The notes beneath the pieces are model-generated. The model was given only the letters and a program-made list of their open reading frames with translations, was not told the origin of the DNA and searched no databases. This document shows, piece after piece, positions 1 to 38,498 of a DNA stretch of 38,498 nt; the first letter of the stretch is position 1, and the number at the start of each line of letters is the position of its first letter. The stretch lies in NCBI GenBank assembly GCA_020723165.1, contig DYJK01000021.1:1-38498 (forward strand), written 5' to 3'. The stretch comes from Melioribacter roseus. GTDB lineage: Bacteria; Bacteroidota; Ignavibacteria; Ignavibacteriales; Melioribacteraceae. The position numbers were made by a program, and so were the translations under genes.

Positions 1-5
1 TTTAC

Positions 6-47
6 TGACATTTCTATCGAGTCGTATCTATGACATTTCTATGGAGT
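6..47 (+). repeat. Direct repeat pair, possible IS end
   Basis: Two 17-base copies, at 6-22 and 31-47, differ at one position. Both read TGACATTTCTAT, then C or G, then GAGT, and their starts are 25 bases apart. Paired direct repeats starting with TG near an element tip are typical of IS21-family ends, where the transposase binds several copies. No istA or istB is present to the right, so this would be a solo or decayed end, or belong to something left of the window. The repeat itself is seen directly. The IS21 link is an inference from memory of the family. Confidence 0.4.
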
Positions 48-135
48 TATTACAAGGGAAAACACCTCTAACCCCGGTTAATTGAATGTAGAACATTTAA
101 TAACTATTTTAGTCAACAAAAAAACTTAATCAAAT

Positions 136-1257
136 ATGCGAATCGGAATACCAAGAGAAGCACACCGCGAAGAAAAAAGAGTTGCCCTTGTACCGGCCGG
201 GGTGGACGCATTAGTTAAATCCGGTCATTCTGTTTTTATCGAAACTAATGCCGGGGCAGATAGTCATTTTACGGATGATGAATACCGGAACGTTGGTGCT
301 AATATTGTCTACACTACCGAAGAAGTCTTTCAACGTGCCGAGATGATTGTTAAAGTTGCACCATTAACGGAACAAGAAACTGATCTTCTTCAAGAAGAAC
401 AAATCATTTTTTCATTTCTCTATCTTGCCGTGGGCAAAAAAAATATTATTGAAAAATTACTGAAGAAAAAAGTGAGCGCCATTGCTTATGAACTTATTGA
501 AAAAGACGACCAGCTTCCAATACTCCAATCGATGAGTGAAATTGCCGGTCAGCTTGCAATTCAAGTTGGTGAAAGATATCTAGGGAGTGATTATCCCAAC
601 AGCCGGGGAATTCTAATGGGTGGTATTGCCGGTGTTGCACCGGCGGCAGTTGTTATTCTCGGTGCCGGGGTTGTGGGATTCCACGCTGCACGTGTCGCAT
701 TTGCCAAAGGTGCTCATGTTATTGTTCTTGATAAAGATTTAAGAAGACTTAAAAGAATAAACACGGATATCTCTCACAATATTTCAACTGTTGCTGCAAA
801 TCCTTTTACAATTGCACGCGGTGCAAAATTTGCCGATCTGCTTATCGGTGCTATCCAGATGAAAGCCGAAAAAACTCCAAACCTTATAACCGAAGCAATG
901 GTTAAAACAATGAAGAAAGGTGCTGTGCTTGTTGATGTTTCTATCGATCAAGGAGGGTGCGTTGAAACAAGCAGACCTACTACAATTTCCGACCCGGTTT
1001 TTGTTATGCATAATGTAATTCATTATTGTGTTCCCAATATGCCGGCTCTTGTTTCTAGGACTGCAAGTTACGGACTAACCAATGCTTCGTTAGAATATGT
1101 TGCGGAGATTGCAGATAACGGACTTTCAAATGCACTTCTTGGTAATTCAGGATTAGCTAAAGGTGTTTGCACTTACAACGGTTTTTGCTCAAACGAAAAT
1201 ATTGCCGAAGCATTTAATATAGAATACCGCAGACTACATATTTTTTCTACGAATTAA
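136..1257 (+). CDS. Alanine dehydrogenase-like protein (divergent active site)
   Basis: 373 residues, the usual length for alanine dehydrogenase, which interconverts L-alanine and pyruvate with NAD in the cytoplasm. The family fold is clear: start MRIGIPRE with Arg15, a Rossmann motif GAGVVGFHAARVA after MGGIAGVAPA, then SIDQGGC (Asp near 271), ETSRPTT and HYCVPNMP. However, the two residues known to be catalytic in characterised enzymes, Lys75 and His96, are Ala75 (in KVAPL) and Tyr96 (in FSFLYLA). The pyridine nucleotide transhydrogenase alpha subunit shares the fold and also lacks them, but the GGC-ETSRPTT segment is dehydrogenase-like. As I recall, flavobacteria often carry a divergent Ald beside porX and tsaE, which matches this neighbourhood. 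It may be a subfamily with altered chemistry, so no ald symbol is given. No clear Shine-Dalgarno precedes the ATG. The CoA-transferase gene follows after 18 bases. Confidence 0.8.
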   Translation: MRIGIPREAHREEKRVALVPAGVDALVKSGHSVFIETNAGADSHFTDDEYRNVGANIVYTTEEVFQRAEMIVKVAPLTEQETDLLQEEQIIFSFLYLAVGKKNIIEKLLKKKVSAIAYELIEKDDQLPILQSMSEIAGQLAIQVGERYLGSDYPNSRGILMGGIAGVAPAAVVILGAGVVGFHAARVAFAKGAHVIVLDKDLRRLKRINTDISHNISTVAANPFTIARGAKFADLLIGAIQMKAEKTPNLITEAMVKTMKKGAVLVDVSIDQGGCVETSRPTTISDPVFVMHNVIHYCVPNMPALVSRTASYGLTNASLEYVAEIADNGLSNALLGNSGLAKGVCTYNGFCSNENIAEAFNIEYRRLHIFSTN

Positions 1258-1275
1258 ATTTTGAGATTTTGAAAA

Positions 1276-2628
1276 ATGACATTAGACCAAATTAAAATTG
1301 AAAAACCGGCTAATTCAACATGGGTGAAGAAGTATAATTCTAAATTAGTTAGTGCTGATGACGCTGTTAAGGTTATTAAATCTGGTGATAAGTTAATTGT
1401 TCAGCCGGGCTGTGCCGCTCCTCTCGAGTTAATTAAAGCAATGGTTAAACGTAAAGATGAATTGAGCGATGTAGAGATTTATCATATTCTTGTTGTTGGC
1501 GAGCTTCCGTATATGAAACCGGGTATGGAAAAGCATTTTAAACACAAAGCTTTTTTTATCGGAAGTAATTCGAGAAATGCTGTTAATGAAGGACGGGCAG
1601 AATTTATCCCGATTTTTCTTTCGGAAGTTACAATGTTGTTTAAGAGAGGTGTGCTTCAAGCAGATGTTGCACTTATTCATGTTTCACCGCCCGATGAACA
1701 TGGGTTTTGCAGTTACGGAATCGATGTTGGAAATATTAAAACACCAACCGAAAAAGCTAAATGTGTCATTGCCCAGGTTAACAAGCAAATGCCTCGCGGA
1801 CTTGGGAATAGTTTTATCCATATCAATAAAATTGATTTTATAGTTGAAGCGGATGAACCTTTGATGGAACTGCCGCAGATTGATCCGAATGCTACACCGG
1901 AAGAACTTGAAGTCTATGACAAAATTGGTAAACATATTTCAGAATTAATAGAAGACGGTTCAACATTACAAATGGGTATTGGTGCAATACCGGATGCAGT
2001 TCTAAAATATTTGCATAATAAAAATGACCTCGGTGTTCACACTGAAATGTTTTCTGACGGATTAGTGGACCTTGTTGAATCCGGTATTGTAAATGGTGAA
2101 AAGAAAACATTACACCCCGGAAAATTAGTTGCCGGTTTTGTACTCGGTACAAAAAAATCTTTCAGGTTTATTGATAACAACCCGATCTTCGAATTTCATC
2201 CGCAAGAATATGTGAACGATCCGTTTATTATTTCCCAGAACAATAAAATGGTGGCGATAAATTCTGCTATCGAAGTTGATCTTACCGGTCAGGTCTGTTC
2301 AGATTCAATTGGTACAAAATTTTTTAGCGGTATAGGCGGACAAGTAGATTTTATCCGCGGCGCAGCTCATTCCGAAGGAGGCAAACCGATAATTGCATTA
2401 CCTTCGGCAACCAAAGATCTTAAATACTCGAAGATTACAAGTATATTAAAACCCGGTGCCGGTGTGGTTACATCGCGTGGAGATGTTCATTACGTTGTAA
2501 CCGAATATGGAGTTGCTTATTTATTCGGAAAAACTATCCAGGAACGTGCTAGAGCTTTAATTGAAATTTCGCACCCGGCATTCAGGGATGAACTTACAGA
2601 GTTTGCAAAAAAAACTTACTACATTTGA
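1276..2628 (+). CDS. Acetyl-CoA hydrolase/4-hydroxybutyrate CoA-transferase family protein
   Basis: 450 residues, the typical length for this family, which moves CoA between short-chain acids (acetyl-CoA with 4-hydroxybutyrate, butyrate or propionate) or hydrolyses acetyl-CoA. Seen in the sequence: an N-terminal domain with SGDKLIVQPGCAAPLELIKA, the GIGAIPDAV turn, HTEMFSDGLVDL with Glu257 as the likely glutamate that forms the glutamyl-CoA intermediate, NSAIEVDLTGQV, the glycine-rich FFSGIGGQVDFIRGAAHSEGG, and the C-terminal VVTEYGVAYLFGKT. These match the 4-hydroxybutyrate CoA-transferase subgroup better than the succinyl-CoA:acetate type, but the substrate cannot be read from sequence. It follows the Ald-like gene and is followed 3 bases later by a phosphoesterase gene, so the three are probably co-transcribed. 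Confidence 0.85.
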   Translation: MTLDQIKIEKPANSTWVKKYNSKLVSADDAVKVIKSGDKLIVQPGCAAPLELIKAMVKRKDELSDVEIYHILVVGELPYMKPGMEKHFKHKAFFIGSNSRNAVNEGRAEFIPIFLSEVTMLFKRGVLQADVALIHVSPPDEHGFCSYGIDVGNIKTPTEKAKCVIAQVNKQMPRGLGNSFIHINKIDFIVEADEPLMELPQIDPNATPEELEVYDKIGKHISELIEDGSTLQMGIGAIPDAVLKYLHNKNDLGVHTEMFSDGLVDLVESGIVNGEKKTLHPGKLVAGFVLGTKKSFRFIDNNPIFEFHPQEYVNDPFIISQNNKMVAINSAIEVDLTGQVCSDSIGTKFFSGIGGQVDFIRGAAHSEGGKPIIALPSATKDLKYSKITSILKPGAGVVTSRGDVHYVVTEYGVAYLFGKTIQERARALIEISHPAFRDELTEFAKKTYYI

Positions 2629-2631
2629 TCT

Positions 2632-3321
2632 ATGGTTGCTGTAATTGGTGATATACACGGTTGTTATTATACTCTACTTGATCTTTATAAAAAGATTGTA
2701 GAGACTTATCCCGGCATTCCAATCTATACGGTAGGCGATCTTGTAGATAGGGGAAATCACAGTTTCGAAGTTGTCCAGTTTGTAATTGATAATAATGTTT
2801 TTGTTACGCCCGGCAACCACGATTATATGTTCTATCATTTCTTTAAAGATCCTTCTAGCGTATTTGCACGTTCGTGGCTCTTCAATGGGAATGAGACTAC
2901 ACTTGAATCGTATGAAAATCATCAAGCTGAAATGTTTGTCCATCTTGATTTTATAAAATCAACACGCCTATTTTATAATTTAGACGATTGTTTTATCTGC
3001 CATGCCGGTATATCATATCAATATGAAAAATCATTGCCGGCAGATTTCAGGAATAACTTGGATATTCTCGATCAAGTTATTAAGAACGATTTAAAAACCG
3101 ATAAAGGTATAATGTGGACGCGCGATCCTCTTCTTAATTTAGGCAAACTCCAGTTAGTAGGTCATACAAAGCAGCAAGAAATAACATTGGTTGAAGATTC
3201 CAACGCATTGTATATTGATACCGGCGCATGTGTTGGTAATAAATTGAGTGCGGTCATTATTCATGAAAACAAGATCATCGAAACGCTGGAAGAGAAAACC
3301 CACTTGAATGACATCATCTAA
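2632..3321 (+). CDS. PPP-type metallophosphoesterase (Ser/Thr phosphatase / ApaH-like)
   Basis: 229 residues with the complete PPP signature: GDIHGC (Asp7, His9), GDLVDRG (Asp36), GNHD (Asn62, His63), then CHAG and VGHT, which supply the later metal-binding histidines. These residues hold two metal ions that activate water for phosphoester cleavage. The length and simple single-domain layout match bacterial PrpA/lambda-phosphatase-like enzymes, which act on phosphoproteins or on dinucleotide polyphosphates such as Ap4A. Sequence alone does not separate these. No signal peptide, so it is cytoplasmic. It starts 3 bases after the CoA-transferase stop codon, so it is likely the last gene of a three-gene unit. 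Confidence 0.85.
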   Translation: MVAVIGDIHGCYYTLLDLYKKIVETYPGIPIYTVGDLVDRGNHSFEVVQFVIDNNVFVTPGNHDYMFYHFFKDPSSVFARSWLFNGNETTLESYENHQAEMFVHLDFIKSTRLFYNLDDCFICHAGISYQYEKSLPADFRNNLDILDQVIKNDLKTDKGIMWTRDPLLNLGKLQLVGHTKQQEITLVEDSNALYIDTGACVGNKLSAVIIHENKIIETLEEKTHLNDII

Positions 3322-3328
3322 TTTTTTA

Positions 3329-3399
3329 CCCTCAATTACTTTAAAAATGAATTGCATAAGAAAATTATTTTAATAATTTTTGATATAACCATTTGAGGG
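3329..3399. repeat. Nested inverted repeat between phosphoesterase gene and sprA
   Basis: The 153-base gap before sprA holds an outer 7-base pair of arms, CCCTCAA at 3329-3335 and TTGAGGG at 3393-3399. They enclose an AT-only hairpin with perfect 9-base arms, AAAATTATT at 3361-3369 and AATAATTTT at 3372-3380, followed by TTG. It could be a weak terminator for the upstream unit or part of the sprA leader. The remaining sequence to 3474 is AT-rich, with no clear promoter boxes that I can defend. Confidence 0.4.
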
Positions 3400-3474
3400 A
3401 GGTTCTATAGAATATTTTATACGGTAATTTCTTGAACAAAAAGTAGGTATACCATTTCCCTTTACAGAAAAAAT

Positions 3475-6400
3475 ATGCTGAAGTTGGGAATTAAGTTAAG
3501 TTTGTTTCCAATTTTTATTGCCTCAATCGCATTATCGTTTGGATTTACAAATGAAACAGAATCAAGATTCAGTGAACAACTGTTGATTGACGCATGTTTT
3601 AATTATTTAATCCAGCTCGATGCCGTAAAAAACAATCCGCAGCAATTTGAATTCCAAACCGGTGAACAATCAAACTCGTGGAAAGATATTTTTTCATTTG
3701 CTGTACCAGATACAACCGAAAAAGCAGATACATTAGTTGCTGATAGTCTAAAATTATTAGATACAACAAAAGTTGTTTTATCGAAAGCCGACTCAATTTT
3801 ATTCAAAGCGAAACAAGATTCACTTAGAAGGATCGATTCACTTTCCCAGGATTCAACCGCACGTCTTCAATATTTTAGAGCTGCACGCGAAGATTATTTT
3901 TCGGTTCCATTTAGATCAAGAAAGCCATCGCCGTTTTTTGTGCAACCCTCTGCAGCTTCTTTGATAAGAACAGCAGAATTGGATTCAACCGGTACTAAAG
4001 TTATTATCAAAGAAAAAATAGCCGGTGAAGATTCCAAAGTTTATTTGGAAATTCCCCTCGAAGAATATATCCAATTACGTTATGACGCTTTAAACCGGGA
4101 TTTATGGGAACAGAAAGGCTACGAGTATAAATTAAAATCCGGCAAAAAAGATCTAAGCCAGTTGATAACTGATATTACCAATATCGAAATACCGCTGCCG
4201 AGTACATCTTTACTAAGTATATTCGGTCCGCCTAAAATAAATTTAAAAATTGCCGGTGCTGTAGATATCCATGGTGCGTGGCGAAGCGAAACAACAACCG
4301 GTATCACGAGTTCTGCTCTTGGCAACACACGCAACGAACCCGATTTTAAACAGCAAGTTCAAATTAATTTAAGCGGTACTATCGGTGATAAACTTACCAT
4401 TGCTGCCGATTGGAATACCGAGCGGCAATTCCAATATGAAAACCAGTTGAAAATAAAATATACCGGTTACGAAGATGAAATTATTCAAAGTATCGAAGCC
4501 GGTAACGTAACACTCCAGGCGTCGCCATTAATAGGCGGCAGTGAAGCACTTTTTGGTGTTAAAGCACAGATGAAAGTTGGGCCATTTAGTTTAACCGCTC
4601 TTGCATCACAAAAGAAAGGTGAAGTGCAAGAAGTATCTGTAAGCGGCGGCGCTAAAGCTCAAAAGTTTGAACTGCATGCTTATGAATATTCGCCCAATCA
4701 TTTTTTCATACACAGTGTTTACGCCGATTCGGCATTGGATGCTTTTAATGAATACTATGGAAACCCAACCCCGGTACTGATCGACTCAATACGAGTGAAA
4801 GATATTGAAGTTTGGAAATCTGTAACCAACATTATTAACCCTGAAATAGAAAGAAAAGCAAATGCCTACATGAATCTGCCGAGAAGAAGCAAAGGTGTGT
4901 TATTAAATGAATTAAGAGATAGTCTTAGACAAACAATCCCCGGCGAACAAGAAATTGACCGGCGTTTTATCTTACTTCAAGAAGGAATAGATTATGAGGT
5001 TCATAAAGCAACCGGTTTTATAAGTTTTAAAACTCAAATCCAAAACCAGGATGCAATTGCTGTTGCTTTTAGAATGGAAGGACCAACAACTTCAAACGAT
5101 GATGATGTTTATTTTGGAGAGTTCAAACAAGATGTAGTAGGAGATTCAACAGCAAGAATAGTTTTGAAGTTGGTCAAACCGCCAAATTTACAACCGCAAT
5201 TTGAGGATGCCTGGAAATTGCAGCTAAGAAATATTTATTCCATTGGTGGTAGAGCAGTAAAGAAAGAAGGATTTGTTCTCGATATTAAATACCAGGTAGA
5301 AGGACAAGAGGCGCAAAGCGAATATAATGGTGTGAAATTAATTCAGGCGTTTGGTCTCGATAGGTACAATGAAAGCGGAAGTGCAGAACCGGACGGTGCA
5401 TTTGATTTTGAACCTGAACGAACGATCTTAACTGGTACCGGTGAAATTATTTTCCCGGTGCTTAAACCATTTGGCAGCTATTTACCTAATACATCGCCGT
5501 TAAATCTTCCTCCTGAATTGCAGTACAATAGTGTTTATGATACGACTGTAGCTGCTGCCAAAGATGATGGGGCACATGATAAATTTATTATTACCGGTGA
5601 ATATAGTGCCTCTGTTACTTCTGTTTATAATGTTGGTTTTAACGTAGTTGAAAATTCTGTCCGTGTTCTATTGAATGATGTACCCTTAAAAGAAGGAGTC
5701 GATTATTCGGTCGATTATAATTTAGGTCAGGTAATTATAAGGAGAGATGAAGCACTTGTACCGGGTGCAAACTTAAAAATCTCATACGAACAGAATGATC
5801 TTTTCCAGCTTGCTTCTAAAACACTTGTCGGGCTGCGCGGTTTGTACGAATTCAATAAACAGACTTCGCTGGGCTTTTCTTTCCTGAATTTAAATCAGCA
5901 GACACTTAGCGATAAAGTTAGGATTGGCGAAGAACCGCTGAATAATTCAATATATGGCGTTGATTTCAAATCGTCTTTCAATCTTCCTTTTATTACAAAA
6001 GCGCTTGATAAAGTTATATCGACGAGTGCACCTTCAACGCTTACATTAAATGCAGAGTATGCTTACATAAATCCTGATCCTAATACAAAGAAAAGTACAA
6101 TTGCCGGTGATGAAAATAGAAGCATTGCCTATATAGATGATTTTGAAGGTGCAAAGAGAATAATTCCGCTCGGCATTTCATACGGTTCATGGAGGGATAT
6201 CAGCGTACCGGATAGTATACCTTTAATATATACTTTGCCGCAATATAATGATCCGCGGAATCCGCAGCCGCAAGATGCACAGATGAATTATAAAGCTAAA
6301 GCATATTGGTTTAATATAACACCATCGGATGTTACTGTTGATGAAATTTATGGAGACAGAAAAGTAGCGGCGCCTGATCAACAGCAGATTACTGTTTTAG

Positions 6401-9400
6401 ATTTTGTTTATTTGCCGACTGAAAGAGGTTATTACAATTATTACCCTGATTTAGATGAAAAAGAGAAGAACTGGGCCGGTATAATGAAACCGCTCTCATC
6501 AACTGCCAATAATTTGTTAGAAGAAAATATTGAGTTTATAGAATTTTGGGTAAACCAAGTTACTGCACCACAAGATTTGAAATTATATTTAGATCTTGGA
6601 CAAATTAGTGAAGATGTTATTCCTAATGGCGAACGTGATACTGAAGATAAAATTAAGAAAGACAATGATTTGGTTGATGAAGGTGAAGATACCGGTATCG
6701 ATGGACTAGCTGACGTTAATGAACCGGGTTATGATCAAACATTAAATCCAGACCCGGCAAATGATAATTATTCGTTTCAACTCGGCACCGGTGATTATTC
6801 AAAAATAAACGGAACCGAAGGGAATGCTGTATCGATTGATCTCGGTAGATTACCTGATTCCGAAGATTTGAACCGTAATCTTACAATTGATAAGGTTAAC
6901 AGCTATTTCCGTTATGTAGTACCGTTAGATACCAATAAAGCAACAAATCCGTTTGTACAAGGAGGCGGTAATGGTTGGTTTTTGTACCGTATTCCATTAA
7001 AGGATTATATACGCCCGATTGGCGATCCCAGTCTTTCTATTGTAGAAACAATCAGGTTGTGGGTTTCCGGCGTTACAGAGAATGTGCACCTAAGATTTGC
7101 AGAAATGAATTTAGTTGGTAATCAATGGGAAAAAGTTTTGCGAAAAGCAACAACAGATTTTCCGGAAGTAACAATCGATGATGAAGTTTTAACTGTTTCC
7201 ACTATCAACTATGAGGATAACCCTGAATATATTATTCCGCCCGGCGTACAGCGCGAACGTGACAGAACAAAACCGGATTATGAAATTTTTAAGAATGAGC
7301 AATCTTTGAATTTGATCTTACAGAATTTAGAAGATGGTGATAAAAGGGAGGTTGTCCGTAATCTTTACAAACCTTTGGATGTTTTCAATTACAAAGAGAT
7401 GAAACTTTATTATCATGCCGATGACAGTGATTTGCAAACTTCAATTTCTTATTATAAAGATTCGAGTGACTATGCCACACAAGTATATTTAAGATTCGGT
7501 GCCGATACTACCAACTATTACGAATATCGCCTTCCGCTTCAACAAAATTCTGATCCATCTCAATTTAATTGGAGCGAAATTAGATTGGTATTTTCTGAAT
7601 TAACTGCAATCAAACAAGCGCGCGATACAGCACTGTCGGTTATTAAAAATTTGTACCTTGTGCCAATCGAAGGAAAAGAAGGGCATACATACGGTGTAAA
7701 GGGAAATCCAACATTAACAAGGATTTCTTTCTTCATGATTGGGATAATTAATCCGAAGGGAATAGGAAATCCAAATGATAATGTTTCAGGCAGTTTATGG
7801 ATAAACGAATTACGTGTCCTGGAAGCTGATGCAACACCGGGTTGGGCTTATACTGCTTCCGGTTCTTTAGCACTTGCCGATCTGTTAAAATTAAATTTTA
7901 GTATATCTCAAACAAATCCCTATTTTCATAAACTTTCCGATCGTTTTGGTTCACGTGATGATAAAATGAGCTGGAGTGCTTCTGCTGATCTTGATGTTCT
8001 AAAATTGCTGCCGATTAATTTGCCCGGAAGTAACTTGAGGATTGCTTATAACCGCCAGGAATCTTCTATTGATCCGTTATATCAACCAGGTACGGATATT
8101 AAGGTTTCCGAAGCCCAGGAGATAAAAAGGAGATCCTTAAATGAAAGTAACCCGGATTCAGTTGATATTGATAAAACCGTAGAAGAAATGAAAACAGTAA
8201 CGCAAACAAAAAGTTACTCGGAAACATGGACTCTCTCGAATATTAAAATTAAAATTCCAACCGATGCGTGGTATATAAGGGATACATTTAACAATCTAAC
8301 ATTTAGTTTTAATTATAATAAAACTTCATCGCGTTCGCCTACAATATATAACAGCAACAACTGGACTTGGAACGCCGGTGCAAATTATTCGGTAGTCTTC
8401 AGCAGAGAACTTTATTTTAAGCCGGCTGATATTCCTTTGCTTGGCGATTTGTTAAGTATCTTTACCGATTATAAAGATGTTAAAATTTATTTTGCACCGC
8501 AGACTATTACAGCAAATGTTACTGCTGTAAGAAAAAGAAATTACTCATTAACACGAAGTACCAACTTAGCAACAAAGCCGAATATACAAAGGGATTTTAC
8601 CTCGAATAGAGGTGCCGGGTTTACATGGGCTTTGACTGAAGGCGGATTATTAAATCTTTCGCTCAACTATGATTTTGATATCCAATCATCATTAGCATAT
8701 TTACTTGCATTCGATAATATTGAAAGAAGTGAAAGTGAAATTTGGAGTGATATTTTCGGCGGTGCATTCTTTGGAAGAGATTATAGTTACAAACAGACTT
8801 TTGATATCAAAGCAAATCCAAAACTGCCTTCGTTCGGTGACATAAATAGATATATCACTTTGAATGCTTCTTACGGCTCATCATACGCATGGCAGAATAA
8901 TTTTACGCAGCTTGAATTGGGAAAAAGTGCCGGCTATAACAGTAAACTTACTGCTAATCTAACAATAAGATTAAAATCAATCTTTGCGCCATTATTCCAG
9001 GAAGAAAAAACGGAACAGTCTAAACAACCATTTCAACCACCAACGCAACAGCCGACTGAGGGTGGAAGAGGTGGCAGAAGAAGTCAGCGCGGTACAACTC
9101 AGCAGCCGGTTAAACCTATTATTCCGGAAGAAAATATTCAGGTTAAAGATAGTCTTGCTCTAAGCGATAGTATGGTTGTTAATGATTCACTAGCGATTAC
9201 CGATTCAAGTGAAGTTGCCGAAGAAGAAGAGGTTGATGAAGGTCCAAGTAAACTTGAAATTGGATTGGAGTTTTTAAAACTTGCTTTCAAATGGATTTTC
9301 TTAGATTATGACCAAATCGGTATAAACTTTTCACAGACCAGTAGTTACACCGGTGGCGGTTTAAAGGGTGATGGAACGGGTTTTAATAATTTTTGGGGTG

Positions 9401-10503
9401 TTAATCAGAGTGATTCAAAAGGTCCGTCCAGATTGTTTATGCTCGGTTTATCAAACGATATTGGTAAGCGTGCACCATTCGGAAATTTGCAAGATAATTA
9501 CACTCACAAAAATGATCTCGATTTTAAAACCTCACGCCCATTATGGGAAGGTGCCCAGCTCGATATCAATTGGCGTGTAGGATGGGGAATCAATAAAGCC
9601 AGCACAATACAAACTAATGATGAAGGTGAAGTTACGGTGACTAATCTTGTATATACGGGAACAATTGACAGATCATTCTTAGCACTGCCATCTTCCGGTA
9701 TTTTTTCATTTTTGGGTGGGGGTATCAAAAAAGTACATGAGAATTATAATCCTAATGATGCTAACCCAGCTGAGAATTTATCAGAAGCATTTTGGAAGGG
9801 ATTTGAGACTGCCGGATTAGCCACAAGTATTCCGTTTTTAAGTGACGTATTAAAATATATTCCAAGACCAAACTGGAGTTTCAACTGGTCGGGTTTAGAG
9901 AAATATTCACTATTCAGTTTTGCAAAAAGAGTTTCATTGCAGCATTCATATACTTCCACATACAGCGAAGGATGGAAAATAAACACTGATAAAATCCAGG
10001 AAATCCAATCGCAGCGTGTTGATTTCGGATTTTCACCGCTCGTTGGTGTTACTTTGCAGTTTGACAAAGTATTCGGGGGTTCATTCCAGAGCACGGTTAG
10101 ATTTTCTACAAAAGAATCTTACAGTCTTGGTGCTACAACAAGAAATATAACTAAATCATTAAACAATGATATTAATATTACGGCGAGTTATTCAAAATCC
10201 GGATTCGAGCTGCCTTTGTTCGGCATATCGTTAAAGAACGATCTCGAAGTTTCATTCACATATACAAGCGGTAAATCCTCGAGCATTATTTATAGAATGA
10301 ATGAATTTAAGGAAGAGGGGGAACCCCAGGAAGGGAAAACGAACACAACTATTGAACCGAAAATAAAATATGTAATGAGTTCGCGTGTTACATTATCTAT
10401 CTTTTACAAAAGGACCAGTATCGAACCGGAAGGAGCATCACGTATTCCTCCTACTGTTACAAACGAAGCCGGAATTGATGTCCATATTGCTATTCAACCC
10501 TAA
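3475..10503 (+). CDS. sprA: SprA, type IX secretion outer-membrane translocon
   Basis: 2342 residues, close to the usual size of about 2,400. SprA forms the very large outer-membrane beta barrel through which folded T9SS cargo leaves the cell. Seen: a hydrophobic N-terminal signal sequence (about residues 1-24), an Asp/Ser-rich linker (about 70-130), SprA N-domain sequence such as LKIAGAVDIHGAWRSETTTG and QVQINLSGTIGDKLTIAADW, a second such region near residues 1250-1300 (NLEDGDKREVVRNLYKPLDV), and many alternating aromatic/polar strand segments to the C-terminus. Residues about 1843-1922 are low complexity: Gln/Pro/Gly/Arg-rich, then Asp-Ser repeats, then acidic. This is probably a loop, and I do not recall it as a family feature. 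porX begins 18 bases after the stop codon, which supports a shared transcript and a T9SS role. Confidence 0.93.
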   Translation: MLKLGIKLSLFPIFIASIALSFGFTNETESRFSEQLLIDACFNYLIQLDAVKNNPQQFEFQTGEQSNSWKDIFSFAVPDTTEKADTLVADSLKLLDTTKVVLSKADSILFKAKQDSLRRIDSLSQDSTARLQYFRAAREDYFSVPFRSRKPSPFFVQPSAASLIRTAELDSTGTKVIIKEKIAGEDSKVYLEIPLEEYIQLRYDALNRDLWEQKGYEYKLKSGKKDLSQLITDITNIEIPLPSTSLLSIFGPPKINLKIAGAVDIHGAWRSETTTGITSSALGNTRNEPDFKQQVQINLSGTIGDKLTIAADWNTERQFQYENQLKIKYTGYEDEIIQSIEAGNVTLQASPLIGGSEALFGVKAQMKVGPFSLTALASQKKGEVQEVSVSGGAKAQKFELHAYEYSPNHFFIHSVYADSALDAFNEYYGNPTPVLIDSIRVKDIEVWKSVTNIINPEIERKANAYMNLPRRSKGVLLNELRDSLRQTIPGEQEIDRRFILLQEGIDYEVHKATGFISFKTQIQNQDAIAVAFRMEGPTTSNDDDVYFGEFKQDVVGDSTARIVLKLVKPPNLQPQFEDAWKLQLRNIYSIGGRAVKKEGFVLDIKYQVEGQEAQSEYNGVKLIQAFGLDRYNESGSAEPDGAFDFEPERTILTGTGEIIFPVLKPFGSYLPNTSPLNLPPELQYNSVYDTTVAAAKDDGAHDKFIITGEYSASVTSVYNVGFNVVENSVRVLLNDVPLKEGVDYSVDYNLGQVIIRRDEALVPGANLKISYEQNDLFQLASKTLVGLRGLYEFNKQTSLGFSFLNLNQQTLSDKVRIGEEPLNNSIYGVDFKSSFNLPFITKALDKVISTSAPSTLTLNAEYAYINPDPNTKKSTIAGDENRSIAYIDDFEGAKRIIPLGISYGSWRDISVPDSIPLIYTLPQYNDPRNPQPQDAQMNYKAKAYWFNITPSDVTVDEIYGDRKVAAPDQQQITVLDFVYLPTERGYYNYYPDLDEKEKNWAGIMKPLSSTANNLLEENIEFIEFWVNQVTAPQDLKLYLDLGQISEDVIPNGERDTEDKIKKDNDLVDEGEDTGIDGLADVNEPGYDQTLNPDPANDNYSFQLGTGDYSKINGTEGNAVSIDLGRLPDSEDLNRNLTIDKVNSYFRYVVPLDTNKATNPFVQGGGNGWFLYRIPLKDYIRPIGDPSLSIVETIRLWVSGVTENVHLRFAEMNLVGNQWEKVLRKATTDFPEVTIDDEVLTVSTINYEDNPEYIIPPGVQRERDRTKPDYEIFKNEQSLNLILQNLEDGDKREVVRNLYKPLDVFNYKEMKLYYHADDSDLQTSISYYKDSSDYATQVYLRFGADTTNYYEYRLPLQQNSDPSQFNWSEIRLVFSELTAIKQARDTALSVIKNLYLVPIEGKEGHTYGVKGNPTLTRISFFMIGIINPKGIGNPNDNVSGSLWINELRVLEADATPGWAYTASGSLALADLLKLNFSISQTNPYFHKLSDRFGSRDDKMSWSASADLDVLKLLPINLPGSNLRIAYNRQESSIDPLYQPGTDIKVSEAQEIKRRSLNESNPDSVDIDKTVEEMKTVTQTKSYSETWTLSNIKIKIPTDAWYIRDTFNNLTFSFNYNKTSSRSPTIYNSNNWTWNAGANYSVVFSRELYFKPADIPLLGDLLSIFTDYKDVKIYFAPQTITANVTAVRKRNYSLTRSTNLATKPNIQRDFTSNRGAGFTWALTEGGLLNLSLNYDFDIQSSLAYLLAFDNIERSESEIWSDIFGGAFFGRDYSYKQTFDIKANPKLPSFGDINRYITLNASYGSSYAWQNNFTQLELGKSAGYNSKLTANLTIRLKSIFAPLFQEEKTEQSKQPFQPPTQQPTEGGRGGRRSQRGTTQQPVKPIIPEENIQVKDSLALSDSMVVNDSLAITDSSEVAEEEEVDEGPSKLEIGLEFLKLAFKWIFLDYDQIGINFSQTSSYTGGGLKGDGTGFNNFWGVNQSDSKGPSRLFMLGLSNDIGKRAPFGNLQDNYTHKNDLDFKTSRPLWEGAQLDINWRVGWGINKASTIQTNDEGEVTVTNLVYTGTIDRSFLALPSSGIFSFLGGGIKKVHENYNPNDANPAENLSEAFWKGFETAGLATSIPFLSDVLKYIPRPNWSFNWSGLEKYSLFSFAKRVSLQHSYTSTYSEGWKINTDKIQEIQSQRVDFGFSPLVGVTLQFDKVFGGSFQSTVRFSTKESYSLGATTRNITKSLNNDINITASYSKSGFELPLFGISLKNDLEVSFTYTSGKSSSIIYRMNEFKEEGEPQEGKTNTTIEPKIKYVMSSRVTLSIFYKRTSIEPEGASRIPPTVTNEAGIDVHIAIQP

Positions 10504-10521
10504 CATTTATTAAACTACTAT

Positions 10522-12093
10522 ATGAAAAAAAATAAAATCCTTTGGGTCGATGACGAAATAGAACTTCTCCGTTCTCACATTATCTTTTTGAATGAGAAGG
10601 GGTATGATGTTGAAACCGTTACAAACGGAGAAGATGCTATCTCGATGGTAAAAAATAAAAATTACGATTTGATCTTTCTTGACGAAATGATGGCCGGACT
10701 TGGCGGTTTAGAAACACTTGCCCAGTTGAAAGAATTCAATCCGAACATCCCGGTGGTGATGGTAACCAAAAGTGAAGAAGAATCATTGATGCACGATGCA
10801 ATCGGCAGCAAGATAAGCGATTACCTGATTAAACCGGTTGTACCTTCGCAAATATTGATGGTTTGTAAAAAAATTCTTGAAAGCAAAAAAATTTCCGGTG
10901 AGTATGTTGCTAAAGATTATTTAAGCGACTTCAATGAAATCTCACGCAAACTTCTTTTAGATCCTGATTATGATGATTGGCTCGAAATTTATCTTAAGCT
11001 TGTTTCCTGGGATATGGAACTTGATATTCATCCAGAAGTTGATTTGCGCCAAACACTTGAAGAACAAAGAAAGGAATGCAACCAGGAATTCTCTAAATAT
11101 GTAGAAAAGAATTACAAAAATTGGACGGATTCTGTTGGGCAAGAAAATGCACCAACACTTACTACCGAAATTTTAAATAAGTATGTTTTGCCGGAACTGT
11201 CAAAATCTGATAATCCTTTGTTTCTATTTGTGATTGATTGTCTCCGCTACGACCAATGGCTTGTGATGGAAAAACATCTAAACCAAATTTTTAATATCCA
11301 GAAAGATTTTTATTATTCAATTCTGCCTACTGCAACACCATATGCACGTAATGCACTCTTTGCCGGTCTGTTTCCTTCGGAAATTGAAAAACATTATCCT
11401 GATCTATGGTCATCGATGGGTGATGATGAGAGCAGCATGAACAAATACGAAAAAGAATTATTGCAGCTCCTACTTAACCGCAAAAAGATTCAATTGAAAA
11501 ACGAACTTAAATACGTTAAGATAATTGACCCTGAAGTTGGAAGATCATTTGAGCAGAACGTGCTGTCGCATAAAAAGACCCACTTTATGGCAGTTGTCGT
11601 AAATTTTCTTGATATGATTGCGCACGGAAGATCGGATTCTCAAATACTAAAAGAGATTGCACCCGATGAAGCTGCATATCGCTCATTAACAAATAGCTGG
11701 TTCCAGCATTCTTATTTGCTGAATACTTTCAAGGCAATAGCTTCAATACCGAAAGCTCGTGTCATAGTAACAACAGATCACGGAAGTATAAGAACATTGA
11801 GAGGTGCTAAAGTTTTAGGTGATAGAGAGGCATCTACTAACTTAAGGTTTAAATTCGGGAAGAATTTAAAAGTAGATGATAAGCATGCTATCTTTATCAA
11901 AAATCCTTCCGATTACAAACTGCCGAAAACCAGCATGACGATTAACTATATTATTGCTAAAGAGGATTTTTATTTTGTTTATCCAACCGACTACCATAAA
12001 TATTTAAGCTACTACAAAGATAGTTTTCAGCATGGTGGTATATCGATGGAAGAGATGATTTTGCCGGTTATCAAAATGGAGAGTAAAGTTTAA
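10522..12093 (+). CDS. porX: PorX, response regulator fused to PglZ-type phosphatase
   Basis: 523 residues, the usual PorX size. The N-terminal receiver domain (about 1-120) has the acidic pair Asp10/Asp11, phospho-acceptor Asp54 in IFLDEMM, Thr82 and Lys104 in YLIKP. The C-terminal part (about 230-523) is an alkaline-phosphatase-superfamily PglZ domain with likely zinc ligands Asp239 (VIDCLRYD), Asp364 and His368 (FLDMIAHG), Asp419 and His420 (TTDHGS) and His504. The catalytic threonine is probably Thr270 or Thr272 (PTATPYARN). PorX with the sensor PorY controls or engages T9SS in Porphyromonas, and its enzyme domain is reported to act on phosphodiester substrates. No histidine kinase is encoded in this window. 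It lies directly after sprA and overlaps tsaE by one base (TAATG). Confidence 0.93.
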   Translation: MKKNKILWVDDEIELLRSHIIFLNEKGYDVETVTNGEDAISMVKNKNYDLIFLDEMMAGLGGLETLAQLKEFNPNIPVVMVTKSEEESLMHDAIGSKISDYLIKPVVPSQILMVCKKILESKKISGEYVAKDYLSDFNEISRKLLLDPDYDDWLEIYLKLVSWDMELDIHPEVDLRQTLEEQRKECNQEFSKYVEKNYKNWTDSVGQENAPTLTTEILNKYVLPELSKSDNPLFLFVIDCLRYDQWLVMEKHLNQIFNIQKDFYYSILPTATPYARNALFAGLFPSEIEKHYPDLWSSMGDDESSMNKYEKELLQLLLNRKKIQLKNELKYVKIIDPEVGRSFEQNVLSHKKTHFMAVVVNFLDMIAHGRSDSQILKEIAPDEAAYRSLTNSWFQHSYLLNTFKAIASIPKARVIVTTDHGSIRTLRGAKVLGDREASTNLRFKFGKNLKVDDKHAIFIKNPSDYKLPKTSMTINYIIAKEDFYFVYPTDYHKYLSYYKDSFQHGGISMEEMILPVIKMESKV

Positions 12094-12524
12094 TGGAATT
12101 CCCGTTTGAAACAAAGTTGTTTAGAGAAACCGATACGATTGAAACTGCTAAAAAATTTTCTTCTTGTTTGGTCCCGGGTGATGTTGTACTATTGAATGGA
12201 AACTTAGGTGCCGGTAAAACTTTTTTTGTTAAGTATGTGTGTAAGGAATTTGCAATTGAAAATGTATCGAGTCCAAGTTTTGCTATTATCAACGAGTACA
12301 TTAATTCAAAAAAAATTTTCCACTTCGATTTTTACCGAATTAAAAAAGAAACGGAACTGTACGATATCGGTATTGAAGAATACCTAAGTAACGATGAAGC
12401 AATTGTTTTTATCGAATGGGCACAGCTATGGGAAGGAATACTCCATCACAAATCATATGTTGTTAATATTGAATTGAACGGTATTGATGAAAGAACTATA
12501 AGAATAATAAAATGTCAAAATTAA
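12093..12524 (+). CDS. tsaE: tRNA t6A biosynthesis ATPase TsaE
   Basis: 143 residues, typical for TsaE. It is the small ATPase that works with TsaB and TsaD to place threonylcarbamoyl on A37 of ANN-decoding tRNAs. The Walker A motif GNLGAGKT is at residues 36-43, followed by SSPSFAIINEY and HFDFYRI, then a Walker-B-like AIVFIEWAQLWEG, all family hallmarks. The start ATG overlaps the porX stop codon (TAATG) and the end overlaps tsaB by 13 bases, so translation is probably coupled. TsaD and TsaC are not in the window. Placement of tsaE after porX is, as I recall, also common in flavobacteria. Confidence 0.93.
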   Translation: MEFPFETKLFRETDTIETAKKFSSCLVPGDVVLLNGNLGAGKTFFVKYVCKEFAIENVSSPSFAIINEYINSKKIFHFDFYRIKKETELYDIGIEEYLSNDEAIVFIEWAQLWEGILHHKSYVVNIELNGIDERTIRIIKCQN

Positions 12525-13159
12525 AGTTGCCTATACTTGCTATCGAAACTTCAGGGGAACTGTGCAGCGCTTCTGCAATGACCGGTGAAAAAATATTTTA
12601 TGAAACTACCATACGACAGAAAAACATTCATTCGGAAAAAATATTTGAAGTAACCGAAAATATTCTCACTGCTGCTAAATTAAAAATTGACGAGATACAA
12701 TCTATTGCTTATTCAAACGGACCCGGTTCGTTCACCGGTCTGCGTATCGGGTTATCTGCTGCAAAAGGATTAGCTTTTGGAATATCTAAACCGATTATTC
12801 CCGTACCAACGTTTAATGCTTTGGCATATTCAATTTCTAAATATCATAATGATGAAACGAAGTTCTCCATCATTAGGAATGCAAGTACGGAAGAAGTATA
12901 TAAAGCTGATTACTATCTGAAAGGTGAACTTGTTTATGGAATCGTTGAATTGATTAGTAAGGGAGATGCTAAAAAAAATGGAAGTAATTTGATCTATGGC
13001 GATAAGATAGAGAAACTAAATATTCACGAAATGACCGGACCCTCGGCAAATCAAATAGCAGAATGGGCTTATTTATTTGGAGAGGATTTATTAACTTTTG
13101 ATTACGATTATCTAGAACCTAATTATCTTAAGAAATTTATTGTAAAGGTGAAAAAATGA
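12512..13159 (+). CDS. tsaB: tRNA t6A biosynthesis protein TsaB
   Basis: 215 residues, near the usual 220-230. TsaB is an ASKHA-fold protein that has lost catalysis and serves as a platform for TsaD in t6A tRNA modification. Hallmarks: LAIETSGELCSASAM at the N-terminus, the highly conserved YSNGPGSFTGLRIGLSAAKG near residues 68-87, and PVPTFNALAYS. The C-terminal half is less conserved, as expected. It overlaps tsaE by 13 bases at its start and the DUF1573 gene by 4 bases (ATGA) at its end, so it sits in a translationally coupled chain. Confidence 0.92.
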   Translation: MSKLKLPILAIETSGELCSASAMTGEKIFYETTIRQKNIHSEKIFEVTENILTAAKLKIDEIQSIAYSNGPGSFTGLRIGLSAAKGLAFGISKPIIPVPTFNALAYSISKYHNDETKFSIIRNASTEEVYKADYYLKGELVYGIVELISKGDAKKNGSNLIYGDKIEKLNIHEMTGPSANQIAEWAYLFGEDLLTFDYDYLEPNYLKKFIVKVKK

Positions 13160-13875
13160 AAAGGATGGTTATCTTTTCAATACTTTTATTAAATACTTAT
13201 ACATTTGCACAAAATACGCCCAGGATTACATCGCCAAAACCGACACATGATTTTGGAGATATTCTTGAAGGGCAAGTTGTATCCCACTCATTCGAGATTG
13301 TAAATCAAGGCACGACAGATTTAAAGATTGATAAAGTACAAGCATCGTGCGGTTGTACAGCCGCCCAGCCGGAAAAAAAGCTATTGAAACCCGGTGAAAA
13401 AACGGTGATAAAAGTTGAGTTCGATTCAGAAAATAGAATGGGGCAACAGCACAAATATGTATATGTGAAATCTAACGATCCTAAAGCACCTGATTTCAAA
13501 TTGTCTTTTACAGCAAACATTGTAGATAAAATTATTAATAAATCAGGCAAGAATCCGAAACTTATACTGAATCAAAATCAATATGATTTCGGAAATGTTG
13601 ACGAAGGAAAAGTTGTTGAAGCAAAAATCGGTTTAAAGAATACGGGTGATGATGTACTTGAAATAAAAGATGTTAAAACATCATGCGGATGTACTGCTGC
13701 CTTATTAAGCAGCAAAAAATTAAATCCCGGTGAAAACGGTACGATCAAAATTGAACTTGATACTTCGAACAGATCCGGTAAAATGGTCCGCACAGTAACA
13801 TTATATACAAACGATTCTTCTAATCCCAACCAGACAATAACACTATCAGTTAACATAGAGCAGAGAAAATCTTAA
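13156..13875 (+). CDS. Exported DUF1573 protein with two CGCT domains
   Basis: 239 residues. A short signal peptide (about 1-19, [19 protein letters not shown]) is followed by two copies of a DUF1573 domain, an immunoglobulin-like ASH/HYDIN-type fold of about 100 residues. Each copy starts HDFGDI or YDFGNV and carries the SCGCTAA motif (cysteines 65/67 and 177/179), then KPGEK or NPGEN and V-EFDS or [11 protein letters not shown]1573 proteins are very common and poorly characterised in Bacteroidota. The paired cysteines might bind metal or form disulfides in the periplasm. It overlaps tsaB by 4 bases and accD by one base (TAATG). Why an exported protein sits between tRNA and lipid genes is not clear from sequence. 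Confidence 0.85.
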
Positions 13876-14714
13876 TGGCTTGGTTCAAAAGAAAAAAAGA
13901 AAATATTTCTAAGGATAGTAAAAAAAGCGATATACCTGACGGGCAGTGGGCTAAATGTGAAGATTGTGGAGAGATAGTTCATAACAAACAACTCGAAGTT
14001 AATTGGTGGGTCTGTCCCAAATGTAGTTACCATTTCAGGATCGGCAGCGACCAATATATTTCATTGATATTTGACAAAGGAACATTTAAAGAGTACGATA
14101 AAAAAATGCGTTCGGGTGATCCGCTCGAATTTTCAGATACAAAAAAATATACGGATCGTGTTAGTACCACAATTAAAAAAAGCGGAATGAATGATGCCGT
14201 TAAAACCGGTATAGGGAAAATTGATGGAAAGAAAGCTGCATTCGCGTGTATGGATTTTGGTTTTATTGGCGGCAGTATGGGTTCAGTTGTAGGTGAAAAA
14301 ATAGCAAGAATAATAGATGCCGCATACGAAGAGAAAATTCCTTTAATAATTATCAGCCAAAGCGGCGGCGCCAGAATGATGGAAGGTGCCTTTTCCTTGA
14401 TGCAAATGGGAAAAACTAGTGCACGTCTTGCCCGTCTTGCCGATGCAAAATTACCATTCATTTCAGTACTGACCGACCCCACCACCGGTGGTGTTACCGC
14501 AAGTTATGCTATGCTTGGTGATGTTATAATTGCCGAACCAAAAGCATTGATTGGTTTTGCCGGACCACGTGTTATTAAACAAACTATCGGTAAAGACTTA
14601 CCGGAGGGATTTCAACGCTCAGAATTTTTACTTGAGAATGGATTCCTCGATTTTATTGTGAACAGAAAACAAATGAAAGAAAAACTTTCACAAATGATCG
14701 AGTATTTAACTTGA
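13875..14714 (+). CDS. accD: Acetyl-CoA carboxylase carboxyltransferase subunit beta
   Basis: 279 residues, the normal length. It transfers the carboxyl group from carboxybiotin to acetyl-CoA, making malonyl-CoA for fatty-acid synthesis, as a complex with AccA. An N-terminal zinc ribbon holds Cys28, Cys31, Cys47 and Cys50 (CEDC and CPKC). The carboxyltransferase (crotonase) fold follows, with [48 protein letters not shown] and [15 protein letters not shown]. The start ATG overlaps the preceding stop codon. The gene ends back to back with the convergent cysteine desulfurase gene, with no space for a terminator between them. Confidence 0.96.
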
Positions 14715-15863
14715 TCACTTCCTGAATTTTTTTGACATTTTATCCAACACATCGAGAGTATAATCAACTTCTTCAATTTTGTTTTGTGAACCGAATGAGA
14801 AGCGGATAGTTCCGTTTGCATCTTGAACCGATTTACCGCTTGCAAGCATAACATGCGATGGTTTCAACGTTCCCGAAGTGCATGCCGCACCATTGGAAGC
14901 AGCAACACCGTTTATATCTAGATAAATCAGCGTTGCTTCGGCGTCGTTATTATATAACTCTGATTTAAAAGTAATACTTAAAATGTGCGGTATAGTGTTC
15001 ACACCGCTGTTTATGACTATTCCGTTTTTATCAATTGTTGATAGACCGTTTAGAAATCTTTCCCGTAATTTTTTTGCGTGTTCATAATTATTATACATTT
15101 CATTCTTAGCAATTTTAACAGCTTCTGCAAATCCAACAATGGCAGAAACATTTTCGGTACCGCCTCTTCTATTTCTTTCTTGTGAACCGCCGTGAATGAT
15201 CGGGGAAATTGGTGTACCGCTTTTAACGTATAAAAATCCGCAACCCTTTGGCCCGTTTACTTTATGGGATGATGCTGATAAAGAATTAATTTTTATTTTT
15301 CTTACATCAACTGGAATTTTCCCAAAACTTTGAACTGCATCGGTGTGGACAATTAGATTGTTGGTGAGACCGAATATTCTATCAAAATCATTTATAGTGC
15401 CGGTCTCATTGTTAATGTGAATAAATGAAAAGAGGGAAGTGTTATTGTCAATTAAATTGTTCAAATCCTGAATGTCGATTCCAGTATCTGCGATTATTTT
15501 ACAGAAATGTACATCGAAATCTGAATGTTGTAAGTTTTCAGCAGTTTCAATTACAGATTTATGATCTGCTTGTGTGACAACAATATTATTTTTTTTTGAT
15601 TCTTTGCATTCTTCGTTTGCTATACCGGTAATTGCAAAATTGTTTGCTTCGGTACCTCCGCTTGTAAAATAAATTTCACTTGCATCGGCATTAATAAAAT
15701 CAGCTATAGTTTCTCTTGCCTCTTCAACAGCTACGCGCGCATTTCTGCCAAAAGAATGAATCGAGGACGGGTTGCCATATTCATCAGCTAAAAATTTTGT
15801 AACTCTTTCAAAAACTTTTGGATGGAGCGGAGTAGTAGCAGCATTATCGAAATATACTTTCAT
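14715..15863 (-). CDS. Cysteine desulfurase (NifS/IscS-like)
   Basis: 382 residues. A PLP enzyme that takes sulfur from cysteine for Fe-S clusters and thio-modified tRNA. Seen: start MKVYFDNAATTPLHP, TSGGTEANN, catalytic His101 in QADHKSV, Asp175 in HTDAVQS, PLP-lysine Lys201 in SASSHKVNGPKG, RRGGTENV, and the active-site loop with Cys328 in SNGAACTSG. The short loop with a single downstream Ser/Gly-rich stretch and the overall length fit the NifS/IscS group I, not SufS. No IscU or NifU gene is adjacent. It follows birA on the minus strand with 25 bases between, so the two are probably co-transcribed. It is convergent with accD. Confidence 0.92.
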   Translation of the reverse strand: MKVYFDNAATTPLHPKVFERVTKFLADEYGNPSSIHSFGRNARVAVEEARETIADFINADASEIYFTSGGTEANNFAITGIANEECKESKKNNIVVTQADHKSVIETAENLQHSDFDVHFCKIIADTGIDIQDLNNLIDNNTSLFSFIHINNETGTINDFDRIFGLTNNLIVHTDAVQSFGKIPVDVRKIKINSLSASSHKVNGPKGCGFLYVKSGTPISPIIHGGSQERNRRGGTENVSAIVGFAEAVKIAKNEMYNNYEHAKKLRERFLNGLSTIDKNGIVINSGVNTIPHILSITFKSELYNNDAEATLIYLDINGVAASNGAACTSGTLKPSHVMLASGKSVQDANGTIRFSFGSQNKIEEVDYTLDVLDKMSKKFRK

Positions 15864-15888
15864 TTACCGGTATTATCCTTTCTTTACC

Positions 15889-16656
15889 TTACCTTAAGCT
15901 TACATCTCCAAAATGAATTTTTTCGGTTTTATCACCTTGTTTAAGCATCAGTATTCCATCGTCATCAATATCATCGAATATGCCGACCTTTGTTTTATCA
16001 CCTTCAACTATTTTAATTTTTTCACCAATCATTTTACATCTGTTACGCCAGTCGTTAATTATTTTACCCGGATCCGATTTTGCAATTATTAACATGTCTT
16101 CAAAATTGTTTAACATCTCGCTCAATAGTTTTTCACGATTTACAATTTCGTGAAATTCCCGTCTAACTGAAGTTGGTTGTATATCAAACTTACCGGGAAA
16201 GTTTGGTTGATTTACATTGATGCCGATGCCAATTACCACTTTACTTATTTTACTTCCTTTTGAACTGGATTCAATTAATATTCCGGCTATTTTTTTCTTG
16301 TTCACCAGGACATCATTAGGCCATTTCAACTCAACATGAAGTTGGAAAAGATTTTCAATTGATTGAGCAATGGCTAATGAAGAACCAAGATTGATGATAT
16401 TTAATTTATAATCTTTTAAATCGTTCTTTAAAAGTACTGAGAATGTCAAATTTTGTCCGGCGTTGCTGATCCAAACTCTTTCTTTTCTTCCTTTTCCCTT
16501 ACTCTGAAATTCTGCAAGTAGAACAGTCCCGTTCTGACCAAATTCTTTGTTATTTAATAAAACAGTGTTTGTAGAATCAACTTCATCGCTGTAAATAAAA
16601 TTTCTCCCGATAAACTCTGTATCGAGTTTAATATCGAATTCTTCAATATTGAACAC
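15889..16656 (-). CDS. birA: Biotin--[acetyl-CoA carboxylase] ligase
   Basis: 255 residues. It joins biotin to the carrier protein of biotin carboxylases. Seen: DEVDSTN (28-30 STN), the biotinyl-AMP loop GKGRKERVW (54-62, where many enzymes have GRGRRGR.W), NLTFSVLLK, the core KWPNDVLVNKKKIAGILIE (111-129) and GIGINVN, then a small C-terminal SH3-like domain ending in FGDVSLR. It has no N-terminal helix-turn-helix, so it is the catalytic-only class and not a repressor. Its partner reaction is carried by the AccB-AccC complex. AccD of the same pathway is close by on the other strand, but AccB and AccC are not in the window. Confidence 0.92.
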   Translation of the reverse strand: MFNIEEFDIKLDTEFIGRNFIYSDEVDSTNTVLLNNKEFGQNGTVLLAEFQSKGKGRKERVWISNAGQNLTFSVLLKNDLKDYKLNIINLGSSLAIAQSIENLFQLHVELKWPNDVLVNKKKIAGILIESSSKGSKISKVVIGIGINVNQPNFPGKFDIQPTSVRREFHEIVNREKLLSEMLNNFEDMLIIAKSDPGKIINDWRNRCKMIGEKIKIVEGDKTKVGIFDDIDDDGILMLKQGDKTEKIHFGDVSLR

Positions 16657-16821
16657 AAACTCCTCCTCTTACCAACAAGTGAAATTAGGTCGTACTATAT
16701 GACAGCAAATCAGTGCTGCTAATAAATTTTTCAGATAGTGCGACAAGAATTCCGGACTCGTTAAAATCTTATTAAACTAATTAATTTCTTTTATGTAAAC
16801 GAGTTACAGTGATTTTCCTCT

Positions 16822-16839
16822 TTGGCATATTGATTGTGT
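16822..16839 (+). promoter_or_regulatory. Possible sigma-54-like promoter of hsp20
   Basis: Upstream of the first Hsp20 gene, TTGGCATATTGATTGTGT places GG at 16824-16825 and GT at 16836-16837, with ten bases between. The sigma-54 consensus is TGGCAC-N5-TTGC with GG-N10-GC, so this is one base off at the invariant -12 C. Sigma-70 hexamers at normal spacing are not evident, and no CIRCE element is seen. A start near 16848 would leave a short leader containing the strong AGGAGG at 16860-16865. The rest of the 214-base gap (16657-16821) shows nothing I can name. Confidence 0.3.
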
Positions 16840-16870
16840 AATACGAAACAAATAAATAAAGGAGGAAATC

Positions 16871-17305
16871 ATGACACTCATAAAATTTGAACCTTTAAGA
16901 GAACTCGAAAATGTTCACGATCGAATTCAAAGATATTTTGACGAATTCGCAAACTTCGGTTTCTCTTTCACAGAAAATTTCAATCCGAGAATTGATATCT
17001 CGGAAGATGACAAAACTTATAGTGTTGTTGCTGACATACCCGGAGTAAAAAAAGATAATCTAAAAATCACATTGCAAGATAACATTTTAACTGTTGAAGG
17101 TGAAAAGAAAAAAGAAGAAGAAAAATCCGGGAAAAATTATTATCGTGCAGAAAGAGTTTACGGAAATTTTAAAAGAAGTTTTACTTTGCCGGTTCAGATA
17201 GATTCAGATAAAGTTGATGCTAAATTTGAAGACGGGACATTAAAAATAGTTTTACAGAAGTTAGTACCTCAACCGAAAAATGAAAAAATAATCGAGCTGA
17301 AGTAG
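16871..17305 (+). CDS. Small heat-shock protein Hsp20
   Basis: 144 residues. It is an ATP-independent holdase that binds unfolding proteins and hands them to DnaK. The alpha-crystallin domain (about 38-130) includes PRIDISEDDKTYSVVADIPG, VKKDNLKITLQDNILTVEGE, the dimer-loop region with YRAERVYGNFKRSFTLP, and DAKFEDGTLKIVL. A C-terminal IIELK tail gives an I-x-L type anchor for oligomers. The start is fixed by a strong ribosome-binding site (AGGAGG, 5 bases before ATG). It is the first gene of a stress island with dnaK and a second, different Hsp20. Confidence 0.94.
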   Translation: MTLIKFEPLRELENVHDRIQRYFDEFANFGFSFTENFNPRIDISEDDKTYSVVADIPGVKKDNLKITLQDNILTVEGEKKKEEEKSGKNYYRAERVYGNFKRSFTLPVQIDSDKVDAKFEDGTLKIVLQKLVPQPKNEKIIELK

Positions 17306-17351
17306 TACCTTTAACTCTTAAATATTAACAACTTATCAAGGAAAAAGAATA

Positions 17352-19298
17352 ATGGGAAAAATAATAGGTATTGATCTGGGGACAACTAATTCATGCGTTG
17401 CTGTAATGGAAGGAAATGAACCGGTTGTAATTCCAAATTCCGAAGGGGGAAGAACAACACCATCAATAGTCGCATTTACAAAAAATGGCGAGCGATTAGT
17501 CGGGCAGCCGGCTAAAAGACAAGCTGTTACGAACCCTAAGAATACTATTTTTTCAATCAAGCGGTTTATGGGTAGAAGGATAGAAGAAGTTGGTACTGAA
17601 ACAAAAGAAGTCCCATATGAAGTTGTTTCGGGTGATAACAATTCGGCTCGTGTTAAAATTATAGACCGGCTCTATTCACCCCCGGAAATATCCTCAATGA
17701 TTTTACAGAAGATGAAGAAAACTGCCGAGGATTATCTTGGTCAGGAAGTTACTGAAGCAGTTATTACCGTCCCGGCATATTTTAACGATGCTCAAAGACA
17801 AGCTACGAAAGACGCCGGTGAAATTGCCGGACTTCATGTGAAAAGAATTATAAATGAACCGACTGCCGCAGCATTGGCTTATGGCTTGGATAAAAAACAT
17901 AAAGATCAAACCGTAGCCGTTTATGATCTTGGCGGCGGAACTTTTGATATATCAGTCTTACAAATTGGCGAAGGTGTATTCGAAGTTAAATCTACAAATG
18001 GAGATACACATCTTGGCGGAGATGATTTTGACCAACGACTCATTGATTTTCTCGCAGATGAATTCAAGAAACAAGAAGGAATTGATTTACGTAAAGACCC
18101 GATGGCATTACAGAGATTGAAAGAAGCGGCTGAAAAAGCTAAGATAGAATTATCATCTTCAATGCAGACCGATGTTAATCTTCCGTTCATTACTGCTACA
18201 CAAGAAGGACCAAAACACTTAAACATAAATATTACACGTGCTAAATTTGAACAGCTCGTTGACGACCTGATTCAAAGAACTGTAGCGCCGTGCGAAAAAG
18301 CAATGAAAGATGCCGGTGTAACTCCTTCTCAAATTGAAGAAGTAATTTTAGTCGGCGGTTCTACACGTGTTCCTAAAGTTCAAGAACTTGTAAAGAAATT
18401 GTTTGAGAAAGAACCTCATAAAGGTGTTAACCCTGATGAAGTTGTTGCTGTTGGTGCTGCAATCCAAGGCGGTGTCTTAGCCGGTGATGTTAAGGATGTT
18501 CTTTTACTCGATGTTACGCCGCTTTCACTTGGAATTGAAACTCTGGGTAGTGTTATGACCGTATTGATCCAGTCAAATACAACAATACCAACACGCAAGA
18601 GTGAAGTATTCTCCACTGCTTCTGATAGCCAGCCATCAGTTGAAATACATATTCTTCAAGGTGAACGCCCAATGGCAATGGACAACAGAACTTTGGGCAG
18701 ATTTCATCTTGATGGAATTCCCCCGGCACCACGCGGTATTCCGCAGATTGAAGTAACATTCGATATTGATGCTAATGGAATTCTTCATGTTGCAGCAAAA
18801 GACAAAGCAACAAACAAAGAACAAAGTATAAGAATAACTTCATCGAGCGGCTTATCGAAAGATGAAATTGAAAAAATGAAAAACTCTGCTAAGGAACATG
18901 CTGCAGAAGATAAAAAGAAAAAGGAAACAGTTGAAATCAGGAATACAGCCGATAATATGATCTTCCAAACTAAGAAACAGATACAAGAACTTGGTGACAA
19001 GATCCCGGCTGATGCAAAAAGCAGATTAGAATCTGAAATAACCAAAGTTGAAGACGCATTAAAAACTAACGATACAGATGCGATCAAATCGGCTACAGAT
19101 GGTTTAACAAAGGTTTGGAATGAAATAGCGCAGAATTTATATCAACAGCAAGGACCAGCCGGCGGTGGACCAACTGCTCAAGATTTTAACGCCGGTCAGC
19201 AATCGCAACAACAATCTCAGCAACAGTCATCTCAAAAGAAAGGTGATGACGAGGTCCAGGATGCCTCGTATGAAGTTGTTGATGATGATAAAAAATAA
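17352..19298 (+). CDS. dnaK: Molecular chaperone DnaK (Hsp70)
   Basis: 648 residues. It is an ATP-driven cytoplasmic foldase/holdase. The nucleotide-binding domain (about 1-385) starts [20 protein letters not shown] and holds [40 protein letters not shown] and [11 protein letters not shown]. The hydrophobic linker [16 protein letters not shown] leads into the substrate-binding domain, and a Gln/Ser-rich tail ends in a [17 protein letters not shown]-type acidic terminus typical of DnaK. Two usual residues differ in the substrate domain: [14 protein letters not shown], where ETLGGVMTKLIEKN is common. DnaJ and GrpE are not encoded in this window. A GGAAAAAG sequence precedes the ATG. 46 bases separate it from the upstream hsp20. 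Confidence 0.97.
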
Positions 19299-19328
19299 TT
19301 TTTGAAAACTCAATTCAAGGAGAATAAA

Positions 19329-19721
19329 ATGACACAAAATAAAGAAGCAGTTGAAGTCAAAACTTCAAGAAGCTGGGATGAAGCTCTTGAAAAAGAATCC
19401 TGGGTTGCACCTTTAATAGATATTTCAGAAACCGCAGATGATTACTTTTTGACAGCTTATATGCCCGGCGTTGCAAAAGAAAATGTTAAAATTAAACTTG
19501 AGGATGGTAATCTTGTTTTGATGGGCCGTATCGATTATGATGCCGCATTAAACAAGAAGTTTGTTCTCAAAGAAACAGAAACCGGTAATTACTATCGCAG
19601 ATTTAAGGTTGCAGACAGCATTGATGAATCCAAGATTGATGCAAAACTCGAAAACGGAATTCTGAATGTACAATTACCGAAGCATGAAAGAGTAAAACCG
19701 AAAACTATTGAGATAAAGTAA
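19329..19721 (+). CDS. Second Hsp20-family small heat-shock protein
   Basis: 130 residues from the preferred ATG at 19329, which has AAGGAG (19317-19322) at proper spacing. An in-frame TTG at 19302 would add nine residues but has no ribosome site. The alpha-crystallin domain is recognisable: PLIDISETADDYFLTAYMPG, VAKENVKIKLEDGNLVLMG, YYRRFKVADSIDESKIDAKL, ENGILNVQLPK. It ends in KTIEIK, the I-x-I motif that docks oligomers. It is quite different from the first Hsp20 and starts 30 bases after dnaK, so the pair probably makes mixed or sequential holdase complexes feeding DnaK. Confidence 0.9.
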   Translation: MTQNKEAVEVKTSRSWDEALEKESWVAPLIDISETADDYFLTAYMPGVAKENVKIKLEDGNLVLMGRIDYDAALNKKFVLKETETGNYYRRFKVADSIDESKIDAKLENGILNVQLPKHERVKPKTIEIK

Positions 19722-19748
19722 TAAAGAAGACTCTTCAACTAAAAAGAA

Positions 19749-19770
19749 GGCGGCGGTTGCCGCCTTTTTT
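19749..19770. terminator. Intrinsic terminator after the chaperone island
   Basis: Arms GGCGGC (19749-19754) and GCCGCC (19759-19764) enclose a GGTT loop and are followed by six T. An AAAAAGAA tract precedes the stem, so it can also act on the minus strand, where the T9SS cargo gene ends at 19769. It is the strongest intrinsic terminator in the window. Confidence 0.9.
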
Positions 19771-22627
19771 ATTTTATTAAAACCATCTTACGTGTTTGTG
19801 AAAAGTTGCTAGTGATTAATTGATAAAAATAAACTCCGCTCGATAAATTCTTTCCGTCAAAAACAACCTTATAATTCCCGGGTGATTGTTTTTCGTTAAC
19901 AAGTGTAGTTACTTCTCTACCGAGTATGTCGTAAACTTTCAACGTAACGACCCCACCCTCAGTCCCTCCCCTTACTAAGGGGAGGGATATGGGAGGGGTT
20001 GGTATTGTATATGTAATTGTAGTTGTTGGATTAAACGGATTCGGGTAATTCTGTGATAATTGAAATTGGTTTGGTAGTAACAAATTATTATCATCGATAT
20101 CAGTAGGAAATTTCGAGTAGTAAAAATCTCTAATAGAACTTGCGAGTCTTTTCAGTTCTGTTACACTGTTCTTATTACTGGTACCCTTTGTTGCTAATAC
20201 AGCTATAACAATTTCTTGAGTATCCTCAGAAGCAAGGTTGAATGGCCCGGTCGTAATATAATATTTTCGATCAGCGGGTTGTATTGACCCGAACATTGTA
20301 GTCCCGTCAATCCAGCCGGTGCCGGTTTCCGGATCACCATAAACATGTTTTACTGTTGCCTTCCCGGTTGTTGGATCAATTATAGCTGAGCCGTTGTTGT
20401 TCAATCCTTTCATCAAATTAACATAGTCCATTTTATTTGCCGGATCCCTCGGTAATATGGGATCATTCTTATAATTGGCACCGAATGCTGTTAGTGCAAG
20501 ATTTTTATATCCGTTTTTTCTCTTTCCATTAGAGATTGCCGATTCGTTCTGCTCTCCTTGAACGATTGGACCTTGCACAATCATGTGTCCCATTGCCGGA
20601 GGTGGAAAGCCGTATATGTCTTCAAATTCATACGCATTCCATGTAAATCCTAAATTGAGTGTTGTGTCACACCCAACAAAATCATCGTGACTATAACCGA
20701 AATCATTATCGGCAAAGTAGCACAAATACATATCTTCAATATTATTGCTGCTTTTGTTTATCAATAGATATCTTTTGAAAAGAACATCATCAAGGAAATT
20801 ATTTTGTTTATAACCATAAATTGAAAGTTGAACCTCTATACCTATTGGCAATGATTCGAAATCGTTATTAGTATATTCGTGCGACATATCATTCATTACC
20901 ATCCAGTGGAATTCATCTGCATCGGGTTTATCACCATCTTCTACATTGTATATACCATCGTAATTATTATCAATCCACTGGGCGCCAAGATCGATGGGCC
21001 AATTTTCATAATCGTGTTGATAACGTGATTTGATCGTTCCATCGGGTAACGCTTCCCAATTTTTTCTGAATCGCCATGACTGGAAGATTGGATTAGTTGG
21101 ATCGGCAGCAGAATCGGGTGTAATGATATTTCCGGCTTGAAGATTAGTAAGATAATGTTTACCGCCAACTCTTATCTCGTTATTTACTTTTCCAAACCAA
21201 TATAATCCATCATCATAGGTTGCACTTATCTTTGCTGATTCTCCACCGGGCCAATACATTACCTCATGATACTCATTCGGTGATCGGCTTTTACCTACTT
21301 CATAGTATAATCTCAGGTTGTTGATCGTTATAAAATTTTGATCTTGGGGAATAATTCTAAATATCCTGGATTCTACAGCGTATTGTGGATAATCAATAGA
21401 GGTGATTTGTATCTTACAATTGTTAGATATTTTATCTGGGATGACCCACGAATAAAGACCGATAACAGCATCGGTAGAATTATCAATTACTCCCCAAGAA
21501 GTACCATCATCAGATGAAAATTCAATTATAACTTTTCCCGGTAATCCACTCGACCATTTTATATATACTGAAGTTTTAACTTTAACAGAATCAAACATAA
21601 TTTCATGCTTACTTCTTGAGATACTGGCAGATTTGAGAAAGAATGAGACACCATTCTGTGCAAATTTTCTAAGTTCATTACTAATACCAATAAAACCGTT
21701 ATCGAATGTTGGAGTGACGTTTGTAAAGTACCCAAAGCCCGAATGATGATTTTTCAGTATTAGTCCTTCATCATTTATTGAAATATAATGTCCATCCCAA
21801 TTTGAGAAACAGTGATAAACACCGTCATATGTTCTAATCAAATTTGCTTCAGAATCAATGAAATTGTGATTTATTTTCCAAGTAGTTAAGCCCTCTAGGT
21901 TCATTTTGATGAAATTGTGACGAGTATTAATAATTATGTTATTATTTGTACTGGAAATAATATTTAGGATTCTATCTTGTAATGACATAAGCTCAGTGTA
22001 GTTTAAATTTTCATCTAAGTATCCTAAATACCAACCAGTTCCTATTATTATTTTATTATTTAATTCAATCATTGGCATTTTGTTCCATACATAATCGGAA
22101 AACATAATATTATTTGTTCGTACAATATCCAAATCTTGATTAAGAATTATGAAATTAAAAGTCTTTGAGTTATTACTTTTTACAACTAAAAGTATATTCC
22201 CGTTTGATAACGGAAAAAGCTGTAATGAAATGACCGGATAAAATAATTTTTTTACTTTGATAATTTCACCATAGAAATTCAATTTGCTTATAGAGATGGA
22301 ATCAGTATAATTTTCATCCTCCACACTCCACGCAATGTAATAGTTGGATAAAGATTTTATAAGATTACTGCAGTTTGTTATATGGTGTTTATTATTATTA
22401 GTTATTATTTCTTTATCCCAAAGTAAATTCCCATACTTATTTACACGGGTTATATGAGTCGAATAAGATGTGTCGGAGTATGCCACCAAATAAGTCTCGA
22501 ATAAATCGCATATTACAGATTGTCCCCAACTTATATCTGGGAACTGAGTGATGAACGAATTACTCTGTCCAAATGATATGTTTACAAATAAAGATAGTAT
22601 GATAGGTAAGTATAAATACTTTTTCAT
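19769..22627 (-). CDS. Secreted protein with T9SS type A sorting domain
   Basis: 952 residues. A signal peptide (about 1-20, MKKYLYLPIILSLFVNISFGQ) leads to a beta-rich N-terminal region (about 25-330) that reads like a propeller of uneven repeats. An Ig-like stretch follows (about 345-430, PGKVIIEFSSDDGTSWG). The large middle region (about 430-840) contains SWRFRKNW, DNNYDGIYNVEDGDKPDADE and DFVGCDTTLNLGFTWNAYE. I recall similar segments in long Ignavibacteria secreted proteins of unknown function. The C-terminal sorting domain starts near residue 851 (NYPNPFNPTTTITYTI) and ends GVYFYQLITSNFSQTRKMVLIK-like. That tail targets the protein to the SprA translocon. Residues 878-893 are an extra segment encoded by a palindrome and are described separately. 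No enzyme motif was recognised. The 5' two-thirds looks more AT-rich than its neighbours. Confidence 0.88.
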   Translation of the reverse strand: MKKYLYLPIILSLFVNISFGQSNSFITQFPDISWGQSVICDLFETYLVAYSDTSYSTHITRVNKYGNLLWDKEIITNNNKHHITNCSNLIKSLSNYYIAWSVEDENYTDSISISKLNFYGEIIKVKKLFYPVISLQLFPLSNGNILLVVKSNNSKTFNFIILNQDLDIVRTNNIMFSDYVWNKMPMIELNNKIIIGTGWYLGYLDENLNYTELMSLQDRILNIISSTNNNIIINTRHNFIKMNLEGLTTWKINHNFIDSEANLIRTYDGVYHCFSNWDGHYISINDEGLILKNHHSGFGYFTNVTPTFDNGFIGISNELRKFAQNGVSFFLKSASISRSKHEIMFDSVKVKTSVYIKWSSGLPGKVIIEFSSDDGTSWGVIDNSTDAVIGLYSWVIPDKISNNCKIQITSIDYPQYAVESRIFRIIPQDQNFITINNLRLYYEVGKSRSPNEYHEVMYWPGGESAKISATYDDGLYWFGKVNNEIRVGGKHYLTNLQAGNIITPDSAADPTNPIFQSWRFRKNWEALPDGTIKSRYQHDYENWPIDLGAQWIDNNYDGIYNVEDGDKPDADEFHWMVMNDMSHEYTNNDFESLPIGIEVQLSIYGYKQNNFLDDVLFKRYLLINKSSNNIEDMYLCYFADNDFGYSHDDFVGCDTTLNLGFTWNAYEFEDIYGFPPPAMGHMIVQGPIVQGEQNESAISNGKRKNGYKNLALTAFGANYKNDPILPRDPANKMDYVNLMKGLNNNGSAIIDPTTGKATVKHVYGDPETGTGWIDGTTMFGSIQPADRKYYITTGPFNLASEDTQEIVIAVLATKGTSNKNSVTELKRLASSIRDFYYSKFPTDIDDNNLLLPNQFQLSQNYPNPFNPTTTITYTIPTPPISLPLVRGGTEGGVVTLKVYDILGREVTTLVNEKQSPGNYKVVFDGKNLSSGVYFYQLITSNFSQTRKMVLIK
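19951..19998. repeat. Palindromic element inside the T9SS sorting-domain coding region
   Basis: The core at 19963-19987 has perfect 12-base arms, TCCCTCCCCTTA and TAAGGGGAGGGA, around a single C. Outer arms CCCCACCC (19951-19958) and GGGAGGGG (19991-19998) pair with one mismatch. It encodes residues about 878-893 (PPISLPLVRGGTEGGV), which interrupt the usual sorting-domain strand order between TYTIP and TLKVYD. The length and position suggest a 48-base in-frame insertion. Confidence 0.75.
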
Positions 22628-22769
22628 AAGGGGCCCGTATAATTTCAGAATGTAAGTTAAAAGTTATGCAACCATTTTCAACAGAAAAATTATGGGATTA
22701 TTCATTACTTAGTATCCATTAATAATCATATTTGTTGAATCGTTACTAAATTGGGCTTAACTTTCAGCC

Positions 22770-24752
22770 ATGAAAAAGTTATTTGTTGTCCTACTACTAA
22801 TAATTCTTTCTTTGCTGCTCTATTTTGCTGAACAAGTGGGCACATATACCACCCAGGAGGTTATTCAAGATTCTGAAGATTATTTATCCGGACTGTTAAA
22901 ATCAGAGTATAAAAATCTTGAAATACATAACAAGTATGATATTGAAGTAAATCTTGATATCGATAAAAAGGAAATTACCGCTAAAGAAAAAATTGTTTGG
23001 TATAATAAATCGAACTCACCCACCAATGAAATTCAATTTCATCTTTATCCCAACGGTTACAAAAGCACCCGAACTGAATTTGCGAAAGGGTATGATATTA
23101 CTTCCCCTGATGCGAAGACCGAGATAAAGATCAATAATTTTTTGGTTAATGATGAAAAGGAAGAATTGATCTATTTCCAACCGGAAATTCCAAATCCACA
23201 CGATAGTACTGTTGCGAAGGTTACATTGGACTTTGAAATAGAACCCGGTGATTCAGTTGAAATATATTTTGACTACTCAATGAAAATTCCCCGATCAGTA
23301 AAACGATTGGGATTCGCAGCCGGAAGAGATTTCTTTTTTATCTCGCAGTGGTTTCCAAAAGTCGGTGTGTTCGAAAATGGTAAGTGGATATGCAGTCAAT
23401 ATCATCCTTACTTAAATTTTTATTCCGACTTTGGGAATTATTCCGTTAAAATAACTACACCTGAAAATTATACGGTTGCCTCTACCGGTGTTGTTAATTC
23501 GCAAATCCGAAAAGGTAACTCGGTTACTTATTCAATAACACAAAATGGAGTGCATGATTTTGCCTGGCTTGCAGCCGATGAAATTCTTTACCGCACTTTC
23601 ACATATACACGTAAAGATGGTTCGCAAATGCAGATTAATGCATATGTTCAGCCGGAACGGGAAAAATATTTTTACCGTTACTTTGAATGTGTGAAAAATT
23701 GTCTCCAGTTCTTTGAAGAGAACATTGGCATCTACCCTTATCAAAATATATCATTAGTCGATGTTCCGCGTACAAGCGGTGCCGGTGGAATGGAATACCC
23801 GACATTGTTTACAGTAAGCGCCGATCTGTTTTCACCGCAACCGACCGGCTGGCCAGAGTATCTTGTTGCTCACGAATTCTCGCATCAATTTTTTTACGGC
23901 ATACTTGCAAATAATGAAGTGTACGAAGCATGGCTCGACGAAGGATTTACTTCTTACATTGCAACTAAAATCATGTATCAATACTATCCCGATATTTTTG
24001 TTTACTTCACTTTTGCATATTACATACCGATCTATGGATTAAATTTTCTTTCATACAACGAGATACCGATTATTTATACACTTGCTGATATTCCTTTACC
24101 AGAAGGTGTGAGAAGTTTAAACACCTATTATAGAAATATGAATGTCGGTACAATTGCCGATACTTCATTCGTGCTTCCAAATAGACTGTCGTATGTGGTT
24201 AATTCTTATGCAAAGCCGGAGTTGATTTTACATACATTGGAACGGTATGTTGGTTCCGAAAAAATGATGGGTATATTAAAACACTACTTTGATGAAAATA
24301 AATTTAGACATCCAGCAGCCGATGATTTTATTAAAGCCGTAGACGATATACTTGACGAAGATATGACGTGGTACTTCGATGAATTTTACAGATCATCAAA
24401 AACATATGATTATAAAGTCTCATCATTAACAAAAGTTTCTGATGATACATACCAAGTTCTTGTTGAACGGCTTAGAGACGGGATATTCAAAAATGAAGTT
24501 GTACTCTACACGGATAAAGAAACATTAAAACAAAAATGGGATGGAACAGACCGCTGGAAGATTTTTACGTTCCGCACAAAAAATAAAGTGATTGCTGCAG
24601 AAGTTGATCCTAAAAGAAAAAATCTGCTCGATTTAAATTTTGCAAATAATTCATTTACACTCGAAACGAGAACGTGGGCTTCATGGTCTCTTGCTATTAG
24701 AGTGTTTTTCTGGGTGCAGAATGCATTAATGATTTTAGGAAGTATCGGATGA
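22770..24752 (+). CDS. M1-family (aminopeptidase N-like) zinc metallopeptidase
   Basis: 660 residues. An N-terminal hydrophobic segment (about 1-20) acts as signal peptide or anchor. The N-terminal beta domain (about 50-300) precedes the catalytic domain with the substrate-binding GAGGMEYP (near 338) and the zinc site HEFSH (His368, Glu369, His372) plus Glu391 in WLDEGFTSY, exactly 18 residues after His372. M1 enzymes trim N-terminal amino acids from peptides, here outside the cytoplasm. A hydrophobic stretch at the C-terminus (WSLAIRVFFWVQNALMILGS) may be a second membrane segment. It overlaps the next gene by 4 bases (ATGA), which points to coupled expression with a membrane protein. It is divergent from the T9SS cargo gene across a 142-base gap with no motif I can name. 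Confidence 0.9.
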   Translation: MKKLFVVLLLIILSLLLYFAEQVGTYTTQEVIQDSEDYLSGLLKSEYKNLEIHNKYDIEVNLDIDKKEITAKEKIVWYNKSNSPTNEIQFHLYPNGYKSTRTEFAKGYDITSPDAKTEIKINNFLVNDEKEELIYFQPEIPNPHDSTVAKVTLDFEIEPGDSVEIYFDYSMKIPRSVKRLGFAAGRDFFFISQWFPKVGVFENGKWICSQYHPYLNFYSDFGNYSVKITTPENYTVASTGVVNSQIRKGNSVTYSITQNGVHDFAWLAADEILYRTFTYTRKDGSQMQINAYVQPEREKYFYRYFECVKNCLQFFEENIGIYPYQNISLVDVPRTSGAGGMEYPTLFTVSADLFSPQPTGWPEYLVAHEFSHQFFYGILANNEVYEAWLDEGFTSYIATKIMYQYYPDIFVYFTFAYYIPIYGLNFLSYNEIPIIYTLADIPLPEGVRSLNTYYRNMNVGTIADTSFVLPNRLSYVVNSYAKPELILHTLERYVGSEKMMGILKHYFDENKFRHPAADDFIKAVDDILDEDMTWYFDEFYRSSKTYDYKVSSLTKVSDDTYQVLVERLRDGIFKNEVVLYTDKETLKQKWDGTDRWKIFTFRTKNKVIAAEVDPKRKNLLDLNFANNSFTLETRTWASWSLAIRVFFWVQNALMILGSIG

Positions 24753-25642
24753 TTGGGTACATCAAACAAATATTGGTACAAGGTACGCGTTCTGTTTTTT
24801 ACAATTCTAAGCTGGTTTTTTTGCTATGGGCTTTTAATGCTGCTTCCGCACTGATTTTAACAATACCTTTTTTGCAAGTTCTGCTTGATAGTTTAAGTAA
24901 CTCACTTATTAGTGATAGCTTATCGCAAAATTTTGATTATATCTGGTATATACAGTTTAAGAAAATTTATGAATTACAATTTGAACATCTGCCACTTAGT
25001 ATCTACAGTGTTGTAGCAATTTATACTTTACTTCAAACATTTTTCTTAGGTGGATTGATTTCGATTTTCAATAACCCTAAAAAAAATCATATTGTAGATT
25101 TCTTTTATGGTGGAGTGAAATATTTTTTCAGATTTGTCAAAGTTCTTTTAGTCTCGTTAATATTTTTTGCCATCGCATTCAAGATCAACGATTACCTGGG
25201 GGAATTTATTACTTACTTGTTCAAAGATTCTGAAAATGTTAAAGCCGATTTTGTATTAAAAGGACTACGCTACATTTTGCTTGTTTTTTTTATCGGCGTC
25301 ATAACTATAATTTCCGATTATACAAAAGTTGCCCTGGCTTTAGGTGATAAGACAAAGATACTGATAGGGACGTACAACGCTTTTATATTCCTTAAAAATA
25401 ATTTCGTAAAAATATTTTCTGTTTTTTTGATTGTATCAATTACCGGCGCTGTTGGAGTTATATTATATAACTTGATAGGTAAATTTATTCCGCGTACACC
25501 TTATTATTTTCTTGTACTCTCCTTTATTCTTCAGCAAATGTTAATTATCTTTCGATTGCTTGTGCGAATGTTGTTCTGCGCTACCGAAGTTAATTTATAC
25601 AACGATTTGAGCGCAGATGTTGTTAATGTTGAATCAAACTAA
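24749..25642 (+). CDS. Multi-pass membrane protein of unknown function
   Basis: 297 residues with about six predicted hydrophobic helices: LVFLLWAFNAASALILTIPFL near the start, then about 83-105, 120-140, 165-185, 215-240 and 250-275. I do not recognise a named family. The start ATG overlaps the M1 peptidase stop (ATGA), so the two are translationally coupled and may form a membrane-associated pair. Charged interhelical stretches such as NNPKKNHIVDFFYGGVKYF are present, but no catalytic or transporter signature is visible. The def gene follows after 14 bases. Confidence 0.75.
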   Translation: MIGYIKQILVQGTRSVFYNSKLVFLLWAFNAASALILTIPFLQVLLDSLSNSLISDSLSQNFDYIWYIQFKKIYELQFEHLPLSIYSVVAIYTLLQTFFLGGLISIFNNPKKNHIVDFFYGGVKYFFRFVKVLLVSLIFFAIAFKINDYLGEFITYLFKDSENVKADFVLKGLRYILLVFFIGVITIISDYTKVALALGDKTKILIGTYNAFIFLKNNFVKIFSVFLIVSITGAVGVILYNLIGKFIPRTPYYFLVLSFILQQMLIIFRLLVRMLFCATEVNLYNDLSADVVNVESN

Positions 25643-25656
25643 TCTGAAATAATCAT

Positions 25657-26202
25657 ATGGCAATAATACCAATTACAGTTTACGGCGATAAAATATTGCG
25701 TCAGAAAGCTGAACCCGTAAAAGCAGTTACTGATGAAGTAATTGTTAAGATAAAAAATATGTTCGATTCCATGAGGAACGCGAACGGGGTCGGACTAGCG
25801 GCTAACCAGGTTGGCTACCGCGATTCAATTTTTGTAATTGACCTTGAAGATGTAGAAGGTTATGAGAAATTTAAGCCGGTTGTTATGATCAATCCGCAAA
25901 TAGTACTTCTCTCTGATGAAAAAGTTATAAGAGAGGAAGGATGCTTGAGTCTTCCAAATCTTAGGGCAGAAGTAGAGAGATCAAAATTAGTAAAGATTAA
26001 GTTTTTGAATACCGATGAAGAAGAAGTAGAAATAGAGGCAGACGATCTATTTGCACGTGTAATTTTACACGAGTATGACCATCTGCTCGGGAAAATGATA
26101 CCTGATAGGGTAACATCGGAGATTAAAAGTAAACTGCAAGATGAGCTTGCCAAGATAAAGAAGAGGGATGTAGAGATTGATTACCCAATCACCAAAGGTT
26201 AA
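25657..26202 (+). CDS. def: Peptide deformylase
   Basis: 181 residues, the usual length. It removes the formyl group from the N-terminal methionine of new proteins. All three motifs are present: GVGLAANQVG (residues 44-53, Gln51), EEGCLSLP (Cys96 metal ligand) and HEYDHLLG (His138, Glu139, His142). The metal is normally Fe2+. It is paired with fmt, 44 bases downstream, which makes the formyl-methionyl-tRNA that creates its substrates. This is a widely conserved gene pair. Confidence 0.97.
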   Translation: MAIIPITVYGDKILRQKAEPVKAVTDEVIVKIKNMFDSMRNANGVGLAANQVGYRDSIFVIDLEDVEGYEKFKPVVMINPQIVLLSDEKVIREEGCLSLPNLRAEVERSKLVKIKFLNTDEEEVEIEADDLFARVILHEYDHLLGKMIPDRVTSEIKSKLQDELAKIKKRDVEIDYPITKG

Positions 26203-26246
26203 AACACGCCAGAAAGAATTTTTCTTTTCGAATCCGGGGTAATTGT

Positions 26247-27212
26247 ATGAGAATAATTTTCATGGGCACACCGGAATTCGCTATACCCTCACTGCAAAAA
26301 TTAATAGAGAATGGCCACGAAATTTTAGCAGTTGTTACTGCTCCGGATAAGGAAAGGGGCAGAGGAAGGGAAGTTTCATTCACACCGGTGAAAGATTTTG
26401 CGCTTAAGAATAACTTAAAAGTTTTTACTCCTGAAAAATTGAAAGATGAAAATTTTATAAACGAAATGAAAAATCTGCTGCCCGATCTATTTGTAGTTGT
26501 GGCATTTAGAATCTTACCGCGTGAAATTTTTTCAATCCCGAAGTTTGGTTCGTTTAATTTACATGGTTCGTTACTTCCCAAATACAGAGGTGCGGCGCCA
26601 ATCCAGTGGGCTTTGATAAATGGTGAAAAAGAAACGGGTGTAACAACTTTCTTTCTTGATGATAAAGTTGATACCGGGAATATTATTTTGCAAGAAAAAA
26701 TTAAGATTGATGATGGCGATAACTTCGGAACTTTGCATGATAAGTTGATGGTGATAGGTGCAAATGTTGTTCTAAAAAGCGTTGAGTTGATTGCCATCCG
26801 GAATTATCAACTCCAAAAACAAGATGATTTACTTGCGACACCGGCACCAAAAATTTCAAAAGAGATTTGTAAGATTGATTGGAATAAATCGGCAATTGAT
26901 ATTCACAATTTAGTACGTGGTTTGTCTCCATATCCCGGTGCATTTTTTATTTATAACAAGAAAATTTTAAAAGTATTCAAAACTAAATTAATCGAGAATG
27001 GAGACCCCGCCATTAGTACGGCGGACAAGTTGAGAATTGAGAACACTTTTTTTGATAATGAATCATCGATAAAATTTTATTTAAGTAAAAAAGAATTATT
27101 TATTCAAACCGGTAATGGAATTTTACAAATACTTGAATTACAACCCGAAGGAAGAAAAAGAATGAGTGCAGAAGAATTTCTTAGGGGGTATTCGTTCAAT
27201 CCCTCTTTATAA
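26247..27212 (+). CDS. fmt: Methionyl-tRNA formyltransferase
   Basis: 321 residues. It formylates initiator Met-tRNA using 10-formyl-tetrahydrofolate. The Rossmann-like catalytic domain holds FMGTPEFAIPSL at the start and NLHGSLLPKYRGAAPIQWA with Asn104 and His106, and Asp142 in FLDDKVDTG, which form the expected catalytic triad. The C-terminal tRNA-binding domain contains LVRGLSPYPGAF and LQPEGRKRMSAEEFL. Compared with the E. coli enzyme it has about 16 extra residues (251-266, NGDPAISTADKLRIEN) that coincide with a small palindromic DNA element. The stop codon lies inside a hairpin. It follows def. Confidence 0.95.
   Translation: MRIIFMGTPEFAIPSLQKLIENGHEILAVVTAPDKERGRGREVSFTPVKDFALKNNLKVFTPEKLKDENFINEMKNLLPDLFVVVAFRILPREIFSIPKFGSFNLHGSLLPKYRGAAPIQWALINGEKETGVTTFFLDDKVDTGNIILQEKIKIDDGDNFGTLHDKLMVIGANVVLKSVELIAIRNYQLQKQDDLLATPAPKISKEICKIDWNKSAIDIHNLVRGLSPYPGAFFIYNKKILKVFKTKLIENGDPAISTADKLRIENTFFDNESSIKFYLSKKELFIQTGNGILQILELQPEGRKRMSAEEFLRGYSFNPSL
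27000..27047 (+). repeat. Small palindrome-containing insert in fmt
   Basis: Arms CCGCC (27007-27011) and GGCGG (27020-27024) lie 8 bases apart. The surrounding stretch of roughly 48 bases encodes the extra residues 251-266 of Fmt. Similar words GAGAATGGAG and GAGAATTGAG lie on the two sides, which could mark insertion edges. The insert limits are approximate. Confidence 0.5.
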
Positions 27213-27218
27213 GGGGGA
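27200..27218 (+). repeat. Hairpin overlapping the fmt stop codon
   Basis: CCCTCTT (27201-27207) pairs with AAGGGGG (27211-27217) with one G-U pair, around a TAT loop. The fmt stop TAA at 27210-27212 lies in the hairpin. It is not followed by a T run, so it is a poor terminator. It resembles in composition the CCCTCCCC palindrome in the T9SS cargo gene. Confidence 0.5.
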
Positions 27219-27233
27219 ACCAAAGGAAAACAC

Positions 27234-28211
27234 ATGAGAAATAATCGTTACGAAAGTATTATTGATGCTGTGGGTAGAACGCCAATTGTTAAACTTGGAA
27301 ATGTTTCAAGAGAGGTTAAAGCAGCAATATGGGCTAAGATGGAATTTATGAATCCGGGTGGAAGTATTAAAGATCGGATTGCACGTTACATGATTGAAAA
27401 AGCAGAACGTGATGGAAAGATCAAACCGGGCGATACAATACTCGAAAATTCTTCCGGCAATACGGCTATGGGGCTGGCGATAGTGTGCAGACAAAAAGGT
27501 TACAACCTTAAAATAGTTATTCGTAACACAACTAGTAAAGAAAAGATAAAAATGCTTGAGGTGCTTGGAGTTGATGTAACTAAAGTTGATGCATCGCTTC
27601 CGCCAGAACATCCGGAATCTTATAATAATTATGCAGCAAATTTAGCCGCTGCTAATCCTAATATGTACTATATCGATCAGCATAACAATCTAGATAACAA
27701 CGAAGCACATTACATGACTACCGGTCCTGAGATTTGGGAACAGATGGAAGGAAACATTGACTATTTTGTTGCCGGTGTTGGTACCGGCGGAACATTATTC
27801 GGTGCCGGAAAGTATTTGAAAGAAAAAAATCCAAATATTAAATTGATCGGTGTTGACCCTATTGGATCTATTTTTTACGATTGGTTCAAGAATAAAAAAA
27901 TGACTACACCAAAGCGATATCTTATTGAAGGTATTGGTGATGAGTTCTTAATCAAAACCGCACAGCTTGAATTAATGGATGATATGCTAAAGGTTGAAGA
28001 TAAAAAAGCTATTGGATGGACAAAAAAATTAGCATATGAAGAAGGAATTCTTGCCGGTGGATCGAGCGGCGCTAACGTTTGGGCAGCAATGCAGATTGCC
28101 AAACAAATTAACAGTGAAGCCAATATTGTAACAATCATAAATGATAGCGGTTATAAATATTTTTCAACTATCTACAATGATGAGTGGCTTGAAAAAAATA
28201 AATTAGTTTGA
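27234..28211 (+). CDS. Cysteine synthase/cystathionine beta-synthase family protein (no CBS domains)
   Basis: 325 residues. A fold-type II PLP enzyme. PLP-lysine Lys46 lies in NPGGSIKDR. The substrate loop reads SSGNTAMGLA, where TSGNTG is usual, followed by GVGTGGTLFGAGKYLKEKNP (PLP phosphate site) and AGGSSGANV. The IEGIGDE segment and the Pro-His-rich PPEHPESYNNYA region resemble cystathionine beta-synthase more than classic CysK. The family condenses serine or O-acetylserine with sulfide or homocysteine. The exact reaction cannot be fixed here. A longer paralogue with CBS domains lies directly downstream, so this looks like an old tandem duplication with division of labour. The gene starts 21 bases after fmt, with AAGGAA before the ATG. 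Confidence 0.85.
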   Translation: MRNNRYESIIDAVGRTPIVKLGNVSREVKAAIWAKMEFMNPGGSIKDRIARYMIEKAERDGKIKPGDTILENSSGNTAMGLAIVCRQKGYNLKIVIRNTTSKEKIKMLEVLGVDVTKVDASLPPEHPESYNNYAANLAAANPNMYYIDQHNNLDNNEAHYMTTGPEIWEQMEGNIDYFVAGVGTGGTLFGAGKYLKEKNPNIKLIGVDPIGSIFYDWFKNKKMTTPKRYLIEGIGDEFLIKTAQLELMDDMLKVEDKKAIGWTKKLAYEEGILAGGSSGANVWAAMQIAKQINSEANIVTIINDSGYKYFSTIYNDEWLEKNKLV

Positions 28212-28260
28212 TCATTTAACCAATAAATCTTTTCGATTGTGGAATTTATTTTTATTCTGT

Positions 28261-28295
28261 AATGTTCCTATTGCTGAACAACGTCAGAGAACATT
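28261..28295 (+). promoter_or_regulatory. Alternative hairpins in the leader of the CBS gene
   Basis: In the 128-base gap before the CBS gene, TGTTC (28263-28267) can pair with GAACA at 28276-28280. The longer AATGTTC (28261-28267) can instead pair with GAACATT at 28289-28295. The two foldings exclude each other. The same bases also read as a direct repeat of GAACA 13 bases apart, so they could be an operator. No known riboswitch was recognised. Function is inferred only from structure. Confidence 0.3.
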
Positions 28296-28339
28296 TTCTA
28301 TTTCTCTTATCTTTAATAATAAACAAGGAAGCATGGTAA

Positions 28340-29701
28340 TTGGAAATAAAAAATTCAATTTTAGATTTAATAGGAAACACGCCTTTAATAAAACTTAAAA
28401 AAATAAATAAAGGACTTAAGCCACAGATATATGCAAAATTGGAATCATCGAATCCGGGCGGTAGCGTTAAAGATCGTATCGGTTATGCGATGATATTAGA
28501 TGCAGAAAAGCGTGGGGTGCTGAAACCTGGCGGAACAATTATAGAAGCAACCAGCGGTAATACCGGAATCGGTCTCGCGCTTACAGCCGCAGTTAAAGGT
28601 TACAAATGTTTATTTGTTTGTACGGAAAAAGTCAGTTCCGAAAAAATAAACTATCTCAAAGCGTTAGGTTCTGAAGTTATTGTAGTCCCTAATACTTACG
28701 AACCGGATCATCCGGATTATTATGTAAACGTTGCACGAAGAATTTCCGAAGAAACTCCAAATTCATTTTTTGCGTATCAGTATGGAAATCCTTCCAATCC
28801 CGAAATGCATTACAATACAACCGGTCCCGAAATTTGGAAACAAACCGAAGGGAAGATTACTCATTTTGTTTCTAGTATTGGAACCGGTGGAACTATTAGC
28901 GGTACCGGCAGATACTTAAAAGAAAAAAATCCGAACATACAAGTTATTGGTGCCGATCCTCTCGGTTCAATATTCAAACATTACAAGGAAACCGGGGAAG
29001 TAATTAAAGGTACACCATACCTGGTAGAAGGTATCGGGCAAGATTGTTTACCGGCTAATGTTCATTTCCAGTATATAGATAAAATAATTAATATCAGCGA
29101 TAAAGAATCTTTTGCAGCCGCTAGAAGGTTAACAAAAGAAGAAGGAATTTTTTGCGGCGGCTCTACCGGGACAATTGTCCACGTTACACTCGAACTTGCT
29201 AAGAACCTTTCGGAAAATGATTTGATTGTATTTATCGTTTGCGATATTGGTGAAAGATATTTATCTAAAATGCATTCTGTTGAGTGGCTGCGTGATAATA
29301 GAATGCTCGATATTGAAATAAAAATTTTGAGAGACATTTCATATGCAAAGAAACGCAAAGGAAATGAAGATATAGTTTATGTTCATGATAATACAATAGT
29401 TAAAGATGCTATCAAAATTATGAACGAAAGAGGATTCTCTTACATACCGGTTCTAAATGAATTTTTAAGACCGGTCGGGAGCTTGAGAGAAAGCCGGTTA
29501 ATTGCTAAAGTACTTGAAGATCAATCCTTGTTAAATAACACGGTTAAGAATGTGATGGAAGAAAGTTTCTTAGTACTCGATGCGAAATCAAGCATCACAG
29601 AAGTAAGAAGGGCATTAAAAGATGCACATGCAATTTTAGTCTCGGATTTTGGTAGGATCATAGATATCATAACAAGATATGACTTAATTGATTATGAATA
29701 G
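28340..29701 (+). CDS. Cystathionine beta-synthase with C-terminal CBS domains
   Basis: 453 residues. The catalytic PLP domain (about 1-320) has Lys44 in NPGGSVKDRIGYA, ATSGNTGIGLA, SSIGTGGTISGTGRYLKEKNP, VEGIGQDCLP and FCGGSTG. A tandem CBS pair (about 335-453, VHDNTIVKDAIKIMNERG and VMEESFLVLDAKSSITEV) probably senses an adenosyl ligand, as in other cystathionine beta-synthases. It makes cystathionine from serine and homocysteine, or cysteine from sulfide. The start is TTG at 28340 with AAGGAAG just upstream. The nearby ATG at 28333 is out of frame, and no in-frame ATG precedes conserved sequence. It is followed by a cystathionine gamma-enzyme gene, which completes transsulfuration. Confidence 0.88.
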   Translation: MEIKNSILDLIGNTPLIKLKKINKGLKPQIYAKLESSNPGGSVKDRIGYAMILDAEKRGVLKPGGTIIEATSGNTGIGLALTAAVKGYKCLFVCTEKVSSEKINYLKALGSEVIVVPNTYEPDHPDYYVNVARRISEETPNSFFAYQYGNPSNPEMHYNTTGPEIWKQTEGKITHFVSSIGTGGTISGTGRYLKEKNPNIQVIGADPLGSIFKHYKETGEVIKGTPYLVEGIGQDCLPANVHFQYIDKIINISDKESFAAARRLTKEEGIFCGGSTGTIVHVTLELAKNLSENDLIVFIVCDIGERYLSKMHSVEWLRDNRMLDIEIKILRDISYAKKRKGNEDIVYVHDNTIVKDAIKIMNERGFSYIPVLNEFLRPVGSLRESRLIAKVLEDQSLLNNTVKNVMEESFLVLDAKSSITEVRRALKDAHAILVSDFGRIIDIITRYDLIDYE

Positions 29702-29779
29702 ATCAACACGATAAAATTCAAAATCCAAAATTTTTTTAATTCATACTTCGCAAATCGTAAATAGTTTTTAGGGGTTAAT

Positions 29780-30913
29780 ATGGGATTCTCAACAGATGCT
29801 ATACATGCCGGACAAACTCCGGATCAAGTAACCGGTGCAGTATCAACGCCAATTTATATGACATCTACTTATGCACAAGATGAACTCGGTGTTCATAAAG
29901 GATATGAGTACGGGCGAACGCATAATTTAACAAGGCAATCACTTGAGAAAAATATTGCAACACTTGAAAAAGGAAAATATGGGATTGCATTTGCATCGGG
30001 TCTATCTGCGGAAAATGCAATACTCGGATTGATGAGAGCCGGTGATCATGCGATTGTATCGAACAATGTTTATGGAGGTACTTACCGTTTGTTCGAGTTG
30101 ATAATGAAAGACTATGGATTAACCTTTTCATGGGTGGATACTACAATTGTTTCAAATATTGAGAATGCTATTAGCTCAAACACAAAAATGGTTTATATTG
30201 AATCACCAACCAATCCGATGCTGAATCTTACAGATATTGAAGCAGTTTCTAAAATTTGCAGAAAGAATAATTTAATATGTGTTGTTGATAATACATTCAT
30301 GACGCCATTTTTTCAGAATCCTCTTGCACTTGGTGCTGATGTTGCTATTCACAGTACCACAAAATATTTGAACGGACACTGTGATATTGTTGGCGGAATC
30401 CTTGTTACCAATGATGATAAACTCCATGAACGGTTCAGATACTTGCAAAATGCTGTGGGTGCAATTCCTTCTCCATTCGATTGCTGGCTAACGTTGCGTT
30501 CTACAAAAACACTCGCCGTAAGAATGAAGCAGCATCAAGAAAATGCGTTAAAGATTGCGCAGTATCTTGAAAAACATCCACATGTAAAAAAAGTTATATA
30601 TCCCGGTTTGAGATCTCATCCTCAATATGAATTAGCTGAAAAACAAATGAGCGGATTCGGTGGAATGGTTTCTGTCGAATTCAAAGATTTTAGTACGGCA
30701 AAAAAGGTATTGAATAATGTAAAAGTTTTCACTCTTGCCGAAAGTCTCGGAGGAGTTGAAAGTTTGGTTTGCCACCCGGCATCAATGACTCATGCATCCG
30801 TACCGAAAGAAGAAAGAGAGAAATACGGGTTAACAGATAGCATAGTTCGTTTTTCGGTAGGCATTGAAGACGTCGAAGATTTGATTGCCGATATAGAACA
30901 AGCGTTATATTAA
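29780..30913 (+). CDS. Cystathionine gamma-synthase/gamma-lyase family enzyme
   Basis: 377 residues. A fold-type I PLP enzyme of Cys/Met metabolism. Seen: Tyr44 and Arg46 in YEYGRTHN (YxR motif), SGLSAENA, Tyr98 in VYGGTYR, Asp170 in VVDNTFMTP, PLP-lysine Lys195 in HSTTKYLNGH, and the C-terminal SLGGVESLVCHPASMTH. The YGGT motif is typical of MetB and CGL, whereas methionine gamma-lyase has YGCT. Together with the CBS upstream, the likely role is cystathionine cleavage to cysteine or its synthesis from activated homoserine. The direction cannot be told. The stop codon is one base from the RAYT-unit palindrome. Confidence 0.88.
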   Translation: MGFSTDAIHAGQTPDQVTGAVSTPIYMTSTYAQDELGVHKGYEYGRTHNLTRQSLEKNIATLEKGKYGIAFASGLSAENAILGLMRAGDHAIVSNNVYGGTYRLFELIMKDYGLTFSWVDTTIVSNIENAISSNTKMVYIESPTNPMLNLTDIEAVSKICRKNNLICVVDNTFMTPFFQNPLALGADVAIHSTTKYLNGHCDIVGGILVTNDDKLHERFRYLQNAVGAIPSPFDCWLTLRSTKTLAVRMKQHQENALKIAQYLEKHPHVKKVIYPGLRSHPQYELAEKQMSGFGGMVSVEFKDFSTAKKVLNNVKVFTLAESLGGVESLVCHPASMTHASVPKEEREKYGLTDSIVRFSVGIEDVEDLIADIEQALY

Positions 30914-30914
30914 T

Positions 30915-30937
30915 GTAGGTCGAAGCAATGCTTCGAC
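30915..30937 (+). repeat. REP-like palindrome, left copy
   Basis: A GTAG head (30915-30918) is followed by a near-perfect palindrome with arms GTCGAAGCA and TGCTTCGAC around one A. GTAG heads are the recognition feature of known REP elements. It begins one base after the stop codon of the preceding enzyme gene. The same 24 bases, T plus this element, recur at 31650-31673 in the same orientation. Confidence 0.85.
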
Positions 30938-30952
30938 AAGAATAAGAAAACA

Positions 30953-30980
30953 AAAACTAATGAAACTGGCTCTTAGTTTT
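30953..30980 (+). repeat. Hairpin just before the RAYT start
   Basis: Arms AAAACTAA (30953-30960) and TTAGTTTT (30973-30980) are perfect complements over a 12-base loop. The second arm ends 5 bases before the RAYT ATG, and no Shine-Dalgarno is visible there. It could limit translation of the transposase or be a subterminal structure of the unit. Confidence 0.5.
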
Positions 30981-30985
30981 ACAAA

Positions 30986-31645
30986 ATGAATGAAATAAAA
31001 ATATTCTACAAAAGAAAACTCCCTCATTATCAACCACCCGGATATACTTTCTTTATAACATTCCGATTATATGCTACAATGCCGAAAGAAATAGTTGACA
31101 GATACAAATTGTTGAAAGAAACTCAATTAAAAAATCTAAACAATTTTGAAAACAAGAAAATTAGATCGGAGAAATATTTAGCATTTAAGAAAAATTATTT
31201 TAAGCTATATGACGAATACTTAGATAAAGCTTCTTATGGACCGAAATGGCTGCAAGATAGAAAAATTGCCGATATCGTTAAGAAAGCACTGCACTACAAT
31301 GATGGTATTAAGTATAATCTCATAGCTTATACGATTATGCCAAACCATGTTCATTTAGTTATTGAACCAATAATAGAAAAATTTGTAGGTCGAACAGATT
31401 GTTCGACCTACATTGTAACAAGTATTCTTAAGTCATTAAAGTGGTACACTGCAAGAGAGTGCAATAAAATTTTGAATCGTTCAGGTGCTTTTTGGCAACA
31501 TGAAAGTTATGATCATGTTGTACGAAATTCGGAATCATTAATTCGTATTGTTAAATATGTCTTGAACAACCCGGTAAAAGCCGGCTTAGTTTCTGATACC
31601 GAAGAATATATGTTTAACTATGTAAATGAAAAGTTAATTAATTAA
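30986..31645 (+). CDS. REP-associated tyrosine transposase (RAYT)
   Basis: 219 residues. A Y1-type HUH single-strand nuclease of the IS200-like superfamily that cuts and joins REP palindromes. Seen: RKLPHYQPPGYTFFITFRL start, the metal-binding HUH motif PNHVHLV (His121, His123), GAFWQHESYDHVVRN, and VKYVLNNPVKAG. Tyr191 there lines up with the catalytic Tyr115 of the E. coli enzyme (YIYINPVKHG). There is no TnpB nearby. Two REP-like palindromes flank the gene, and a third lies within it: codons 134-142 (VGRTDCSTY) are a 27-base palindrome. Related proteins I recall run directly from the LVIEP block to the SLKSYTA-type helix, so about ten residues appear inserted. The motifs are intact, so it may still work. 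It sits between two sulfur-metabolism genes and looks like an acquired unit. Confidence 0.9.
   Translation: MNEIKIFYKRKLPHYQPPGYTFFITFRLYATMPKEIVDRYKLLKETQLKNLNNFENKKIRSEKYLAFKKNYFKLYDEYLDKASYGPKWLQDRKIADIVKKALHYNDGIKYNLIAYTIMPNHVHLVIEPIIEKFVGRTDCSTYIVTSILKSLKWYTARECNKILNRSGAFWQHESYDHVVRNSESLIRIVKYVLNNPVKAGLVSDTEEYMFNYVNEKLIN
31385..31411 (+). repeat. Perfect 27-base REP-like palindrome inside the RAYT gene
   Basis: Arms GTAGGTCGAACA (31385-31396) and TGTTCGACCTAC (31400-31411) surround GAT. The first eight bases after GTAG match the flanking elements (GTCGAA), so it is one of the same family. It spans exactly nine codons in frame (Val134 to Tyr142) and does not disrupt the reading frame. 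Confidence 0.9.
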
Positions 31646-31650
31646 AAATT

Positions 31651-31673
31651 GTAGGTCGAAGCAATGCTTCGAC
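31651..31673 (+). repeat. REP-like palindrome, right copy
   Basis: It has the same GTAG head and arms GTCGAAGCA/TGCTTCGAC as the left copy, in the same orientation, and begins 5 bases after the RAYT stop codon. Sequences outside the shared 24 bases differ from the left copy. The following gap to 31795 shows no other feature I can name. Confidence 0.85.
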
Positions 31674-31795
31674 TAAACCAAACCTTAAATAAAATTATCG
31701 AAACTGCCGCTTCGTTCTGCATTTCATTAAAAATAAATCCTTAGAATTGCACGAGTTATTTCAGTAATTTTGATATGCAAATTGGGAGAGACATC

Positions 31796-33121
31796 ATGGC
31801 AAATCAAATTAAAGAAAAAGAAAAAACAAATAATGTAGATGATACTAAATATTCGATGGATACACATATCATCTACGGAAAAAACATATCTGATAAGTGG
31901 GATTACTCACATCATGTAACATCCCCGATATCATCATCAACAACTTTTAGATTAGATTCCGTTGAACGGGGTGCACAAGGTTTTATGCAGTTTGCAAATA
32001 CAGAAGCATTTGGCGATAAAGCACCAATTTTGATTTACGACCGGCTTGGTGAACCAAACAAAGATATACTTGAAGAAAATCTTGCTTACGTTGAAAAAGG
32101 CGAAATGGCTGTTAGCTTTTCAAGCGGTATGGGCGCTATATCAGGCATATTAGGAATTTTAACTTCGACCGGCGATGAAATTATTTCTCACAATACATTA
32201 TACGGCTGCACATTATCACTTTTAACTAATTGGTATCCGCGCTATAATATTAAATGGAACCCGATTGATTTAACAAATCCGGATAATATCTATAATGCTC
32301 TGAGTCCTAAAACAAAAGTGATATACTTTGAAACGCCGGCTAATCCGAATATCGAAATAATTAATATTGAGGCAATTAAAAAAGTAACTGATGAAATCAA
32401 TAAAACAAGAGACGAAAAAGATAAAATCCATATCGTTATTGATAATACATTTGCAACTCCATTCTGCCAAAGACCTATTGAACACGGTGCGGATTTCGTT
32501 GTGCATTCATTAACAAAAGGAATAGGCGGTTACGGTACCGATATGGGCGGAGTAGTAATCGGCAAGAAAAAATTTCAAGATATGCTTCATTTGTATAGAA
32601 AAGATTTCGGTGCAGTGTTAAGTCCTAAAAGTGCCTGGTCAATTTTAACGTACGGTTTACCATCGCTTGCCTTACGCCAAAGACAGCAAATTAGAACCGC
32701 AATGCGTGTTGCAGAATTTCTTAACGCCCATCCTAAAATTGCATATGTAAACTATCCTGGATTGCCTGACTTTAAATATTATGAAATTGCCAAAAAGCAG
32801 ATGATTGATTTCAACGGCAATTTTGCACCGGGAAGCATGATCTACTTTGTATTAAGAGGCGGTACACCGGCAGAATCTAAAGACAATGGCAGAAAATTTA
32901 TGGACTATGTTGCCGATCATGCTTATACAATGACGCTGGCTGTTTCACTCGGTCATACCAGGACGTTGATTGAGCATCCGGCTTCCATGACACATTCTGT
33001 TGTACCTCCGGAGAAATTAGCTGAAAGAGGTATTGATGCCGGGGGGATTAGATTAGCTATGGGCCTGGAAAATCCTGATGATATTTTACTTGATCTTGAT
33101 GAATCATTGAAAGTGATCTAA
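31796..33121 (+). CDS. Methionine gamma-lyase-like PLP enzyme
   Basis: 441 residues from ATG 31796, which is preceded by GGGAGAG at good spacing. The in-frame ATG at 31775 has no ribosome site. Fold-type I PLP enzyme of Cys/Met metabolism. Seen: YDR (YxR motif), SSGMGAISG, LYGCTLSL, VIDNTFATPF, PLP-lysine Lys241 in HSLTKGIGGYG, and SLGHTRTLIEHPASMTHSVV. The YGCT cysteine corresponds to Cys116 of characterised methionine gamma-lyase and is absent from MetB/CGL, so degradation of methionine to methanethiol, ammonia and 2-oxobutyrate is the best guess. O-acetylhomoserine sulfhydrylase is the alternative. It is longer than the usual 400 residues because of its N-terminus and an insert before the YxR motif. 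A terminator follows. Confidence 0.8.
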   Translation: MANQIKEKEKTNNVDDTKYSMDTHIIYGKNISDKWDYSHHVTSPISSSTTFRLDSVERGAQGFMQFANTEAFGDKAPILIYDRLGEPNKDILEENLAYVEKGEMAVSFSSGMGAISGILGILTSTGDEIISHNTLYGCTLSLLTNWYPRYNIKWNPIDLTNPDNIYNALSPKTKVIYFETPANPNIEIINIEAIKKVTDEINKTRDEKDKIHIVIDNTFATPFCQRPIEHGADFVVHSLTKGIGGYGTDMGGVVIGKKKFQDMLHLYRKDFGAVLSPKSAWSILTYGLPSLALRQRQQIRTAMRVAEFLNAHPKIAYVNYPGLPDFKYYEIAKKQMIDFNGNFAPGSMIYFVLRGGTPAESKDNGRKFMDYVADHAYTMTLAVSLGHTRTLIEHPASMTHSVVPPEKLAERGIDAGGIRLAMGLENPDDILLDLDESLKVI

Positions 33122-33137
33122 AAAGTCCTACCATATT

Positions 33138-33163
33138 TCCCTCCGCTATGGGAGGGATTTTTT
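33138..33163 (+). terminator. Intrinsic terminator after the methionine gamma-lyase-like gene
   Basis: TCCCTCC (33138-33144) pairs with GGGAGGGA (33150-33157) across a short loop and is followed by six T (33158-33163). It separates the sulfur cluster from the pgeF-ppx run. Confidence 0.85.
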
Positions 33164-33175
33164 AATACCGGATAA

Positions 33176-33913
33176 ATGGAAATTATCAGAAGTAAATTAT
33201 TCGAAAATTTCCCCGAAATTATTTTTGGGATGAGCACTAAAATTGGTCTTAATAGAACTGATCCTTTCTATTTTAACCTTTCATTAACTGTCGGCGATTC
33301 GGCTGCAATCGTTAAAGAAAACCGTAACGCGTTCTTCAATAAACTCGGATTAGATTCAAATCAAATTGCCTATCAAAAACAGATTCACAGCGATATTATA
33401 AGGTTTGTAGAACACTCTGGGCTGCTCGGTGAAAGTGATGCAATGATCACCACAAAACAGAATATTGGGTTAGCAATCTCCACTGCTGATTGTACACCGA
33501 TTTTTATATATGATTCTAAAAACAAAATTGTTGCAGCAGTTCATTCCGGTTGGCGTGGCACGCAAAAACAAATACTCAAGAAAACTCTTGATAACATGGT
33601 AAATAATTTTAATTCTAAAACTGAGAATCTTCTTGTGTATGTTGGTCCATCGATCTCACAGAAAAATTATGAAGTTGGAGAAGAAGTTGCTGTTCAATTC
33701 GATCAAAAATATATTATGAATAAAAACGGTAAGTTGTATTTAGATGTATTAATGGCAAATGTTGATATGCTGAACAAATGTACGGTACCAAAAAATCAAA
33801 TAGAAATTTCGCATTTATGTACATACAATGAAAAAGAATTACTGCACTCATTCCGCCGTGATGGTAGTTTATCGGGCAGATCACTCGGAGTTATAGCGAT
33901 GAAAGGTGATTGA
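33176..33913 (+). CDS. pgeF: Multicopper-like laccase-domain purine nucleosidase family protein
   Basis: 245 residues of the YfiH/PgeF/LACC1 family. Members are described as purine nucleoside phosphorylase/adenosine deaminase enzymes or as removing mis-incorporated L-serine from peptidoglycan precursors. The metal or catalytic residues are present: His71 in QKQIHSD, Cys106 in STADCTPIF and His123 in AVHSGWRGT. The length is normal for the single-domain form. It starts 13 bases after the terminator and its stop overlaps the transporter start. The precise reaction is unsettled in the family. Confidence 0.9.
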   Translation: MEIIRSKLFENFPEIIFGMSTKIGLNRTDPFYFNLSLTVGDSAAIVKENRNAFFNKLGLDSNQIAYQKQIHSDIIRFVEHSGLLGESDAMITTKQNIGLAISTADCTPIFIYDSKNKIVAAVHSGWRGTQKQILKKTLDNMVNNFNSKTENLLVYVGPSISQKNYEVGEEVAVQFDQKYIMNKNGKLYLDVLMANVDMLNKCTVPKNQIEISHLCTYNEKELLHSFRRDGSLSGRSLGVIAMKGD

Positions 33914-34827
33914 TGGAATCTGAACGATTAAAAATTGCAAGCGGCTATACACTAATCTGTTTGATTTGGGGTTCTACCTGGCTTGTTATACGTATTGGAC
34001 TGGAATCATTAACTCCGGTTATCTCCGGTGGCTTAAGATTTATACTCGCTTCATTCTTTGTTTTTGTTTTGATGAAGTTTAAAAAAATAAAGTTACAGAC
34101 TGATAAGCCCTCAGTAAAACTTTATTTAATTATGGCATTATTTGCATTCACTATTCCATTTGGGTTGGTCTATTGGGCAGAACAATTTATCCCATCGGGG
34201 CTAACTTCGATTTTGTTTGCGGTATTCCCGTTTTATGTAATCTTATTTTCACGTATCGCTATACCGGAGAATAAAATATCTGCGTTACAAATTGTAGGCG
34301 TTGTTGTTGGTTTTATCGGTATTATAATAATTTTTGCCGAAGACTTGAAATTCGATCTATCGAATAATGTGCTTGGTATGATAGCTGTTTTGATTAGTTC
34401 CGGGATACAAGCCGGAATGGCGATAACAATTAAAAAGTACGGAGGGCATTTAAATCCATTATCAATGAATTTTATTCCTCTTTTGTTCGCCGGAATAATT
34501 ATGTCTGTTTCCGCACTCATTTTTGAGAACAGTAATACATGGGTATTCGATTACAGTGCGATTGGTTCTGTTTTTTATTTAGCGCTATTTGGTACTGTTG
34601 CAACATTCACTACTTATTACTGGCTGTTGAAAAGAATGAATGTTGTTATACTTTCTTTATCAACATTTATCACGCCGATAGTTGCTGTGTTCCTTGGATG
34701 GTTAATACTTGATGAAAAATTTTCATTACAAGATTTGATCGGCAGCGGATTAGTGCTTATCGGAATTTTATTTGCTAATTTTAAAGGGATTATAAATTAT
34801 TATAAACTAAAAAATACCATCATATGA
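33913..34827 (+). CDS. EamA/DMT-family membrane transporter
   Basis: 304 residues from ATG 33913, which overlaps the pgeF stop (TGATG). An in-frame TTG three bases earlier is possible. There are ten hydrophobic segments in two EamA repeats (about 10-140 and 150-290). The first has LICLIWGSTWLVIRIGLESLTP and YWAEQFIPSGLTSILFAVFP. The second has GTVATFTTYYWLLKRMNVV and PIVAVFLGWLILDEKF. These are hallmarks of drug/metabolite exporters in the inner membrane. The substrate cannot be inferred. It overlaps folB by 4 bases (ATGA). Confidence 0.9.
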   Translation: MESERLKIASGYTLICLIWGSTWLVIRIGLESLTPVISGGLRFILASFFVFVLMKFKKIKLQTDKPSVKLYLIMALFAFTIPFGLVYWAEQFIPSGLTSILFAVFPFYVILFSRIAIPENKISALQIVGVVVGFIGIIIIFAEDLKFDLSNNVLGMIAVLISSGIQAGMAITIKKYGGHLNPLSMNFIPLLFAGIIMSVSALIFENSNTWVFDYSAIGSVFYLALFGTVATFTTYYWLLKRMNVVILSLSTFITPIVAVFLGWLILDEKFSLQDLIGSGLVLIGILFANFKGIINYYKLKNTII

Positions 34828-35192
34828 CAAACATTATCCGTATTAAGAACGCATCGTTTTATGCTTACCACGGGGCATTACAAGAAGAACAAAATATCGG
34901 CGGCAAATTCGAAGCGGATGTTGATATTTACACTGATTTTACTAATGCCGCTCAAACCGATGATCTTAAAAAAACAATTAATTACAATGACGTTTACAAG
35001 TACATTAATAAGATTGTCCACGAAAAAAAATATTACTTGATAGAAACGTTGGCAACAATTATAGCAGACGGGTTATTAAATAGATACCAGTCAATTATTA
35101 AAATTGCAGTACGCGTGCGTAAACACCATGTTCCGGTTGGGGGAGTTTTAGACTGCGTTGAAGCAGAAGTTATAAAAGAAAATGGTAAGTAA
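34824..35192 (+). CDS. folB: Dihydroneopterin aldolase
   Basis: 122 residues, typical for FolB. It cleaves dihydroneopterin to 6-hydroxymethyl-dihydropterin in folate synthesis. Seen: FYAYHGALQEEQNIGGKFEADV at the start (glutamate near residue 20 of the active site), TINYNDVYKYI, LIETLATIIADGLL (substrate-binding Glu) and VRVRKHHVPVGGVLD with the likely catalytic lysine. The next enzyme of the pathway, FolK, overlaps it by 11 bases. Confidence 0.93.
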   Translation: MTNIIRIKNASFYAYHGALQEEQNIGGKFEADVDIYTDFTNAAQTDDLKKTINYNDVYKYINKIVHEKKYYLIETLATIIADGLLNRYQSIIKIAVRVRKHHVPVGGVLDCVEAEVIKENGK

Positions 35193-35670
35193 TGTTTTCC
35201 TAGGTCTGGGATCGAATATTGGCGATAGAAGAAAATTTATTTCCGATGCGTGTAATATAATACGGAATAACGATGATGCTACTATACTAAAAGTATCTTC
35301 TTATTACGAAACTTCGCCATATGGAAATATCGAACAGAACAATTTTCTTAATGCTGTTATTGAAATAAAAACTAATTTTACCGTTGAAAAATTATACGGA
35401 TTTGTTAAAGAAATTGAGACAAAATTAGGAAGGAAAAATCGAGAGACTAAATGGGGCCCAAGAGAAATTGATATTGATATTCTTTTCTATAATGACTTAA
35501 TTTATAGGAGTGATAGGGTGATAATACCACACCCTGAAATACTTAAAAGGGATTTCGTGGTTGTACCCATGATTGAAATTGCACCTGGTTTTGTTCACCC
35601 GGTGACAAAAGTTCGAATAAGTGAAATTGATATTTTTGAAATTGAAAAACATATAATCTCAAAATTATAG
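35182..35670 (+). CDS. folK: 2-amino-4-hydroxy-6-hydroxymethyldihydropteridine pyrophosphokinase
   Basis: 162 residues, typical. It transfers pyrophosphate from ATP to the FolB product. Seen: FLGLGSNIGDR at the start, YYETSPYG, NNFLNAVIEI, and the signature GRKNRETKWGPREIDIDILF with the magnesium-binding aspartates, then IPHPEILKRDFVVVPMIEIAP. It overlaps folB by 11 bases, as expected for a coupled folate pair. The kinase gene follows after 10 bases. Confidence 0.96.
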   Translation: MVSNVFLGLGSNIGDRRKFISDACNIIRNNDDATILKVSSYYETSPYGNIEQNNFLNAVIEIKTNFTVEKLYGFVKEIETKLGRKNRETKWGPREIDIDILFYNDLIYRSDRVIIPHPEILKRDFVVVPMIEIAPGFVHPVTKVRISEIDIFEIEKHIISKL

Positions 35671-35680
35671 AGTTAACATA

Positions 35681-36325
35681 GTGGCGGATATACGTTACAT
35701 AGCGATTGAAGGGGTTATTGGTGCCGGTAAAACTTCACTGGCACAGAAACTCTCAGAAAAACTTGGGGCTAATCTTGTCCTTGAACAGTTTGAAGAAAAT
35801 CCTTTCCTCGAAAAATTTTACGAGGATAGAAAACGATTTGCTTTCCAGACTCAAATGTTTTTCCTAATCAACCGGTATAAACAGCAGCAGCAGTTAAATC
35901 AGCAAGAACTTTTTTCAAATTATATTGTCTCGGATTATATTTTCGAAAAAGATAAAATATTTGCTTACCTGAATTTATCGGGCGAAGAATTAAAACTTTA
36001 CGAAAGTATTTTCCCGTTATTGGAACGTGATATTCCCAAACCCGATGTTGTAATATTTCTTCAATCAGGCATCGATCGGCTTGTTAATAATGTAAAAAAG
36101 AGAGATCGAAAATTTGAAACGAACTTAAACCGAGGTTACTTAACCGAATTATCCGAAGCTTATAATAATTTCTTTTTCAAGTATATCGATACTCCGCTTC
36201 TTATTGTAAATACTAGCGAAATTGATTTTGTTAACCGTGATGATGATTTCGAAGAACTTTATACGCAGATATTCAGGGAAGACAGAGGATTCATAGAGTA
36301 CTTCAACCCGGAGGTTAGATCATAA
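35681..36325 (+). CDS. Deoxynucleoside kinase
   Basis: 214 residues from a GTG start (35681). No upstream ATG fits and folK ends 10 bases earlier. It phosphorylates a deoxynucleoside, probably deoxyadenosine or deoxyguanosine, using ATP. Seen: P-loop GVIGAGKTSL (11-20), ENPFLEKFYEDRKRFAFQTQMFF (substrate-pocket region, residues near 40-60), SDYIFEKDKIFA, and the lid KKRDRKFE. Walker A, the Asp/Arg pair and the lid arginines fit the dCK/dGK-like family. As I recall, folK followed by such a kinase is common in Bacteroidota and Chlorobi. It overlaps the next small gene by one base (TAATG). Confidence 0.9.
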   Translation: MADIRYIAIEGVIGAGKTSLAQKLSEKLGANLVLEQFEENPFLEKFYEDRKRFAFQTQMFFLINRYKQQQQLNQQELFSNYIVSDYIFEKDKIFAYLNLSGEELKLYESIFPLLERDIPKPDVVIFLQSGIDRLVNNVKKRDRKFETNLNRGYLTELSEAYNNFFFKYIDTPLLIVNTSEIDFVNRDDDFEELYTQIFREDRGFIEYFNPEVRS

Positions 36326-36546
36326 TGAGTCTATTACGTTTGATATTATGGGGATTGCTTTTTTTTCTTGCATGGCGAACAATTAAAAATATAATAAATG
36401 CTGTCAGCGGTGCGGCTATAAAATCGGAAAAGAAAAGAGAACCTATTAGAAGAAGAGAAAATCAATCGAGGATTAAGCAAGAAGATATTGTTGAAGCCGA
36501 TTTTGTTGATATTACAGAGAACAAATCCGAAAAATCAAAAAGTTGA
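36325..36546 (+). CDS. Small single-pass membrane protein of unknown function
   Basis: 73 residues. One N-terminal hydrophobic helix (about 3-25, LLRLILWGLLFFLAWRTI) is followed by a basic stretch (KSEKKREPIRRRENQSR) and an acidic end (DIVEADFVDITENK). The layout resembles small DUF4834-type proteins of Bacteroidota, but I cannot confirm that. The start ATG overlaps the kinase stop codon, and the stop lies 6 bases before the glycosyltransferase gene, so it is very likely translated. Confidence 0.7.
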   Translation: MSLLRLILWGLLFFLAWRTIKNIINAVSGAAIKSEKKREPIRRRENQSRIKQEDIVEADFVDITENKSEKSKS

Positions 36547-36552
36547 TTCTGA

Positions 36553-37656
36553 ATGTCCTACCAAAATTATTTTAAGAAATTAACTTCCGGGGCTCTAAAA
36601 AAATTTTTATCGGCAGAAATTAAAAATGAAAAAATTCTGCCAATACCAAAAAATATTTTGGTTGTTCGCCAGCATAACCAGTTTGGTGATATGCTGGCAA
36701 GTGTATCACTTTTCCGTGCATTAAAAGAAACCTATCCATCTGCATCAATAACTTTATTGGCAAGTCCCGAAAATTATTTCGCAGTTGATAAGAATAAATA
36801 TATCGACCGTGTTTTCGTTTTTGATAAAAAGAAATTGGCCAATCCAGTATATTCGTTCAATCTAAAAAAAGTATTAAGGGAAAAATTTGATATCGCAATA
36901 GTGCCGGCTACGGTTGCTGTTTCTTCCACAAGCTGCATTCTTGCAGCTTTATCTAATTCCGATATTAAGATTGGACCAAATTCACTTGACGGTGAAACTA
37001 ATCCAATGAATTATGTATTCAATTACCGGATTGATCTCAATTGGAAAAAATGTCCTGATGCGCACGTTTCCGATTTCATCCTTGATATTGTAAGACCCTT
37101 TAATATTTCAACTAAAAAATATTTTTCATTGTTCTCTTTTGAGGATGATGAAATGGATTATGCTGATAAATTTATTCAATCATTGCATTGTTCCGATGAT
37201 GATTATCTAGTTGGTTTTCATGTAGGCGCCGGTAAACCGCAGAATAGGTGGGACCTGAATAATTATGTTCAGCTTATTAATGAATTATCAAAAAATATCA
37301 AGATGAAGTTTTATTTTACCGGCAGTGATGCAGACAATGCAGAAATTAATTTTATAAAAAAATATTTCCCGTCTGCCGGATACTTTTTGAACAAAACAAT
37401 TCCCCGGGTTTCGGCTTTGATAGAAATAAGTAATCTTTTTATAACAAATGATACCGGCGTAATGCATGTTGCCGGTGCAACAAGAGTTCCTCAAATATCC
37501 CTATTCGGGCCAACAAATCCGTTCAATTGGGCGCCGGTTGGTGAGGCAAAATATTTTATACGTAAATCCGATCTTATGAACGATATTACTGTTAAGGATG
37601 TTTTTAACCTTGTCCAGTATGTGTTGGAAAAACATAAAAAAGATGGCGATGAATGA
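36553..37656 (+). CDS. GT9 (heptosyltransferase-like) glycosyltransferase
   Basis: 367 residues. A GT-B fold family 9 enzyme that adds heptose or a similar sugar to a lipopolysaccharide core. Seen: NILVVRQHNQFGDMLASVSLFRALKETYP in the N-terminal domain, GFHVGAGKPQNRWDLNNYVQLI (nucleotide-sugar side), and the C-terminal ITNDTGVMHVAGATRVPQISLFGPTNP motif. The first hydrophobic part is moderate and there is no signal peptide, so it works on the inner face of the inner membrane. The exact acceptor is unknown. Its end overlaps the start of the Ppx/GppA gene. Confidence 0.9.
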   Translation: MSYQNYFKKLTSGALKKFLSAEIKNEKILPIPKNILVVRQHNQFGDMLASVSLFRALKETYPSASITLLASPENYFAVDKNKYIDRVFVFDKKKLANPVYSFNLKKVLREKFDIAIVPATVAVSSTSCILAALSNSDIKIGPNSLDGETNPMNYVFNYRIDLNWKKCPDAHVSDFILDIVRPFNISTKKYFSLFSFEDDEMDYADKFIQSLHCSDDDYLVGFHVGAGKPQNRWDLNNYVQLINELSKNIKMKFYFTGSDADNAEINFIKKYFPSAGYFLNKTIPRVSALIEISNLFITNDTGVMHVAGATRVPQISLFGPTNPFNWAPVGEAKYFIRKSDLMNDITVKDVFNLVQYVLEKHKKDGDE

Positions 37657-38498
37657 CTTACAGAACATAGCGGCTGTTGATGTTGGTACAAATTCTTTTC
37701 ACTTGATCGTTGTTAAACTGAAAGATGATGGAAATTTTGAAATCATCGACCGGGAGAAAGAAGTAATACGTTTAAGTGAGGGAAGTACCGGGGATATCAA
37801 ACTCATCAAACCAGATGCTATGAACCGCGGTATTTCTGCATTGAAACGTTTCAAAGGAATTGCAGATTCCCACAATGCAAAGTTGCGTGCTATTGCAACA
37901 AGTGCTGTCCGCGAATCCCACAACAAAAATGATTTCATAAAAAAAGTTTTCCAAGAAACCGGGATCGAGATTGAAACGATTAGCGGTTATGAAGAAGCCC
38001 GGTTGATTTATCTCGGTATATTAAAAGCTGTTCCTATCTACGAGAAAAAATCATTGGTAATGGATATCGGCGGAGGAAGCACCGAGTTTCTTCTTGGGTG
38101 TAAGGGTACATCAATTCAATCTTACAGTTTGAAAGTTGGTGCTGTGAGATTAGCTCAAAAATTTTTCCCCGATTACGGAGTAACCGAATCACGTATTAAA
38201 GAATGCCGCAAATGGGTAGAAGGTGAAATTTATAATGTTGCCGTACAAATAAAGAAAGAGCGTTTTGAAATCTGTGCCGGTTCATCAGGAACAATAATGT
38301 CTGCCGGATTAATGATTAAAGCGATGCGAGACGGGAACGTTTCTCCGCTAACCATACTTAATAATTTTGTTTTTACTCGCCGCGAATTAAAAGAAATTGA
38401 AGAAGAAATATTAAAACGGAAAACAGCAGAGAAAAGGGAAAAAATTCCCGGTATAGATGAAAAACGGGCAGATATAATTCCAGCCGGGATAATTATTT
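37643..38498 (+). CDS. Ppx/GppA phosphatase family protein (3' end beyond window)
   Basis: About 285 residues are visible. There is no stop codon before the window ends. An exopolyphosphatase/guanosine pentaphosphate phosphatase of the ASKHA fold. Seen: AAVDVGTNSFHLIVV (phosphate 1), ATSAVRES, ISGYEEARLIYLG, VMDIGGGSTEFLLG (phosphate 2), KVGAVRLAQKF and AGSSGTIMSAG. It hydrolyses polyphosphate or pppGpp. The start is ATG 37643, or ATG 37649, which gives MNDLQNIAAVDVG. Either way the gene overlaps the GT9 gene by 8-14 bases. No ribosome site decides between them. Confidence 0.9.
   Translation, partial: MAMNDLQNIAAVDVGTNSFHLIVVKLKDDGNFEIIDREKEVIRLSEGSTGDIKLIKPDAMNRGISALKRFKGIADSHNAKLRAIATSAVRESHNKNDFIKKVFQETGIEIETISGYEEARLIYLGILKAVPIYEKKSLVMDIGGGSTEFLLGCKGTSIQSYSLKVGAVRLAQKFFPDYGVTESRIKECRKWVEGEIYNVAVQIKKERFEICAGSSGTIMSAGLMIKAMRDGNVSPLTILNNFVFTRRELKEIEEEILKRKTAEKREKIPGIDEKRADIIPAGIII

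Follow-up and report, generated by a model that had tools for sequence, protein, structure and literature searches.

An in-frame REP palindrome inside a RAYT transposase gene of Melioribacter roseus, and its relation to TnpAREP subclass 2.4

Few repeats are as common in bacteria as REP elements, whose mode of spread is unsettled. The closest described relatives of the locus analysed here are the TnpAREP transposases of subclass 2.4, for which REPs inside the transposase gene have already been reported (Quentin et al. 2018, PMC6006769). In that subclass a variable insert between β3 and αC holds the REPs with the reading frame kept, and was judged to be a peripheral extension of little effect. 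The subclass motifs are NH[IFV]H, WQ and YIxNNP, and its double-foot REPs have the form GT[AG]G...C[TC]AC. REPs have also been found in many unrelated genes (Di Nocera et al. 2013, PMC3733652). The structure 4er8 represents E. coli TnpAREP (RAYT group 2) bound to a REP hairpin.

We analysed a window of 38,498 nucleotides from Melioribacter roseus (the whole of positions 1 to 38,498 of contig DYJK01000021.1). A unit at 30914-31673 consists of a Y1/HUH transposase gene between two identical GTAG-headed hairpins, with a third hairpin inside the gene (Table 1). The flanking REP, TGTAGGTCGAAGCAATGCTTCGAC, is composed of a GTAG head and a 19-nt palindrome proper, GTCGAAGCAATGCTTCGAC, and has one foot only. 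Its two copies lie in direct orientation, whereas REPs flanking RAYT genes were described as inverted (Nunvar 2010).

Table 1. Coordinates of the RAYT unit and its REP elements in the window
Feature	Position	Strand	Remarks
5' flanking REP, (T)GTAG-GTCGAAGCAATGCTTCGAC	30914..30937	+	single foot; directly follows the stop codon that ends the upstream gene (Cys/Met metabolism)
RAYT/TnpAREP gene	30986..31645	+	219 aa; Y1/HUH transposase; best fit subclass 2.4 (RAYT group 4)
HUH motif codons H121-V-H123	31346..31354	+	H121 and H123 invariant in alignments
Internal double-foot REP	31384..31412	+	13-bp arms, 3-nt loop; between HUH strand (121-128) and helix 140-163
Catalytic tyrosine codon Y191 (YVLNNP motif)	31556..31558	+	invariant in alignments
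3' flanking REP	31650..31673	+	identical to the 5' copy; stop codon 4 nt upstream

The internal element, GTAGGTCGAACAGATTGTTCGACCTAC (31385-31411), fills exactly codons 134-142 and encodes VGRTDCSTY, with the left GTA read as Val and the right TAC as Tyr; an outer T/A pair extends it to 29 nt. The initial annotation of this stretch had recognised the two identical 24-base flanking elements and the in-frame palindrome, all of which were recovered, and had called the third palindrome related to the others and perfect over 27 bases. The relation holds for the head and lower stem (GTAG GTCGAA...TTCGAC), but the upper stems differ (CAGATTG inside, GCAATGC in the flanks) and the three loop nucleotides are unpaired. 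The internal hairpin has feet at both ends (GTAG...CTAC), as against one end in the flanking hairpins. Its arms are the longest of all perfect inverted repeats (loop 0-4) in the window. Synonymous-codon shuffles of the gene, with protein sequence and codon use held constant, reached arms of at most 12, and none of 1000 reached 13. The pattern GTAGGTCGAAN{3,12}TTCGAC had 4 matches in the window, compared with 0.00 expected in shuffles. As RNA, the internal hairpin is predicted to fold with -20 kcal/mol (z -7); a search of the window against Rfam gave 0 matches.

Judged from its sequence and predicted fold, the gene is a RAYT/TnpAREP. The protein matches the Y1_Tnp family model above its cut-off, and NF047646 (REP_Tyr_transpos) with E 1.3e-18 and 67 bits, under the 80-bit cut-off of that model. 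The HxH histidines and the single catalytic tyrosine are intact, and GTAG-headed REPs stand on both sides of the gene. An AlphaFold model with a mean pLDDT of 90.7 has a Y1 transposase fold near TnpAREP, and its best structural match is 4er8 (Z 14.8, rmsd 2.5 Å over 138 residues, 21% identity). The model places the REP-encoded residues between the HUH strand and the following helix; they fall in its lowest-confidence internal stretch (residues 131-140, mean pLDDT 72).

With E. coli TnpAREP and its REPtron, the window RAYT shares the fold, the HUH and tyrosine residues and the GTAG head; the E. coli enzyme, however, belongs to another subclass, its REPs are bulged, and an internal REP is not described for it. 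Subclass 2.4 is the best fit by motifs and loop insert. The gene encodes NHVH, WQ and YVLNNP (V in place of I), is flanked by GTAG REPs, and carries between HuH and Tyr, that is between β3 and αC, a double-foot REP that leaves the frame intact. Nothing essential differs from the published subclass; particular to this unit are its Ignavibacteria type, a minimal insert consisting of a single 27-nt double foot, the direct flanks, and a host genome without dispersed copies. The REP inside the window RAYT is a further example of the feature reported in 2018 for this subfamily, so that its presence within a RAYT can no longer be called unusual, as it had been in the initial annotation. Intragenic GTAG/CGTC REPs and the Rickettsia palindromic elements (PMC3733652) are likewise short palindromes read in frame within protein genes, but their hosts are unrelated genes whereas here the host is the REP's own transposase. 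The heads in the window are GTAG, not the CGTC tag of the Rickettsia elements.

Homologues were gathered within the order, across the phylum and in a broad set of genomes; 163 non-redundant genes had a loop that could be parsed. The commonest spacing from HxH to FWQ is nine residues below that of the window gene (L=36 versus 45), as had been anticipated for homologues lacking the palindrome, and the second RAYT of the same genome is also without the nine-residue segment. A REP was present in the loop of 23 homologues, all of them among the 64 with long loops and none among the 99 with short ones. The density of REP-like hairpins was 3.2/kb for the loop region, 1.8/kb for the flanks and 0.27/kb for the remainder of the gene. 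The internal REPs vary among genes in position, type and number (1 to 3). In 11 genes the distance from the right foot to the end of the loop is exactly 6 nt. Of 17 left heads, 16 have GTA in codon phase, and of 22 right feet, 17 have TAC in phase. The phase in which GTAG would give a stop is closed to it, and the other open phase is left unused. This survey, together with the family models and the fold match to 4er8, bears out the earlier reading of the locus as a RAYT unit with an in-frame REP-type palindrome.

The internal REP sequences differ between genes and track their own flanks. In 18 genes the arm identity between internal and own flanking REPs averaged 8.34/10, compared with 5.99 ± 0.33 when permuted (0 of 20000 permutations as high, p about 5e-5); this test, like the co-occurrence test below, counts related genes or genomes as independent, which makes its p-value optimistic. 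Arm identity with permutation replaced an exact longest-common-substring score, which was biased to long loops. By arm identity the internal copies of L154, L157 and L224 did not clearly match their flanks, yet the L157 copy aligns with its flanks at 81-85%. In the window gene the match is only moderate (7/10 arm positions), and the flanking REP of another RAYT, L153, is closer. In a homologue tree built without the loop, the clade holding the window gene (94/99 support) has internal REPs in 17 of 21 rows. Presence and absence of the internal REP require at least 7 changes over the tree, 4 of them forced by supported branches. The window RAYT and its sister L152, 58% identical, differ in REP type; internal REPs therefore turn over faster than the protein.

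Three homologues, L065, L066 and L277, carry an internal REP pair that is 94-96% identical over its whole length, spacer included (81, 85 and 52 nt), to a pair outside the gene beginning 6-12 nt past the stop codon. The spacer is gene-specific, differing between L065 and L066, and in both of these the outside copy has a one-base indel that would break the frame if it lay inside the gene. This near-identity indicates recent copying or homogenisation within the unit, with selection for frame acting on the inside copy. A flank of L073 carries 124 nt of adjacent coding sequence, reaching into the helix, and that of L074 carries 52 nt; partial gene duplication therefore also contributes. The L073 stretch, homologous to helix coding sequence of its own gene, lies in the upstream flank, and L169 has 41 nt of loop sequence in its downstream flank; both suggest that parts of the RAYT gene were duplicated next to it. 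A search of open-access literature found no paper in which internal and flanking REPs were treated as evolving in concert.

The flanking palindromes had been expected to recur elsewhere in the genome. A pattern search of the host genome found no flanking REP beyond the two beside the gene, and the closest further site, with 3 mismatches, belongs to another family; in place of many dispersed copies the host has two flanking and one internal. The expectation thus failed for this genome, but the identification as REPs stands because related genomes contain the two palindrome classes together, as do the surroundings of a related RAYT. The order was represented by 164 genomes; 3 of these have the internal class (4 sites in G063 and 1 in G001 among them), all within the 6 that carry the flank class (hypergeometric p 2.8e-5, or 7.6e-4 leaving out the window genome). 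The G001 copy, GTAGGTCGAACAGTCTGTTCGACCTAC, is the window's internal double-foot REP standing free between genes in a genome of the same genus, and L153 has both hairpin types around one gene, including a double-foot REP resembling the window's internal hairpin. Because of the L153 arrangement, the co-occurrence and the free G001 copy, we read the internal and flanking hairpins as REP types of one RAYT lineage.

In G001 the two neighbour genes of the window RAYT lie 230 nt apart with no RAYT between them, and in other relatives they are likewise adjacent without it, so that the unit most likely arrived in the window's lineage. The intergenic sequence of the empty site in G001 has diverged and does not fix the exact left boundary of the insertion. 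Since the host lacks dispersed copies, the unit may have come in recently or may be a relic. The surrounding region (28340-33913) holds same-strand sulfur amino-acid genes, namely a cystathionine beta-synthase-like gene and two Cys/Met PLP enzymes, where relatives show a short gap only.

Other repeats were observed in the same genome. A separate dispersed element of ~80 nt, with about 15 copies (L001-L010, L015-L020) and the consensus tgtgaaaattGTAGGTCGAAAC..GTTTCGACCATTTTGGGCAAATACAATTGTGAATT, takes short-hairpin and nested-hairpin forms and lies in no ORF above 70 aa; its stem is that of the REP at the L059 RAYT in another genome. The palindrome TCCCTCCCCTTACTAAGGGGAGGGA at 19963-19987 is in frame in a minus-strand ORF (19769-22627), within a sorting domain for type IX secretion (TIGR04183), where it is flanked by 'TTTITYTIPTP' and 'VVTLKVYDILG'. 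It has 8 exact and 3 near copies in the genome, 9 of the 11 (the window's, L349-L355 and L357) at the same site of this domain in different proteins, and is read two ways (PPISLPLVRGG and PPLSKGRDMGG). L358 lies outside any such domain, and L356 gave no call.

The explanation we favour, and regard as reasonably probable taken as a whole, is that the loop is tolerant of insertions and holds a REP of the RAYT's own, which undergoes homogenisation with the copies next to it. The unit is a REPtron, a subclass-2.4 RAYT gene between two REPs, and the internal palindrome is one more REP belonging to this system; it is of the double-foot type and lies in a flexible surface loop that joins the HUH strand to helix αC. 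A REP, or an inverted REP pair, could have reached this loop through single-strand cleavage and strand transfer by the RAYT itself, and only in-frame, stop-free versions would have survived. Repeated renewal or homogenisation from the REPs at the gene ends would let the loop copy follow the RAYT's changing REP type. In the window gene an inverted pair probably shrank by central deletion to one double-foot hairpin, and the nine encoded residues are probably tolerated rather than needed. Counting against this explanation are a site and frame fixed across lineages beyond the needs of a purely random neutral passenger, the window gene's moderate match to its own flanks, and the lack of dispersed host REPs.

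The fixed position and frame, the clade-wide match to the flanks and the predicted stable RNA hairpin would all suit self-regulation, in which the internal REP is kept as an mRNA hairpin or a putative RAYT binding and cleavage site lowering transposase expression or activity. We consider this unlikely: 4 of the 21 clade members and every short-loop homologue manage without an internal REP, its position, number and type vary, and any REP insertion brings a hairpin anyway. That the in-gene REP serves as a protected master copy for flanking and dispersed REPs, linking REP type to the transposase, is rather improbable; the near-identical internal and 3' pairs of L065, L066 and L277 are consistent with it, as are the flanks with coding sequence in L073 and L074, which mean either gene-to-flank copying or partial gene duplication, but only the duplicated gene fragments reveal in which direction copying went, and many RAYTs with REPs have no internal copy. 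Chance insertion of a REP from another RAYT's family would account for an upper stem unlike the own flanks and better matched in L153; we hold it to be rather improbable as well, since L153 itself has both types around one gene, the two co-occur across genomes, and they share head and lower stem. For a chance palindrome in ordinary coding sequence, only the ORF itself speaks; given the shuffles, the recurrence at the same site in homologues and the intergenic copy elsewhere, we assign it practically no likelihood.

Beyond the published account, the present analysis adds a quantitative extension: loop enrichment, cognate match, near-identity inside and outside the gene, a fixed site and an intergenic copy. 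A RAYT with its own REP inside couples enzyme and substrate in one reading frame, and lets the coding copy of a REP be set directly against non-coding copies nearby; with the nearly identical inside and outside pairs of L065, L066 and L277, REP copying or homogenisation becomes directly testable. It is a doubtful possibility that the loop REP of subclass 2.4, instead of being a passive scar, is a maintained cis-linked element, kept cognate with the RAYT's REP type by repeated exchange at one codon-precise site and acting as self-target or master copy. If so, the transposase's substrate would be written into the transposase.
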